Source: an uncultured Granulosicoccaceae bacterium
Lineage (GTDB): Bacteria; Pseudomonadota; Gammaproteobacteria; Granulosicoccales; Granulosicoccaceae
Direction: 5' to 3'
NCBI GenBank assembly: GCA_937930305.1
Contig: CALGLE010000048.1
Location: 62,001-126,000, forward strand
Length of the DNA stretch: 64,000 bases
Shown: positions 1 through 64,000 of the stretch, in pieces
Layout: every line of letters begins with the position of its first letter
Position numbering within the stretch: position 1 is the stretch's first letter
Position numbers and translations under genes: made by a program
The notes under the pieces: model-generated
The model's database searches: none
Seen by the model: only the letters and a program-made list of their open reading frames with translations
Told to the model about the DNA's origin: nothing

Positions 1-1
1 C

Positions 2-739
2 TCGCGTGCTAAACAAATTGAAAAAATCGAATTAGCCGACATCAAACCCTCCAGCCGCACCAGTCCCTACATTCGGTTTGACCAAACAAAGAAACTACAC
101 CGGCTGGCACTGACGCTTGAAGGCGTTAGTCACGGCTACGATGAAGGTCCATTATTCGACAACGTCAACCTCATGGTGGAAGCAGGGTCTCGCGTTGCGA
201 TTATTGGTGAAAACGGGGTGGGCAAGACCACGTTCCTACGCTGCTTAGCCGGTGAAACGGATGCGAATGCCGGAACCATACAATGGTCAGAAAATGCCCA
301 AGTGGGTTATTGCCCACAGGACAGTAACGCAGAATTTGATAGCGACTTAAATTTGTTTGATTGGATGGTGCAATGGCGCTTAGAAGGGCAAGACGATGAC
401 GTGGTTCGCAGCACCTTGGGCCGCATGTTGTTCTCGTCTAATGACTTCAAAAAACAAGTGCGAGTGTGTTCTGGGGGTGAGAAGAACCGCTTATTATTTG
501 GCAAACTGGTTATGCAAAAGCCGAATGTCATGTTGATGGATGAGCCCACTAACCACTTGGATATGGAATCTATTGAAGCACTAAACCTGGCCTTAGAACA
601 TTATGAAGGCACCTTGATTTTCGTCAGCCATGATCGTGAATTCGTGTCCTCACTCGCCAGCCGTGTTATCGAAATCAAAGACAAAAAGTTAGATGACTTC
701 CAAGGCACTTACGATGAGTTTTTGGCTGCCCGGGGCTAG
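2..739 (+). CDS. ybiT: ABC-F family ATP-binding protein, C-terminal part (5' end outside the window)
   Basis: Frame stays open from base 2 upstream of the listed ORF start at 173. Walker A GENGVGKTT, signature CSGGEKNRLLFGKL, Walker B VMLMDEPTNHLDMESIEALN and LIFVSHDREFVSSLA match the YbiT-type ABC-F pattern. Confidence 0.88.
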   Translation, partial: SRAKQIEKIELADIKPSSRTSPYIRFDQTKKLHRLALTLEGVSHGYDEGPLFDNVNLMVEAGSRVAIIGENGVGKTTFLRCLAGETDANAGTIQWSENAQVGYCPQDSNAEFDSDLNLFDWMVQWRLEGQDDDVVRSTLGRMLFSSNDFKKQVRVCSGGEKNRLLFGKLVMQKPNVMLMDEPTNHLDMESIEALNLALEHYEGTLIFVSHDREFVSSLASRVIEIKDKKLDDFQGTYDEFLAARG

Positions 740-779
740 CAGCGAGCACTCGTTAGCTGGTCGGCTTGTCCAAAACCCA

Positions 780-2159
780 CTAGTTGATAGATACCAACTT
801 ACCTGGGTTCATTAAATTCATAGGGTCAAAGGCGCGTTTTAAATCCCCCATGACGGCATAGGCATCGCCGTGCTCTGCTGCCATGTAAGGTTGTTTACCT
901 AACCCTACCCCATGCTCACCACTGACCGTGCCGCCTACTGACAATGAAAACTCACTGATTTCTCCAGCTAATGCTTTCGCCCGTTTTAATTCCGAAGCAT
1001 CTTTAGGGTCAATTAAAATCGCTAAATGAAAATTACCGTCACCCACATGCCCGAGTAAGGGGGCGAGCAAGCCGGATTTATCAATCGCTTTTTGAGTGAG
1101 TGCAATGCATTCCGCCAGCTTAGATATGGGTACACAACTGTCGGTAACCATTGCTTCACTGCCTGGACGTAGTGCTTTCGTGGCGTAGAAAGCATCGTGT
1201 CGGGCTCGCCACAAAGCGGTACGATCTTCATTTTTTGTAGCCCACTTAAATTCGTGCCCACCACACTCATTCGACAACGATTCAAACTGCGCTACTTGTT
1301 CACTCACGCCAGCTTCTGTGCCGTGAAATTCTAAAAATAGATGCGGCGCTTCCGTCAGGTTCATATCGTCGTTGTACTGATTAAGTGCGCCGATGGTTAA
1401 TGCATCAATGAGCTCCACACGCGCTAAGGGGATACCTAATTGAATTGCCATAATGGTGGCGTCAACCGCACCTTCTATGCTGTCAAAACGACAGGTGGCA
1501 GCCGCGGTGCATTCGGGTGCACCAAAAAGTTTAACCGTTAATTCAGAGATGATTCCCAGGGTTCCCTCACTGCCGACAAACAGTCGCGTTAAATCATAAC
1601 CTGCCGAAGACTTTTTCGCCCGAGTACCCGTTCGAATTACCCGCCCATCAGCCAGCACCACTTCCAGTGCTAGAACATTCTCTCGCATGGTGCCGTAGCG
1701 AACCGCATTCGTGCCAGAGGCTCGAGTTGCGGCCATCCCACCCAGTGTGGCATTAGCACCAGGATCGACGGTGAACATCAAGCCCGTGGTTTTTAGTTCT
1801 TCATTTAATTGTTTGCGAGTAACGCCGGGCTGAACCACCGCATCCAAATCGGCATCGTGAATTTCCAATACCGAATTCATACGACTGGTATCAATGGTGA
1901 CGCCCCCTCGAACCGGAATGATATGGCCTTCTAAAGAGGTACCCACACCATAAGGAATCATGGGGCATTGATGAGCAGAACAATGCCGAACGATCTGCAC
2001 AATGTCATCGGTGGATTCTGGGAATACAACCGCATCGGGACGGACCGGGCGGTAGTGAGCTTCATCACTGGCATGCAGGTCGAGTACAGATGACCCCGTT
2101 GATACGCGATCCCCTAAGGAGTCTTTCAGCGCTTTTATAGTCGATTGATACTGAGCCAT
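780..2159 (-). CDS. FAD-binding oxidoreductase, GlcD / D-lactate dehydrogenase (cytochrome) type
   Basis: PCMH FAD-binding signatures (IPYGVGTSLEGH, DPGANATLGGMAATRASGTNAVRYGTMRENVL) and C-terminal GEHGVGLGKQPYM...MNPGKLV. Confidence 0.88.
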   Translation of the reverse strand: MAQYQSTIKALKDSLGDRVSTGSSVLDLHASDEAHYRPVRPDAVVFPESTDDIVQIVRHCSAHQCPMIPYGVGTSLEGHIIPVRGGVTIDTSRMNSVLEIHDADLDAVVQPGVTRKQLNEELKTTGLMFTVDPGANATLGGMAATRASGTNAVRYGTMRENVLALEVVLADGRVIRTGTRAKKSSAGYDLTRLFVGSEGTLGIISELTVKLFGAPECTAAATCRFDSIEGAVDATIMAIQLGIPLARVELIDALTIGALNQYNDDMNLTEAPHLFLEFHGTEAGVSEQVAQFESLSNECGGHEFKWATKNEDRTALWRARHDAFYATKALRPGSEAMVTDSCVPISKLAECIALTQKAIDKSGLLAPLLGHVGDGNFHLAILIDPKDASELKRAKALAGEISEFSLSVGGTVSGEHGVGLGKQPYMAAEHGDAYAVMGDLKRAFDPMNLMNPGKLVSIN

Positions 2160-2179
2160 ACGCTCATGCTAGCATTTAA

Positions 2180-4357
2180 TTAGGCGGCGAGTCGAAGGTT
2201 ACCTTGCCCGTCAAATAGTCCTTCCAAGCGACTCATTATTTCACCGATTTCCTCGGTCAATACGTCTGCGGGCATGGGCTTACTAATGAAATACCCCTGT
2301 ATTTCATTACAGTGGCAAAGCTTAAGAAATTCGAGTTGATCTTTCGTCTCAACGCCTTCTGCCAACAGCTTAACTTGCATGCTGTTCGTCATGGCAATGA
2401 CCGCCTTCGTAATAGCCGCATCTTCATCGGATGTGGTGACTCCCTGCACAAAGCTTTGGTCGAGCTTTAAGCGGTCAATAGGGAAATGTTTGAGCTGACT
2501 TAAACTGGAATAACCGGTTCCAAAATCATCGATGCTGAGCTGAACACCGATCTCTTTTAATTTACGCAACGTCTCTACCGCAAGATCCGTATCAGAGGCC
2601 AACAAAGATTCGGTAATCTCAAGTTCAAGATGAGCTGGCTCTAGTCCAGTCTCATCGAGTATGCGTTGTACGGTTTTAGTAAAGTCTGCGCGTATAAACT
2701 GCAGTACTGAAATGTTTACAGCCACTTGAGTAATGGGGAAGCCTGATTGGATCCATTCCACCGCTTGCAAACAGGAGGTTTTTAAAACCCATTCACCCAG
2801 AGGTACGATAAAACCATTGTCTTCAGCGATATGAATAAAGTCGGCTGGCGACACAAAACCGAGCTCCGGGCTTATCCACCGAATCAGCGCTTCAGCCGAA
2901 TACAGTTTGCCTGACTCTAAATCAATTTGTGGTTGAAAGAACACTTGGAATTCATCGCGCTCTAAGCCCACTCGCATTTGAGATTCAATCCGAAATCGTT
3001 TCTGCGCTTCTTCGTCCAGACTAAAATCGTGCATGCGATATAAATTTTTTCCCGAACGTTTGGCGTCCGACATCGCAACACCCGCATTTTTCAGCATCGA
3101 TTCCGAACAAGTACCATGTTCTGGGAACATGGCAATGCCCACACTACAAGAAGAAAATATTTCACTGCCATTTAAAGCGTAGGGTTGTGCCAACTTTTGA
3201 ATGACTAAATTGGCCGTTCTTATTGCATGGCTACTGTCTTCTAAGCCCGGCAATAGAATCGTAAATTCATCCGCTCCGATGCGTGCCAAACAAGTCGTTG
3301 CATCTTCCACACAGTGCGTGATTCGACGGGCGATTTCATTCAGCATCAAATTGCCGCTGGCATGGCCCAAGGTATCGTTCACCATTTTAAAGTCGTCAAT
3401 ATCGACATACAAAACCGCGGCGCAGCAGTTGTCCCGCTCTGCACGTTGGATCGCATCATCCAATCGCTCTTGAAATAACGTTCGATTAGGCAGCGCGGTC
3501 ACGTTATCGTAATAGGCCAGTTGTTCTATGCGCCGCTCGGCCTCACGTTTTTCGGTGAAGTCTTGCACGACACCATTTAAGCTTACGATACCACCTTCAC
3601 TATCGAGCACTTGCTCAACCTGCTGTCGCACGTAGCGTTCAACACCACCGTTTTGAACAACACAAAAATCAACCGACGTTACATCCATAACCTGGTTTTG
3701 CGCATCTTCCATCCAGTCACCGACCAGTGGCCGCTCTTTGGCACATACTGTTTGCAGAAACGTACTTAAAGAAGTCGTGACGTTCTCCGCCTGCAATCCT
3801 AAAATCACATACAGCTGCTCAGACCAGACCATCTCGTCACTGCCCACGGTCAATTGCCAATTGCCCATTTGCGCAATACGCTGAGCGGCAGCAAGGCTAC
3901 GTTGGTTGTTCGCAAGATCTTGGGCGGCTTGCCAGGCGCGCAACATGTATCGCAAACGATGACAAAGCAATGACCAATTAATCGGCTTGGTGGCAAAATC
4001 CGTTGCGCCGGCTTCGAAAGCTAAGTCGATACTGTCGCTGTTATTCAAACCGGTGAGCATAAGAATGGGCGTGGTTTCATAACCCGCGCATGCACGAATT
4101 CTCTTGCAGACAGTAAATCCGTCCATCTCCGGCATTTCAACGTCAAGCACAATCACATCGGGCGCACGTTGCTCCAATTCATCCAACGCAGCCTTGCCAC
4201 TATCAAAGTCAGTAACATCAAACCCGGCCTGAGTAAGAAATTCTGTCGCCATCATGCGGGTCGGATCATCATCATCGATGACCAATACCATTGGCTGTAC
4301 CGCTGTATTCATCATAGCTTCGCCCTGAAAGCTGCCTCCGTGGCTTGCGCTCATCAA
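2180..4357 (-). CDS. Response regulator receiver - PAS-like - GGDEF (GADEF) - EAL protein
   Basis: REC (VLVIDDDDPTRMMA, VIVLDVEMPEMDGF), GGDEF-family domain with RIGADEF, full EAL domain (EALIRW, IDDFGTGYSSLSQLKHFPIDRLKLDQSFV, AEGVET, QGYFISKPM). True start may be the internal ATG at MNTAVQPMVLVIDDDD. Confidence 0.9.
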   Translation of the reverse strand: MMSASHGGSFQGEAMMNTAVQPMVLVIDDDDPTRMMATEFLTQAGFDVTDFDSGKAALDELEQRAPDVIVLDVEMPEMDGFTVCKRIRACAGYETTPILMLTGLNNSDSIDLAFEAGATDFATKPINWSLLCHRLRYMLRAWQAAQDLANNQRSLAAAQRIAQMGNWQLTVGSDEMVWSEQLYVILGLQAENVTTSLSTFLQTVCAKERPLVGDWMEDAQNQVMDVTSVDFCVVQNGGVERYVRQQVEQVLDSEGGIVSLNGVVQDFTEKREAERRIEQLAYYDNVTALPNRTLFQERLDDAIQRAERDNCCAAVLYVDIDDFKMVNDTLGHASGNLMLNEIARRITHCVEDATTCLARIGADEFTILLPGLEDSSHAIRTANLVIQKLAQPYALNGSEIFSSCSVGIAMFPEHGTCSESMLKNAGVAMSDAKRSGKNLYRMHDFSLDEEAQKRFRIESQMRVGLERDEFQVFFQPQIDLESGKLYSAEALIRWISPELGFVSPADFIHIAEDNGFIVPLGEWVLKTSCLQAVEWIQSGFPITQVAVNISVLQFIRADFTKTVQRILDETGLEPAHLELEITESLLASDTDLAVETLRKLKEIGVQLSIDDFGTGYSSLSQLKHFPIDRLKLDQSFVQGVTTSDEDAAITKAVIAMTNSMQVKLLAEGVETKDQLEFLKLCHCNEIQGYFISKPMPADVLTEEIGEIMSRLEGLFDGQGNLRLAA

Positions 4358-4459
4358 AAAAATGGCCCAGATGCAGTTCCAGTCAGCACCGAGCCTTGAT
4401 CTTCCGTACAGATAGAATTGTTAACGGCGGTTTCTTCTATATCTTTTTTACTTTAGGTC

Positions 4460-6565
4460 TCATTTTTTATATAAAAAAAGCGTAACTCTGCTAACCATTA
4501 CAAAGACTAGCAGTAGCGCGAGAAACCCATCGATACGCCCTACTAGAACTTGGTTCGCATTTGGTTCTGTATCAGGTGCTGGAGCATCCGCCAGCGGCTC
4601 TGTAGGTAGGCTCGGATTCACCGGTGCTGGTTCAGGCGCATCAGTAGGCGGTGTCCCGGGCGTGGGCGTGGATTCTGGATCAACAACTGGATTATCAACG
4701 GGAGAAATTTCCGGCTCAGCTTGTGGGGTAACCTCTGGGTCAGTCTGTGGATCCTCCAGTTCAAGTTCAGGATTGGGTGTAACTGATGGGACATCTTGCG
4801 GCCTCAATACCGCCACCGGTGCAAATACATTGGGTGGAATGTACCCAGGGGTATTCGGATCGTTTAAATCTGTGAGGGTACCCTCAGGCAATGGATTGGG
4901 ACCCAACGGATCGGCCAACTCATTAAAACTCAGCCGCGGCGCATCGACGCCGACAAGCCTTGCGGCCGCCGGCATCAAAGGCGGCTCAGCATTCAGGGGC
5001 GGAGCAATCGCCGCGGGTAAAACACCGTTGTCAAAATTACGTCCGTATATCAGGTAGCTTGCGCCTTCGCCGGATGCTCCAGCAATAAAATCGGCCAGCC
5101 CATCGTCATCGAAATCACCCGCACTTCGAGTGTAAACACCATAGTAATCTGCGGTACCAATGCCATTAATTCGAAAGCCATTAGAGCCATCTAAATCTCT
5201 TAGTGAAAAGTGAGCAGGAAAAGCCGCTTTTGTGCCATGGATGACATACGTTTGACCAACACCTTTTCGACTCGGATTGATGATGGTATGCGAGGCACCA
5301 ATTAATAAATCATCTATGCCGTCGCCATTGAAGTCCTCTATGCCATCTAATGAAACTCCCGCTAAATCTCCCCAAATAGCTTCCCCCTCTTCAATGGGGA
5401 CAACACCACCGCGTATGCCTCGAACCCGCACGCCGTTAACGCCGTTTAACGCGGATCGATCGATACTCGATACGCCTAAAAATTCCCCACCAAACAAAAT
5501 GTAAATTTCACCCGGGTAATCTGAAGGTGAACCAAATGGCCCTTTTCCCGGTGCACCAATCGCAATGTCGTCTATCCCATCGTGGTTTAAGTCACCGATA
5601 CCAGCAACCGATGCACCGGTTGCGTTCTGATTATCGGTGCCGCGAATGACTAACCCTGTACCCGCGTTTAAGTCAGCCACACTGATCGTACTTGGGTGGC
5701 CAATTGATTGACCAAAAACCACATAGGCCTCACCCGCTTCTGGTTTTTCTTGCTGAGTTTTGTTCGCGGCACCTAACAACAGATCGTCAACACCATCGTG
5801 GTTAAAGTCCCCCGCGGCCGCTACCGAATAACCTAGACGATCTTGTTGCTGAGCACCAATAATGGCAAAGCCATTGACACCGCTAATTTGTGCTGTGGTT
5901 AATTTAGCTGGAAACCCTGAAGGTTTTCCATACACCACATAGGCAGCGCCAACCCCGGTTAAATGATTGATACTGGCATTAGCGCTGCCAATGATGATGT
6001 CGTCAATACCGTCATCATTTACATCACCGGCGTCACTGACCGCGGTTGCTGAGACATCAACAGAAAAACCGTTGCGACCGTTTATACGGCTAACGTCAAA
6101 TATGGCAGGAAAGCGTTCTCGACTGCCGAACACAACATGTACGCCACCCAAGGAACCCACGAGAACATCATCAAGCCCATCGTTGTTGACATCCCCTGCC
6201 GCCGACACATGGGAAATGTTATCGCTATCGTGCACGATGGTGAAGCCGATGATCCCGTTGAGCTGCTGACCATTGAGCACCCCGTTGTCACCTTTTGTAG
6301 GGCCGAACACAACCCGAATTCCACCGACACCAGAACCTACCAATAAATCTTCGTATCCGTCGCCGTTTACATCTCCAGCCGCGTCCACTGGACCGCCTCG
6401 ATCAATCACTAGCCGATCTCTGGCGTCCAAACGCCAAAGATCCACAATAGGGTCAAAAGGTGCCGCGCGAACCGATCCTAATGGCAACAATAAAATCAAT
6501 GCAAAAACGGTTAAGCACTCGATTTTGCCGCGCACTCGAATCCTCAAATTGGTCTTCGTCAACAT
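4460..6565 (-). CDS. FG-GAP / integrin-alpha-like seven-repeat surface protein with C-terminal membrane anchor
   Basis: N-terminal signal peptide, seven Ca-binding FG-GAP loops (GDVNGDGYEDLLVG, GDVNNDGLDDVLVG, GDVNDDGIDDIIIG, GDFNHDGVDDLLLG, GDLNHDGIDDIAIG, EDFNGDGIDDLLIG, GDFDDDGLADFIAG), Pro/Glu/Asp-rich linker, terminal TM helix. Confidence 0.85.
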   Translation of the reverse strand: MLTKTNLRIRVRGKIECLTVFALILLLPLGSVRAAPFDPIVDLWRLDARDRLVIDRGGPVDAAGDVNGDGYEDLLVGSGVGGIRVVFGPTKGDNGVLNGQQLNGIIGFTIVHDSDNISHVSAAGDVNNDGLDDVLVGSLGGVHVVFGSRERFPAIFDVSRINGRNGFSVDVSATAVSDAGDVNDDGIDDIIIGSANASINHLTGVGAAYVVYGKPSGFPAKLTTAQISGVNGFAIIGAQQQDRLGYSVAAAGDFNHDGVDDLLLGAANKTQQEKPEAGEAYVVFGQSIGHPSTISVADLNAGTGLVIRGTDNQNATGASVAGIGDLNHDGIDDIAIGAPGKGPFGSPSDYPGEIYILFGGEFLGVSSIDRSALNGVNGVRVRGIRGGVVPIEEGEAIWGDLAGVSLDGIEDFNGDGIDDLLIGASHTIINPSRKGVGQTYVIHGTKAAFPAHFSLRDLDGSNGFRINGIGTADYYGVYTRSAGDFDDDGLADFIAGASGEGASYLIYGRNFDNGVLPAAIAPPLNAEPPLMPAAARLVGVDAPRLSFNELADPLGPNPLPEGTLTDLNDPNTPGYIPPNVFAPVAVLRPQDVPSVTPNPELELEDPQTDPEVTPQAEPEISPVDNPVVDPESTPTPGTPPTDAPEPAPVNPSLPTEPLADAPAPDTEPNANQVLVGRIDGFLALLLVFVMVSRVTLFLYKK

Positions 6566-6715
6566 GGGTATGCCGCTCCGGGAGCAAAATGCCGGACCAG
6601 TATCTCAAACGTACGAACTACGCAGCGTTGCACAATCGTGATTTCTACCAAAATCGTGCGTTTACTCACCTGAACGGTTAGCATATGCGATCCAGTTAAC
6701 AGGCGGAAAAGCTTA

Positions 6716-7054
6716 ATGATTCCTATGGGCACAGTGATGGCGGTGTGTATGCTTTTGGGTGCTATGGGTATAGCCATGGTGCCAATACTCCCACGAGTAC
6801 TGGTCATCGCTTTAGGTAGTTTACTGTTGGCAGCAGGCCTATGGAACGCAGTTTGGTACGGTTTGCAGCACTTCAACGCCTTTTGGGGCCAAATGGCATT
6901 CTGGTCAGGGATTGCGATGTTAGTTTCCAGTTTCGTTTGCTTCCGACTCAATCGCCCTGGGTTTATGGACAAAGTGAAACCGCTATTACCCGTATTGGCT
7001 TTGTTGTTATTGGGCTTTGGAGGTTATTACGGATGGACAATCTATAACCTTTAA
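6716..7054 (+). CDS. Small hydrophobic membrane protein, unknown function
   Basis: 112-aa ORF with several predicted TM segments; fits between neighbours with no competing real gene. Confidence 0.6.
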   Translation: MIPMGTVMAVCMLLGAMGIAMVPILPRVLVIALGSLLLAAGLWNAVWYGLQHFNAFWGQMAFWSGIAMLVSSFVCFRLNRPGFMDKVKPLLPVLALLLLGFGGYYGWTIYNL

Positions 7055-7127
7055 ACACGTCCTCAGTGGGTTTTGCTGAAAAGCAAACCTCTTTCCTGTG
7101 AAAAGGATTGCGTTGATCGAGTTAACG

Positions 7128-7838
7128 TTAACGGGCCACAGACCAACTTTTCCTGGCCGTTTTTTTCCACCCTAATTGCGATGGCCAGTAGTGCAGAGCC
7201 ACCTTCTGATCGCTCACCATTAACTGGCAGATGCTTTTGGTGTGTGTATCGCGCCTCACCATAAATATGGACTCTGCCGGCGCAATATTCTTTTCGCCTA
7301 AGTGGATTTCGGGAATGACACCAGATTGAAGAGGTTCGTTATTGTTCCTACGCCAACGCCTGAAACGCTCGGCTCGCTGACGCGGAATGGTTGTTGAGCG
7401 TAGGGATGAAGACGACGCAAAAACGTCACCAGGAAACAGTAAGCGCTCTATGGTGTGTTTTGTTCCATCCCAATGATGCGCTATGGCCTCATCGGCGCTG
7501 AGTATCAGCAACTGAAATCCATTGTATTGTCGGTGAGGTAAGTTTGACATAAATTCTGAAACCCCTTGTACCGACGATAGTTTCAACGCTTCTGGAATAA
7601 TATGGCCACGACTCACCACGGCTTCGTCTGTACATATCGGCGCATCATAGCGATTTAACAGGCACAAAATAATCCCGTGACGATTAACCCCACACCAAGT
7701 TCCGCCCGATGGCAGGTCTGTGGGAAAACTCAAATCACTGCCGCAAAAAAAAGGGCCTTCAGGCCGCAAGCGGCGCTCATCACGATTCATCGTAACGAGA
7801 AATTGCGAGGCATTAGCCGCCGTGCTAACTGTGCACAT
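7128..7838 (-). CDS. NRDE (TANGO2-like) family protein
   Basis: N-terminal MCTVSTAANASQFLVTMNRDERR is the family signature. Confidence 0.85.
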   Translation of the reverse strand: MCTVSTAANASQFLVTMNRDERRLRPEGPFFCGSDLSFPTDLPSGGTWCGVNRHGIILCLLNRYDAPICTDEAVVSRGHIIPEALKLSSVQGVSEFMSNLPHRQYNGFQLLILSADEAIAHHWDGTKHTIERLLFPGDVFASSSSLRSTTIPRQRAERFRRWRRNNNEPLQSGVIPEIHLGEKNIAPAESIFMVRRDTHTKSICQLMVSDQKVALHYWPSQLGWKKTARKSWSVAR

Positions 7839-7859
7839 GGTTCAATAATCTTAATGGTT

Positions 7860-8366
7860 CTAATTGGCGGCAGCTGCTCGCACGTGTGAAGCCGTTGCGG
7901 GTGCCATACCCATGGTTTCACTAACAGACACACCATTAAATTGCAGCAGTAGCGAAACATATGCAATGTGGTGGACGGTGTGATTCAAAACGTAGAGCAA
8001 TTCTCGCTGCGTATCCGAATCAATGGTAACCGAGCAACAAGCACCCAAAGATATTTCTGATTTCACACTGACACGATTTGACACCAGTTCAAGTGATTCC
8101 AACCACTGCTTCGTGCCAACCAACTCCTGCACAGCAATGCTGCGTTCAGTTTCAACCGCACTCTGCCGACGCCGGCAATCGTAGTCCGTTGTGCCAGAGC
8201 AACAACCGTCACGAAGTGACTGATAGTGATCTAGAATATGACGAATATGCGCACCTGGTTGGCTGCGACCGTTAACGCGATCACGGTATTGATCGTCACT
8301 GATAGAACGGATTAATTCCAGTGCTTGATCGATGGCTTCAATGTTAGCTTCAATGAGTTTTTTCAA
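7860..8366 (-). CDS. DinB-like four-helix family protein
   Basis: MKKLIEANIEAIDQALELIRSISDDQYRD...GAHIRHILDHYQSL...YVLNHTVHHIAYVSLLL: spaced His residues typical of DinB/YfiT-like metal-binding bundles. Confidence 0.7.
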   Translation of the reverse strand: MKKLIEANIEAIDQALELIRSISDDQYRDRVNGRSQPGAHIRHILDHYQSLRDGCCSGTTDYDCRRRQSAVETERSIAVQELVGTKQWLESLELVSNRVSVKSEISLGACCSVTIDSDTQRELLYVLNHTVHHIAYVSLLLQFNGVSVSETMGMAPATASHVRAAAAN

Positions 8367-8482
8367 AACAAAAGGCGTCGTGTATGTGGTGGAAGATGTG
8401 ATGCTAGCTGGCTCAAAAAGTTTCGGCTTTTACGAATTTGTATAGCTTAGTTGCGCACTGAATCAATCAAAATTTATCTGAA

Positions 8483-9034
8483 TTACCGATCACTCACAAA
8501 CGAGACAATCCACGTATAACAACACAAAGCAATCGCCGCCACGACAGAAGTAACAGACACAGCTTCATACAGGTCGGTGATCGGCGACTTCCGAAACGGA
8601 AGATTTAGAATTTCGAATGATGGACTTAACATCAACCATTGTTGAGGCAAATCACTAAACACCGTTTGATAGTAGGTATATAAAATCTGCGGTGTGATAG
8701 ACGCGAGAACGACTAAACAAAGTAGGACCAACGCAATATTACTGAAAAACAATATTGATACAGGGGCCCAAACCTTCAACGATTGCCTTTGTCGAGCAAA
8801 CGTGAATGCGATGCGCGCTGTGTTGGCTGAAATCGACCAAACCAGCAGTAATGCGATTCCTATCCCAACAACACACAACACAACTAAACCGACACGAGCT
8901 TGAACGGATAGTTGGAAAAACGTATCACTGCGATAAAAGTCATTGACGAAAAAACCAACAACCCTGGGTTGCACGATGACGGACAAGCACCAAGCCGCAA
9001 CCACAGTGACCACGCCTTTAAGCCATTGGTTCAC
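8483..9034 (-). CDS. Integral membrane protein, unknown function
   Basis: 183-aa ORF with about four hydrophobic segments. Confidence 0.55.
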   Translation of the reverse strand: MNQWLKGVVTVVAAWCLSVIVQPRVVGFFVNDFYRSDTFFQLSVQARVGLVVLCVVGIGIALLLVWSISANTARIAFTFARQRQSLKVWAPVSILFFSNIALVLLCLVVLASITPQILYTYYQTVFSDLPQQWLMLSPSFEILNLPFRKSPITDLYEAVSVTSVVAAIALCCYTWIVSFVSDR

Positions 9035-9060
9035 CCGTCACTATCAGGTGCGGTAATTAA

Positions 9061-9444
9061 CTACTGGATTGCAGCGACCGCTAGGCCTACAGAATATCGC
9101 TCACACCAAATATACACTTCGTTGTAGTCGGCCACGTTCAGACCCTCTGGCACAGTGTACTGCTGTGCGCCAGTGTTCGATTTGAGTGGTTCGATTAATG
9201 TTGCTGGATCGTATTTACCGTCTTTGCCGAAGGCTACTTTGGGGTCGGGCGCACCGTCAAAAGTAAAATCTTCTGAAAAGTTAATCACCGACCCGCTATC
9301 GCCGACGATGACAGTAACTGTACCAGTTGACGTGTGATTATTGAGCCCCTTCAACATACCAGAGCGGTCCCCATCGGCTGCGAACACCAGCGCTGAGAAC
9401 AGCATGAGTAAGCTAGAAACTGTGATTTTCATTGATTTTGTCAT
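9061..9444 (-). CDS. Secreted DM13-domain-like protein
   Basis: Signal peptide; GTVTVI...INFSEDFTFDGAPDPKVAFGKDGKYD...NEVYIWCERYSVGLAVAAI resembles DM13 domains. Confidence 0.7.
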   Translation of the reverse strand: MTKSMKITVSSLLMLFSALVFAADGDRSGMLKGLNNHTSTGTVTVIVGDSGSVINFSEDFTFDGAPDPKVAFGKDGKYDPATLIEPLKSNTGAQQYTVPEGLNVADYNEVYIWCERYSVGLAVAAIQ

Positions 9445-9558
9445 AGTGGTTAACTCTGTGTCGTGTTAGAAGCTGAGACCGCAGAGGCGTCTTAGAGTTC
9501 CTAACTTAAGATGCACCGGTGTTTGCACTCCTGCTAACCAGTTCAAGTTTAGCTAAAT

Positions 9559-9999
9559 CTAAGCCTGACGCAGCTTGGCGATTCCACCCACTTGTGACCA
9601 AACTTCTGCACGATACAGCTGCGAAACCGGCGGTTGCAGCGAGGCGACCCAATCCCTTTCCCCTCGAGCAAGCCAATTCGTTTCACTGACCAAGACACCC
9701 TGTGCCCCACATTGGAACGCTAGGCTTACCTGATCGGGCAGTAAATCCCCACCCAGCCAAACATTCACCGGTACGGACTTTCTTGCAGTCAACGACCCCA
9801 GCAAAGAAAACGCTCTTCCATCTGCGCTGCTGGGTAACTCAAGTAACACCACTTGATCACTGGCCAGTGATGCAACTTGATCGAGAGCGCTTTCGGGTGC
9901 ACTGGCGTCCACCAGGGCTAGCAAGGCGAATTCTTGCGCATCCACGTCGCGGATAGAGCCATCAACACTAAGCAGTTTGTGCGACATCATCTTCTCCAT
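9559..9999 (-). CDS. DUF934-like protein of sulfite reductase loci
   Basis: Position directly downstream of the CysI-like gene (32-bp overlap with the listed ORF; an internal ATG start is possible) plus sequence flavour. Confidence 0.65.
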   Translation of the reverse strand: MEKMMSHKLLSVDGSIRDVDAQEFALLALVDASAPESALDQVASLASDQVVLLELPSSADGRAFSLLGSLTARKSVPVNVWLGGDLLPDQVSLAFQCGAQGVLVSETNWLARGERDWVASLQPPVSQLYRAEVWSQVGGIAKLRQA

Positions 10000-11680
10000 A
10001 AATCACGGCCTTATACGGTGCTTTCCCTAGCCTTTGATAGGTTTGATTAAAGGTTTCACCTTGCGCACGCTCTTTGACGTAAAAATGAACGATACGCTCA
10101 ACCGTCGGTGCCACCGATTCGGCAGAGATTCCTGGGCCCATACGATCTCCGACTCGGGCGTTTTGATCACTCTGACCACCTAAGGTGATCTGATAATTTT
10201 CCACACCGGCTCGATCTAAACCCAACACACCGATATTGGCTACATGATGGTGAGCACAGGCGTTTATACACCCAGATATATTGACGCTGACACCGCTCGC
10301 ATCCACTTCCGATTGTTTTACTTGAGTGGCAATTTCTTGCGCGATTGGAATGGAACGCGCCGTGGCTAAGGCGCAATAGTCTAGACCGGGGCACGCGATA
10401 ATGTCACTGGGCAAGTCGATGTTGCTGGTTGCCACGCCAGCCGAGTGTAAGGCTCGCCAAACGGTATACAAATCTCGAATACGAATGTGTGGCAACACCA
10501 CGTTTTGTCGATGAGTAATACGAATTTCATCATGACCATACTGCTTCGCCAACTTTGCCATTTCACGCATCTGCGCAGATGTCGCATCCCCTGGGATATC
10601 ACCGTGTGTTTTTAATGAGATAACAACACTGGCATAACCGCCCTGCTGGTGTTCTTTAACACATTGCGCAAGCCAATGAGACCAAGCAGTTCGTTGATTT
10701 GCTGGCACCTCTGCCCCTTGCTGCAAAAGCGTTAATCGATTGGGCCAAGCTTGTCGCTCTGACTCAGGTACCGCGTCGTTGTCGCTGTATTCAGGAGTAG
10801 TAAAACGGCCCACAATGCGTTGATAGTCTTCAAGTGAAGTTGCAAATGCGGTTTTGTCAATCGCATTAAACGCTTCTTCTACTTGAGCCTGCAGGGTTTC
10901 AATGCCGGTTTCAGCCAGTAATATCTTTATGCGGGCTTTGTATTTATTATCTCGACGTCCATGCAGATTGTACACGCGTAAAATAGCTTCTAAGTAAGGC
11001 AGTAAATCAACCAGTGCAACGCCTTCTTTAAACCGTTGGGCAATTTTAGGGGTACGTCCCTGCCCACCACCAACCCAAACATCCGCAATGGTTTCGCCCG
11101 ATGCGTTTTTCTTAAGTCGAATGCCGATATCGTGCAGTTTTATAGCCGCTCTATCGTTTGCACTGCCAGTTATCGCAAATTTAAATTTACGCGGTAAATA
11201 TCTAAATTCCGGGTGCAAAGTGCTCCACTGACGTAACCACTCAGCAATCGGTCGAGGGTCCACCTCTTCATCTGCAGCAACGCCAGCGAAAGGATCGGTG
11301 GTGATGTTTCGAATACAGTTGCCACTGGTCTGTATAGCGTGCATCTGAACGGCTGCCAGTGCTTCTAGAATGTCTGGGGTTTCAACAAGTTTTGGCCAAT
11401 TAAACTGAATATTTTGCCGTGTTGTAAAATGCCCATACCCTTTGTCGTACTGATCAGCAATATCAGCCAGTGCGGTCATTTGGTCAGCCGACAGCACACC
11501 GTAGGGGATAGCAACGCGCAGCATATAAGCGTGTAATTGCAAATACAAACCGTTCATCAACCGTAACGGTTTAAATTCCTCTTCACTTAAAGCACCACTT
11601 AGCCGGCGTTGCACCTGATCTCGAAACTCAGCGCAACGCTGATCGACTAGTTTTTGATCATACTCATCGTATTGATACAT
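9968..11680 (-). CDS. cysI: Nitrite/sulfite reductase hemoprotein (CysI-like), siroheme and 4Fe-4S
   Basis: YGHFTTRQNIQFNW, TSGNCIRNITTDPFAG, DIIACPGLDYCALATARSIPIA and SGCINACAHHHVANIGVLG (siroheme/4Fe-4S motifs). Confidence 0.9.
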   Translation of the reverse strand: MYQYDEYDQKLVDQRCAEFRDQVQRRLSGALSEEEFKPLRLMNGLYLQLHAYMLRVAIPYGVLSADQMTALADIADQYDKGYGHFTTRQNIQFNWPKLVETPDILEALAAVQMHAIQTSGNCIRNITTDPFAGVAADEEVDPRPIAEWLRQWSTLHPEFRYLPRKFKFAITGSANDRAAIKLHDIGIRLKKNASGETIADVWVGGGQGRTPKIAQRFKEGVALVDLLPYLEAILRVYNLHGRRDNKYKARIKILLAETGIETLQAQVEEAFNAIDKTAFATSLEDYQRIVGRFTTPEYSDNDAVPESERQAWPNRLTLLQQGAEVPANQRTAWSHWLAQCVKEHQQGGYASVVISLKTHGDIPGDATSAQMREMAKLAKQYGHDEIRITHRQNVVLPHIRIRDLYTVWRALHSAGVATSNIDLPSDIIACPGLDYCALATARSIPIAQEIATQVKQSEVDASGVSVNISGCINACAHHHVANIGVLGLDRAGVENYQITLGGQSDQNARVGDRMGPGISAESVAPTVERIVHFYVKERAQGETFNQTYQRLGKAPYKAVIYGEDDVAQTA

Positions 11681-11706
11681 GATTCATGTCTCCGTAGACA
11701 TAACGA

Positions 11707-12012
11707 CTACGACTGATTTTGAAGAAAGTTAATGCTCGGGCCATCCACACGCAATCGTTCTCGAATGTGCGTGGGTTCTCCCGTACTTGCGGCATCTACA
11801 AGATAAGCACCGACAATAAGATTCTCTTGCTCCGCAGCGGCTGCAATGCTTAATGCTTTCTGCGCTAGGTCGTCGTTATCGATACGCCAACTGTGCGACA
11901 CTTGCGTTGTCCATTCACCCGACTCGGTCAGATACACAGTTAGACCACTGCGTAAATCATTCGCCAACAATAAAGCGCAGTCTTTAATTTTTTTCACGTC
12001 GTGAGTTGCCAT
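11707..12012 (-). CDS. DUF2849-like small protein of sulfite reductase loci
   Basis: 101 aa, between the reductase and its putative electron donor; matches the usual size and context of DUF2849. Confidence 0.65.
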   Translation of the reverse strand: MATHDVKKIKDCALLLANDLRSGLTVYLTESGEWTTQVSHSWRIDNDDLAQKALSIAAAAEQENLIVGAYLVDAASTGEPTHIRERLRVDGPSINFLQNQS

Positions 12013-12014
12013 AG

Positions 12015-13085
12015 TTAAGCCGCTATTTCATCGTCGCTGAAGGGGTTGTCAACACCCAAACGCTCATGCATCAGTGTGCTGGTCGTGGTGTATTGCAATG
12101 AGGCTTTCTTACCAGGGTTCAGCTGCTCTTTAATCGCAAACGCTGCCAGGGCTGCCTCATGAAAACCGCTAAGAATCAATTTCTTTTTACCGGGATACCA
12201 ATTGATATCACCAATGGCGTAAAACCCAGCTTGATCGGTTTGGAATTTTTCAGTGTCCACAACAAACTGGTTTTTCTTGCGAGTAGCAGGCCACTCGGCC
12301 ATAGGCCCGAGTTTGGGAGACAAACCAAAGAACACCAGTAAGTGATCCAACTCCACTCGCCGAGTAATGCCGTCTAATGACGTCACATCAATCGATTGAA
12401 GGTCTGTTTTTTCTAGTGATTCATTCCCACTGTCCAACGCTGTGACGTTACCGGTTAAGAATTGCATCTCTAATGCATCGCAATGTGCCATCAGTTTCTC
12501 AACAGAAACAGGGGCCGCTTTAAAATGCTCAGAGCGATGAATCAACACAACACTGTTCGCAACACCACGTAAATTCAATGCCCAATCCAAGGCAGAGTCC
12601 CCTCCACCTAAAATAACCACATCCTTATCTCGATGAATTTCCGGATCTTTAATCGAGTAGAAAACGCTTTCACCATCACGCTGCGGGACGCCGGGCACTT
12701 TCAACCTTACCGGTTCAAAAGCACCCACACCACCGGCGACGATAACTGCGGCTGTGTTGAATTGGGTTCCTTTGTCCGTGGTCAGTAACCAACGATCGTC
12801 GTCGGTTCGCTTAACCTGCTGAACCTGCTGCGAAAAATGAAACGTCGGTGCAAACGGCATCGCTTGCTTCATCAAATTGTCCACCAATTCCTGCGCGCCA
12901 ATGACCGGCAAGGCGGGGATGTCATAAATCGGTTTGTCTGGATAGAGCTCGGCACATTGGCCACCGGGCTTATCCAGCGCTTCGATAACGTGCGCTTTCA
13001 GTCCAAGTAACCCTAATTCGAATATCTGAAATAAACCGCAGGGGCCGGCTCCAACAATGACAACATCCGTTTCGATTTGGCGCAT
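12015..13085 (-). CDS. Ferredoxin-NADP+ reductase, thioredoxin-reductase-like type
   Basis: VVIVGAGPCGLFQIFELG, GGQCAELYPDKPIYDIPA, VVILGGGDSALDWALNL, FYAIGDINWYPGKKKLILSGFHEAALAA. Confidence 0.85.
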   Translation of the reverse strand: MRQIETDVVIVGAGPCGLFQIFELGLLGLKAHVIEALDKPGGQCAELYPDKPIYDIPALPVIGAQELVDNLMKQAMPFAPTFHFSQQVQQVKRTDDDRWLLTTDKGTQFNTAAVIVAGGVGAFEPVRLKVPGVPQRDGESVFYSIKDPEIHRDKDVVILGGGDSALDWALNLRGVANSVVLIHRSEHFKAAPVSVEKLMAHCDALEMQFLTGNVTALDSGNESLEKTDLQSIDVTSLDGITRRVELDHLLVFFGLSPKLGPMAEWPATRKKNQFVVDTEKFQTDQAGFYAIGDINWYPGKKKLILSGFHEAALAAFAIKEQLNPGKKASLQYTTTSTLMHERLGVDNPFSDDEIAA

Positions 13086-13131
13086 GGGTGGAAAAACTCG
13101 CTACAAAGGTGAATAATCTGACCGCACTTTG

Positions 13132-13216
13132 GAATATTGTTTCGACTATGGCAATATAAAGTGAATATTTATGACATTTATCCGCTAAAAACACTTTTCT
13201 TTAGAATATTATTCTA
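13132..13216. promoter_or_regulatory. Candidate Lrp/AsnC operator array
   Basis: Three GAATATT cores at 13132, 13163 and 13204; the last lies in a 15-bp perfect palindrome TAGAATA-T-TATTCTA (13202-13216), 5 bp before the Lrp ATG. Confidence 0.5.
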
Positions 13217-13221
13217 TTTCT

Positions 13222-13698
13222 ATGAAAGATAAACGAACACCAGTAACCCTAGATTCCACCGATCTGGAACTCCTCAGGGCTTTACAGCTGGACGCGTCTG
13301 CATCCATGGAGCTTCTGGCCTCTCAAGTGGGGGCTTCGAAAACAGCCGTTTGGAATCGTGTGAAGCGATTACAGAAAGACGGGGTCATTCAAAGACAAGT
13401 GGCGATCTTGAGCCCGACCCTGGTCGGTTTACCTGAAACGTTTTTTATCGCCGTGAAAACCAATCAGCACGAGGAAGGATGGCTGAAACGTTTCGATGCC
13501 GTTATGCACAAGCATCCTGAAATAGTCGAAGTGCATCGATTGGCGGGCGACACGGATTATCTGATCAAGGTGCAGGTGTCATCAACACAAGCCTTCGATC
13601 AATTATACAAAGCCATGGTGGCTGAAATAGATTTGTATAGCGTGACTTCCAGCCTATCGATGGAAGTGCTTAAATATGAGACGGCGTTGCCGGTGTAG
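13222..13698 (+). CDS. Lrp/AsnC family transcriptional regulator
   Basis: LDSTDLELLRALQLDASASMELLASQVGASKTAVWNRVKRLQKDGVIQRQVAILSP, C-terminal RAM domain. Confidence 0.92.
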   Translation: MKDKRTPVTLDSTDLELLRALQLDASASMELLASQVGASKTAVWNRVKRLQKDGVIQRQVAILSPTLVGLPETFFIAVKTNQHEEGWLKRFDAVMHKHPEIVEVHRLAGDTDYLIKVQVSSTQAFDQLYKAMVAEIDLYSVTSSLSMEVLKYETALPV

Positions 13699-14062
13699 TG
13701 GCTCGATCGGCTAATTGCACCAGAATCCCAGGGAGCTGATCAGCAGCTCCTAAGTAATCACTGACTGTGAATTGCACTGACGGATGTTTAAGCCGCGCAG
13801 CTTTTAACGCATCAGGAATATCACTAGCCACATGCGCGCCGCGAGCTAAGAAATATGGCACACACAAGATATGTGTTTCACCTGCGACGACCAGCGCATC
13901 AATCGCTGTTTCTATGGACGGCTCAGCCAATTCTAAAAAAGCACATTCTACGCGAGCATACTGCTCACCGGCTAGCGCTTGAACTTTCGACGTGAGCGCT
14001 CGAATTTCTTCGTTAGATTCGGCACGACGACTACCATGCGCAATGAGCAGCAGAGAATTCAT
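13670..14062 (-). CDS. CbiX/SirB-like sirohydrochlorin chelatase
   Basis: MNSLLLIAHGSRRAESNEEIRAL...VECAFLELAEPSIETAIDAL...ILCVPYFLARGAHVASDIP. Start refined to the internal ATG of ORF 13670..14089. Confidence 0.85.
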   Translation of the reverse strand: MNSLLLIAHGSRRAESNEEIRALTSKVQALAGEQYARVECAFLELAEPSIETAIDALVVAGETHILCVPYFLARGAHVASDIPDALKAARLKHPSVQFTVSDYLGAADQLPGILVQLADRATTPATPSHI

Positions 14063-14116
14063 TTCAGATCTAAACCTTGTGGTCGGCAATAGTCAATGGA
14101 TGGAGAACAAGCAGGC

Positions 14117-14824
14117 TTATGTCAGCAGCCAACCGCCATCCACATCTACTGTTGTACCGGTTACGAACTCGTTTTGGATCAAAAACATCAGAGCCGCGGC
14201 AACTTCATCGGCTTGCCCTGGCCGTGGAATTAAGTTTTTCGCGGTCATGTTGGTGTAAGCGGTGTCCCGCTCCTTGCCCTGCAGAGGCACCATGGGCGTA
14301 TCAATGGTGCCAGGAGATACCACATTAATTCTTTTGGGTGCAATTTCGCCGGCTATGGCTCGGGCAAAAGCTTCGACCGAACCACCCACCGAACTCAAGG
14401 CTATTTGTCCCGGCCGGCAACAACGAGCCGGTGCGCCACTGACAAGCACAACACAACCATCATCAGGCAGATGAGCGGTGCCATGGCGCACCACATTGGC
14501 ATATCCCCATAGCTTGTCAAAGGAGCCCTTGAAGCCCTGCATATCCATGCTTAAAAAGGGTCCTATTGCTCTATTACCCCCCGTAGCGGCAGACACCAAA
14601 ATGTCGTAAGGCGCCTCGGCATTGCACAAAGCCTCAACTTCGGCCTCATTGGTAACATCACAGGCAACCAGCTTCACACCTTCTGGAACCGAATCGCTGG
14701 CTTTTTCTGGATTGCGACTTACCGCAACAACGGAAGCTCCGTCCGCAACCAAGCGCACAACCGTTGCTAACCCAATGCCAGAGGTTCCGCCAAAAACTAG
14801 AGCTTTTCGATTTTTGATATCCAC
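14117..14824 (-). CDS. SDR family oxidoreductase
   Basis: ALVFGGTSGIGLATV, DGCVVLVSGAPA, RINVVSPGTIDTPM, FVTGTTVDVDGGW. The usual YxxxK is absent (IALSSVGGSVEAFARAIAGE). Confidence 0.8.
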   Translation of the reverse strand: MDIKNRKALVFGGTSGIGLATVVRLVADGASVVAVSRNPEKASDSVPEGVKLVACDVTNEAEVEALCNAEAPYDILVSAATGGNRAIGPFLSMDMQGFKGSFDKLWGYANVVRHGTAHLPDDGCVVLVSGAPARCCRPGQIALSSVGGSVEAFARAIAGEIAPKRINVVSPGTIDTPMVPLQGKERDTAYTNMTAKNLIPRPGQADEVAAALMFLIQNEFVTGTTVDVDGGWLLT

Positions 14825-14910
14825 AATGATTTTCCCAAGGGTTAAACGAACGTGTTCTATGCGTATCAGGATACCGCGTCAGCATTATTCTGTGTGATTT
14901 GGGCAATGGC

Positions 14911-15837
14911 TCAGAGTAGGAGCTTGGCTAACACCGTTTGAACGTGCACCTGCGGACGAAAAACCACATAACCCGTGTGATGATGCAGGTGCAATTTTAT
15001 ACCTGCTGCTTTTAATTGATATGGCCTCAGCACATCAGCGTCACAGCCCGTTGCTTTACACGTCTGAATGGATTCAGGCACCCAACGAAACCAACGTTGC
15101 CAAAAGAAAGATGACAATCCTTGCGAAGGCCAATAGCCAATAAAATTCGCAACATCCCAAAGTGTTTGAAGACTGGCTTCATGCTCTGCCAGTATGGGTA
15201 GCAGGTTTTCTAGTGGGAAGTGATTGGCCGTGGCGTGGGTGATTTCTGCCCTTTGCGGTTCAGCTACCATGTCACCGTTTACCCAAGCGGGTATGAGATC
15301 AAATAACAATTTCAATCCATACTCTGTATTTGCCTTAACAGCCAAAGCCGATTTGGATATAGCTGATGGGCGTTTAAAACTGCGTTGGCCTAAAACATCT
15401 CCAGCATCGACTTGCTCACTTAATACATGTAACGACACGCCTATGTCAGGTTCACCATGAAGTACTTGCCATAACAACGGGTTTCCCCCTCGATACGCTG
15501 GTAGCAATGAATGATGTAAGTTGACGCCTCCGTATTTTAGCCCTTGAATCATACGCATTGGCAAAATTGGCACCGAGTGAGTGATCAGTAGTTCAGCACG
15601 CCATTGAACGAGATACTCGGCTACGGTATGAATGTTGTTGCGCGATACCGTGGCGTATTGGAAACCCTGCTTAGCACAGTAACGTGCGCAATCCGATCCT
15701 CTTTTTTTGTTTTTAGTACGGGTGCGATGCGTGATTTCAATAATACCGACTGGGCATTCAGGAAAGTGATGGAACGCCGAGCTAATTTCATTAAGCCCAG
15801 AAACCGCTAGCACTATTCGAGCATATTTTGAATTCAC
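14911..15837 (-). CDS. Formyltransferase-family protein (Fmt-like fold)
   Basis: GVNLHHSLLPAYRGGNPLLWQVLHGEPDIGVSLHVLSEQVDAGDVLGQ; GTG start overlaps the EamA stop. Confidence 0.8.
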   Translation of the reverse strand: MNSKYARIVLAVSGLNEISSAFHHFPECPVGIIEITHRTRTKNKKRGSDCARYCAKQGFQYATVSRNNIHTVAEYLVQWRAELLITHSVPILPMRMIQGLKYGGVNLHHSLLPAYRGGNPLLWQVLHGEPDIGVSLHVLSEQVDAGDVLGQRSFKRPSAISKSALAVKANTEYGLKLLFDLIPAWVNGDMVAEPQRAEITHATANHFPLENLLPILAEHEASLQTLWDVANFIGYWPSQGLSSFFWQRWFRWVPESIQTCKATGCDADVLRPYQLKAAGIKLHLHHHTGYVVFRPQVHVQTVLAKLLL

Positions 15838-16754
15838 TAAACCGTACGATGTGTCGAATTAACTTTTCGCTTTGGGATAATTTGCAAAGCGAGTGAACTG
15901 CCTAGCACGATGACGGCTCCCGCCAAAAGCATTTTCATTGTCACCGGCTCACTTAGGAACAGGGCTCCAAATATAACGGCGAATAACGGCACCACAAACA
16001 CCACAGTAACAGCCAATGGAGCGCCAATATTTTCTATCAATCGAAAAAACAACACATATGCCAAGCCGGTGCAAAACACGCCAAGCGCAATGGTTGATGC
16101 CCAAGCTGTGGCAGAAATCGAATGACTGGGCCACCAAATTAAAGTGGGAACGATAAGCAGTAGTGTTGCGCCGATTTGGCTGTTCGTCGCATTAATTAAT
16201 GGGTCGGTGTTGGGAAGGTATTTTTTAGCAAAATTTGCAGCGAGCCCATAAAAAGTGGTGGCCAGAACCCCTGCGCCAATCGCAAGCAAACTCTCCCGAC
16301 TACTCATAGCAACAGTATCTGAGCCTGTGAAAACCAGTAATGCAACACCAATAAAACCGATCAAGAGTCCTACACTTTGCCAAGACGTTAATGCAGAACG
16401 CAGCCATAACCACCCAATCAACGCGCTCCAAAAAGGCACTAGCGCGTTAACGATAGATAGTAAGCCGCTGGTCACGCTGAGCGACGCATAGGCTAACAGT
16501 ACAAAGGGTATCGCCGAATTGAGCACACCGACAGTCATACCCGCTGTCATTTTTTCTGGCAACTTTTTTAACTTCCCAAACCACCACAGTAAAATAATTA
16601 ATGTGACCGCACCGATGGAGCAACGCAAACCAACCAAAGCGAATGGACCAAATTCTGGAGCGGCGATGCGCATAAAAAGAAACGATGCGCCCCACAAGGC
16701 GGATAGCATTAGGTGATCCACTAAATCAGAGAAGGCCAGCGGTTTAAAGTCCAA
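15837..16754 (-). CDS. EamA/DMT-family transporter
   Basis: About ten TM segments; LWGASFLFMRIAAPEFGPFALVGLRC and paired EamA repeats. Confidence 0.88.
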   Translation of the reverse strand: MDFKPLAFSDLVDHLMLSALWGASFLFMRIAAPEFGPFALVGLRCSIGAVTLIILLWWFGKLKKLPEKMTAGMTVGVLNSAIPFVLLAYASLSVTSGLLSIVNALVPFWSALIGWLWLRSALTSWQSVGLLIGFIGVALLVFTGSDTVAMSSRESLLAIGAGVLATTFYGLAANFAKKYLPNTDPLINATNSQIGATLLLIVPTLIWWPSHSISATAWASTIALGVFCTGLAYVLFFRLIENIGAPLAVTVVFVVPLFAVIFGALFLSEPVTMKMLLAGAVIVLGSSLALQIIPKRKVNSTHRTV

Positions 16755-16759
16755 ACCAA

Positions 16760-17287
16760 CTACTCCGAAAAATCCAACTGGGCAGACGTTGCTCGGCTCT
16801 CAACCCTTGCGTTCTCTAGAGTGAGTAACGATCGTTTTCTATCTAGCCCACCCGCGTATCCGGTTAACGAGCCATTGGCACCAACCACTCGGTGACACGG
16901 GATCAATAAGGAGATCGGATTACGACCGACTGCGGCGGCTACAGCTCGCACCGCTTTGGCTTTACCCAATTGGTTTGCTAAGCCGCCATAGGTTATGGTC
17001 TGCCCACTGGGTACGGTGAGCAATGCCTTCCACACTGTTTGCTGAAAGTCTGTGCCGCTTGGCTCAAACGTAAGGTCAGACACGTCGGGAACTTCGGCGT
17101 TAAAGTACGCTGTTAACCACTTAATCGTTTCGCTTAACACAATCGATGATTGTCGATTTTTAGTTGCACTAAATGACTCTGGCGCATACTTTTGATCGAA
17201 AAACCATACGCCCGTTAGCGCGTGTTCATTGGCCTGTAAAAGTAGCTCCCCCAACGGAGAATTCCAACGTTGTCGATAGTCGTTCAT
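16760..17287 (-). CDS. ogt: Methylated-DNA-[protein]-cysteine S-methyltransferase
   Basis: Active site NPISLLIPCHRVVGANGSLTGYAGGLDRKRSLL; start refined to MNDYRQRWNSPLGELLL (ATGA overlap with the upstream gene). Confidence 0.9.
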   Translation of the reverse strand: MNDYRQRWNSPLGELLLQANEHALTGVWFFDQKYAPESFSATKNRQSSIVLSETIKWLTAYFNAEVPDVSDLTFEPSGTDFQQTVWKALLTVPSGQTITYGGLANQLGKAKAVRAVAAAVGRNPISLLIPCHRVVGANGSLTGYAGGLDRKRSLLTLENARVESRATSAQLDFSE

Positions 17288-18765
17288 AGAGCTTCCGTCG
17301 TATTCAGTGATTGCCATAAATGCATAGCGGCGTAGGCCCGCCAAGGCCTCCATCGTTCGGATTCTGCCAAGATGTCATCTACGCCACGTTGTTTAGCTGC
17401 TTTAACAATGCCTAAATCGGTATCGATAAACGCATCCGGCCAACGAAGGGCTCGCATCAGAATATAGTTCACAGTCCAGGGGCCAATACCCGGCAATTCC
17501 ATTAACGTTGCCTTGGTTTCCTGCAGATGCGCACCGGGGTTCAAACTCAGCGATCCATCGGCCACTAAGCGTGCGACGCCCTGAATGGCTGCCGCTCGTG
17601 TATTGATGATGCCAAGCTTATTCAGCGTGGTGCCTCGGCACCGTGCTAAGGCATTTGCTGTGGGAAATGTTCGTGCCGGGCCACCGGCAATCCCTTTACT
17701 TCCGAATTGATTAACCAATCGATGGGTCAACGTTGTAGCTGCCTCAACACTTACTTGCTGCCCCAGGATGGCCCGCACAGCAATTTCAAACCCAGCGGGC
17801 CCGCCAGGTACTCTTAGCCCTGGATTCTCACCCGCTAGTTCGCCTAAAACGGGCAGCCAATGATGTGGGTTCGCATCCAGATCAAATTGGGCTTTAACGC
17901 ATTGGATTACTTTGGCTAAGTCTTGACTGAGTGTTTTGGATACTTCAAGACACAACTTGGTTCGATTAACTTGTCTCAAACGGTACCAACCGATGGCGGT
18001 TTTTTGTGTTTGCGAATCGGTTAATTCAATGGCTCGTGTATAAGAAGTTTCATCCACCGATTCCATAGCTAGAACCGCACGTCGTGAATGGAAGGTCAGT
18101 AAACTGGGAAAATCAAACGGTTCAATGACGCTCAACTGACAAGTAATTACATCTTGGTCCTGCGTCCGATTTTTATCCGGCGATGTGGCAAACGACTTTG
18201 CCCGCGACTTCCTTAATCCCGAAGGCGTTAAATTGTAGGCAGATTTCAACGAAGAGTTAAAGCGCCGAATACTGCCAAACCCTGCAATAAGCGCGATCTC
18301 ACTAATAGGAAGATCGGTATCAGTCAGTAATTGTTTGGCGAACAACAAACGCCGGGTTTGCACATACTGCAAAGGAGACACCCCAGCGTGCTGTTGCAGT
18401 AAACGCCGAACATGACGCTCCGACACACCCAACTGAACACTCACACGCTCTGTGACATTCTCTTCAGCAAACAAGGTGTCGAACATTTGCAGAGCATGCT
18501 TGGCCAACGATTCGCCAATATCCACCGTGCTCCAACGACTGGCTAGCTCAGGTCGGCAACGCAAACAGGGTCGAAAACCTTCCCTTTCCGCCTGCACGGC
18601 GGAAGCATAGAAGGTGCAGTTCTTCTTAACCGGTAAACGGACCCGACAAATCGGACGGCAGTAAATGCCTGTACTGCTGACCCCAACAAAAAACTGCCCA
18701 TCAAAGCGCAGATCGCGTGAAGCGAGCGCGGCATAACAGGCGTCGGTGGAGAGGGATAAATCCAT
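17284..18765 (-). CDS. alkA: Ada-N / AraC-HTH / AlkA fusion: DNA-3-methyladenine glycosylase with Ada-type sensor domain
   Basis: Ada metal-binding domain (GIYCRPICR...FRPCLRCRPE), AraC HTH (SEIALIAGFGSIRRFNSSLK), AlkA glycosylase (AILGQQVSVEAATT, LMELPGIGPWTVNYILMRALRWPDAFIDTDLGI). Confidence 0.9.
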   Translation of the reverse strand: MDLSLSTDACYAALASRDLRFDGQFFVGVSSTGIYCRPICRVRLPVKKNCTFYASAVQAEREGFRPCLRCRPELASRWSTVDIGESLAKHALQMFDTLFAEENVTERVSVQLGVSERHVRRLLQQHAGVSPLQYVQTRRLLFAKQLLTDTDLPISEIALIAGFGSIRRFNSSLKSAYNLTPSGLRKSRAKSFATSPDKNRTQDQDVITCQLSVIEPFDFPSLLTFHSRRAVLAMESVDETSYTRAIELTDSQTQKTAIGWYRLRQVNRTKLCLEVSKTLSQDLAKVIQCVKAQFDLDANPHHWLPVLGELAGENPGLRVPGGPAGFEIAVRAILGQQVSVEAATTLTHRLVNQFGSKGIAGGPARTFPTANALARCRGTTLNKLGIINTRAAAIQGVARLVADGSLSLNPGAHLQETKATLMELPGIGPWTVNYILMRALRWPDAFIDTDLGIVKAAKQRGVDDILAESERWRPWRAYAAMHLWQSLNTTEAL

Positions 18766-18785
18766 AGCGCCATTATGGCGCTTAT

Positions 18786-19485
18786 TTATCCAGGAATACT
18801 AGTCAAATTCGGACATCGGGTTTGGCCCGATTTATTGAACCACAACCTGGTTTCTACCCTGCTCTTTAGCAATGATATGGAGGATTCGAGCGTCGGCTCC
18901 AGTAACGAGCGATTGAACACACCCGTCAAATGATCGGTAACAATTCGGTTTTGCAACATGTTGTGTTGTCGTTCCACGGCTGACACCATAATACTGGCGA
19001 AAATACTGCTACTGATCAAAGCACTGATCATTCGAGCATACAACTCAACGGGCATCGACAAAACGGCAGCAACACACAGCACGAGCAGCAAAAATACATT
19101 TGCCAACATCGCTTTGCGAATAGGTAGAAAGCAATAGAAAGACATCAGCGCTGGAAAGCCCCAATAGGCGGCTAGATGGCCTTGATTAAAAACGGCATAA
19201 CCCAGATAAATACTGACCGTGGGGCTAAGCAGAAACAGATTCAAAGAGTCGAGCTTATTGCCCTCTGCCATGCATGTAAAAATTGACGGCCAGTATGCTC
19301 ATCACCAACAGGGCACCGAGTGCCATGTCGTATCGAGCCGATACCCAATGGATAACAGCAAATGGCGCTAATATAAGAACAACCGCCAAAGTGAGCGAAA
19401 AAAATGCGCGCGAGCGAAAGTCTTCTACCCCAAAATCCAGCGGTTTAAAAGCTTTTACGTTAGGCAAAAATTTCAACCGATCCAT
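18786..19485 (-). pseudogene. Decayed membrane diguanylate cyclase (frameshift plus loss of the GGDEF core)
   Basis: Two overlapping ORFs (19255..19485 and 18786..19271) join into one membrane + GGDEF protein if one G is removed from a GGG run at about 19260. DHLTGVFNRSLLE (GGDEF domain start) is followed almost at once, in another frame, by AKEQGRNQVVVQ-stop (typical GGDEF domain end). Confidence 0.8.
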
Positions 19486-19575
19486 GCTTTGACCACCGCC
19501 AGTACTCAGGCGGATGCCAGTGCGTTGCTTACAGTATCGGTCGGCCCCCTAAAACATTGGGCGCGCAATCGGTTT

Positions 19576-20601
19576 CTATGTGGTCTGTAATCGACTAGCT
19601 TCACGAAAAGACACCAAACGACGATCTTTTTCATCCCACAGTGCCAAGCGGATGGTTTTTAAGCTATCAATAAACGTGATGCGCCCCAAGTTTTTCAATT
19701 CGGGAAAGTCACGCAATACTTTGGGCAGCTGGTGAAATGGGATACGACTGCTGAGATGGTGCACATGATGGATACCAATATTGCCGCTGAGCCACATCAG
19801 CGGTTTAGGAAGATCATAAAATGAGCTCCCGTGCAGTGCCGACACATCCCGTTTCCACTCGGGCGGTACGTCCCAAACGGTATCTTCAAATTGATGTTGG
19901 ACGTAAAACAGCCACATTCCGATAGACGCACCCACTAAGATCATCGGTAAGTGAATCCACAAAAATGCGCCAAGCCCAACCCAAAAAATCATGACCAGAA
20001 AGGCCACCGCGATGGCTGCGTTGGTGAGCATGGTGCTAATCCAGACGGTACGGTCTTTCTCTAGCACCAAAGGCACACGATGTCTTAAAAAGAACATGTA
20101 CGCAGGGCCAAAACCAAACAAAACAACCGGATGTCGGTACACCCGATATTTGAATTTCTCCCACTTGTTGCTTTGCAGGTACTCATTCACCGTCATCGTG
20201 TCGATGTCACCAAATCCGCGCTGGTGTAAGTTACCTGACCCGGCATGGTGCTTGGCGTGGGAGTCGCGCCAGGAATCGTAGGGAGTCATAGTGAAGATGC
20301 CCAGGAAACGCCCAACCCAGCGATTTAGTTTTTCAGTTTTAAACAGAGATCCGTGACCGCAATCGTGTTGCAGTATGAATAGACGCACCATCAACGCGCC
20401 AGCGGGAATGGACACGACCAGGCTCGCTAACAAACCCACGTAGGTGTAAGCAGCCCAGGACAATGCCCAGCAGCCAAACAACAGCGCTAGAGTCAAGCAA
20501 AGTTCAACAAAGGCTCGTGCGTTTGAGGCTCGACGATACGGAGCGAGGCGTGCTGACCAAGCCTTCTCGGCCTTTTCAGTTGGAGCGGTTGGGTGAGTCA
20601 T
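19576..20601 (-). CDS. Membrane fatty acid desaturase
   Basis: Histidine boxes HDCGHGSLF, HAKHHAGSGNLH, IHHVHHLSSRIP; start refined to MTHPTAPTEKAEKAW. Confidence 0.88.
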   Translation of the reverse strand: MTHPTAPTEKAEKAWSARLAPYRRASNARAFVELCLTLALLFGCWALSWAAYTYVGLLASLVVSIPAGALMVRLFILQHDCGHGSLFKTEKLNRWVGRFLGIFTMTPYDSWRDSHAKHHAGSGNLHQRGFGDIDTMTVNEYLQSNKWEKFKYRVYRHPVVLFGFGPAYMFFLRHRVPLVLEKDRTVWISTMLTNAAIAVAFLVMIFWVGLGAFLWIHLPMILVGASIGMWLFYVQHQFEDTVWDVPPEWKRDVSALHGSSFYDLPKPLMWLSGNIGIHHVHHLSSRIPFHQLPKVLRDFPELKNLGRITFIDSLKTIRLALWDEKDRRLVSFREASRLQTT

Positions 20602-20774
20602 TATAATTTTTGAGCGGTAATGGAAGAAGAGGACTTCGTGCCGATACAACCGGTAGAGCATAGCTGGAAAATCGTACAATCGGGTAATGATTTACGAAGT
20701 CTTTTCGTTTTGGCGCGGCATAACGGCGCGGGAGGAATCAACAACGAGACCCGAGCTATGGCAATCTGGCGGCT

Positions 20775-22214
20775 ATGACATCTCAAGTACAAACAGAATT
20801 AAAAGCCTTGTTAGGGGCGTCTGGATGGGTTGATGCCGGTGAGGCGGGAGGGTATGCGCAAGACTGGCTTCAGGTTGCACCCTCAAGTCCGTTAGGCGTT
20901 GCCCGCCCCAATTCGGTGGACTTAGTCGCCCGCATCGTGTCGTATTGCGCCGAAAATGCACTGACGTTGGTCCCACAGGGTGGCAACACCGGCTTGGTAT
21001 TGGGCAGTGTTCCGGCCGAGAATAATGCTTGCGCTGTGATCCTGTCGCTGGATCGACTGAACCAGATTTCAAACATAGACCCTATAGGAAAAACCGTCGA
21101 AGTTGAATCAGGCGTTGTGTTGGCGGAATTACAACGCGTACTTGAGCCCAACAATTTGACACTGCCTTTGCATCTTGGCTCCGAGGGCAGTGCTCAAATT
21201 GGTGGCTTGATATCCACCAATGCAGGAGGTTGCCACGCATTCCGTTACGGAATGATGGCGGACCAAGTACTGGGGTTAGAGGTTGTTCTTCCCAATGGCG
21301 ACATTTGGCAAGGTAACCGCGCACTAATTAAGGATAACGCGGGTTACTCACTGAAACGCCTTTTCTGTGGAGCGGAAGGAACGCTTGGCATTATCACCAG
21401 CGCGACATTAAAACTGATTCACAAACCCGCCAGCTCCGTGACGGCACTAGTTGCCTGCACTAGCTTGCAAGATGCCTTGGCAATATTAACTCTGAGTGAA
21501 ACCACGGCAGGTCATTTACTGCATGCTGCGGAATTTATCGATTCCGCTGGCATCAAACTGCTTCAACAACATTGCCCGCAAGTGAAAATGCCATTGGATG
21601 AAATTCCGAACATCAGCTTGCTTCTCGAATTTGCTAGCCCCAGTCACTTCATCGCGTTGGATCCCCTCGTAGAACAAGTTCTAGACGTGGCTATGGAAAA
21701 TGGCTGGGCAAGCGATGGGGTGGTGGCAGCCAATAGGCAACAACAAATGGATTTGTGGGAGCTCAGAGAATCCATCCCAGAAGGACAAAGACTGCATGGT
21801 GCACAACTAAAACACGATGTATCGGTGCCCGTAGCTGCGCTGCCTGAGTTTATTCAAACTGCGTCCAATGCGTGCAGATCTATTATGAATTCCGTGCTAA
21901 TTAATCCCTTTGGCCACTTGGCGGATGGGAACGTGCACTTCAATCTGAGTGCACCACAGGGCGAACAAGAGGCCTTTATTTCGCACTCTCAAGCCTTTAA
22001 CAACGCGGTGTATCACGCGGCAGTGGAATTTAATGGATCATTTGCCGCAGAACACGGCTTGGGTCGCAGCAAAGTGGCGTTGGCGGACAAACTGCGTTCG
22101 CCTGTTGAACGTTCTTTAATGAGAACACTAAAACGCGCAATTGATCCTGATGAAATAATGAACCCAGGTGTTATACTCCACGCCGTTGATGAGGTTCCCG
22201 ACGTATCGGGATGA
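20775..22214 (+). CDS. FAD-binding oxidase, D-2-hydroxyacid/2-hydroxyglutarate dehydrogenase type
   Basis: VPQGGNTGLVLGSVP, GSEGSAQIGGLISTNAGGCHAFRYGMM, FGHLADGNVHFNLS, AEHGLGRSKV, DPDEIMNPGVIL. Stop codon lies inside the downstream riboswitch. Confidence 0.88.
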   Translation: MTSQVQTELKALLGASGWVDAGEAGGYAQDWLQVAPSSPLGVARPNSVDLVARIVSYCAENALTLVPQGGNTGLVLGSVPAENNACAVILSLDRLNQISNIDPIGKTVEVESGVVLAELQRVLEPNNLTLPLHLGSEGSAQIGGLISTNAGGCHAFRYGMMADQVLGLEVVLPNGDIWQGNRALIKDNAGYSLKRLFCGAEGTLGIITSATLKLIHKPASSVTALVACTSLQDALAILTLSETTAGHLLHAAEFIDSAGIKLLQQHCPQVKMPLDEIPNISLLLEFASPSHFIALDPLVEQVLDVAMENGWASDGVVAANRQQQMDLWELRESIPEGQRLHGAQLKHDVSVPVAALPEFIQTASNACRSIMNSVLINPFGHLADGNVHFNLSAPQGEQEAFISHSQAFNNAVYHAAVEFNGSFAAEHGLGRSKVALADKLRSPVERSLMRTLKRAIDPDEIMNPGVILHAVDEVPDVSG

Positions 22215-22345
22215 AAAGGGAACGACGTGAAATACGTCGGCTGCCCCCGCAACTGTAAGCCGCAATACGATCGTTTGTTGTAAACCACTGAGCCAGTCTC
22301 GGGAAGGTAAAACGCATCGGCGGCAAGCCAGGAGACCTGCCCATC
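22170..22345 (+). promoter_or_regulatory. Cobalamin (AdoCbl-type) riboswitch
   Basis: GGTTCCC...GATGAAAAGGGAAC, GCTGCCCCCGCAACTGTAAGC, CCACTG, CGGGAAGG and the B12 box AAGCCAGGAGACCTGCC (22325-22341), directly upstream of a TonB receptor. Outer boundaries approximate. Confidence 0.96.
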
Positions 22346-22389
22346 GCATCAGTTAGACCCAATCCGGGTGGGATTTCAAGGTCACAGCA

Positions 22390-24453
22390 ATGCGTATCAA
22401 TCCGAATGCAGTATCGGCTCTCTTAGCTGCACGCCCTCCTCGCGTGCCGCGTTTTGGTAATGCCCGGCATGTTTGTCGATATCTCCTGCTGTGCTTTGCG
22501 TTCACCCAAACCGCGGTTGCCCAACAAAGCCTAACAACCCAACCTGCCGGTGATGACAGCGAACGTCTGCCAACGTTATCTATCGAAGCCGAAATAGCTG
22601 AACCCATCGGCCAAGTGGAACACGCTGACTTTGCAGGGCGTTACACACGAATCAATGCAGAATCCTTATCCCGCAGTGAAATTAATTTAGCCGATACCCT
22701 AGCGTTCGAATCCGGTATTCAACAGCAAAGCGTGGGTGGATTCGGCAGTTTCAGTAGCATCACGATTCGCGCCTCAACACCGGCGCAAACCGGCATTTTC
22801 TTGGACGGTGTGCGCCTTAATGGTGCGGCTAATGCGGTTATAGATTTATCCGTTTTCGATTCGCGTTCTTTTAACAGCGTGGATGTGTATCGGGGCGCGG
22901 CCCCATTGCAACTCGGGGCAACCAATCTAGGTGGGGCAGTGAACTTAAATTCCCTAGAGTCCGGGTCGAACATCACGCAAGTTAAATTTTCTGCCGGTAG
23001 CTTTAACACCCTACAAACGCACTTGTCACATCGTTCCAAACACAAAGCATGGCAAAGTGTTGCCACAGTAGAAGCGGCCCAAAGTGACAACGACTTTCAA
23101 ATAGCGAATAACAACGCAACACCTCTGAACTCTGACGATGATCGACGAGAATCTCGCCATAACGCAGCCGTACGCTCCTATGCCGTACTGGGCAAATTGG
23201 CCTACCAACATGCCACCGACAAAGTCAGTGATGTGTTGTTCCAACACACAACACGAGTCGCCGGTGTACCCGAATGGCGCAATGCGCAGCTCAACGACGC
23301 CTCCTATGGTGAGGCTCGAGGCCAGCTGCATTTCAGTCATCGAATCCAAGGCAGCAGCGGTTGGAGCCGTCGGCACACCGGTTTTCTGCAATGGGCGGAT
23401 GATCATTACGACGATCGCTTAAGCCAAGTAGGGTTAGGCGCACAAAACTTTCGCAGTCAGCAGCGTGTGTTTGGTGCCTCAACCTATTGGGATCAATTCA
23501 CCGTAAACGGAAAGTGGGCATTAACGGCTGAACTGCGTCAGGATGCGTTTGATGGAGAAGATCCGTTGGGTCGAGATCTAACGGTGAACGCAACGCGCAA
23601 TAGCCTGAGCGCAGGTATGGCGTACACCCGATTTGCCTACGACGAAAAAATTCTAATTACCCCACGCTTACGTTTTGAAAATCATGACAGTAATTGGTCA
23701 AGGCAAAACATTCAAAACGGTGCCGACCAACAAAACGTTATTGTGAACCCAGAATTAAGTATTCGATTTGACCCAAGCCCACACCTAACATGGACGGCAT
23801 CGTTGGGCCGTTACTTTCGGATTCCCACATTCAGCGAAATGTTTGGCACGCAAGGCCTAGTGGTGGGTAATGAGAGCTTGAAACCTGAGCAAGGGATAAA
23901 TTCAGAACTGGGTATTCAATGGGCTCCAAGTGATGCATTGAGCTTAAAAGCCACCCTCTTTCACAGCAATCGCAAGGATACGATTGTGGCTGTGTACGAC
24001 GCTCAAGGTATCGGGCGTAACATGAACACCGGTGCTGCGATCATCTCCGGGTTGGAATTGGAGTCCGTATGGCAACTCACTCGCCAATTGAATATCAAAG
24101 CCAACGTAACCGTTCAAGATACCGCGAATCAATCGGACATATCCGCATTTTTCAACAAACAACTGCCAAATCAATCTGCGTTAAGCGCATACGCAAGGGC
24201 AAACTTTGACATCAATCAACAGTGGCAACTGTGGGCTGACATTAACATCGCCAAAGATCGTTTTTATGATCTTGGAAATTTTTTACCCGCTGAAGATGCC
24301 ACGATCAGCAACATGGGTGTGAACTGGCAACGCACAGTCTATCGAGCATCTTTTTCGTTAAGTAATCTCACTGACGTGGCCGTTCAAGACTTCAACGGAT
24401 TCCCTAAACCCGGAAGGGCTGCTTATGTGAGCTTGTCCTACCGCTTTAAGTAG
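22390..24453 (+). CDS. btuB: TonB-dependent outer membrane receptor, BtuB-like
   Basis: Plug domain (RSEINLADTLAFESGIQQQSVGGFGSFSSITIRASTPAQTGIFLDGVRLNGA), YFRIPTFSEMFG, NPELKPE-like ESLKPEQGINSELGIQW, terminal aromatic SLSYRFK; controlled by the cobalamin riboswitch. Confidence 0.88.
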   Translation: MRINPNAVSALLAARPPRVPRFGNARHVCRYLLLCFAFTQTAVAQQSLTTQPAGDDSERLPTLSIEAEIAEPIGQVEHADFAGRYTRINAESLSRSEINLADTLAFESGIQQQSVGGFGSFSSITIRASTPAQTGIFLDGVRLNGAANAVIDLSVFDSRSFNSVDVYRGAAPLQLGATNLGGAVNLNSLESGSNITQVKFSAGSFNTLQTHLSHRSKHKAWQSVATVEAAQSDNDFQIANNNATPLNSDDDRRESRHNAAVRSYAVLGKLAYQHATDKVSDVLFQHTTRVAGVPEWRNAQLNDASYGEARGQLHFSHRIQGSSGWSRRHTGFLQWADDHYDDRLSQVGLGAQNFRSQQRVFGASTYWDQFTVNGKWALTAELRQDAFDGEDPLGRDLTVNATRNSLSAGMAYTRFAYDEKILITPRLRFENHDSNWSRQNIQNGADQQNVIVNPELSIRFDPSPHLTWTASLGRYFRIPTFSEMFGTQGLVVGNESLKPEQGINSELGIQWAPSDALSLKATLFHSNRKDTIVAVYDAQGIGRNMNTGAAIISGLELESVWQLTRQLNIKANVTVQDTANQSDISAFFNKQLPNQSALSAYARANFDINQQWQLWADINIAKDRFYDLGNFLPAEDATISNMGVNWQRTVYRASFSLSNLTDVAVQDFNGFPKPGRAAYVSLSYRFK

Positions 24454-24534
24454 ATAACGAAAACACCCCACACCAATTCGAATAAGCCGATTGCTTACGA
24501 ATCATTCCAATCCATACTAGAGATAATCTCACCA

Positions 24535-25782
24535 ATGAATTCTCATCATTTTAAAACCGGCAAAACGCTTTCATCAGCACTAGCCCTTATTGTATTAAGC
24601 GCGTGCTCCAGTGACAATTCCACAGATCCTGTGACCTGTGAAACGGCGAATGCTACCGAAGCCCCTAGCGTGGAAGAATCGCCACTATTCGCGTTCGCCT
24701 CCACCGAAGCCAGCGATTTTAGCTCTGGCCGATTAGAGCGCTTGAGCGTTGGCGAATTTCCAGAGCTCACTGGCTGCACCATTGCGGGATCTTCAGATAT
24801 TTTTGTAAGAACTGATGGAACTAACGTATTCGCTTTAGGCCGGGGCAATCAAGATTGGTTTGCACAATTTGATAAAGAGACCTTGGATAACGTGTATCAA
24901 TATTCGGTTGTTGCAAACGGTGCTAGCTCTGCCAATCCGCATGACGTGGCATTTCGCAATGCTAACCAAGCCTTCATCGCGCGTTATGACACCAGCTCTG
25001 TTTGGATTGTTAACCCTAGCGCCACCTCGGAAGCTGAATTCTTTTTGAGTGAAATCGACTTATCTGCTTACGATGCCGATGGCGCGACTGAAATGACCGC
25101 ACTCGCCATCGTTGGTGATAATTTGTTTGTGCTGATGCAGCGTTTAGAAAATTTCTTCGCAACACGCACCAGTTACATCGCAGTATTCGACATATCTGGC
25201 GACACCCCCACCGAAGTTGAGACAGGCATGGGCTCCGATGGGCTCGGTGGCATTCAGCTCCCGGTTAATAATGCTCAACAAATGTTCGTCAATGAAGCCA
25301 CAGGCGACTTAATCATTGCAGCCAACGGAGACGCATTTAATCCAGCTATTGCAGCTGAAGAAAAGCTCTCTGGTGGTGTTGTCGCGGTTGACACCACAGA
25401 CTATTCGGTAGAGCTTTTAATTGATGACAACGAACTGCTAGCAGAACCGGCCGAAGGCGAAGAACTGACACCAGAATTTATCAGTCGCGTGTTAATGGTA
25501 TCCCCTGAGAAAGGTTATTTAGTATCGTTCACCAGTTTTGGCACCTCGTTTGTCCGATCATTTAACCCAACGACTGGGCTAGTTGCACAAGACCCCTTAA
25601 GCGATTTCAATGGCGTTGATGTCAAATCGCTCAACTTAGCGCCGAGCGGAAACGTCTGGGTTGCAATCGGTGATATTGAAGCGCCAGGTTTTGATCGTCT
25701 AAACCCTACGGATGACACTCTGGTAGGCCCTCGGGTAAGAACCGAATTGAATCCAAATAATGTGGTTTTCATTACACGGTAA
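24535..25782 (+). CDS. Secreted lipoprotein, YncE/BtuG-like beta-propeller candidate, downstream of btuB
   Basis: Lipobox LIVLSACSS; ANPHDVAFRNANQAFIARYDTSSVWIVNPS and ATEMTALAIVGDNLFVLMQRLE resemble propeller blades of surface lipoproteins. Confidence 0.65.
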   Translation: MNSHHFKTGKTLSSALALIVLSACSSDNSTDPVTCETANATEAPSVEESPLFAFASTEASDFSSGRLERLSVGEFPELTGCTIAGSSDIFVRTDGTNVFALGRGNQDWFAQFDKETLDNVYQYSVVANGASSANPHDVAFRNANQAFIARYDTSSVWIVNPSATSEAEFFLSEIDLSAYDADGATEMTALAIVGDNLFVLMQRLENFFATRTSYIAVFDISGDTPTEVETGMGSDGLGGIQLPVNNAQQMFVNEATGDLIIAANGDAFNPAIAAEEKLSGGVVAVDTTDYSVELLIDDNELLAEPAEGEELTPEFISRVLMVSPEKGYLVSFTSFGTSFVRSFNPTTGLVAQDPLSDFNGVDVKSLNLAPSGNVWVAIGDIEAPGFDRLNPTDDTLVGPRVRTELNPNNVVFITR

Positions 25783-25824
25783 AGTTTTCATTACACGTTA
25801 AAAATGTAGCATAGCTATCGATCT

Positions 25825-25864
25825 AAGGGCCGCAGCGGTAATGTCGTTGCGGCCCTTTTTTTTG
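25825..25864 (+). terminator. Rho-independent terminator
   Basis: AAGGGCCGCAGCG-loop-CGTTGCGGCCCTT followed by a T run, after the lipoprotein gene. Confidence 0.9.
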
Positions 25865-25934
25865 AGCAAGGCAACAAGGGTTTTCGTAACGTATACTTAA
25901 CTTCTCTAGTGAACAAGCGCGGACAGCCTTGCCA

Positions 25935-26287
25935 ATGGAACTCAGCGTAAACGGACAAACCTATACAGTTGACGTCGAGAGCGACATGCCGTTGCTCTGG
26001 GTGTTACGGGATGAACTGAACATCACTGGGCCGAAGTATGGTTGCGGGATTGCGCAATGCGGTGCCTGTACCGTGCACCGGAAATGATTCAAATTAGCTC
26101 TTGGCGCTCGGTGGGTAATTCAGGTGTCGGCTTCATGCACGGTTGTTTTCTCGATGAACTCTTCGCCGCTGCTGATCAAGATCCCATGGATGCACTGATA
26201 TCTCTCTGCACACACGATTTATCAAAAGCGGTGTTAGAGGATGTGAAAGCACTGTCGGGTTGGGATGGGATGGGATGGGATGGATAA
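25935..26287 (+). pseudogene. Molybdenum hydroxylase remnant: N-terminus of the 2Fe-2S subunit joined to a C-terminal piece of the large subunit
   Basis: [48 protein letters not shown] is a 2Fe-2S subunit N-terminus; it then runs into a stop and, in another frame, [42 protein letters not shown], typical of the large Mo-subunit C-terminal region. Confidence 0.8.
26261..26285 (+). repeat. Pentanucleotide tandem repeat (TGGGA)x4 plus partial unit
   Basis: Direct reading: tgggatgggatgggatgggatggat. Confidence 0.95.
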
Positions 26288-26299
26288 TGAACCACTTCT

Positions 26300-26623
26300 A
26301 TGTATAAATTTGCGTCGGTAGCGCTAGGACTCAGTGCCATAGCCCACATTGTTGTCACTATATTAAGCCAATATTCAGGCTCTGCCGTCGGGTTTGGCGC
26401 ATTCGGGTTGGTTTTTTTGTTGTTGGCTATTTTCTTATTCCGCCGCCAACGATGGGCAGCTTGGTTGTCGTTTTTACTGCTACTGGTTGGCGTTGCTCTG
26501 GCTTTAAGCGGTGTAAACACCTTCCTGGCGCCAAACCCGCTGTTTTATTCCATGGCTGCACTGAACGCGGTCGCCTTACTCACCTTATTCGTTGTACTGT
26601 GGCGTCATGGGGATAAAATCTAG
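26300..26623 (+). CDS. Small membrane protein, unknown function
   Basis: 107 aa with four hydrophobic segments; slightly overlaps the start of the xdhC-like gene. Confidence 0.6.
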   Translation: MYKFASVALGLSAIAHIVVTILSQYSGSAVGFGAFGLVFLLLAIFLFRRQRWAAWLSFLLLLVGVALALSGVNTFLAPNPLFYSMAALNAVALLTLFVVLWRHGDKI

Positions 26624-27557
26624 CGTAACGGATGTTCTTGAGCACGCCATTCGATGGCAGTCGGAAGGCCATGGCGTCGAACTCATCACCGTAGTCAAAA
26701 CCTTTGGCTCATCACCAAGGCCTGTCGGCAGCTTAGCCGCGGTTCGGCACGATGGGCATATGGTGGGGTCCGTCTCGGGTGGGTGCATCGAAAAGCAATT
26801 GGTTGAGCAAATTCGCAGCGGGCATAACCCTGCCCCCATTACCTACAACGTAACGGATGCAGAAGCCAAACGCTTTGGGCTCATGTGTGGTGGCAGCATT
26901 GAGCTGTTATTTGAAAACGTATCAGAGAACTCGAAACTCTCTGAACTGCAACAACGATTAAATCGAAACCAACGCACCACACGTCACTTACACGTTGCAA
27001 CCGGTGAGGTCACACTCAATGATGCCGCTGAGCAAGATCAGTTTCACTTTGATGGCGAATCGCTCATTAACATCTTGGGTGCAAACTATCACCTCATCAT
27101 CATTGGCGCGAATGAACTGTCACGTTTCACCGTTGAATTTGCCCAGGCTGTGGATTTTGAAGTAAGTGTTATTGAGCCTCGCGAAGAATTTAATGCATCG
27201 TGGCCCATACCTACTCCCACACCGATAAATCAAATGCCCGATGATGCGGTGATTGAATTGGCTCGCCACGAACATTGCGGGGTTTTAGCCCTAACGCATG
27301 ATCCAAACTTGGATGATTTGGCTTTGTTGGAAGCGTTAACAAAAAATCTCTTTTATGTTGGGGCACTGGGCTCGACAAGAAGTCATGAGAAACGACTGGC
27401 ACGATTACGACATTTTGATGCACCAGAGAACAAGCTCGACACTATCCATGCGCCGATCGGTGTGAATATTGGCAGTCGTACAGCTTCTGAAATCGCCATA
27501 TCTATCGTCGCGGAGCTTGTTAAATTGCGCGCAGAGCATCGTTTGGTCGTTAATTGA
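26610..27557 (+). CDS. xdhC: XdhC/CoxI family protein
   Basis: GSSPRPVGSLAAVRHDGHMVGSVSGGCIE, FGLMCGGSIELLFE, YVGALGSTRSHEKRLARL, APIGVNIGSRTASEIAISIVAELV. Confidence 0.88.
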   Translation, partial: GIKSSVTDVLEHAIRWQSEGHGVELITVVKTFGSSPRPVGSLAAVRHDGHMVGSVSGGCIEKQLVEQIRSGHNPAPITYNVTDAEAKRFGLMCGGSIELLFENVSENSKLSELQQRLNRNQRTTRHLHVATGEVTLNDAAEQDQFHFDGESLINILGANYHLIIIGANELSRFTVEFAQAVDFEVSVIEPREEFNASWPIPTPTPINQMPDDAVIELARHEHCGVLALTHDPNLDDLALLEALTKNLFYVGALGSTRSHEKRLARLRHFDAPENKLDTIHAPIGVNIGSRTASEIAISIVAELVKLRAEHRLVVN

Positions 27558-29585
27558 TTACTCATTTACGCACGCACGCATAGCATCGAGCAGTGCACTG
27601 TGCAGGTTACGGCTTGCAACGGCGTCCCCAATACGCGCTAAATAAAACGAACCCTTTGGGTTAAGCGATGTGTACGGTGACAAGCCTTTTGTTAAGGAAT
27701 GCAAGTCCAGCTGCCCTAAGTTCATCGCATACGGTTTTAAAGCCTTATAGAGTTCATCGTTTGGTGTAACGCCGTGTTCAACGATGACATGATCGACTGT
27801 GTGTAGCTCTATGGTTTTCGTCAGAACGTGGCGTAAGCCCAGTCGCAAACGGTTGCCACTACGTTCAACAAACGCCAGTTCCTTCAAGCATTGAAATTCC
27901 ACCCCCATCAGGGCCAGATGTCGTAGTGCAACCGAAGAGGTCGTCGGTCCAAGCTCCTGTAGCAGATGCCGATCAGGGCTTACTATCGTCAAAGATGATG
28001 CCAGAGGGGCTATAACATCGGCGGTCACGGTACTTGCGTGATCCCCGACTTCGTCTAACAATAAAATATCACCCGATAAGTTTTGATGTTCAGACAAAAC
28101 ATCCCAGCTTGATAACGTCAGTTCTGCTCCCGGTGCGTTTACATGTTCCGGCCAGCCACCTGTTGCAACCACCACTAAATCACCGGGTTGCTCCAACACT
28201 TCCGTAGCTTCCACGTAGTGATTCAATTCGACTTCAACACCTAAGTGTTGAATTTCGTTTATCAGCCAATCCAGCGTGGCTTGCATTTGTTGTCGCAGGC
28301 TTCCCATGGAAGCTAGATTCAACTGGCCACCTAATCGATTAGAGGCTTCAATCAAACGAACACGGTGCCCGCGTTCTGCACTCACTCGCGCAGCTTCCAA
28401 ACCCGCTGGACCACCACCAACAACCGTTACTCGTTTCTTAAGTATCGCTGGCTGAATGATATGAGGCAGCCACAGCTCTCTTCCGGTTGCGGCATTTTGA
28501 CCACATACCGCCGGTTTTCCTTGATTGACTCGGTCAACGCAATAACCCAATCCAACACAGGGGCGAATACGATCTTCCTTGCCCGTTTTGAGTTTTTTAA
28601 CCAAGTAAGGATCGGCCATATGCGCGCGTGTCATGCCAACCAAATCCACATGGCCTTGCGCCACGGCATGTTCAGCCGTGGCGATATCCGCAATACCACC
28701 TGCGTGTAGTATGGGCACATTCACGGCCTCGCGAATGCGCCCTGCAACACTTATGTGCTCGGTTGCAGGCATTCCCATGGGTGGCACCCAACCAGCTAGG
28801 CCTAAATCATCATAGGGAGCACCCACTAATATATTAAATAGATCCACTTGCCCAGTATCTTCCAAGCGTATGGCGGCAGCTACACAATCATCGGCTGCCA
28901 ATCCACCTTCGAGTAGTTCATCCCCAGTGATGCGTAAAGACAAAACGAACTCAAAGCCAACTCGTTCACGAATAGCGGTGAGCACTTGTTCTGTTATTCG
29001 TAATCGATTTTCTAACGGGCCACCGTAGTCATCTTTGCGTTGATTCGTAAGAGGAGATAGAAACTGGCCTAACAAATGAGAATGAACCAGCACCTCAACC
29101 CCGTCAAACCCACCCTGTTGACAGCGATAAGCCGCATCAGCAAATTGAGCGATAACGCGATCGATATCCTGTTGCTCCATGACTTTGGGAAACGCTCGAT
29201 GGGCCCGCTCTCTGACAGCCGAAGGTGCAATGACCGGTAACCAGTCAGCGTTATCCCAGCTCGTGCGCCGCCCCATATGGGTGATTTGACACATCACCGC
29301 TGCACCGTTTGATTTAACACCGGCGCAAAGCTTTTGAAACCAAGGAATGACGCTATCGTCACCCGCATAAAGCTGACCAAACACCGACGGGCTATCGGGT
29401 GCAATGTTGGTGGAGCCACCGATCATCGTAAGGCCAACACCCCCTTTGGCCTTTTCTTCGTGATACGCACGATAGCGATCTTTAGGAAGCCCTCCTTCTG
29501 CAAAGCTAGGTGCGTGGGAGGTACTGACGATGCGATTACGTAATGTCAGTGATCCCACAGTAATCGGACTGAGCAGTTCGTTCAT
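27558..29585 (-). CDS. NADH:flavin oxidoreductase (OYE/FMN barrel) with FAD/NAD(P) domain
   Basis: LLSPITVGSLTLRNRIVSTSHAP, FDGVEVLVHSHLLGQFLSPLTNQRKDDYGG, CVGLGYCVDRVNQGKPAVCGQNAATGRE, VTVVGGGPAGLEAARVSAERGH. Confidence 0.88.
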   Translation of the reverse strand: MNELLSPITVGSLTLRNRIVSTSHAPSFAEGGLPKDRYRAYHEEKAKGGVGLTMIGGSTNIAPDSPSVFGQLYAGDDSVIPWFQKLCAGVKSNGAAVMCQITHMGRRTSWDNADWLPVIAPSAVRERAHRAFPKVMEQQDIDRVIAQFADAAYRCQQGGFDGVEVLVHSHLLGQFLSPLTNQRKDDYGGPLENRLRITEQVLTAIRERVGFEFVLSLRITGDELLEGGLAADDCVAAAIRLEDTGQVDLFNILVGAPYDDLGLAGWVPPMGMPATEHISVAGRIREAVNVPILHAGGIADIATAEHAVAQGHVDLVGMTRAHMADPYLVKKLKTGKEDRIRPCVGLGYCVDRVNQGKPAVCGQNAATGRELWLPHIIQPAILKKRVTVVGGGPAGLEAARVSAERGHRVRLIEASNRLGGQLNLASMGSLRQQMQATLDWLINEIQHLGVEVELNHYVEATEVLEQPGDLVVVATGGWPEHVNAPGAELTLSSWDVLSEHQNLSGDILLLDEVGDHASTVTADVIAPLASSLTIVSPDRHLLQELGPTTSSVALRHLALMGVEFQCLKELAFVERSGNRLRLGLRHVLTKTIELHTVDHVIVEHGVTPNDELYKALKPYAMNLGQLDLHSLTKGLSPYTSLNPKGSFYLARIGDAVASRNLHSALLDAMRACVNE

Positions 29586-29679
29586 TTCATCAGGTAACCA
29601 AAGTCGGTGACAAAACTAAAATATGCATCGTCATACACTTGTTGTCCTCGCCTGCCAATATAAATTTCAACGCGACTAA

Positions 29680-30678
29680 TCAAGCATTCAAACCTGCCAA
29701 CACATCGTGCCCCTGTGATTTCCAAAAATGCAGTAAGTCTATGAATATCCAATTCTCAGTTAGCTTATCCCCATCACGGCGATACACATCGATCACGCGT
29801 AAATCCCCCGGGGTATCACTGGGCGGGAACCCCATAAAGCCATTGGGGGTTACCGTTAAATTTGGCCAGCCAAAAAAGGCACCGAATTCGCCTTCGGCTA
29901 AACGACAAACATGCCCATTAAAGGTTCGGTCTTTTAAGCCGGCTCGAAAAGGCCCTGAGTGTTGTTCCGCGTAGCGTTCGATGGTGTATGTAGCGCCAAT
30001 GCCCGTCGGCCCCCACCAAATCATGTCTTCATTCCAGCTGCGCCGTAATTCATCCACTAGCGATTCTCCCTGCTCGCCCCCGCGCCAAGTTTTTATGTCA
30101 TTCACCATAAAATCGATGGCTGCCAAGGTGCGTTCCCCCTCAGCGGGATCCTGCGCATCAAACATCAAACCGGTGTGCGTCATGGGACCGGGTTGAACCA
30201 ACTGCGCCGCCGTTTGTTCTGGGAATGGGTTTATGCCCACCTGCGCCATCAGATGTGGGATATCAAAGTACATCGCCGTTTCAACAATCTGGTTGTCTTC
30301 TACGCGGTTAAATTCGCAATAGCGAAGCATCACCATCTTTTGGGTTGCAGGAATGCCTAACCACGCCACATCAAACAAACCCATCAAATGCCCCATGGAC
30401 ACCACCCACACACCGGATTGATCAGGCAGTGAATTCTCACCGGCCATAAACACATCCATGCGCCGCTGCATGTGCTGAACGGCCTGCCTTAAGGGCTTCC
30501 AGAATTCAGTGGCAACGGAGTCAGCCCCAACCATTTCATCAAACGGGTGATACCCTCTCCAAAAGTAATCTGCTGACGTATGCCGAGCCAAAACGGAAAC
30601 CAGTTCGTCTGGCTTGGCGGCATCAAACGCTTGGTAAAAATCGAGAATGAGTTGTTTTTGCTGTTGAAAATCAGTCAC
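29680..30678 (-). CDS. SnoaL-like / NTF2-fold protein (two-domain, about 330 aa)
   Basis: ILDFYQAFDAAKPDELVSVLARHTSADYFWRGYHPFDEM...RVIDVYRRDGDKLTENWIFIDLLHFWKSQG. Confidence 0.8.
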   Translation of the reverse strand: MTDFQQQKQLILDFYQAFDAAKPDELVSVLARHTSADYFWRGYHPFDEMVGADSVATEFWKPLRQAVQHMQRRMDVFMAGENSLPDQSGVWVVSMGHLMGLFDVAWLGIPATQKMVMLRYCEFNRVEDNQIVETAMYFDIPHLMAQVGINPFPEQTAAQLVQPGPMTHTGLMFDAQDPAEGERTLAAIDFMVNDIKTWRGGEQGESLVDELRRSWNEDMIWWGPTGIGATYTIERYAEQHSGPFRAGLKDRTFNGHVCRLAEGEFGAFFGWPNLTVTPNGFMGFPPSDTPGDLRVIDVYRRDGDKLTENWIFIDLLHFWKSQGHDVLAGLNA

Positions 30679-30756
30679 GTAAGTGCCTTGGGTTGAGTTT
30701 TTTTAGTCTACTTGGCGAATAAAACTTGCCAAGGCCTACATCATCAGTTTATCCTG

Positions 30757-30774
30757 TTTGCATAGGTATGCAAA
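30757..30774. promoter_or_regulatory. Candidate LacI-family operator
   Basis: Perfect 18-bp palindrome TTTGCATA-GG-TATGCAAA in the divergent intergenic region, 24 bp before the ABC ATPase start; the locus encodes a LacI regulator. Confidence 0.55.
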
Positions 30775-30798
30775 ACCGTTTTTATCTCGGAGATTTCA

Positions 30799-31851
30799 TT
30801 GGCAGAAATTCAGTTAGAGGGCCTTTCAAAACGGTGGGGAAGCTTTGTTGGGGTTGATAAATTTGACCTAACTATCGCCGATCAGGAATTTTTGGTCTTA
30901 CTCGGGCCATCGGGCTGCGGCAAAACCACCACCATGCGCATGATCGCAGGTTTGGAGGACGCTACCGAAGGCCAAATCAAAATCGATGGTCAGGTGGTGA
31001 ACGATTTGGAACCCAAAGATCGGGATGTGGCGATGGTATTTCAAAGCTACGCCCTGTATCCGAATATGAATGTGTACGAAAACATTCGCTTTCCGTTAAA
31101 AGTGCGCAATATCGATCCAGCATCCCACGACGAACGCGTTATGAAAGCCAGCGCTATGGTCGAGCTGGATGAATTTCTGAAACGTAAACCGGCCGAACTC
31201 TCTGGCGGTCAGCGCCAACGTGTTGCTCTAGCTCGAGCCATTGTGCGAAAACCCAAAGTGTTTTTAATGGACGAGCCGCTATCAAACTTAGATGCTAAGT
31301 TGCGTGTTTCGACCCGCGCACAAATCAAAAACCTCACACACGATTTGGCCGTTACCACGATCTATGTAACGCACGATCAAATTGAAGCCATGACTTTAGC
31401 CGACCGCGTTGTGGTGATGAAAGCGGGCATTGTGCAGCAGGTGGGAAGCCCCACAGAAATTTACGACACACCCGCCAATACGTTTGTCGCATCGTTTATC
31501 GGTAGCCCGGCCATGAATTTAATCGACGGTCGCTGCGAGCAAGGGCACTTCATCGCGAACCAAGTGAATATCCCAGGCATTGGCCAATCCGATGGCGGCT
31601 TTACATTGGGTTTTCGAGCTGAAGATGCCAGCATTGCAGAAGATGGCCAAGGCGAAATCACGGCCCCAATCTACGCGATCGAACTGTTAGGAGATGCCAC
31701 GATGGTGTCAGTTCGCATCAGCGGAAGCTTGGTCAGTGTGAAAGCCAACAAAAACTATCGAGCAGAAATTGGAGACACCGTTTCAATGTCGGTGCCTCCA
31801 AACATTTGTCACCTATTCGAAGCTGAATCAGGGACACGCATTGAGGCTTAA
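30799..31851 (+). CDS. Sugar-type ABC transporter ATP-binding protein (UgpC/MsmK family)
   Basis: GPSGCGKTTTMRMIAGLEDATEG, LSGGQRQRVALARAIVRKPKVFLMDEPLSNLDAKLR, TOBE-like C-terminus; TTG start. Confidence 0.93.
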   Translation: MAEIQLEGLSKRWGSFVGVDKFDLTIADQEFLVLLGPSGCGKTTTMRMIAGLEDATEGQIKIDGQVVNDLEPKDRDVAMVFQSYALYPNMNVYENIRFPLKVRNIDPASHDERVMKASAMVELDEFLKRKPAELSGGQRQRVALARAIVRKPKVFLMDEPLSNLDAKLRVSTRAQIKNLTHDLAVTTIYVTHDQIEAMTLADRVVVMKAGIVQQVGSPTEIYDTPANTFVASFIGSPAMNLIDGRCEQGHFIANQVNIPGIGQSDGGFTLGFRAEDASIAEDGQGEITAPIYAIELLGDATMVSVRISGSLVSVKANKNYRAEIGDTVSMSVPPNICHLFEAESGTRIEA

Positions 31852-31864
31852 TAGCCTAAAACCG

Positions 31865-31911
31865 TTCCCGACGCATCGGGACAAACAATTGATGCACCCG
31901 ATGGTGCATCA
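31865..31911 (+). other. Two adjacent intercistronic hairpins
   Basis: TTCCCGA-CGCA-TCGGGA-type stem (31865-31881) and TGATGCACC-CGAT-GGTGCATCA (31890-31911). Confidence 0.8.
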
Positions 31912-31936
31912 CTTCCACTAAGAGGGGACTGTAACT

Positions 31937-33160
31937 ATGTTGTTTAAAAAAGTAGCGTTGGCCACGGCCATCGGTCTTGTGGCATCAAACGCCATGGCCG
32001 AATGTGAAATCGGTGCACGCGTAAGCATTGTTGGCAATGAGTTTCCAGCCATTCAAGCGGTGGGCTCTGCCGCGGCAGAATGCTCGGGCTCAGAAGTTAA
32101 ATCCAACCTCACCGCTGATCATCAGAAGATCAACGTTGCAGGTATGTCAGGTAATCCGGCGGAATACACCTCAGCCATCATCGCTAACTCGTCTATCGTT
32201 GCTTTGATGAACGAAGACGTGATTCGCCCATTGGATGATTTGGTGGCGAAACACGGTGCCGATTTAAAGAAAAATCAGTTGATTACCATCGACGGTAAAA
32301 TCATGGCAGTCGCCTTCATGGCGAACGCACAACACCTGGTTTATCGCAAAGACGTGTTGGAAGAAATTGGTGTTGAACCGCCAACTACTTACGAAGAAAT
32401 GCTAGCTGCAGCTGAAATGATTCGCGAGAAAGGCATCATGGATAATCCGCTTGGCGGCGCTTATGCAGCCGGCTGGAATCTGGCGCAAGAATTCAACAAT
32501 ATGTACATCGGTATGGGCGGCGACTTCTTCAAAGCAGGTACAGCGGAAGTTTCGATCAATAACGAGGCAGGTATTGCAGCACTCGAGATGATGAAGTCTT
32601 TAAGCGAATACATGAACCCAGATTTTCTGACGCATGATTCCAACGCCACGTCTGCTGAATGGAAAGCGGGTAATGTCGCGATCATGAATATGTGGGGTTC
32701 TCGTGTTGGTCCTTTACGTGAAACTGAAGGCTCTTCTCAAGAAGTGGTTGATAACACTATGATCGCCGGCCCCATGACCGTCGGTGGCGGCGAGACACCA
32801 GCAACCACTTTGTGGTGGGATGGCTGGACCGTTGCCAAGAACATCAGCGACGAAGAAGCTGAAGCCACGTTCATTGCTTTGAATCATGCGATCCGTCCCG
32901 ATATGTTGAACGAAGAAACGTCTCCGATGGCTGTTTGGCTAATCGACGGCTATGAGCCGACTCCAGCTGCAACCGGCGTATTCGATGCCGCGAATCGAGG
33001 ATCGGTTCCGTATCCGATGTTGCCTTTCCAAGGGTTGTTACACACTTCCCTTGGCGAAGAATTGTCTGACTTCATGCAAGGCAAAGAAGATGCAGCCACA
33101 GCGTTGGCTGATGTGGAAGCTGCCTACACAGCAAAGGCGAAAGAAAAAGGTTTCCTATAA
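31937..33160 (+). CDS. Extracellular solute-binding protein of a sugar-type ABC importer
   Basis: Signal peptide ALATAIGLVASNAMA; family-1-like SBP features (MAVAFMANAQHLVYRKDVLEEIGVEPPTTYEEMLAAAEMI). Confidence 0.88.
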   Translation: MLFKKVALATAIGLVASNAMAECEIGARVSIVGNEFPAIQAVGSAAAECSGSEVKSNLTADHQKINVAGMSGNPAEYTSAIIANSSIVALMNEDVIRPLDDLVAKHGADLKKNQLITIDGKIMAVAFMANAQHLVYRKDVLEEIGVEPPTTYEEMLAAAEMIREKGIMDNPLGGAYAAGWNLAQEFNNMYIGMGGDFFKAGTAEVSINNEAGIAALEMMKSLSEYMNPDFLTHDSNATSAEWKAGNVAIMNMWGSRVGPLRETEGSSQEVVDNTMIAGPMTVGGGETPATTLWWDGWTVAKNISDEEAEATFIALNHAIRPDMLNEETSPMAVWLIDGYEPTPAATGVFDAANRGSVPYPMLPFQGLLHTSLGEELSDFMQGKEDAATALADVEAAYTAKAKEKGFL

Positions 33161-33186
33161 GCCTTAATTTTCTATAAGTCTTAATT
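33153..33186 (+). repeat. 17-bp tandem duplication spanning the SBP stop codon
   Basis: TCCTATAAGCCTTAATT / TTCTATAAGTCTTAATT, two mismatches. Confidence 0.85.
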
Positions 33187-33191
33187 AAGAG

Positions 33192-33226
33192 GGTATGCGA
33201 GTGAGAACATCAAGCACTCGCATACC
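33192..33226 (+). other. 12-bp perfect stem hairpin between SBP and permease genes
   Basis: GGTATGCGAGTG-AGAACATCAAG-CACTCGCATACC; no following T run. Confidence 0.85.
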
Positions 33227-33277
33227 TACCTTTCTTATCGAATTCTACTCACCGATGGGCGGCCATCTCCTGCCACT

Positions 33278-34303
33278 ATGAAACACAAAACGTTTTTCTG
33301 GTTCATATTGCCAACAGCCAGCGCCATGCTGCTGTTCATCGCGCTGCCTATCATTTCTGTCGTCACGCAATCTCTGTTCACACCACACGAGCAAGTGTTG
33401 GAAGTGGTTGAGAACTGCGGGCCATTTGGCTGTAAAGAGACAACAACCGTCAATCAAGAAGCCACACAAAAGTTACGCGATGCAAAACCTTTAGGAAAAT
33501 TCGCAGGCTTAGATATTTATTTCGATCGAGGTCATCTCGCCGTCAACGAGGTGAGCGAAGCGTGGAAGACTCGCACCGATATGTCGGACTTTTTCAATGC
33601 CTTGAGAAATCTACCGTTCTATCGAGCCATGGGATTCACGCTAACGCACACCTTCACGGTAACCCCATTACTGATTATTTTAGGATTCATTATCGCGGTT
33701 GCGGTGAACTCCTTACATCGGCATTTAAAAGGCCTTGCCATCTTCTTCTCGCTGCTCCCCATGATAGTGACCCCATTAATTGGATCGCTGATTCTATTTT
33801 GGATGGTGGACAGTCGCGGAATTGTTGGCAACGCGCTGCAGTGGCTGTTCTCCGATCCAACACTGTCTTTAAAGGCTTCTACAGGTTACACCTGGATTAT
33901 GTTGATTGTGTACGGTGTCTGGCATTCCGCACCCTTCGCCTTTGTCGTTTTCTACGCCGGCTTACAAACACTACCGCAAGACACTTTAGAGAGCTCGATG
34001 ATTGATGGTGCATCGCGTTGGCAACAAATACGCTATGTGGTCATTCCACACATCATGCCCTTGGTTACCTTTGTGGCATTAATCCAGTTAATGGACAACT
34101 TTCGAGTGTTTGAATCCATTGTTGGCTTTAGCGCACAAGCTCATGCCACGTCTTTGTCGTGGATCATATTTAATGATTTAGGTGGAGAAACTCGCGCGTT
34201 GTCATCCGCTGCCGCCACTTCAGTTCTAACTATTCTGGGCGTCGCCATCTTACTCTCTCCCGTACTGGTTCGAACTTGGCAAGATTTTAAGGTGAAGCAG
34301 TAA
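33278..34303 (+). CDS. Sugar-type ABC transporter permease (MalF/UgpA-like)
   Basis: EAA loop DTLESSMIDGASRWQQIRYVVIPHIMPL; multiple TM segments. Confidence 0.9.
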   Translation: MKHKTFFWFILPTASAMLLFIALPIISVVTQSLFTPHEQVLEVVENCGPFGCKETTTVNQEATQKLRDAKPLGKFAGLDIYFDRGHLAVNEVSEAWKTRTDMSDFFNALRNLPFYRAMGFTLTHTFTVTPLLIILGFIIAVAVNSLHRHLKGLAIFFSLLPMIVTPLIGSLILFWMVDSRGIVGNALQWLFSDPTLSLKASTGYTWIMLIVYGVWHSAPFAFVVFYAGLQTLPQDTLESSMIDGASRWQQIRYVVIPHIMPLVTFVALIQLMDNFRVFESIVGFSAQAHATSLSWIIFNDLGGETRALSSAAATSVLTILGVAILLSPVLVRTWQDFKVKQ

Positions 34304-34304
34304 C

Positions 34305-35186
34305 ATGAAAGCAAAAGCCTTTAAACAACCCCCTGCCCTGCGCACCTTATCGTCGCTGTTTATTATCCTTTGGCTTTTCCTGGCCGCTTTTCCTTTTCTA
34401 TGGACGCTATGGGGTTCATTCAAAGTTGAATTGGATTTATTTTCCAAAGCCGATTGGACCAATGCCATCACTGGTGCTCGCACCATCGCTGAACACGGCA
34501 GCGCATTTACTGGCAATGGCTATGAAGGTGCGTGGGTACAAGAGGAGTTTTGGAAGGCCGTTATCAATACCGCGTTGGTGTGTTTCTTCGTGGTTACCAT
34601 CTCTCTCACTATTGGAACTCTGGGTGGATACGCACTATCACGCTCACAATTTCGATACACCTTTTGGTTGTTGATCACCGCCTTGATTTTTAGGGCAATG
34701 CCGCCCATCACGCTGGTGTCTGGTTATTTGCTGCCATTTTTTGAATGGAATTTATGGGGCATATTGCCCACCACGATTGTTGTGTTGGTCGCTATCAATC
34801 AACCATTCACCTTGTGGATGCTGCATAGCTTCTTCCAAAAAATTCCCAAAGAATTGGACGAAAGCGCGAAGGTCGATGGTTGCTCGCAATTTCAAGCGTT
34901 CCGACACGTCATCATTCCCGTCATGTGGCCAGGGGTCATTACGACGGGCTTGTTCAGCTTTTTGTTGGCATACAACGACTTTGCTGTCACGTCCATGCTG
35001 TTATCAAAAGAAAATCAAACCATGGTGCCAAAAATATACAGTTTTCTTGGAACCACACAAACCGAAGGCAATGTCATGTTTGCGGTTGCCGCTGTGGTTT
35101 CAGCAACCGCACCACTGTTTGTCCTGGTGATGTTTTTCCAACGGCAGATTGTGTCTGGGTTAACTCAAGGTGCGGTCAAAGGTTAA
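34305..35186 (+). CDS. Sugar-type ABC transporter permease (MalG/UgpE-like)
   Basis: EAA loop [29 protein letters not shown]. Confidence 0.92.
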
Positions 35187-35199
35187 GTTAAGGGTACTT

Positions 35200-36510
35200 A
35201 TGACAATTGAATACTTAAAACGTGGAATTTCGGATTCCGACCGGGCCGAGGACGATGCGAAAACGGCAGCCGTTGTCGCCGACACCCTGAAGCAAATCGA
35301 ACAGCATGGGGACAAGGCCGTACATGAATTGGCGGTTAAATTCGATAATTATGATCGAGAATCCTATCGTTTAACCGATGATGAAATTCAATCTATTATC
35401 GCGAAAGTGAGTGCTCGCGATATGGAAGATTTAAAGTTTGCCCAGGAGCAAGTTCGCAACTTCGCCCAAGCACAACGCGCCAGCATGGTAGACATCGAAA
35501 TTGAAACCTTACCTGGCGTCATTTTGGGTCATAAAAATATCCCCGTACAGTCGGTGGGTTGTTATGTGCCCGGTGGCAAATTCCCAATGGTCGCGTCAGC
35601 TCATATGTCGATTGCCACCGCATCGGTTGCAGGCGTTCCTCGCATAGTGGCTTGCACTCCGCCATTCAATGGCGAACCCAATCCGGCGGTTATTGCGGCT
35701 ATGCACTTAGGTGGTGCGCATGAAATTTATGTGCTCGGAGGCATTCAAGCGGTGGGTGCGATGGCCTTGGGAACTCAAACCATTGCACCGGTGCATTTGC
35801 TGGTAGGGCCTGGAAACGCATTCGTGGCCGAAGCCAAACGGCAATTGTTTGGTCGTGTGGGCATTGATCTGTTCGCCGGCCCCACCGAAACCATGGTAAT
35901 CGCCGATGACACAGTGGATGCTGAACTGTGTGCAACCGATTTGTTAGGCCAAGCCGAACATGGGTATAACAGTCCCGCTGTTTTACTGACCAATTCGCGA
36001 ACACTGGCCGAAGAGACACTAAAAGAAATCGATCGCTTACTTACCATCCTGCCAACAGCTGATACGGCATCCGTCAGTTGGCGTGACTACGGTGAAGTGA
36101 TTCTTTGCGATACCTACGACGAAATGCTGGAAGTTGCCGATGACATCGCTTCAGAGCATGTACAGGTGATGACCGATCGTGACGATTGGTTTTTAGAGAA
36201 TATGACGTGCTATGGCGCATTGTTTCTTGGGGCTCGAACGAATGTGGCCAATGGCGATAAGGTCATCGGCACGAATCATACCTTGCCAACGAAAAAAGCC
36301 GGTCGTTACACCGGTGGCTTGTGGGTGGGGAAATTTCTAAAAACGCATTCCTATCAGAAGGTGTTAACCGATGAGGCGGCAACCACCATCGGTGAATACG
36401 GCTCGCGTTTGTGCATGTTGGAAGGTTTTGTTGGGCACGCTGAGCAATGCAATGTGAGGGTTCGCCGATACGGTAAGAAAAACGTACCTTACGGCGAAGC
36501 GGCACTTTGA
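35200..36510 (+). CDS. Histidinol-dehydrogenase-family enzyme; possible sulfopropanediol dehydrogenase (HpsN-like)
   Basis: HisD fold motifs ([75 protein letters not shown]) with candidate Zn ligands kept ([22 protein letters not shown]). N-terminus MTIEYLKRG and catabolic context suggest HpsN-like rather than biosynthetic HisD. Start refined to internal ATG. Confidence 0.8.
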
Positions 36511-36519
36511 TCTAACACC

Positions 36520-37284
36520 ATGGCACTCCCAACGACACCCTCATTTAGATTGGATGGAAAGCGCGCTTTGGTCGCTGGCGCATCCTCAGGTATTGGACTG
36601 GGTGCGGCAGTGGCATTGGCTGAAGCCGGTGCACACGTTTTCGTCGCGGCAAGACGCGCGGACGCACTTGATGAGCTCGTTGCCACCCTGTCAAAACGAG
36701 ATTTAAAAGCTACGGCTGTGCCGATGGATGTGTGTGATTTCGAGGCCACTCAAAAAACGGTGGCAGAACACGGCCCGTTTGATGTGTTGGTAAATTCTGC
36801 CGGCTTGGCCCGTCACAGTGCCGCTGTGAATACCACTGAAACGGACTATGACGCGGTAACGGATTTAAATGTTAAAGCCGCCTACTTTCTTACCCAGGCC
36901 GTTGCGAAGGGTTTATTAAACTCTAAGAAGCCTGGGTCTCTGATCAACATTTCTTCTCAAATGGCGCATGTGGGTGGGCCTGAACGAGCGGTGTATTGCG
37001 CCACAAAACACGCGGTGGAGGGCTTTACCAAAGCCATGGCCATTGAATGGGGGCCATCCAACATCCGAGTGAATACGGTTTGTCCGACGTTTGTACTCAC
37101 CGAGTTATCGAAGGTAACCTTTGATGACCCGGTTAAAAAGCAATGGATCTTGGATAAGATTCAACTGAACAGAGCGGCCGAAATTGAAGACATCATGGGG
37201 CCGGTGGTTTTTCTCGCCTCGGATGCTTCCGCCATGATCACTGGCACATCTTTGCTGGTGGATGGCGGTTGGACTGCCGACTGA
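36520..37284 (+). CDS. SDR family dehydrogenase (gluconate 5-dehydrogenase-like)
   Basis: RALVAGASSGIGLGAAVALAEAGA, LVNSAGLARH, YCATKHAVEGFTKAMAIEWGPSNIRVNTVCPTFV, ITGTSLLVDGGW. Confidence 0.9.
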   Translation: MALPTTPSFRLDGKRALVAGASSGIGLGAAVALAEAGAHVFVAARRADALDELVATLSKRDLKATAVPMDVCDFEATQKTVAEHGPFDVLVNSAGLARHSAAVNTTETDYDAVTDLNVKAAYFLTQAVAKGLLNSKKPGSLINISSQMAHVGGPERAVYCATKHAVEGFTKAMAIEWGPSNIRVNTVCPTFVLTELSKVTFDDPVKKQWILDKIQLNRAAEIEDIMGPVVFLASDASAMITGTSLLVDGGWTAD

Positions 37285-38318
37285 TGTCATCTGAAAAAAT
37301 CACATCCATTGAAGTGGCTCATCGGGCCGGTGTGAGTCAGTCGGCGGTCAGTCGCGTGTTTACACCGGGTGCATCGGCTTCAAAACAAACGGTTGAAAAG
37401 GTAAGAAAAGCGGCCTCTGAGCTTGGCTATCGACCCAATGTATTGGCTCGAGCCATGGTGTCCGGAAAAAGCCGAATTATCGGGCTTTTGGTGGCTTATC
37501 TAGACAACCAATTTTATCCAGACGCGCTGGAAAAACTCTCCAGTGCGTTACAAGAACGTGGGTATCATTTACTGGTATTCATGGCGGGAAAAGACGCTGG
37601 CAACATCGACAATGTGGTGGATGAAATGCTGGACTACCAAGTCGAAGGCATTATTGCAGCTTCTGTCTCGATGTCGTCAAAGCTGGCTGAACGTTGCCAA
37701 AGCGTTGGTGTTCCAATCGTATTTTTTAACCGATCACAAAATGATGAAACCCGCTTTGCGGTAACGTCAGATAACTACGCAGGTGGCCGCAAAGTCGCTG
37801 ACTACTTAGTCGCTGCGGGGCATACAAAGATCGCTTACATCGCCGGGTGGCAATTTGCGTCCACACAATACGATCGAGAAGCAGGCTTTGTTGACGGGTT
37901 GAACAAACATCAAATAAATTTACACGCTCGTGGCGTTGGCAACTTTACATCCGAGGGCGCTGCAGAGGCTGCGCGTTTGTTATTCGATAAAGACCCGCCC
38001 GATGCACTGTTTGTTGCCAATGACCATATGGCGTTCAGTGTGATGGACACCTTACGCTATGAATTAGGGCTGTCCATTCCAGACGATGTATCGGTGGTTG
38101 GCTACGATGATGTGCCGATTGCCAGTTGGCCTTCCTTTAATTTAACGACCGTTCGTCAACGCGCGAATCAGATGGTATCCAAAACCGTGGACATCATCAT
38201 TGCGCAAATCGAAGGCGATGCGGCAAAACCACAAAATGTAAAAATTGAAGCGCCCTTGATCGTGCGGGGATCAACGAGGGCCATCGCGAGTTGCCAGCCC
38301 AATTCAAGCGTAAAATGA
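37284..38318 (+). CDS. LacI family transcriptional regulator
   Basis: ITSIEVAHRAGVSQSAVSRVFTPGASASKQTVEKVRKAASELGYRPNVLARAM; start refined to the ATG overlapping the SDR stop (TGATG). Confidence 0.93.
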   Translation: MSSEKITSIEVAHRAGVSQSAVSRVFTPGASASKQTVEKVRKAASELGYRPNVLARAMVSGKSRIIGLLVAYLDNQFYPDALEKLSSALQERGYHLLVFMAGKDAGNIDNVVDEMLDYQVEGIIAASVSMSSKLAERCQSVGVPIVFFNRSQNDETRFAVTSDNYAGGRKVADYLVAAGHTKIAYIAGWQFASTQYDREAGFVDGLNKHQINLHARGVGNFTSEGAAEAARLLFDKDPPDALFVANDHMAFSVMDTLRYELGLSIPDDVSVVGYDDVPIASWPSFNLTTVRQRANQMVSKTVDIIIAQIEGDAAKPQNVKIEAPLIVRGSTRAIASCQPNSSVK

Positions 38319-39286
38319 AAGGTTTTGATCCAAAATTTAAGGATTTACCCGACTACATCTTGGGAATCACCCAAGAGATTTGGGAAAATCGCGGCATCCA
38401 TACACTGAATCAATACTACGGCAAAGACATTTGCTTACGCATGCCGCTGGGCGTGTACCACGGTAATCAAGGCGTTATCAGTAAAACCCAAAGTACACTG
38501 GTGGAGTTTCCTGATCGAGAACTGCTGGGTGAGGATGTTATTTGGTCAGGCAATGAAGACGACGGGTTTTTAAGTTCGCATCGATTGTATTGCACGGGAA
38601 CCCATAGCGGCCCAAGTATGTTTGGCAGCCCGACCGGTAAGCCCGTTGTTTTCCGCGTTATTGCGGATTGCTACGCCATCAATAATCAAATCACCGATGA
38701 ATGGTTGGTGCGCGACTATGGTGCGGTGGCGAAGCAATTGGGAACGGATGCAAGAAACATTGCCCAGGCATTAATCCAAAGTGAAGGTGGGCCGGAACAC
38801 GCCTTACCCACACTCACACCTGCCAATGACCCAACCGGGCCGTATCAGGGAAAAGGTAATGATAACGAATGGGGTGAAACCTACGCCGATTATCTAACTC
38901 GCCTGATGCGCGCTGAATTCAGCTTAATTCCCTTACGTTACGACCGAGCGGTACACGCAGAATACCCTGGTCAAATCAGTGCGCATGGTTGGAAAGCCGT
39001 CGATGCTTTCTGGCTAGGTTTACGAGCCTCTTTTCCAAATGCCGTGTTCTCTATTGAACACCAAATAGGTCGTGACGATGCGCAAAGCCCGCCTCGAGCC
39101 GCTTTACGATGGAGCTTGCACGGTAAACACGAAGGTTGGGGCCACTTTGGTAAACCCAGCGGCGCAGACGTTTACATCCTGGGTATCAGCCACGCAGAGT
39201 TTGGGCCTAGAGGCTTACGCCGGGAATATACCGTTTTCGATGAGGTAGCTATCTGGAAACAGATCCTCCTCCAACAGATGGACTAA
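38315..39286 (+). CDS. SnoaL-like / NTF2-fold protein (two-domain)
   Basis: ITQEIWENRGIHTLNQYYGKDICLRMPLGVYHGNQGVI, GWKAVDAFWLGLRASFPNAVFSIEHQIGRDD; ATGA overlap with the LacI stop. Confidence 0.78.
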   Translation: MKGFDPKFKDLPDYILGITQEIWENRGIHTLNQYYGKDICLRMPLGVYHGNQGVISKTQSTLVEFPDRELLGEDVIWSGNEDDGFLSSHRLYCTGTHSGPSMFGSPTGKPVVFRVIADCYAINNQITDEWLVRDYGAVAKQLGTDARNIAQALIQSEGGPEHALPTLTPANDPTGPYQGKGNDNEWGETYADYLTRLMRAEFSLIPLRYDRAVHAEYPGQISAHGWKAVDAFWLGLRASFPNAVFSIEHQIGRDDAQSPPRAALRWSLHGKHEGWGHFGKPSGADVYILGISHAEFGPRGLRREYTVFDEVAIWKQILLQQMD

Positions 39287-39292
39287 CTGACT

Positions 39293-40276
39293 ATGACGAC
39301 AACAGCGCTCAACATGGAATCAAGAATTGTTCGCTACGGAGATTTACAGCCGTGTCGAACGGCGTTTATCGACGCTCATACGCCTGGCTCTGATCAAAAA
39401 GAAAATTTCACCATCATTGGTGGTGGCGTGTCTGAAAGTGCCGATCAACATGTGCATATACACGATACGCCAGGGTTTAACATTGGCGCGGCCGGTCAAC
39501 CACCCCGGGTTAGAAATTCATTGCACAGCCACACAACGGCTGAAGTTTTTTTCATATTAAAAGGTAAGTGGCGGTTCTTTTGGGGTCGTTGGGGCAACGC
39601 CGGTGAAGTGGTTTTGGAAGAAGGCGATATTATTGATATCCCCACGGGCATTTTCAGAGGCTTTGAAAATATTGGCACCGACTACGGCATGATCATGGCT
39701 GTACTGGGCGGTGACGATGCCGGTGGCGGCGTCACCTGGGCACCCCAAGTGATCACCGACGCGGCTGATCATGGCCTAGTGCTCGCAGAATCAGGCCGAC
39801 TGTACGATACAAAAAAAGGTGAGGCGTTACCTGAAGGCGTGAAGCCGATGCCGTTACTCGATGAAGCGCAATTACGTAACATACCCGAACCCAGTGTGGA
39901 GGACGTGGTACCTCACTATGTTGCCCGCTATTGGGATTTAATGTCGTTAGCCCACGACAAACCGGCCGCGGTTATTGGTGAAAACGCAATAATAAAAGAC
40001 AAACCGGGGTTTGATTTAGAATTTCTGACTCGAGGCTCGATCAGCTCTGAACTGCATACCAGCGACCAACATGAAATTTTGATGCCGATGCGTGGGCACT
40101 GGAAATTCACATGGGAAAGTGGCAGCACCGTGCTGAACCCCGGGGACACCTGTGCGGTTCCCCCAGGGACTGCTCATTCGTTGCAACCTAACATGAGTGG
40201 TGAAGCCAGCCTGTATCGGGTTCGTTCCAATGAAGACCCGGCAGGGCCTACGTGGAATGCACGGTTTCAAAGTTAA
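39293..40276 (+). CDS. Double-cupin protein
   Basis: Two cupin blocks: LHSHTTAEVFFILKGKWRFFWGRWG...GDIIDIPTGIFRGFEN and HTSDQHEILMPMRGHWKFTWESG...GDTCAVPPGTAHSLQPN. An alternative ATG lies at 39314. Confidence 0.82.
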   Translation: MTTTALNMESRIVRYGDLQPCRTAFIDAHTPGSDQKENFTIIGGGVSESADQHVHIHDTPGFNIGAAGQPPRVRNSLHSHTTAEVFFILKGKWRFFWGRWGNAGEVVLEEGDIIDIPTGIFRGFENIGTDYGMIMAVLGGDDAGGGVTWAPQVITDAADHGLVLAESGRLYDTKKGEALPEGVKPMPLLDEAQLRNIPEPSVEDVVPHYVARYWDLMSLAHDKPAAVIGENAIIKDKPGFDLEFLTRGSISSELHTSDQHEILMPMRGHWKFTWESGSTVLNPGDTCAVPPGTAHSLQPNMSGEASLYRVRSNEDPAGPTWNARFQS

Positions 40277-40763
40277 CGTCGTGTGCAACCATTGCGTCGC
40301 CATCGAAAATGAATCGCCCGTTGACGCGTTCACCCGCCAAAACACGCGGTAACCAGATGGCATCGTCTTCCCACATTTCAGTGTAAGGAATGTCCGTTAC
40401 GTTGAACCATAACGGAATGGCTTCCTCAGTTTCTGTGGGCACTCCGGTGTATTTTTCAGCGACGAACACTTGAACATCAATGGAGTAGTGATCAGTAAAC
40501 TGAAACCGCAGTCGGCCATGGTTAGTGGATGTACTCACTGTCACGCACAGCTCTTCGTGCAGTTCTCGATGGGCACAGGCTTGAGCGGTTTCGCGCCCCT
40601 CAAGCTTTCCCCCTGGCCCATTAATTTTCCCCGCACCCAGGCCACGCTTTTTACGAATGAGTAGCACTTGATCTTCATTTCGCACAAAAATAAGCGTGGC
40701 TTGATGCACCGCTTTCCAGTGCTCATCCAAATCGGTGAGAGAATATGTACGCTCAATTGTCAT
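40248..40763 (-). CDS. NUDIX hydrolase
   Basis: Nudix box GPGGKLEGRETAQACAHRELHEELCV; start refined to MTIERTYSL; 3' end overlaps the cupin gene 3' end. Confidence 0.88.
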   Translation of the reverse strand: MTIERTYSLTDLDEHWKAVHQATLIFVRNEDQVLLIRKKRGLGAGKINGPGGKLEGRETAQACAHRELHEELCVTVSTSTNHGRLRFQFTDHYSIDVQVFVAEKYTGVPTETEEAIPLWFNVTDIPYTEMWEDDAIWLPRVLAGERVNGRFIFDGDAMVAHDVNFETVHST

Positions 40764-40816
40764 GTTGGTTAAGAGTACCGAATGAGCGTACACATTTCCA
40801 TCGTTAAAAATTCAGT

Positions 40817-41608
40817 CTACGGCTCTAGTAGATAGATCACCGGCTCGCGCTCAAGCTCACTGATTTTTATCGGCCGTCCCATGGTGACATCGTATTGGTT
40901 TACCCCTTCTTCACCGATGGTCAACAAGATGTCGTTTACCATCAACATATCGATGCAGCGTTCATTGGGTAGGTTAAATTGCAACGTGGGTTTTCGTGGG
41001 TCTTCCAAAGAAAAGGTTTTGATTCCCCCTTCCCCATCGCACACATGCAACCGATCCCCATCCAATGTCAAGCCACGCGGCCCCCGCATATTGACGGTGT
41101 GTATCAATTGAGGATCACTGGGGTCGGATATATCCACCACATCCATTCGATCCGTATTTTCGTTAGGAAACTGAGCCGGATCTCGACTTAACGTCACGTA
41201 TGCCAAGTCATCCCTGGCCACTACCGGATCTACCGCGGTTGCGTGAATGAATTCACCAATGAGGGTGGGTGCCGCTCTATCTGAATTATCTAGAATGAAT
41301 ACACCACTATCCGCACCCACTAACAGGTAGTCACCGTAGGGGAACAAAGTTTCGATGCTAAAGTCGAGTTGAACTGTCGTCCATGGTTCCGGGTTATCCC
41401 CATCTTCGACATTGAACAGTTGAATCACATCGCCGCTGATTGCATAGAGATAGTTATCGATCAGCGCCATTCGAGCCGTCGAACCGCGCTGGCCTTGATT
41501 CGAAGAAGACTCTGCCCCTCCTGAACTTCCTCCCGATTCGTTGCAACCCGAAATGCCTAAGGCAAGACCAATGAGAATCGTTGTAAACCAATTTTTATGG
41601 ATGTTCAT
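40817..41608 (-). CDS. LVIVD-repeat-like lipoprotein
   Basis: Lipobox LGISGCNES; repeats such as VEDGDNPEPWTTVQ, DISDPSDPQLIHTV, LEDPRKPTLQFNL. Confidence 0.7.
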   Translation of the reverse strand: MNIHKNWFTTILIGLALGISGCNESGGSSGGAESSSNQGQRGSTARMALIDNYLYAISGDVIQLFNVEDGDNPEPWTTVQLDFSIETLFPYGDYLLVGADSGVFILDNSDRAAPTLIGEFIHATAVDPVVARDDLAYVTLSRDPAQFPNENTDRMDVVDISDPSDPQLIHTVNMRGPRGLTLDGDRLHVCDGEGGIKTFSLEDPRKPTLQFNLPNERCIDMLMVNDILLTIGEEGVNQYDVTMGRPIKISELEREPVIYLLEP

Positions 41609-42579
41609 CGGTTCACCTCATAGGCAATAATAACCCCCAGATTTCGATCTATCTCATCCTCATTCAATCGAATGTTTGATGGGATATTTTGATTTTCATC
41701 CCAAGCAAACACACCTATTTTTCTGTCCACTTCGGTGATCGTGTCTGCGTTAGCGATATCAAGCGTCACTAAATCTACAAAACTGTCCGCGTATAATCGT
41801 GTACCTCTAATTTCTATATCTAAGTTACCGGGTACATTGATAAATCTAACGGGGGTCGGATCAAACGGGTCGGTGTTATCAATCACATGGATACCGCGAT
41901 TGCGCTCATTGATATACAGATAGTTTTGGAACGCATAGATTCGGCCCACATCATCCATGGGGCGCACCACTTCTTGACGAACTGAGGATCTCAGTTCCGA
42001 ATAGGACATATAAATGGGTGAAGCACTTTGAAACCGCTCAACACAGTTTCCATCATCGTCGTAGCGGGCGCAGCTTTGGTAGCCATAGCCATCAGCGTAA
42101 GATGCCACACCCAATATCGAAAATACACTCAGTGCAATGACCGGCACATAGGGCTTTGATTTGCTAGGCGCTACTGAAGTTTTCCCAATGCAATGCAGTA
42201 AACCAAACGCAAAGGGTATGGCTAGCACTATAGCTAAACAATCTAACAAGGTAGTCGTTCCAAACCCTACTTCGATGGTCAGCAACACCACCAAACTCAA
42301 TGAGCACCATCCCATCAGGGCTTTACGTGAAGAGTCGGTAGCGCGTAACCAAGACCCCAACAACAGAAACAGGCCGAGCGCGTGCACAAATGAGGGCAAA
42401 CTACCGCCCATAAATTGGGCCCAGGCGGCATCATAAGGTAATCCCAAATCGGTGAATATCGGTTGGAGATCAGCGGGACGAGCAACGCTGTAATACAGCA
42501 CGCCGATGCCCAGTAAGCTACTAACTAAAAGTGAGACAGGCCACCAGCTCAAGCGAGTGAGGGTTCGTTGGTTATCCAT
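41605..42579 (-). CDS. Polytopic membrane protein with C-terminal LVIVD-like repeats
   Basis: N-terminal TM helices then RIYAFQNYLYINERNRGIHVIDNTDPFDPTPVRFINVPGN; ATGA overlap with the downstream lipoprotein gene. Confidence 0.65.
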   Translation of the reverse strand: MDNQRTLTRLSWWPVSLLVSSLLGIGVLYYSVARPADLQPIFTDLGLPYDAAWAQFMGGSLPSFVHALGLFLLLGSWLRATDSSRKALMGWCSLSLVVLLTIEVGFGTTTLLDCLAIVLAIPFAFGLLHCIGKTSVAPSKSKPYVPVIALSVFSILGVASYADGYGYQSCARYDDDGNCVERFQSASPIYMSYSELRSSVRQEVVRPMDDVGRIYAFQNYLYINERNRGIHVIDNTDPFDPTPVRFINVPGNLDIEIRGTRLYADSFVDLVTLDIANADTITEVDRKIGVFAWDENQNIPSNIRLNEDEIDRNLGVIIAYEVNR

Positions 42580-42661
42580 AATCGGTATTAACTCCTTATA
42601 AAATGACTAATTACTGCGAACATGACTCATATCAGGTAGGCAAGCGTCTTAGAAACCACAA

Positions 42662-43462
42662 ATGGACTTTACACAAATCATGACACTTAAATTTATCTCA
42701 GCCCCCTTGAATGGCTTGCAATCGGTCCTTTTCCCGGCATTGGCTAAGAGTGTAGGAGCTGTGTTGCTTTTTAGCGGCCTGCCAAGTTTTGTGCACGCGG
42801 ACATGCCAGCGCACGGTCGACCCGGAAATTTGAAGCCACTGCCTGGGGTTGCTATTGGCGCAGGCGCTTCTGCCGGTAACTCAAACACACAGCAATACGC
42901 GTATTTAGAGGGTAAATTCAACCATAAGCTTATGGTTGTGGCCGATTTCAAAACGGGGCAAAGCGAAGAATCGGATGTGGCCATCAATGGTTCACTGGAT
43001 GTTGAAGCCGATGGAACAGGCTTCGGAATTTATTATCAATTACCTGAGTCCAGAAATATGTACCTGACGGCCGCCATTCGGCAATTAACCAATAACGTTA
43101 CCGATTCGGAAATTATCCTTTCGGGTTCTAGCCAAGTGGGCTATCTAGAAAAACGCGTACCCACGGAAATAACGTTATTGGCCGAACACAGCAGCTGGGC
43201 ACGCGGTGGCTGGCAACCCTATGTGGGCTTAGGCTATCGACAAACCAAAATCACCACCGACATCAGTACGACGGGGGGACGACAAATCTCACAGTCAAAA
43301 TCCGTTCAGAACTCTGGGCAATTCACCGGCGGACTGCACTACCAATATAAGAAATTGTCGTGGTTTCTGGAAGCGACTGCCAGTACGGCAAAAGATTCAC
43401 CGTTTCAAATTCATACCGGGTTGCGGCTTGGTTTTTTCCATCGGCCCGCGGGTGGCAAATAA
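42662..43462 (+). CDS. Predicted outer membrane beta-barrel protein
   Basis: Signal region, alternating amphipathic strands (GWQPYVGLGYRQTKITTDIS, FTGGLHYQYKKLSWFLEATAS), terminal FHRPAGGK. Confidence 0.55.
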   Translation: MDFTQIMTLKFISAPLNGLQSVLFPALAKSVGAVLLFSGLPSFVHADMPAHGRPGNLKPLPGVAIGAGASAGNSNTQQYAYLEGKFNHKLMVVADFKTGQSEESDVAINGSLDVEADGTGFGIYYQLPESRNMYLTAAIRQLTNNVTDSEIILSGSSQVGYLEKRVPTEITLLAEHSSWARGGWQPYVGLGYRQTKITTDISTTGGRQISQSKSVQNSGQFTGGLHYQYKKLSWFLEATASTAKDSPFQIHTGLRLGFFHRPAGGK

Positions 43463-43601
43463 ATCGGCGTTTTCATGCATTTTAATTCATTTGCCCATGT
43501 TTTATATAGCACTTTGACCCTCTAGATTTCCTTTGCATTTGTCAAATATGGCAAAGTGGTCATTAATCGAAAGGCGATTTATTGAACCCGAGTTGCACAA
43601 T

Positions 43602-44357
43602 ATGAAAATTAAATTACACCCCCTTCAATCCTTAATCCAAGCACTGGTGCTGTTCACCTTCGTTTTTACGATGGGCAATGCAACCGCGCAAGTTGGATTA
43701 ACGAAAGAGCAAGTGGCCAAAGACGTCAGCGAAAAACTCTCCGAAGCCTCGGGTTCGATGTTACAAATTACCTACTTTAATATTCTTGAGTCCAAAGAAG
43801 CGGAACAGGGCAAATTTGAAGTCAATATTGAAATGACGGTGCAGGCTGATGAGCCAGCCATTGCGGCAGCGATTGCTCGTGCTAACGCCAATAAGCTATC
43901 GGCTAATTGGCGACAAGAAGCCGCCCGTATTCAACGCTTAGCCCAGTCCGCACGGAAAAAAAATGGTGTCACAGAAACCATACAAGCCGTTTATCAACTT
44001 AGCCGAGTGGGTGCCTGGGAAATTACAGAAATCAGTGACAACACCTCGGAGTACACACGGCTACGTAATCTAAATGGCCCGAACAGCGCGCCGGAGGAAG
44101 CTCAGGTGGTCGCCGAATTTCAAAGCATGATTAAGCTCTTATCCAACGACGCGGCATCGTTTAGCAGCTTCGAAATTTTCAGCGCCACTGCGATGCCGAA
44201 TAATCAAGTGAAATTGAATATTCGAATGCAGTTAAAAGGTGATGGCAATTCACCTAAAAACATCGATTTTGCACGCCGAGTGAACGGTATAACCAATGAG
44301 ATTGAAGCTGTTTACCAGCGCGATGCTGGTGGTAACTGGCGCCGAATCATTGAGTAA
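43602..44357 (+). CDS. Secreted protein, unknown function
   Basis: Signal peptide MKIKLHPLQSLIQALVLFTFVFTMGNATAQ; repeated QAVYQLSR / EAVYQRDA blocks suggest an internally duplicated domain. Start refined to internal ATG. Confidence 0.6.
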   Translation: MKIKLHPLQSLIQALVLFTFVFTMGNATAQVGLTKEQVAKDVSEKLSEASGSMLQITYFNILESKEAEQGKFEVNIEMTVQADEPAIAAAIARANANKLSANWRQEAARIQRLAQSARKKNGVTETIQAVYQLSRVGAWEITEISDNTSEYTRLRNLNGPNSAPEEAQVVAEFQSMIKLLSNDAASFSSFEIFSATAMPNNQVKLNIRMQLKGDGNSPKNIDFARRVNGITNEIEAVYQRDAGGNWRRIIE

Positions 44358-44380
44358 TCGTTTTATTTTGGGTTAAGTTC

Positions 44381-45370
44381 TTACGCCAGTAGCTCGCGCG
44401 CAATGCTCGCGCTGGTTGCCAGATGCGTGACAAAGCCTCCCTTGATTGCAGCCCGTGCGGAAATCCCACGCCCCGGACCCGCTGCAACCAACAAAGCGGT
44501 TTCTTTGTCGCGCATCTGATCCAGTGTCACCCCAATCATGCGTTCCTCCGTATCGGCGACCACGGCATTGCCGTCGCCATCAATGAAACGCCCGCAAATC
44601 ACACCAACAGCCCCATTGTTTGTGTATCGATCTAACTGCTCCACGTTAACTAAACCCGTTTGCACTACATGCGCATCTGCCACACACGTACCGCAGGCAA
44701 ACAAGGTTTTGTTGCACGCAGCCAATGCGGTCAATTGTTCAGCTATCACCGGTTCTTCGCACAGGGCATCTCGCAGCGCTTTATTCGATAACAAAAGCGG
44801 TACATGCAAATTGACGCAATGACCATCGAGTTTTTGCGCCAGCATGGTCGTGCAAGCTTCTGCCGCCAGCCCCATTGCCGCAGGCCTTGACCCCAACAGC
44901 TGCACCACCGTCAATGCATCCATAGGACAGCGAGTCATCTGCTGCGCTAATCGATACACCGTCTCGCCCCAAGAGACCCCGAGTGAATCACCTGGTTTTA
45001 GTAATCTGGGAAGCCAGTCTGCGGCAGCGCGCGTTACTCGCGCAAAATCGCTATTGATATCCGACGGATCATCCGGAACAACCAGTGCATCTTTTAGCTG
45101 GTACGCTTCACAAAGTTCCTGTGAGAGCTGTTTCCCCAGAAACACCTCACTATCTAGATGAACGCGAATCCATCCACGCTTTCTCGCCTCACTCAAATAA
45201 TTCACCACCGATGCACGACTAATATTCAGTTGAGTGGCTATCTCGTTTTGATTTAAACCGTTGTGATAGTAAAGCCATGCGGTTTCAATGAACGGAGAAT
45301 CATCACGCAGCGTTGAATTGGCGGATTCATAAGCGGCTTTATTCGGCACTGGCGGCACACTGTTCGTCAA
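44381..45370 (-). CDS. SorC/DeoR-type sugar-binding transcriptional regulator
   Basis: ETAWLYYHNGLNQNEIATQLNISRASVVNYLSEARKRGWIRVHL plus sugar-phosphate-sensing domain (GDSLGVSWGETVYRLAQQM). Confidence 0.9.
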   Translation of the reverse strand: MTNSVPPVPNKAAYESANSTLRDDSPFIETAWLYYHNGLNQNEIATQLNISRASVVNYLSEARKRGWIRVHLDSEVFLGKQLSQELCEAYQLKDALVVPDDPSDINSDFARVTRAAADWLPRLLKPGDSLGVSWGETVYRLAQQMTRCPMDALTVVQLLGSRPAAMGLAAEACTTMLAQKLDGHCVNLHVPLLLSNKALRDALCEEPVIAEQLTALAACNKTLFACGTCVADAHVVQTGLVNVEQLDRYTNNGAVGVICGRFIDGDGNAVVADTEERMIGVTLDQMRDKETALLVAAGPGRGISARAAIKGGFVTHLATSASIARELLA

Positions 45371-45389
45371 AGGATATACGCCCTACGAC

Positions 45390-46481
45390 TTACGTGAACT
45401 CTGGAAACATAGCCGCCAGTCCTTCTTCCGATGCCGAACAGACACCGCGTTCTGTGATGAGCCCAGTCACCAAATGCTTAGGCGTTACATCAAACGCAGG
45501 ATTTCCCGACGAGGTTCCATCAGGGGTTACCTGGACTGAACCAATGCTGCCGTCTAGGGACGTACCCTGAATGTGGCTGGTCTCACGCGGGTCACGTTCT
45601 TCAATAGGAATTTCCGCCACGCCGTCACTCACAGTCCAATCGATAGTTGGGGAAGGCAATGCAACGTAAAACGGTACGCCATTGTCGTGTGCCGCCAACG
45701 CCTTAAGGTAGGTGCCAATTTTGTTACACACATCGCCAGAACGTGTGGTGCGATCTGTACCCACAATCACCATATCGACAAGACCGTGTTGCATGAGATG
45801 CCCACCAGCATTGTCCGTGATGTAGGTGTGCGGAATACCGTGACTGCCCAGCTCCCAGGCCGTGAGCGCACCTTGGTTGCGTGGCCTGGTTTCATCAACC
45901 CAAACATGCACGTCAATATCGGCATCATGCGCGTGATACATCGGACTGGTGGCGGTTCCCCAATCCACCGTTGCTAACCAACCGGCGTTGCAATGGGTTA
46001 AAAGACGAACCGGCTCACCAGCTGGCTTATTGGCCGCAATTTTACGTATGATTTCTAGACCGTTTAAGCCGATGTTTCGATTAATTTCAACATCTTCATC
46101 GGCAATTTCATGGGCCAGTTTTAACGCCGCGACGGCACGATCATCAACCGGTAAGGGTTCCAAAAATTCACGACAACGGTTTAATGCCCAACGTAAGTTT
46201 ATGGCTGTGGGGCGTGTTTTTTCAAGAAAAGTCCACGCGTTGTTCAAGTTATCGGTTGACGGATCTTCTGCCATCGCTAACGCCATACCATAAGCCGCTG
46301 TTGCCCCAATCAGCGGTGCACCGCGAACCCGCATTTCGCTGATGGCATCCGCAAAGTCCTGCATCGTACTCACCGGTTGCTCGCGGAACTCATGCGGTAA
46401 CCAACGTTGATCGATGATTTCTAAAACCTCAGCGTCATCGTTCCACCAAAGCGAACGGTAGTGTTTGCCTTTTACTTTCAC
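45390..46481 (-). CDS. mtnA: S-methyl-5-thioribose-1-phosphate isomerase
   Basis: [92 protein letters not shown]. Confidence 0.93.
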
Positions 46482-47746
46482 AGATAGTCCTTGCTGTTGT
46501 GTACACGCGCTAAGTCACAAACGCTGTTTGCATTTTTCAGCTCATCAGCATGATGAATAAGCTCTGCTGCCATCATCAAGTTACGTGCTTCCAAAGACGC
46601 TCTTGTTGCAACGTCGTCAATATCTTCAAAGTCTGCGTTGTGCGCTAATGATAAACACCGCCTGTGCATTTCGATGCCACAAAACGCCCACGCGTCTTTC
46701 CAAATGTTTCTTAATACAACCTCACACGCAAGCGCGCTATCGTGAGACTGATCTTCAAACAAAGCCGCCGGGTATAGCATGCCAGTACGCTCAGTGTTCC
46801 ACAGCCGCTTAAATTCGGTGTCAAAGTGTTCACAGGTTTCTTCAACAACCGTGAGAATCCAACTCTGGTAATCAGCCAGATCATCCGCCCGATGAGCAGG
46901 TTGGCTGAAGTAGGCCATGAAAAAGTTGGCGCACAACATCCCAATATCAAAACCCATTGGCCCGTATTGCACGAACTCCGGATCAATCACACGTGATTCC
47001 GTCGCGGTGGACATGATGGAGCCAGAATGCAAATCCCCATGCAGCAGGGTTTCTGTATTAGAGGCAAAGCGTTGCAACATTTGCTGAACTTTAACTTTGA
47101 GTTCGACATCCGATCGAAGCTGGGCAACGAGCCCACTAAGCCCATCGGTGTGGTTGTTCATTTCCGCATCGTAGTAAGGATCGGTAAACACCAGCGCCTC
47201 AGTAATCGCAGGAATTTCAACGTTTCCAGCAAACAACGCCACGTCTGCCTTTTTCGTTGCACTGGCCAGCGACAGTTCCGAACCTCTAAAAGCCGTTTGT
47301 GCGCAAAACTGACCAAGGAACTTCGCCAGTCCCTCTACTCGTTCGCCAACAATCAGTTTGCGCCGCAAAATAATGTGTGGCTCCAAGAACTCCATCGCAA
47401 TGAGAGCTTGTGCTGCATCAAAGTAGCGAATCGCCGGTACCGATCCAGGTGCTCGTGCTGCCTGACGGGTTAATGCGTGGTATTCGTAATAGGCTCGGTA
47501 CAGCGGCAACGGCCAGCTCTCCCCCACTAGCCTGACGTAAGGCAACGCTTGTTTAACGATTAAGGTGCCGACATCGCCGCTTACTATAAAAACTAAGTTG
47601 AGATTGCCATCCCCAACCTCCTTCACTGTCCAATGGGATGGGTCAGCACCAATGTGAACCGCGATATCAGAAATCCCACCCAGCCTAGTCGGAAGGGAAT
47701 CAACAGTAAGGGCTTGGTAGCCGGTGTTCTTAACCATCAAACGCAT
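46478..47746 (-). CDS. mtnK: S-methyl-5-thioribose kinase
   Basis: [50 protein letters not shown]; overlaps mtnA by ATGA. Confidence 0.92.
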
Positions 47747-47784
47747 CGGATTCTATGAAACTGACGCCCACAGTAGAACAGCAA

Positions 47785-47819
47785 ATACCCATATGTCAAA
47801 TTACTTGACATATGGGTAT
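47785..47819. promoter_or_regulatory. 35-bp perfect palindrome; candidate SorC-family operator of the methylthioribose locus
   Basis: ATACCCATATGTCAA-ATTAC-TTGACATATGGGTAT between divergent mtnK and the ABC ATPase gene; a TTGACA -35-like hexamer lies on each strand. Confidence 0.75.
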
Positions 47820-47867
47820 ATGAAAGAGGAATATGAACTTTAGCACTGCTCCAGGGGGGAATACGAA

Positions 47868-49379
47868 GTGCCTGCTCACGCACTTAAAGTTACCGGGTTA
47901 CTGAAAACTTTCGGCAAGAACCGTGTGCTGAGAGGAATCGATTTATCGCTAGACAGCGGATCTGTTACCGCACTCATGGGTGCGAACGGTGCCGGTAAAT
48001 CAACTCTGGTAAAAATTGTGTGCGGCTACTACGACGCTGATGACGGCGAAATCGAATTAGCCGGCCAGCCCTACGCACCTGCGAACCCTTCCGACGCCAT
48101 CGCCAAAGGGGTTGCCACGGTGCACCAATCCATTGACGATGGTGTCATTCCGGATCTAGATGTCGCCAATAATCTGATGTTGGATCGATTGGCTGAACCC
48201 ACGGCGAGTTTTTTTATTCGTGAGGGCAAACTGCGCAAACAGGCTCAGCAAGTTGCGGATTCGATGGGCATCGATGTGGATTTAAAAGCGCGCGTTGCTG
48301 ATTTGTCCGTTGCTGATCGACAAATGATTGCGATTGCACGCACCATGACTCGTCAACCTAAAGTGCTCATCCTAGACGAACCCACCTCTTCACTGTCTGC
48401 AACCGAAGCCAGCCGATTGTTTGACCTGATAGATCGCTTACGTGACGCCGGCGTCGCCATTTTATATATCTCCCACCGAACTTCCGACATTCGTCGCATC
48501 GCTGATCGCATATTGTGCATGCGAGATGGAGCCATCTCAGGCGTCTTTGAAAACAAACCACTGGACTACGAAGCCGCTGTATCCGCCATGCTGGGACACA
48601 GTATGAACGACATCGATTTCACGGCTGAACCGGGCAGCGTGCCGGTACTGGAAATAAAAAACCTTAAACTCACCGAGAAAGCCAATGCCATCAACTTAAG
48701 CGCACGTGATGGGGAAGTACTCGCTGTCATTGGGCTACTTGGCAGCGGTAAAAGCCGGCTTGCGGAAGTTATTTATGGCATCAACGCAGCCTTCAGTGGC
48801 GAGATGCAAATCGATGGTAAAAACTATCAACCCACATCGGTGCCTGATGCAGTTCAATGTGGTGTGTTTATGTCACCCAAAGACCGGGCGACGAATGCAG
48901 TGGTGCCTGGCTTTGACATTACCCACAACATGACATTACCTTTTCTATCCAGCTTTAGTACCGCGTCGTTTTTAAACGGAAAACGACTCCGCGCTCGAAC
49001 CCAGGATATGAATCAACAACTCGGGGTGGTTTGCCAAAGTGAAAAGGACGACATCGGAACCCTATCCGGAGGGAACCAACAGAAAGTTATGATTGGCCGT
49101 TGGCTAATGGAACCGTGTCGCGTGTTACTACTGGACGAGCCTTTTCAAGGTGTCGACATTGGCGCAAGGCGCGATATCGGTAAACACATTCGCGCGTCCG
49201 CCAAAGGGCGTGCCACCCTGGTTTTTATGTCTGAAATCGATGAAGCCATCGAAATAGCAGACCGTATCGTGGTGATGTTTGACGGCTCAATTAAGGGTGA
49301 ACACGTGAACGAAAAAATTGAACTCACCGCATTAATCTCGGATATTTCAGGAACAGTAAATGGCACAGTCAGGGCTTAA
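47868..49379 (+). CDS. Sugar ABC transporter ATP-binding protein, RbsA-like (two NBDs)
   Basis: GANGAGKSTLVKIVCGYYDADDGEI, LSVADRQMIAIARTM, GLLGSGKSRLAEVIYG, LSGGNQQKVMIGRWLMEPCRVLLLDEPFQGVDIGAR; GTG start. Confidence 0.93.
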   Translation: MPAHALKVTGLLKTFGKNRVLRGIDLSLDSGSVTALMGANGAGKSTLVKIVCGYYDADDGEIELAGQPYAPANPSDAIAKGVATVHQSIDDGVIPDLDVANNLMLDRLAEPTASFFIREGKLRKQAQQVADSMGIDVDLKARVADLSVADRQMIAIARTMTRQPKVLILDEPTSSLSATEASRLFDLIDRLRDAGVAILYISHRTSDIRRIADRILCMRDGAISGVFENKPLDYEAAVSAMLGHSMNDIDFTAEPGSVPVLEIKNLKLTEKANAINLSARDGEVLAVIGLLGSGKSRLAEVIYGINAAFSGEMQIDGKNYQPTSVPDAVQCGVFMSPKDRATNAVVPGFDITHNMTLPFLSSFSTASFLNGKRLRARTQDMNQQLGVVCQSEKDDIGTLSGGNQQKVMIGRWLMEPCRVLLLDEPFQGVDIGARRDIGKHIRASAKGRATLVFMSEIDEAIEIADRIVVMFDGSIKGEHVNEKIELTALISDISGTVNGTVRA

Positions 49380-49382
49380 TTG

Positions 49383-50393
49383 ATGAGCGATCGTTTATTA
49401 GATTTTTCGATTAAATACGGATTTTTAATCTTACTCATTGGCTTAGTTTTATTTTTCAGCTTTGCCGCTAACGGATTCTCTACGCCACGTTCGGCCGTTT
49501 TTGTTTTGCAATCTGTAGCCATCACAGGAATTTTGGCTTTGGGAGTTACGTGCACGCTAGTGGTCGACGGGTTTGATCTGTCCATTGGCGCTGTCGCAAC
49601 CTCCGCGTTAATGCTATCGGCCTATTCCATGGTCATTCTTGAGCAGTCCGCTGTTGTCGCGGTGCTTTTGTGTCTTTTTATGGGGGCTTTTGTCGGATTG
49701 ATTAACGGTCTACTCATAGTCCGATTCCGCGTGCCTGACTTACTGGCCACCTTGGGCATGATGTTTTTACTGATCGGACTTCAACGCATCCCGACCCAAG
49801 GCAATTCCATCGCTACGGGTATGTCTTTAGGTATTGGGGTTAATGCAGAAGGTGTATTCAGCCCTGCATTTTTATGGCTGGGTCGACACCGCTTTGATTT
49901 TTTCTTAGAGCGATTGCTACCGATGCCAGTTGTGATTTTTTTAATTATCGCTGTATTGATTTGGTTATTCCTAGGCTTCACCCGCCATGGGCGTTTGATG
50001 TACGCGTTAGGCTCGAACGAAAAAGCGGCCGAACTGGTTGGGGTAAAAGTGAAAAACTACAAAATCGCCGCTTACATGATATCGGGCGTTACCGCATCCA
50101 TAGGCGGAATCCTGCTGGCAGCACGTCTGGGCCGTGGCGACATCGCCAGCGGAAATAACCTGTTGCTTGACAGCGTTGCTGCGGCATTAATTGGCTTTGC
50201 CGTGTTAGGTGCCGCACGACCTAACCCCTTTGGTACCGCCATTGGCGCTCTGTTCGTGGGCATCTTGCTGCAAGGGATGACAATGATGAACGCGCCCTAC
50301 TACACCCAAGACTTTGTAAAGGGTGCTGTGTTAGTTGCAGCCCTTGTGTTTACGTTTTACCTGTCCTCGCGCCGCACAGGAGCGGGACATTAG
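49383..50393 (+). CDS. Sugar ABC transporter permease, RbsC-like
   Basis: FDLSIGAVATSALMLSAY, ALGSNEKAAELVGVKVKNYKIAAYMISGVTASIGGILLAARLG; ATG at 49383 preferred over TTG at 49380. Confidence 0.92.
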   Translation: MSDRLLDFSIKYGFLILLIGLVLFFSFAANGFSTPRSAVFVLQSVAITGILALGVTCTLVVDGFDLSIGAVATSALMLSAYSMVILEQSAVVAVLLCLFMGAFVGLINGLLIVRFRVPDLLATLGMMFLLIGLQRIPTQGNSIATGMSLGIGVNAEGVFSPAFLWLGRHRFDFFLERLLPMPVVIFLIIAVLIWLFLGFTRHGRLMYALGSNEKAAELVGVKVKNYKIAAYMISGVTASIGGILLAARLGRGDIASGNNLLLDSVAAALIGFAVLGAARPNPFGTAIGALFVGILLQGMTMMNAPYYTQDFVKGAVLVAALVFTFYLSSRRTGAGH

Positions 50394-50421
50394 ACCACCA
50401 CCACAAAAGAGGATTCATATA

Positions 50422-51462
50422 ATGCTAAGACGAAACTTCATGGCGTTCGCTGGGGCTGCCACCTTGCTGTTTGGCAGTGGCCAGGTCGTGTCGCAAGAGA
50501 TGCCCGCACCGTTTGACAAAGCCGCCGATGTCAATATTGCACTGGTACGCTACTTATCCACCGGTGACTTTTTTCAAGCGTATTTATCCGGCGTTGAAAA
50601 TCAAGCGGCGGCCTTAGGTGTTAATTTACGAATATTCGATAGCCGTCAAGATGCCGCGCTGCAAGCGGACATGGTGGATCAAGCCATTGCGCTTGGAGTT
50701 GACGGTATCGTGATACAACACGGTTTAACCGAATCCATGCAAGAAGCCGCACAACGCGCCGTGGATGCTGGCATTAAGGTCGTGGCGTTTGATGTTAACG
50801 TTGAGAATGAGGCCATTCCACAAATCGAACAATCCGATTATCAGCTCGGTAAGCTTGCACTGGACCAAGCCTTAGAGGACAACGGCAACGATTTCACTGC
50901 TGGCTATGTTTATGTGCCTGGCATCGCGCCCTTAGACCGTCGGCATGTCGCGTGGGAAGAAGTGAAAGCCGCTAACCCTGACATTACTGAAGCGGCACAG
51001 TTTGGCACTTTGGATAACCCCATCGCCAATTCAGTTGCCAATCAAGCTCGAGCCGTATTGCAAGCCAACCCAACCATCAATGTGGTGTTTGCACCCTATG
51101 ATGAATTTGCCAAAGGGGTGAAAATAGCGGTTGATGAGGCTGGGCTAACCGATGACATAGACATTTACTCAGCGGATGTATCAACCGCGGATATCTCTGC
51201 CATGCGTGAGCCAGGTTCGGCTTGGGTTGCCACGGTAGCGACCAATCCGGCTGTGGTTGGTGAAGTTTCCGTACGCGCATTGGCGTTGATGTTAGCCGGT
51301 GAGGACCCCGGTGCTTCCGTGATTGTGCCGCCGACATTGATTACACAATCGTTCCTTAACGAGCAGGACATAAAGAACATGGAGGACTTGGGCGCGAAGA
51401 TGCCACAATTCCAACACGCGGATGTGGCTGTCGCAGACTGGATGCCACTGCCTGCACGCTAG
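50422..51462 (+). CDS. Periplasmic sugar-binding protein, RbsB-like
   Basis: Signal peptide MLRRNFMAFAGAATLLFGSGQVVSQ; QADMVDQAIALGVDGIVIQHG, VDAGIKVVAFDVNV; start refined. Confidence 0.9.
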   Translation: MLRRNFMAFAGAATLLFGSGQVVSQEMPAPFDKAADVNIALVRYLSTGDFFQAYLSGVENQAAALGVNLRIFDSRQDAALQADMVDQAIALGVDGIVIQHGLTESMQEAAQRAVDAGIKVVAFDVNVENEAIPQIEQSDYQLGKLALDQALEDNGNDFTAGYVYVPGIAPLDRRHVAWEEVKAANPDITEAAQFGTLDNPIANSVANQARAVLQANPTINVVFAPYDEFAKGVKIAVDEAGLTDDIDIYSADVSTADISAMREPGSAWVATVATNPAVVGEVSVRALALMLAGEDPGASVIVPPTLITQSFLNEQDIKNMEDLGAKMPQFQHADVAVADWMPLPAR

Positions 51463-51483
51463 TTCCAAAACGCTAAGCTAACC

Positions 51484-51516
51484 AACACCCCCAGCCTTAC
51501 AATGGCTGGGGGTGTT
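51484..51516 (+). other. Strong hairpin, 13-bp perfect stem
   Basis: AACACCCCCAGCC-TTACAAT-GGCTGGGGGTGTT after the SBP stop; no T run on either side. Confidence 0.85.
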
Positions 51517-51556
51517 CGCTAGAACACTGCCAATAAAGCCAACCGTGTCAACAGCA

Positions 51557-51937
51557 CTAGTAAGGCAGCTCGTGAGGTTGCTTGCCAATGTACTCTGGCT
51601 CATGCAGTTCAGTAAATTTTACCGCCGAGATGGTGGCTCTGGATTCCAGAAACGCTTTGCACACTCGATGCATACCATCCATCACCCGTCCCTCAGGGCA
51701 TAAAATAATCGGATAGGAAAGATCGGCCTCGTAGATTTGTTTAGCGTGTTGTGCGATGTCTTTAGAGATCGGTGGAGCACCTAATCCAAACCAGTAGGTT
51801 TCATCCAGTTCGCTTATGTCTTTCAACGGAACCTGCACCACGTCAAAGTCGGATGACAGCTCAATCAGTTTCAGAACGTCCCAGGCGAGAAGGCCTTTAT
51901 CCGATTGTCTGAAATGGTATTGCTGGTGTAAATTCAT
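51557..51937 (-). CDS. Small ParB-like-fold protein, unknown function
   Basis: LSYPIILCPEGRVMDGMHRVCKAFLESRATISAVKF resembles the ParB/Srx nucleotide-binding motif; ATGA overlap with the upstream gene. Confidence 0.55.
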   Translation of the reverse strand: MNLHQQYHFRQSDKGLLAWDVLKLIELSSDFDVVQVPLKDISELDETYWFGLGAPPISKDIAQHAKQIYEADLSYPIILCPEGRVMDGMHRVCKAFLESRATISAVKFTELHEPEYIGKQPHELPY

Positions 51938-54540
51938 CTAGTGGCATCGGATGGTTTACCCAGTTGCGTTTCTTGCACAAATTCAATTATGTAATCAGCA
52001 ATCTGTTGGGGCTGGGACAATGGTCCGTCATGGTTGGCATTCTTCACCACTGACGCATGGCCAGTCTTCAGACAATCAGCGAATCGTGTCGACATGTACT
52101 GCCAGGGTCTGTTGGTATTCTCTCCGTATAAAATCAGACCAGGCATCTCCAACTTGTTTATGAATTCGCAATCCACGTAAGGTTGATTTGGTCCGTGCTC
52201 TCCAAAATTTAGTGGTAATGTTCTGGCGTTGTCCAACACAACTCGTTGCAACATCGACGGCTCTGCCTTAAATTCACCAGTTTGTCGATCCAATGCACGT
52301 TCAAAAAATTCAATCACCGCGGCATCTTCATCTCTCTCAGCGAGCAATGAAGTAACTTTCGAAAAGTCTACAAATTCACTTTTGGGCGGAGGGCTAGGAT
52401 TTTCTTCTGAATTCAGCAACTCCATTAGCGTCGGCTCATAGAGAATCAAACCTTTCACAAGATCAGGTCTTAACGTGGCAACCAAGCTATTTATCGATCC
52501 ACTGCGAGACCAACCGACTAAATACACAGGCCCTAACTGCTTGTGTTCGATAAAATCGATAACATCTTGCGCATCAACATTTTTATCAAAATGCAGTTTT
52601 TCTGGTGGCCAATCCAGAGTGCCGAAATAGCGCAAGGATAGAGACAGAAAACGATGCTGTTCGGACACAGGTAATAACATATACCCCCAAGTTCGATAGT
52701 CAGAGATCGATCCATGTACAAAAACTAATGGTACTCCCGAACCGACATCTACATACTCCACCATTCGATCACCGATTTTTTCGACGTTTGCACTGAAGGG
52801 TTGAATGTCGGTGAAGTTATCGCCTGAACCTCGAGAGGGCATATCGATTAAATCGAAAGCAGTTTTCATTCGGCCAAGAAAATCATCATCAAAACAATAG
52901 GAGCGATAAAATTCGTAAACGTGCTCTCGAGTCATCGACGGTGCAACGCGCATGAAACCCTGCAGTGCTTGCTTGGCTTCTTCAATTCGACCCAGATGCG
53001 GCAAGGTATAGGCTAGCTGTATGTGGCTGAGCCAGTTTCTTTCATTAAATGATTTATTGAATAGCTCATAAGCGGTTTGATAATCACCTTGACGGTAATG
53101 CCATTTCGCCAACGACATGTACCACCACTTCTTGAAGTATCGTGGCTCATCCTTCAATGCTTTTTCGACCAAGGCTTTACCTTCATCCCATTTGCCGGCA
53201 TAAGACAAAAAATTTCCATACACGGCCAATGTGTTGACGTCTCCGGGATTCAGTTTCAGGCCACGGTTGACGGCTATTTCCATTTTATCGCCATCACAAC
53301 TTGCCAAATAAGCCTGCACCATGCCCCAATAAACACTCGGATTGTTTCCATTACCCAATGCGTCAGCCCGGGTGGCCGTCTCGATTGCCTTGGACTGTAG
53401 ATGGGAACGCTTGGACTTATTTGTGCGCATAGGTTCCTGCAATGCCGACCCCCAAAGGTACTGTCTGGAGTACACCGTACTTTGCAATGCCCAAGCATCC
53501 GGATCTTCCGCATCATCCTCCAGTAAATTAGCCAGGCATTGCACGGCTCGGGGCGTGATGCTATCGAACTCACCCGAACAGGACGTGCACCCATACCCAT
53601 GAGCAAGGCATTCAGGGCGAGACAATTCATCAACTGGTTTAGTACGCGCTGTTTCCAACAGATGTTGTCCAATGGCTCCACCAGCGGGAGAACCCACAAA
53701 CCCTGCGATTCTATCCGCTATCGCCGTGGTATTCGATGATGAGGTTTGTACGAAGTTTTCTGCGACAAGCAACTTTTTTGATTTAGCATGGTGAAGTTGC
53801 AAATTAATCGAACTGGCGTCTTCCTCTAGCAAAGACAATTCAAGAAAATAGTCACTTGATGGATCACTTGAAGTTGTTGGCTCAATGCTACTGTATCGCG
53901 ACAATGAGGTTACAACGCTTCGACCCATTTGTTCTTGCGTCGTTTCACTACCCTGCCCAACGATCTCTACCGATACGATTATATTTTTACGTTTAGGAAT
54001 TTCTTCACCAGTAGAGGTAACAACCTGGCTTTCACTTTCAGCTATGGGCGTCTGAGACTTTGGTTTATGGAAATTTATTGTTAACAAATAAATTCCACAA
54101 ATTAATAGCAGTGCAGCTGCAACAGCAACCGGCAATGGGCGCAGCCAATTTCTCTGTGCCTGCGAGGGCTTCTCAACTTTCGAGGCTGGAATTTCAATAG
54201 CGTGCAGAAGGTAGCCGTGTCGAGGTAAGGTTTCTAATATTTTCCGATCCGCGTCTCCAAGAGCCAAACGTATTTCGCGAATGCTTTGACTCAATGTATC
54301 GTCAGTGACAACAACATCTCCCCAAACCTGACTGATTAATTCTTCGCGCGGAACTACCTCATTGGCTGCTGACGCAAGCAGCTCAAACACCTGACAAGTT
54401 TTAGCCCGCAGCCGTATCTCTTTCCCATCTGAAGTGCAAAGACTGCGTTTCGCTCTCAGATAATGGCGATCGTTAAACCTCAGATGATCAATATCGATTT
54501 TATTTTGCGCGCCGTTTTTTGAATGCGTGTGATCCGTCAA
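51934..54540 (-). CDS. OmpR/CadC-type winged-helix - TM - TPR-like - alpha/beta-hydrolase fusion
   Basis: wHTH (FELLASAANEVVPREELISQVWGDVVVTDDTLSQSIREIRLALGDADRKILETLPRHGYLL), TM (LPVAVAAALLLICGIYLLTI), TPR-like region (GDVNTLAVYGNFLSYAGKWDEGKALVEKALKDEP), hydrolase (LVFVHGSISDYRTWGYM, VYLVGWSRSGSIN, GLILYGENTN, KNANHDGPLSQP). Confidence 0.85.
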   Translation of the reverse strand: MTDHTHSKNGAQNKIDIDHLRFNDRHYLRAKRSLCTSDGKEIRLRAKTCQVFELLASAANEVVPREELISQVWGDVVVTDDTLSQSIREIRLALGDADRKILETLPRHGYLLHAIEIPASKVEKPSQAQRNWLRPLPVAVAAALLLICGIYLLTINFHKPKSQTPIAESESQVVTSTGEEIPKRKNIIVSVEIVGQGSETTQEQMGRSVVTSLSRYSSIEPTTSSDPSSDYFLELSLLEEDASSINLQLHHAKSKKLLVAENFVQTSSSNTTAIADRIAGFVGSPAGGAIGQHLLETARTKPVDELSRPECLAHGYGCTSCSGEFDSITPRAVQCLANLLEDDAEDPDAWALQSTVYSRQYLWGSALQEPMRTNKSKRSHLQSKAIETATRADALGNGNNPSVYWGMVQAYLASCDGDKMEIAVNRGLKLNPGDVNTLAVYGNFLSYAGKWDEGKALVEKALKDEPRYFKKWWYMSLAKWHYRQGDYQTAYELFNKSFNERNWLSHIQLAYTLPHLGRIEEAKQALQGFMRVAPSMTREHVYEFYRSYCFDDDFLGRMKTAFDLIDMPSRGSGDNFTDIQPFSANVEKIGDRMVEYVDVGSGVPLVFVHGSISDYRTWGYMLLPVSEQHRFLSLSLRYFGTLDWPPEKLHFDKNVDAQDVIDFIEHKQLGPVYLVGWSRSGSINSLVATLRPDLVKGLILYEPTLMELLNSEENPSPPPKSEFVDFSKVTSLLAERDEDAAVIEFFERALDRQTGEFKAEPSMLQRVVLDNARTLPLNFGEHGPNQPYVDCEFINKLEMPGLILYGENTNRPWQYMSTRFADCLKTGHASVVKNANHDGPLSQPQQIADYIIEFVQETQLGKPSDATR

Positions 54541-54665
54541 TGAGGTTCCTTTTCGACTCGGTTGGCTGTCAACAATTCAGATTAGCACGGCCCACAAACA
54601 TGTAATATATTGCCCATCAATTCGTCTAAGAGGTTATAGAGCTAAAGCTGTTTACGCTCACGATC

Positions 54666-55886
54666 TTAAATAATCGCTTTCTCAATAATCGGCTGGTTAT
54701 TAACAATGCGCTCATAGTTAAACGGTGACATGTCCAGGCTTCGGTATTCCCCATAGGTAAGATACTCAGCCGTTCCACGCCCCATAGCGGGTGATTGCTG
54801 TAAGCCGTGACCGGAGAAGCCATTTAAAAAGACAAAATTCCCCACTTCAGTATGTGGCCCCATGATCGCGTTGTGGTCAAACGTATTCATTGCATAGTGA
54901 CCACCCCATTCATTGGTGAGTTTGATGGATTCAAATTGCGGAATGCGAGTGGCCAGTACTGGCCATACATGGTTCTCCCACAAGGCTTGATCCATAGCAA
55001 AATCATCAAAGTCCACGGCGGGGTCTACATCGGAATGCCCACCGCATTGGTAGGTGCCGCCACCGTTTTCGCGGCAGTGCACACCGGAAGGGTCAATGGT
55101 TAGGGGTAAGTCTTGGTCCAGTGGGTGTTCAGCTTTAAAAATCCAGGAGAATCGTTTTCGTGGTTCTACGGGAACATCAATTCCCGCCATCTTAGCGGTG
55201 ACGGCAGCGCGTGGGCCTGACGCGTTGAGCAGTTGACCACAGGAAACCACTTCACCCGATTTTAGTTTTACGCTCTCTACCCGCGTACCGTTTTCATTTT
55301 TAGCGATTTCAACCACTTCGTTAGTCACGTATTCAACACCGCGTTCACGCGCTTGACGGCGCCACCATTCAAAAACTGTTGCACCATCCCAATAGCCTTC
55401 ATCCACGGTATTGATCGAACCCAGCACAATGTCATCGACGTTGTAGAATGGGTAGTGTGTTTTAATTTCTTCCGGACTCATTAGCTGCGTCGCTGCACCC
55501 GCATCCAATTGCACTTTTTGATTTTCTTTTAATACTTGTGCAAAGTCTTCATTGTCCGCCAAGTACATATACCCAAACGAGCGTATGGATAATTCAGGAA
55601 CCCGCTCATCATTGCCCATACGGGTTCGGATGTTCTTTACAAAGTCGGCGGCGAATTGCGATATGCGAACATTAAGTTCAGTACTAAATTGTTGGCGCAT
55701 GCAGGAATTGGTATGAGCGGTGGAGCAAAATTCGTAATTGGGGTCTTTTTCAACGACTAAAACAGACCCATTAAAGTCTGGGTTATCCATTAAAAACCAA
55801 GCGGTGGAAGAGCCCATGATCGCACCACCCACAATCACAATATCGTACGAGGATTGTTGAGGGGCTGCTTGTAACTGAAGTGCCAT
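54666..55886 (-). CDS. DAO-family FAD-dependent oxidoreductase (sarcosine oxidase / FOXRED1-like)
   Basis: SYDIVIVGGAIMGSSTAWFL, NEWGGHYAMNTFDHNAIMGPHTEVGNFVFLNGFSGHGLQQSPAMGR; start refined to MALQLQAAPQQ, TAATG overlap with the upstream gene. Confidence 0.88.
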   Translation of the reverse strand: MALQLQAAPQQSSYDIVIVGGAIMGSSTAWFLMDNPDFNGSVLVVEKDPNYEFCSTAHTNSCMRQQFSTELNVRISQFAADFVKNIRTRMGNDERVPELSIRSFGYMYLADNEDFAQVLKENQKVQLDAGAATQLMSPEEIKTHYPFYNVDDIVLGSINTVDEGYWDGATVFEWWRRQARERGVEYVTNEVVEIAKNENGTRVESVKLKSGEVVSCGQLLNASGPRAAVTAKMAGIDVPVEPRKRFSWIFKAEHPLDQDLPLTIDPSGVHCRENGGGTYQCGGHSDVDPAVDFDDFAMDQALWENHVWPVLATRIPQFESIKLTNEWGGHYAMNTFDHNAIMGPHTEVGNFVFLNGFSGHGLQQSPAMGRGTAEYLTYGEYRSLDMSPFNYERIVNNQPIIEKAII

Positions 55887-58800
55887 TAGCTCTCTCCGTT
55901 TTTTGACTGCTGGACGCACTCAGCCACATCGGTTGCTGATAGCGCGTAATGTTCAACGGCATGTTCTGGGGTGATATAGCCCAAAACAATATCCTGCTTA
56001 ACAGACTCTAAGTTCCGCTTTGCCGGTTCACCATAGCCACCCCCACCCGGGAATGCCATCTCAACTTTAACACCGTGTGGTATGAACTGTTTCCCCTTAC
56101 CCTTTAGCGTTTCCCCATCACTTCGAACGATGTGAGTGGTACCACCGGGCTGACCTCCGTGCCGCCCCAAAGCGGGGTGATCAACTCGATCAAACATGGC
56201 TGAAATATCAAATTCATGCCCTTCACGAACACCCACATCCATGTACTGACCCAGCCCTCCACGAAACTCACCGGCACCACCCGAATCGGGTCTGAGTTCC
56301 TTGCGCCATATAAGGATTGGGCCCACTTGTTCGGTGGCTTCCACCGGCATCGTCATAACACCCGAAGGGAACGCAGTAGCGCTCATACCATCCAGTGTGG
56401 GTCTGGCACCAGAACCTCCAGAGTTAAAGGTCAGCACTTCACGGCGCACGGCATGTTCGGGCGCAGGTTCATCGGTGCGAGGCCGAATAGAGACTTGAAA
56501 ATTACATAAGCAGCCCGCCCCTTCAGCAGGTGCGATGCCCGGTAGCAATTTATCCAACGCGTTATAAACCGTATCGGGCACCATATGCCCGATGACATGT
56601 CTTAACGCCACAGGCGCTGGCGGCAAAGCGTTCACGATGCAGTTTTCAGGGGCGCTAATTTTGAACGGTTCAAGAGAGGCTGCGTTGTTGGGAATATCGG
56701 GTGCGATGGCACACTTCAAGGCATAGCAGGCATACGCTTTGGTGTACACCAATGGAACATTAATGCCTTTTTTATCCAACCCACTGGTACCTTCCCAATC
56801 ACTCACGATGGCATCTTTTTCAATCGTGAGTTTCACTTTCAGGTCCACAGGATAGGAGTAGCCATCGATTCGCATTTCACCCGTTGCCGACCCAGGCTTT
56901 AACGCGTTAATACGATCCAATGTGGCTTGCTTAGAACGCTCTAAAATAAATTCTGAAATGCTGCCAAGGTTTGACAATCCAAACTCTTTTATCATTTCAA
57001 TTAAACGGCGATGCCCAATTTCATTGCATGTTGCCAGGGCGTAGATGTCTCCGATGAGTTGATCGGGTTCTCGCACGTTGCCACGAATGATACTTACCAA
57101 GGTGGGATCCACCGTGCCGGCATCCGCAAACTTCATGATGGGGATCCATAAGCCCTCCTCATGAATATCATTCGCGTCCGCACCAAAACCTCGCCCACCA
57201 ATGTCGGTCACATGGGCGGTGCATGCAAAGAATCCGATTAATTTTTCTTGATAGAACGATGGCGTAACTACGGTTATGTCGTGCTTATGTCCCGTGCCTT
57301 CCCAGGGATCGTTCGTGATGTACACATCCCCCACTAACATCTGATCGGCACCAATGCGGCGTATGAAGTGCCCGACGGCATCCGCCATCGCATTCACGTG
57401 CCCAGGCGTTCCGGTTACCGCCTGTGCCAGCATGTCACCTTGCTCGTTGTAAACGCCAGCTGATAAATCCCCAGCTTCTCGCACCGATGTGGAAAACGCC
57501 GTACGTATCAGCGCTTGCGCTTGCTCTTCAACCACCGATATCAAACGATTCCACATCACTTGGTGAGCCACTTGACCAGCCTCTAAGGGGGTCACTGTCT
57601 GAGCATCGCCGCGCTTTTCGCGCAGTTCGAGTGTGCCGTCCGAATGACTAAACACTTCACGGTTATCGTGCACCACAATCGCAGTTTCACTTTCAGTGAC
57701 CACGCAAGGACCTTGCGCCGTATGACCTGTGTTTAATTCGTGCCGCTCAATGACGTGTGCCGAAACGCTTTTTCCTATATTTGGATCAAACATTTCCCGC
57801 GATTGCTGCCCACTTACGGCTTCAAACGTACTGGGCGCTTTCACAGCTTCCGCTTTAGCCACCTGGGTATAGGCATTCACCGACCAAACCGTGACTTCTA
57901 CCTCCATGCCGTCAACCACTCGGCCAAACAGGTTGGCGTATTCTTCTTGAAACAAAGCAAGGTAGGTATCAGCGTCAGGGTTAGCTACTTGAGAAGCCGT
58001 TAAGTTAACCGGAATTTCCCAACCTTGACCGGAATAACGCATATAGACTTTATAGTCTGATAAAACGTCTGCCTGCGCATCACATTGGCGAACAAATTGT
58101 GTTGCCTCTTTTTCCATTTCACTAAATAGTGTTTTCACGGTACCGCCATCGAATTCAGACAACCGCATAAACACCGATCGATTTTCTTCAAAGCTAAATG
58201 GTGCGCGTAAGAACCCAATCGCTGAGCCCACACCGGCCCCCTTTGGCACTAAGCATCGGGACACGCCCAATTTGTCACACAGCCTTGCTGCGTGTAGAGG
58301 GGCTGCACCACCAAACGCGATCATGGTGTATTCGCTTAAGTCTTCACCGTTTTCAACCGCATGCACACGGGCCGCATTCGCCATGTTCTCATCCACCACT
58401 TCGGCCAAACCCCAAGCGGCATCCATCTCATTCATATTTAGTTTAGAACCCAGCTCAGCTTTTAAAGCCGCTTTTGCGCTGTCCGGATGCAGTTTTATCG
58501 AACCACCCGCAAAATTATCAGGGTCTAACTTGCCCAACACTAAATCCGCATCGGTAACCGCTGGTCGTTTCCCATCCCGCCCATAGCAGGCGGGCCCCGG
58601 CTCTGAACCAGCACTTTCAGGCCCTACTCGGATCTGATTTAAGGAATCCACCGTGGCCAGTGATCCGCCACCGGCTCCGATCTCCACCATGTCAATCACG
58701 GGAATGGAAATCGGCATGCCCGAGCCCTTTTTAAAACGATAGGTTCTCGCCACTTCGAACACACGCGCCGTTTTAGGGGCTTCATTTTTTATTAAACAAA

Positions 58801-59686
58801 TTTTTGCCGTAGTGCCACCCATATCAAAGCTAAGCACTTTATTCAGCCCATGTTTTGCTGCAATGTCGGCGGCGAAGATGGCCCCGCCTGCTGGACCCGA
58901 CTCAACCAGTCGTACAGGAAATTCAGCGGCATTCTCAAGCGACATGATGCCACCACCAGAGTGCATCATAAAGACCGAGCAGTCTGCACCCTCTGCCGAC
59001 AAGCGATCTTTCAACCGGCCCAGATAAGATTTCATTAAAGGCTTGATGTAGGCGTTCGCAATGGTCGTATTAAAACGCTCGTACTCGCGCATTTGAGGCG
59101 ACACTTCAGAGGACAATGACACCATCACGTTGGGTAGGCGTGCTGCCAACACATCAGCAATCATCCGTTCATGCGAATCATTCACATAAGCGTGCAACAA
59201 GCCCACTGCAATACTGTCGTAATTTGCATCAGCCAGTTCATCCGCCAACTTTTCGATATCACTTCGTTGCAGCGCATACAACACGTCCCCGTTGGCGTCC
59301 ATTCTTTCATCAAGTACATAGCGACGATTTCGAGGTAACAACGGTGGTGGTAATGTCAGGTTCAAATCATATTGTTCAAACCGGCTTTCGGTGCGCATCT
59401 CGATCACATCACGAAAACCTTTCGTGGTGATAAACGCCGTCTTCGCACCGCGCCGTTCGATTAGCGCATTGGTTGCCAGTGTGGTGCCATGAATGATTTG
59501 CGAGATATCAGACGGGTGAATATCGGCCTGGCTGCACACTTGATGCAACCCGGTAATGATGGCGTCTTCAGGGGCTGTGTAGGTGGTCAAAACCTTGGTG
59601 GAAAATTGCTCCCCGTGGTGTTCAAGAACCACGTCCGTGAAGGTGCCACCGATATCCACACCCAGTCGAGTTCCTGAATTCGCCAT
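55886..59686 (-). CDS. Fused HyuA-HyuB hydantoinase / 5-oxoprolinase family protein
   Basis: HyuA part: RLGVDIGGTFTDVVLE, HGTTLATNALIERRGAKTAFITTKGFRDV, SFDMGGTTAKICLI. HyuB part: GDVYITNDPWEGTGHKHDITVVTPSF, RGFGADANDIHEEGLWIPIMK, LRHVIGHMVPDTVYNALDKLLPG, FPGGGGYGEP. Confidence 0.92.
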   Translation of the reverse strand: MANSGTRLGVDIGGTFTDVVLEHHGEQFSTKVLTTYTAPEDAIITGLHQVCSQADIHPSDISQIIHGTTLATNALIERRGAKTAFITTKGFRDVIEMRTESRFEQYDLNLTLPPPLLPRNRRYVLDERMDANGDVLYALQRSDIEKLADELADANYDSIAVGLLHAYVNDSHERMIADVLAARLPNVMVSLSSEVSPQMREYERFNTTIANAYIKPLMKSYLGRLKDRLSAEGADCSVFMMHSGGGIMSLENAAEFPVRLVESGPAGGAIFAADIAAKHGLNKVLSFDMGGTTAKICLIKNEAPKTARVFEVARTYRFKKGSGMPISIPVIDMVEIGAGGGSLATVDSLNQIRVGPESAGSEPGPACYGRDGKRPAVTDADLVLGKLDPDNFAGGSIKLHPDSAKAALKAELGSKLNMNEMDAAWGLAEVVDENMANAARVHAVENGEDLSEYTMIAFGGAAPLHAARLCDKLGVSRCLVPKGAGVGSAIGFLRAPFSFEENRSVFMRLSEFDGGTVKTLFSEMEKEATQFVRQCDAQADVLSDYKVYMRYSGQGWEIPVNLTASQVANPDADTYLALFQEEYANLFGRVVDGMEVEVTVWSVNAYTQVAKAEAVKAPSTFEAVSGQQSREMFDPNIGKSVSAHVIERHELNTGHTAQGPCVVTESETAIVVHDNREVFSHSDGTLELREKRGDAQTVTPLEAGQVAHQVMWNRLISVVEEQAQALIRTAFSTSVREAGDLSAGVYNEQGDMLAQAVTGTPGHVNAMADAVGHFIRRIGADQMLVGDVYITNDPWEGTGHKHDITVVTPSFYQEKLIGFFACTAHVTDIGGRGFGADANDIHEEGLWIPIMKFADAGTVDPTLVSIIRGNVREPDQLIGDIYALATCNEIGHRRLIEMIKEFGLSNLGSISEFILERSKQATLDRINALKPGSATGEMRIDGYSYPVDLKVKLTIEKDAIVSDWEGTSGLDKKGINVPLVYTKAYACYALKCAIAPDIPNNAASLEPFKISAPENCIVNALPPAPVALRHVIGHMVPDTVYNALDKLLPGIAPAEGAGCLCNFQVSIRPRTDEPAPEHAVRREVLTFNSGGSGARPTLDGMSATAFPSGVMTMPVEATEQVGPILIWRKELRPDSGGAGEFRGGLGQYMDVGVREGHEFDISAMFDRVDHPALGRHGGQPGGTTHIVRSDGETLKGKGKQFIPHGVKVEMAFPGGGGYGEPAKRNLESVKQDIVLGYITPEHAVEHYALSATDVAECVQQSKNGES

Positions 59687-59734
59687 ATCTGCGCAGCTCT
59701 TGCCGAAAACCCACAGATTACTGCGCCTATTTGA

Positions 59735-59749
59735 TAATTACAAATTATT
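59735..59749. promoter_or_regulatory. Candidate LysR-type operator (T-N11-A palindrome)
   Basis: ATAATT-ACA-AATTAT in the divergent region between the hydantoinase and LysR genes. Confidence 0.5.
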
Positions 59750-59773
59750 ATATGAAATACAGATGATAAATAT

Positions 59774-60697
59774 TTGTTATCTTACGAACATCAAGTCCAT
59801 CGGAATAATCGGGTGTCTGGTCTTAATCTCAAACAACTAGAGGCGTTTGTAAAAGTAGCCGATCTGGGCAGCTTCCGGGGTGCTGCCACAGCGTTGAGAA
59901 CCACGCAGCCTAATATCTCAGCTCGCATTGCACGACTTGAGGAACAGTTAAACCAAACACTCATGGTACGAGACGCAGGCTCTGTGCGGCTGACTCAATC
60001 GGGTCAAGTGCTGTTGGCCAAAGCACGCTATGTGCTTGATGCTCGTGATGAGTTCGTGGCCGCAGCCAATGCACCCGAAATCTTTGATGGCACGTTGCGG
60101 CTGGGCGTTACTGAAATGATTGTGCATTCCTGGCTTAGTGCCTATTTGAATGCATTAAGAACAAAGTTTCCTAATGTGAAAGTCGACCTCACGGTGGATC
60201 TTTCATCAAACTTAAGCAACGCGTTATTTGCTCATTCCATCGATCTAGCACTACAAAGTGAACCTTACGGGCAGCAAACATCCGGGCAGCTGAAATTAGG
60301 TACTTACGAGTTAGTTTGGGTGGCGTCCCCGAACCTCGGTGTGGATGAAGCGGTGTCCACCCACCGTGCGATTACCCAGCATCCCATTCTTACCCACTCC
60401 CGGCAAACCTCACCTTATAAACAAATCAAGCAACACTTTTCATCAGAATCAAACGTATACCTCGTCCCTTCAACCAGCCTTGCCGCATGCATGCGCATGA
60501 CGCGAGAAGGTTTAGGTGTGGCTTGTTTGCCAAAGGCCATGGTGACAGAAGAAATTAACGAAGGCCGTTTGATTCAACTGCGCTATCCCTGGGTGCCCGA
60601 TAATCTTATCTTTGATGCACGTTTTCACGCTGACAAAGCACCCTACTACGTTGAACAAGCAGCCGCTTTAGCCAGCGACATTGCTAACGGTGAATGA
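59774..60697 (+). CDS. LysR family transcriptional regulator
   Basis: LNLKQLEAFVKVADLGSFRGAATALRTTQPNISARIARLEEQLNQTLMVRDAGSVRLTQSG; real start possibly the GTG at about 59811-59815. Confidence 0.9.
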   Translation: MLSYEHQVHRNNRVSGLNLKQLEAFVKVADLGSFRGAATALRTTQPNISARIARLEEQLNQTLMVRDAGSVRLTQSGQVLLAKARYVLDARDEFVAAANAPEIFDGTLRLGVTEMIVHSWLSAYLNALRTKFPNVKVDLTVDLSSNLSNALFAHSIDLALQSEPYGQQTSGQLKLGTYELVWVASPNLGVDEAVSTHRAITQHPILTHSRQTSPYKQIKQHFSSESNVYLVPSTSLAACMRMTREGLGVACLPKAMVTEEINEGRLIQLRYPWVPDNLIFDARFHADKAPYYVEQAAALASDIANGE

Positions 60698-60714
60698 GAC
60701 TTATAAAATGCCAG

Positions 60715-61902
60715 TTATGTTCCCGCTACGGCGGTTGCTAATTTCTCGAGCAGCTCTTCCGTTTCCGAAAAACCGATACAGGCGTCTGTAATGCTCTGTC
60801 CGTAAACCAAGTCCTGGGGTTTGGTGAGAGAAGCCGATTGTTTACCTGGCAACAAATGACTTTCCAACATTAGGCCACCAATTCGGTCAATTTCTTTCGG
60901 TAGGCGTTCAACGATGTTGTCCACGATCAGCCCTTGCCGTCGATAGTCTTTGTTGCTGTTTGCGTGGCTACAGTCGATCAATATGCGCTGTGCCATATTC
61001 TTGCTGAGCTGCTGCTGGTATGCACGCTCTACGCTCTCAGCGTCATAGTTAGGTTCAAGCCCACCCCGCAGTATTAAATGTGCATCGTGGTTACCCATGG
61101 TTTGGTATAACGCAATTTTGCCCTCAGGATCAGGGCTCAAGAACGCATGTGGATGCCCGGCAGATTCCATTGCATCGATCGCAATACGAATGCTACCGGC
61201 GGTGCCATTTTTAAATCCGACCGGGCATGAAAGCCCAGATGCGATCTCGCGATGCACTTGGCTTTCGGTTGTTCGGGCACCAATGGCTCCCCAACTCACC
61301 GTGTCAGCATAGTACTGACCGGTTGCTGCATCTAAGAACTCACAACCCGCTGGTATGCCCAGTTTTGCCAGATCCAGCAGAAGACTACGCGCCATCCGTA
61401 ATCCTTTATCAATATCAAAGCTTTCGTCCATGTTGGGATCATTGATAAGCCCTTTCCAGCCAACCACCGTGCGAGGCTTTTCGAAATAAACCCGCATGAC
61501 AATTTCCAGGGCATCGCTGTACCGATGGTGCAATGCCAGTAACTTCTCTGCGTATTCCCGCGCGGATTCGGGGTCGTGAATGGAGCACGGCCCAACCACG
61601 ACTAATAATCGCTTATCTCGGCTGTGCAAAATATCAGAGAGTCGCTGGCGCGCTTCAACGATTCGGTGAGCGTCAGTCGCTGACAATGGCAGGGCTTCTA
61701 CCAAGCTCTGAGGAGAGCTAATCGGCACGATTGAGGCAATGCGTTTGTCTGAGCTGATTGGTTTCTTCAAAACAAACCTTGTTTCAAATGCAATGGAAAG
61801 CGTCAACTTAACATGCACAGCTGCATGAGTGAATGAGCCTGGCGGATCAATTGTTTTTGGTTTTAAAAATTCATCATAAGCCTTGAGAAAATGCTTTTTC
61901 AA
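60715..61902 (-). CDS. 3-deoxy-7-phosphoheptulonate synthase, class I (AroFGH-like)
   Basis: DKRLLVVVGPCSIHDPESAREYAEKL, MRVYFEKPRTVVGWKGLINDPNMDESFDIDKGLRMAR, IDCSHANSNKDYRRQ. N-terminal about 44 residues look non-native; a TTG at about 61770 may be the start. Confidence 0.9.
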   Translation of the reverse strand: MKKHFLKAYDEFLKPKTIDPPGSFTHAAVHVKLTLSIAFETRFVLKKPISSDKRIASIVPISSPQSLVEALPLSATDAHRIVEARQRLSDILHSRDKRLLVVVGPCSIHDPESAREYAEKLLALHHRYSDALEIVMRVYFEKPRTVVGWKGLINDPNMDESFDIDKGLRMARSLLLDLAKLGIPAGCEFLDAATGQYYADTVSWGAIGARTTESQVHREIASGLSCPVGFKNGTAGSIRIAIDAMESAGHPHAFLSPDPEGKIALYQTMGNHDAHLILRGGLEPNYDAESVERAYQQQLSKNMAQRILIDCSHANSNKDYRRQGLIVDNIVERLPKEIDRIGGLMLESHLLPGKQSASLTKPQDLVYGQSITDACIGFSETEELLEKLATAVAGT

Positions 61903-61941
61903 GCGCCTCTAGCCGGACCAAGCAGACCACTCATTAGCGAA

Positions 61942-63126
61942 CTACGTCACAGCCTTCACGGTCAAGTAAATCGGGTTATCCCACAATCGATTTTCTATCA
62001 CATCAGCTAGAACGTCCACCGCTTGGGTAACATCGTGTTCATCAGTGTACAAAGGGGTAAAGCCGAATCGCATTAAATTCGGTTGACGAAAATCACCGAT
62101 CACTTTTCGATCAATCAGTGCTTGCATCGCAGCGTAGCCGTTTTCGAACGCAAACGACACTTGCGAGCCTCGTTCTGCGCTGTTTCTGGGGCTGACAAGT
62201 TCCAGTGAAGGGCATCGCTGTTCCACTAATTGTATGAACAGTTCACTCAATTCCACAGAACGCTGTCGAACATCGTGCATGGAAATACCCTGCCACACCG
62301 CTAGCGCTGATTCCAACACCGCCATTTGAATCACTGGCGGTGTACCGACTCGAAAGCGTTCCATCTGTTGGCCTGGCCTATATTGAGGTTCAAACGCAAA
62401 CGGTGCATCGTGCCCTAACCAACCACTTAAAATGGGTTGCACTTGATCGGCAATGTCAGGCCTTGCATAAATAAACGCTGGCGCACCCGGGCCTGCGTTA
62501 AGGTATTTATAGGTGCATCCCACGGCGAACTCACATCCACAGGCTTCAACGTCCACCACCACAGCCCCAGCACTGTGGGCTAAGTCCCACAGCATCACAG
62601 CACCGGCTTGATGTGCAGCGGCTGTGATGTTCTGCATATCGTGCATGCGACCGGTGCGGTAATCGATATGCGTTAACATCACGACCGCAACTGACTCATC
62701 TATTGCGTCACGCACCTCCTCAGGATCTACTATTTTCAATTCATAATCCCCATTGATATGACTCATTAAACCTTCAGCCATATACAGATCGGTGGGGAAA
62801 TTTCCCGAATCGGATAACACAACGCGCCGATCAGGCCTTAAAGATAGCGCGGCGGATACGGCTTGAAACACCTTAATTGATAAGGTATCGCCCACCATGA
62901 TGGTGTCGTTAGACGCACCGATAATCGGTGCTAAGGCGTTGCCCAGTGACCCCGGTTGCTGCATCCAACCATCGCGATTCCATCCGGTGATCAGATGCTC
63001 GCCCCATTGATCTTGAATCACGGCAGCCGTTTGCTTTAACGCGGCAACCGGCAAAGGCCCTAATGAGTTTCCATCCAAATAGATCATATCTTTGGGTAGA
63101 TGAAACTGATGTTTGATCGGCAGCAT
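61942..63126 (-). CDS. kynU: Kynureninase
   Basis: IYLDGNSLGPLPVAALKQTAAVIQDQWGEHLITGWN, DSGNFPTDLYMAEGL, LWDLAHSAGAVVVDVEACGCEFAVGCTYKYLNAGPGAPAFIY. Confidence 0.93.
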   Translation of the reverse strand: MLPIKHQFHLPKDMIYLDGNSLGPLPVAALKQTAAVIQDQWGEHLITGWNRDGWMQQPGSLGNALAPIIGASNDTIMVGDTLSIKVFQAVSAALSLRPDRRVVLSDSGNFPTDLYMAEGLMSHINGDYELKIVDPEEVRDAIDESVAVVMLTHIDYRTGRMHDMQNITAAAHQAGAVMLWDLAHSAGAVVVDVEACGCEFAVGCTYKYLNAGPGAPAFIYARPDIADQVQPILSGWLGHDAPFAFEPQYRPGQQMERFRVGTPPVIQMAVLESALAVWQGISMHDVRQRSVELSELFIQLVEQRCPSLELVSPRNSAERGSQVSFAFENGYAAMQALIDRKVIGDFRQPNLMRFGFTPLYTDEHDVTQAVDVLADVIENRLWDNPIYLTVKAVT

Positions 63127-63179
63127 ACGAAGTTGTCCAGTACCAGATAAATTGGCAATTATTGGAAGGGTTTTACGAC

Positions 63180-63872
63180 TTAACTAAGCCACTTTAGTAA
63201 TGCGTCGCAGGCCGCATCGGGTTGCTCTAACACCACCAAATGCCCAGCATTAGGGACAACGGTTAATGTGGAATTAGGCAAAAGCTCGTGCATGGTTTCA
63301 TGCTTTGCCACCGAGCATAACTCATCGTCTTCCCCGCATAAAACCAGTGAGGGCACGTTAACCTGTGTCAGGGTTTGCGCATAGTCTTCCCGGTCGCGTA
63401 GGCTTTCCGATTGTGCCACGAACACATCGGGGCCTAAATCCATCGCCATTTGCATGCACAAATCCAATATTCGCCCTCTTTCTGGGCCGTCGGTTAAGTA
63501 ATTGGGCTTCATTTCATCGCGCATGACGGCCCACAATCCACCCGCTTTTACGGCTTCAATTTGTGGTGCACGTGTAGCCGCTTTGTCTGCATTTTCCGCT
63601 GAGCAATTGGTATCGAGTAAAGCAAGGCGTTCAATGCGTGTGGGCGCTTTCTTTATCATCTCCATGGCCACAATGCCGCCCATGGAAAGTCCTGCCAAAA
63701 CAAAACTCGGTGGTGCGTGGCGCAACACCGTTTCGGCCAAGCCTTGAATGGAATGACTGCCCGTTAATGGGAAACACATAATAGGGCGCGTGCTCGACAA
63801 GCGTTCAATGACGGGTGTGAACAGGCGGGCATCACACATCATGCCGGGCAGCAAAACCAGAGGGGCTAACAA
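63180..63872 (-). CDS. Alpha/beta hydrolase
   Basis: LLPGMMCDARLFTPVIERL, FVLAGLSMGGIVAMEM, LVLCGEDDELCSV, NAGHLVVLEQPDA. TTG start at 63872, just after the upstream stop, proposed. Confidence 0.82.
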   Translation of the reverse strand: MLAPLVLLPGMMCDARLFTPVIERLSSTRPIMCFPLTGSHSIQGLAETVLRHAPPSFVLAGLSMGGIVAMEMIKKAPTRIERLALLDTNCSAENADKAATRAPQIEAVKAGGLWAVMRDEMKPNYLTDGPERGRILDLCMQMAMDLGPDVFVAQSESLRDREDYAQTLTQVNVPSLVLCGEDDELCSVAKHETMHELLPNSTLTVVPNAGHLVVLEQPDAACDALLKWLS

Positions 63873-63873
63873 T

Positions 63874-63999
63874 TTAGCGCCCTTTCCACACCGGATCGCG
63901 CTTTTCAGCAAACGCTTTAGCGCCTTCTAAGTTATCTTCTGAGCCGTAAAGAATATCAACGGTACGAAGTTTTCGTTGTGTTACACGATTCATGGCGTC
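63874..63999 (-). CDS. Enoyl-CoA hydratase/isomerase family, C-terminal 41 residues (continues beyond the window)
   Basis: Minus-strand reading DAMNRVTQRKLRTVDILYGSEDNLEGAKAFAEKRDPVWKGR-stop, the typical crotonase C-terminus. Confidence 0.75.
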   Translation of the reverse strand, partial: DAMNRVTQRKLRTVDILYGSEDNLEGAKAFAEKRDPVWKGR

Positions 64000-64000
64000 T

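Follow-up and report, generated by a model that had tools for sequence, protein, structure and literature searches.

The locus described here raises the question of which compound is imported and broken down by a bacterial operon whose key enzyme the databases name histidinol dehydrogenase. It lies in a window of 64,000 nucleotides, the whole stretch of DNA that was analyzed, from an uncultured Granulosicoccaceae bacterium. A preliminary description proposed an undescribed catabolic system at this site, and we found no published description of it in the open-access literature.

A conserved operon and its operator

All genes lie where they had been placed, nine of them on the plus strand, and Pfam assignments concur with the original ones (Table 1). 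The reported start/stop overlaps were also recovered, with TGATG at the junction of the SDR and LacI genes and ATGA at that of the LacI and SnoaL-B genes. The region from 30799 to 40276 is a catabolic operon, accompanied by a divergent SnoaL gene. The original end point of 40276 was too narrow functionally, as the window encodes a hydrolase of the same pathway further downstream.

Table 1. Features of the locus, with positions in the window
Feature	Position	Strand	Basis
OYE gene	27558-29585	-	ORF as placed in the preliminary description
SnoaL-A, SnoaL-like two-domain protein (NTF2 fold), divergent from operon	29680-30678	-	Pfam SnoaL/SnoaL_2
Operator TTTGCATAGGTATGCAAA, probable LacI-family site	30757-30774	none	Perfect 8+2+8 palindrome
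ABC transporter ATPase, MalK/UgpC type	30799-31851	+	NCBIfam UgpC above cut-off
Periplasmic solute-binding protein (SBP), sugar type	31937-33160	+	Pfam SBP_bac_8/SBP_bac_1
ABC permease 1	33278-34303	+	ORF
ABC permease 2	34305-35186	+	ORF
HisD-family Zn/NAD dehydrogenase, GKFPM motif, separate clade	35200-36510	+	Pfam Histidinol_dh, tree, motif
SDR (short-chain dehydrogenase/reductase)	36520-37284	+	Pfam adh_short_C2
LacI-family regulator	37284-38318	+	Pfam LacI + Peripla_BP_3
SnoaL-B, SnoaL-like two-domain protein	38315-39286	+	Pfam SnoaL
Double cupin, candidate ring-cleaving dioxygenase	39293-40276	+	Pfam Cupin_2
Alpha/beta hydrolase, orthologue of relatives' operon hydrolase	63180-63911	-	57% identity to Ruegeria operon protein

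The gene set is a real, widely conserved bacterial system for the import and breakdown of a small molecule. Its genes recur in 57 to 59 of 59 complete related loci, mostly from marine alphaproteobacteria; the SBP, both permeases, and the LacI regulator are present in all 59, the ATPase in 58, and the SDR in 57. The pairing of the SDR with this HisD clade also occurs in Klebsiella, Delftia, Emticicia, and Novosphingobium. Within the window's own family, 37 of 48 genomes carry the HisD-type gene, and other species of the genus also have full operons. Many loci have a SnoaL-A orthologue (44 to 72% identity) that is likewise placed divergent from the operon. Surface-ocean bacteria (Roseobacters and SAR116) commonly carry the set, and rhizobia, Deinococcus, and haloarchaea have related forms.

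The palindrome noted earlier in the divergent promoter region is real, and it is the sole perfect copy in this genome of an operator conserved across relatives as TTTGCATANNTATGCAAA. The operator is present in 48 of 80 loci, often as a pair 53 to 56 bp apart, and its recurrence among relatives far exceeds chance: 70 sites with ≤2 mismatches were counted in the 1.5 Mb covering the 80 loci versus 0 in one shuffled set. The genome has one further site, with two mismatches; it is at position 51693 of contig 1, and the RraA gene lies ∼47 kb away. A search at this genome's scattered pathway genes found no copy, and these genes are therefore not visibly coregulated. The motif and the GKFPM signature of the HisD-type enzyme are simple markers for finding the system.

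The HisD-type dehydrogenase

The HisD homologue had been thought to be catabolic and to resemble HpsN, and both ideas held up. No his genes accompany it in the window or in related loci, and it carries GKFPM instead of a GSAPL-type loop. The ATG at 35200 gives MTIEYLKRG, the same start as that of PDB 8wwe, and among solved structures the protein is nearest to DHPS dehydrogenases (E = 4e-117). The phylogenetic placement suggested previously puts the protein far from HisD, in a clade of its own (98/96) that is sister to the HpsN clade (100/100). It exceeds the broad TIGR00069 cut-off, as does HpsN.

HpsN is defined by a GRY(A/S)H motif with the sulfonate-binding His126, together with its catalytic residues (PMC11382572). 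In 95 of 95 window-type sequences examined, Met130 of the GKFPM motif occupies the position of His126, and the Zn ligands and catalytic residues (Q251, H254, H413, E319, H320, and D353) are all retained; Lys354 is likewise kept. The same genome encodes a separate, genuine HpsN, which has the GRYSH motif and adjoins a sulfopyruvate decarboxylase. The sulfonated substrate once entertained is disfavored because of this second HpsN and the substitution of His126. We agree with the earlier view that this is not the known DHPS route, as there is a single SDR, and neither a sulfolyase nor an HpsP-type gene is among the recurrent neighbors. Based on motif and tree position, we regard the protein as neither HisD nor HpsN, representing a separate, mislabeled branch of the histidinol dehydrogenase family.

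Partner genes and the candidate substrate

Loci of relatives add a MetE-like methyltransferase (51 of the 59 complete loci), an RraA aldolase (54), an alpha/beta hydrolase (42), and extra SnoaL proteins. In this genome, the hydrolase is the one in the window (PcaD-like, below cut-off), and the other genes are on other contigs, with counterparts at 76 to 78% (MetE-like), 56 to 63% (RraA), 54% (SnoaL-C), 60% (SnoaL-D), and 70% (single-domain SnoaL). The zinc ligands of MetE follow the pattern His, Cys, Glu, Cys, and H242, C244, E276, and C342 are invariant in 12 MetE-like sequences. Klebsiella and Deinococcus have HpcH/HpaI aldolases, closest to HpaI, in place of RraA. An HpcH/HpaI-type aldolase also belongs to the Halobellus set, where catechol-2,3-dioxygenase-like proteins are encoded beside SnoaL, MetE-like, and DesA/LigM-like genes; similar dioxygenase-like proteins adjoin this HisD clade in Emticicia. 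A MetE-like relative in Sphingobium has as neighbors a MetF and a DesA that scores above cut-off. A search of this genome for a LigM/DesA-type demethylase returned only distant matches to shared domains.

The aldolases, the MetE-like protein, the DesA/LigM-type O-demethylase, and the catechol-2,3-dioxygenase-like proteins favor a methylated ring compound over a simple polyol, and the polyol or sugar-like substrate first suggested is kept as a rival. The proposed O-methyl group applies mainly to the marine and haloarchaeal versions, because relatives from land plants and soil lack the MetE-like gene while retaining the HisD-SDR-cupin-hydrolase-aldolase core. Methyl-folate made elsewhere, and not the substrate, could also be the methyl source for the MetE-like proteins.

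The SnoaL and cupin proteins had been left as unassigned isomerase, cyclase, or lyase steps; the cupin fold and the partner genes elsewhere now place them better. The model of the double cupin (pTM, 0.84) has its top fold matches in MncA, quercetinase, salicylate dioxygenase, and oxalate decarboxylase, with storage proteins also among the matches, and a profile match links it to acireductone dioxygenase (E = 3e-4). Its metal sites are conserved in the N-terminal domain only, where H78, H80, and E84 are invariant and F121-R122 stands where the usual third His is expected. The fold suggests a ring-cleaving dioxygenase; this activity stays a candidate because of the absent third His and the oxalate decarboxylase and storage protein matches. 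The SnoaL-B model (pLDDT, 91.6) resembles IdmH and SnoaL2 in fold, and solved-structure searches with SnoaL-B and the MetE-like protein yielded weak, generic relatives and nothing closer.

We infer the substrate and every reaction from the observed gene content, conservation, operator, catalytic residues, and loss of the sulfonate-binding residue. We give a probability of roughly one-half to a LacI-controlled operon for the uptake and degradation of a small polar ring compound bearing hydroxymethyl and O-methyl groups, for which the core of mycosporine-like amino acids (MAAs) or gadusol fits best. The most likely substrate class is algal ring compounds that carry a methyl ether, for example a natural sunscreen. 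The ABC importer would take up the compound, and the HisD-type enzyme would oxidize its CH2OH to a carboxylate in two NAD-dependent steps, beside a Zn-chelating hydroxyl or amine. The SDR may adjust a neighboring secondary alcohol or ketone, the SnoaL proteins may perform cofactor-free eliminations, isomerizations, or hydrolyses, and the MetE-like protein may accept the methyl group. The double cupin would open the ring with O2, and the alpha/beta hydrolase and RraA aldolase would complete the route to pyruvate.

More specifically, and tentatively, we propose an undescribed catabolic pathway for MAAs or gadusol that leads from the ring to pyruvate and oxaloacetate. The core would be oxidized, demethylated, and cut between C1 and C2 to give 4-carboxy-4-hydroxy-2-oxoadipate, which RraA/LigK-type aldolases would split into the two products. 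No paper linking MAA catabolism with these genes was found in the open-access literature. The homarine operon, considered as a possible counterpart, was set aside, since a literature search turned up nothing similar and the type of importer does not match.

A sugar, polyol, sugar acid, or glycerol glycoside, oxidized by the HisD-type enzyme to an aldonate-type acid and cut as a 2-keto-3-deoxy acid by the aldolase, is a doubtful alternative. It would suit the sugar-type importer and LacI regulator, an SDR closest to the KduD and glucose dehydrogenase groups, an SBP whose best solved relative is SmoF (a weak match, E = 3.5e-11), the HpcH aldolases, which also resemble GarL, and the Vibrio cupin-aldolase-hydrolase trio, which adjoins the tetronate genes otnK and otnI. 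However, neither a kinase, a dehydratase, nor a sugar isomerase recurs in related loci, and such pathways are not known to use a MetE-like methyltransferase or several copies of SnoaL.

We consider it unlikely that the substrate is a methoxylated aromatic with a glycerol-like side chain, derived from lignin or phenylpropanoids, whose terminal CH2OH the HisD-type enzyme oxidizes while the SnoaL proteins act like the NTF2-fold lyases of sphingomonad lignin pathways. In Sphingobium, a MetE-like relative does adjoin the syringate O-demethylase DesA (above cut-off), a hydroxycinnamoyl-CoA lyase, and MetF, and in Novosphingobium and Emticicia the neighbors of this HisD clade include extradiol dioxygenases, FAH hydrolases, and monooxygenases. 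Yet the HisD-type proteins of these aromatic clusters are only 63 to 66% identical and come with no such importer, the importer here is of the sugar type, and most close relatives live in the sea, where lignin is scarce; SAR116 and ALOHA genomes from the open ocean are among them.

The OYE gene, originally counted in the unit, is missing at this locus in a sister species (L135) despite otherwise conserved synteny, and it is also missing from 59 of 59 complete related loci; it therefore lies outside the system, and we rejected it as a pathway enzyme on synteny. Its nearest named relative is HpbA, an N-methyl-L-proline demethylase (48%), and it scores 517 bits against Mycofactocin FadH/OYE 2 (TIGR03997), under the cut-off of 793. 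The HpbA match would suit an N-methylated or amide substrate from which the OYE and, in relatives, an amidase or sarcosine oxidase release nitrogen. In Martelella, Alloyangia, and Sinorhizobium, this operator has an amidase gene next to it, and a sarcosine oxidase adjoins the Vibrio version, but with the amidase in 1 of 59 close loci and the OYE in none, this reading is improbable. Finally, a sulfonate pathway, with the enzyme acting as HpsN on DHPS or a sulfonated sugar, would agree with the structural matches, the sister clade, and Lys354, but we rejected it as very improbable on the His126 comparison, the genome's separate HpsN, and the missing sulfolyase and HpsP-type genes.

If the MAA or gadusol reading is true, the system represents bacterial catabolism of the main sunscreen compounds found naturally in marine algae, including a new HisD-type dehydrogenase. 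Naming the substrate would correct annotation in hundreds of genomes and would probably reveal the recycling of a common algal metabolite.

Comparison with known systems

The importer is related to the sugar-type importer of the sulfoquinovose smo operon, although the SBP match to SmoF is weak and no sulfoquinovose enzyme recurs in related loci. The pathway's two interchangeable aldolases belong to the families of RraA/LigK 4-carboxy-4-hydroxy-2-oxoadipate aldolase and HpaI 4-hydroxy-2-oxoheptanedioate aldolase but score lower than the curated family cut-offs. With bicupin dioxygenases (quercetin 2,3-dioxygenase and salicylate/gentisate 1,2-dioxygenase) and acireductone dioxygenase, the window cupin shares two cupin domains, an N-terminal HxHxxxE motif, and its best fold matches; unlike them, it has no third metal His or conserved C-terminal site, and identity is 12 to 16%.

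HpsN (PDB 8v35 and 8wwe) and the HisD-type protein are alike in belonging to the Zn/NAD four-electron alcohol dehydrogenase family, in all metal and catalytic residues, and in having an SDR partner, and the genome's own HpsN is 47% identical to the window protein. They differ in the Met that replaces His126 and in the separate, supported clade, and hps clusters have HpsP, a sulfolyase, or a TRAP/MFS DHPS transporter, which this locus lacks. HisD shares the Pfam family and the catalytic residues, whereas the window protein has GKFPM rather than GSAPL, is distant in the tree, and is encoded in a catabolic operon with an importer.

Conservation of the operon and its form in the window

The genes, their protein families, the tight spacing with overlaps, and the palindrome in the divergent promoter region were as the preliminary description had reported them, judged by the sequence and by family searches. 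The system is real, conserved, catabolic, and apparently not previously described; its architecture is familiar, and its key dehydrogenase belongs to a distinct HisD/HpsN-like clade. With SnoaL-B as the query, we recovered 248 relatives across GTDB genomes and fetched 80 of these loci, mostly from marine Rhodobacterales, SAR116, and Rhizobiaceae. Gene content was counted in the 59 loci that span 20 kb or more, where SnoaL-B is present by construction. Genes for the ABC ATPase, binding protein, permeases, HisD-type dehydrogenase, SDR, LacI, and cupin each occur in 57 to 59 of the 59. An additional SnoaL gene lies between those for the HisD-type protein and SDR in 57, and RraA (54), a single-domain SnoaL (52), a MetE-like protein (51), and an alpha/beta hydrolase (42) are also frequent.

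The HisD-type gene was found in 37 of 48 genomes of the window's own GTDB family. Because other species of the genus carry the full operon, including the MetE-like and hydrolase genes, and the closest sister species (HisD-type protein 93% identical) matches the window in its short operon form and flanks, the window's operon is read as a trimmed version. Missing parts are encoded elsewhere in the genome (see the table).

The OYE gene, originally included in the unit, occurs in 0/59 loci of at least 20 kb. It looks like a later insertion because the closest sister species has no counterpart between the same flanks; SnoaL-B is also absent from that species' locus (L135). The proposed catabolic system stands as a conserved set, and its boundaries (27558-40276) need correcting. 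The closest named relatives of the OYE protein are N-methyl-L-proline demethylases (nearest HpbA, 48%), and its iron-sulfur motif reads CVGLGYC, with Leu at the second Cys position of the usual CxxCxxxC.

Features of the window, of its genome, and of related loci (L-numbers denote fetched loci)
Feature	Location	Coordinates (strand)	Remarks
OYE-type flavoprotein	window	27558-29585 (-)	between SnoaL-A and XdhC
SnoaL-A	window	29680-30678 (-)	divergent
Operator palindrome	window	30757-30774	divergent promoter region
HisD-type dehydrogenase	window	35200-36510 (+)
SnoaL-B	window	38315-39286 (+)
Kynureninase-like	window	61942-63126	adjoins pathway hydrolase, also in sister species (L135)
Pathway alpha/beta hydrolase	window	63180-63911
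MetE-like	own genome, contig 49		76-78% identity
RraA, SnoaL-B paralogue	own genome, contig 1
SnoaL-C	own genome, contig 20
SnoaL-D	own genome, contig 2
Single-domain SnoaL, another SnoaL-B paralogue	own genome, contig 4
HpsN (GRYSH), then sulfopyruvate decarboxylase alpha and beta	own genome, contig 20	L106:9066-11448	genuine HpsN
Divergent HisD-family protein	own genome, contig 12	L083:1297-2787	E for Zn-ligand Q, GPGS for GPGN; flanked by amino-acid oxidase-like and gamma-glutamyltransferase-like genes; no adjoining his genes
Further HisD-like clade (GR[YF]PL)		L131:16355-17641, L134:3514-4803, L127:10133-11431	amidase gene in same clusters
Haloarchaeal cluster	Halobellus limi plasmid	L087:2301-20989	five SnoaL, MetE-like, HpaI-like aldolase, catechol-2,3-dioxygenase-like protein, DesA/LigM-like O-demethylase
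Compact HisD-SDR-MFS-hydrolase-aldolase-cupin cluster	conjugative Klebsiella plasmid	L128:4190-10185
HisD-type gene with LacI and MFS genes	conjugative Salmonella plasmid	L181:8917-10224
SnoaL-A orthologue	Phaeobacter piscinae plasmid	L089:16001-19186	adjoins distant methanethiol oxidase (SBP56) relative; importer present, no HisD-type gene

A shared operator

The operator palindrome, TTTGCATA-GG-TATGCAAA, occurred 70 times at no more than 2 mismatches across the 80 loci versus none in shuffled sequence, with CG at the center in 68 of the 70. Thirty-two pairs were spaced 53 to 56 bp apart, about five helical turns, which would fit a looped or cooperative repressor; we infer that the adjacent LacI binds it. 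Most of the 26 genomes or records searched held 1 to 4 copies, mainly at the operon locus. The same site also lies upstream of cupin, amidase/SnoaL, and SDR-hydrolase-RraA operons in Sinorhizobium, Martelella, Alloyangia, and Deinococcus plasmids, and this common operator therefore ties their genes to one regulon.

Pathway logic and candidate substrates

Remote clusters retain the core of HisD-type protein, SDR, cupin, hydrolase, and aldolase, with individual parts exchanged. HpcH/HpaI aldolases (best score with HpaI) replace RraA in Klebsiella and Deinococcus, and one of this type accompanies the SnoaL/MetE-like set in Halobellus. Extradiol, catechol-2,3-dioxygenase-like proteins adjoin the HisD clade in Emticicia and the SnoaL/MetE-like genes in Halobellus. 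The predicted cupin structure (pLDDT 81.5) has a fold similar to those of quercetinase and salicylate dioxygenase, and a profile search reaches acireductone dioxygenase. The Halobellus cluster encodes a relative of DesA/LigM (syringate/vanillate O-demethylase; E = 4e-141, below the curated cutoff), and in Sphingobium a MetE-like relative adjoins a DesA scoring above it. Based on the swapped aldolases, neighboring dioxygenases, cupin fold, and DesA/LigM relatives together, we favor a pathway with a demethylation, a dioxygenase-catalyzed ring opening, a hydrolysis, and a retro-aldol step that frees pyruvate.

Mycosporine-like amino acids (MAAs) share a 4-deoxygadusol core, a cyclohexenone with a CH2OH-bearing tertiary alcohol and an O-methyl enol ether. 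If the CH2OH of this core were oxidized, the O-methyl group removed to leave a reductone, and the C1-C2 bond cleaved, the product would be precisely 4-carboxy-4-hydroxy-2-oxoadipate, on which LigK-type RraA aldolases act. As a substrate, this core is a chemical fit rather than evidence, and we found no papers in the open-access literature linking MAA catabolism to these genes. Some other versions carry an amidase and a second HisD-type gene, which would be in keeping with fungal mycosporine-glutaminol as the substrate. Possible alternatives to the MAA core are arylglycerols, polyols, or sugar acids.

The HisD-type dehydrogenase compared with HpsN and HisD

Among solved relatives, HpsN ranked first (E = 4e-117) and HisD second (1e-76). 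In the phylogenetic placement called for by the preliminary description, the window clade (98/96) grouped as the sister of HpsN (100/100) and lay a long way from HisD, with long branches leaving the HisD side unsure. All window-type sequences (n = 95) retain Q251, H254, E319, H320, D353, K354, and H413, and 95/95 have Met at the position of HpsN's sulfonate-binding His; in more remote members of this clade the position is occupied by Met or Leu, and in none by His. The contig 20 HpsN and sulfopyruvate decarboxylase genes represent a distinct DHPS route within this genome. Because the catalytic residues are kept, His is replaced by Met, the clade is separate, and the genome has its own HpsN, the HisD-type enzyme should oxidize a CH2OH adjoining a chelating group, in a substrate that is probably not a sulfonate. 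The sulfonated substrate suggested earlier is disfavored by that Met and by the separate HpsN.

A short motif discriminates the known enzymes, the last His of the HpsN version binding the sulfonate (PMC11382572). Where HpsN has GRY(A/S)H and HisD has GSAPL, the window protein has GKFPM, which is common to all window-type orthologues.
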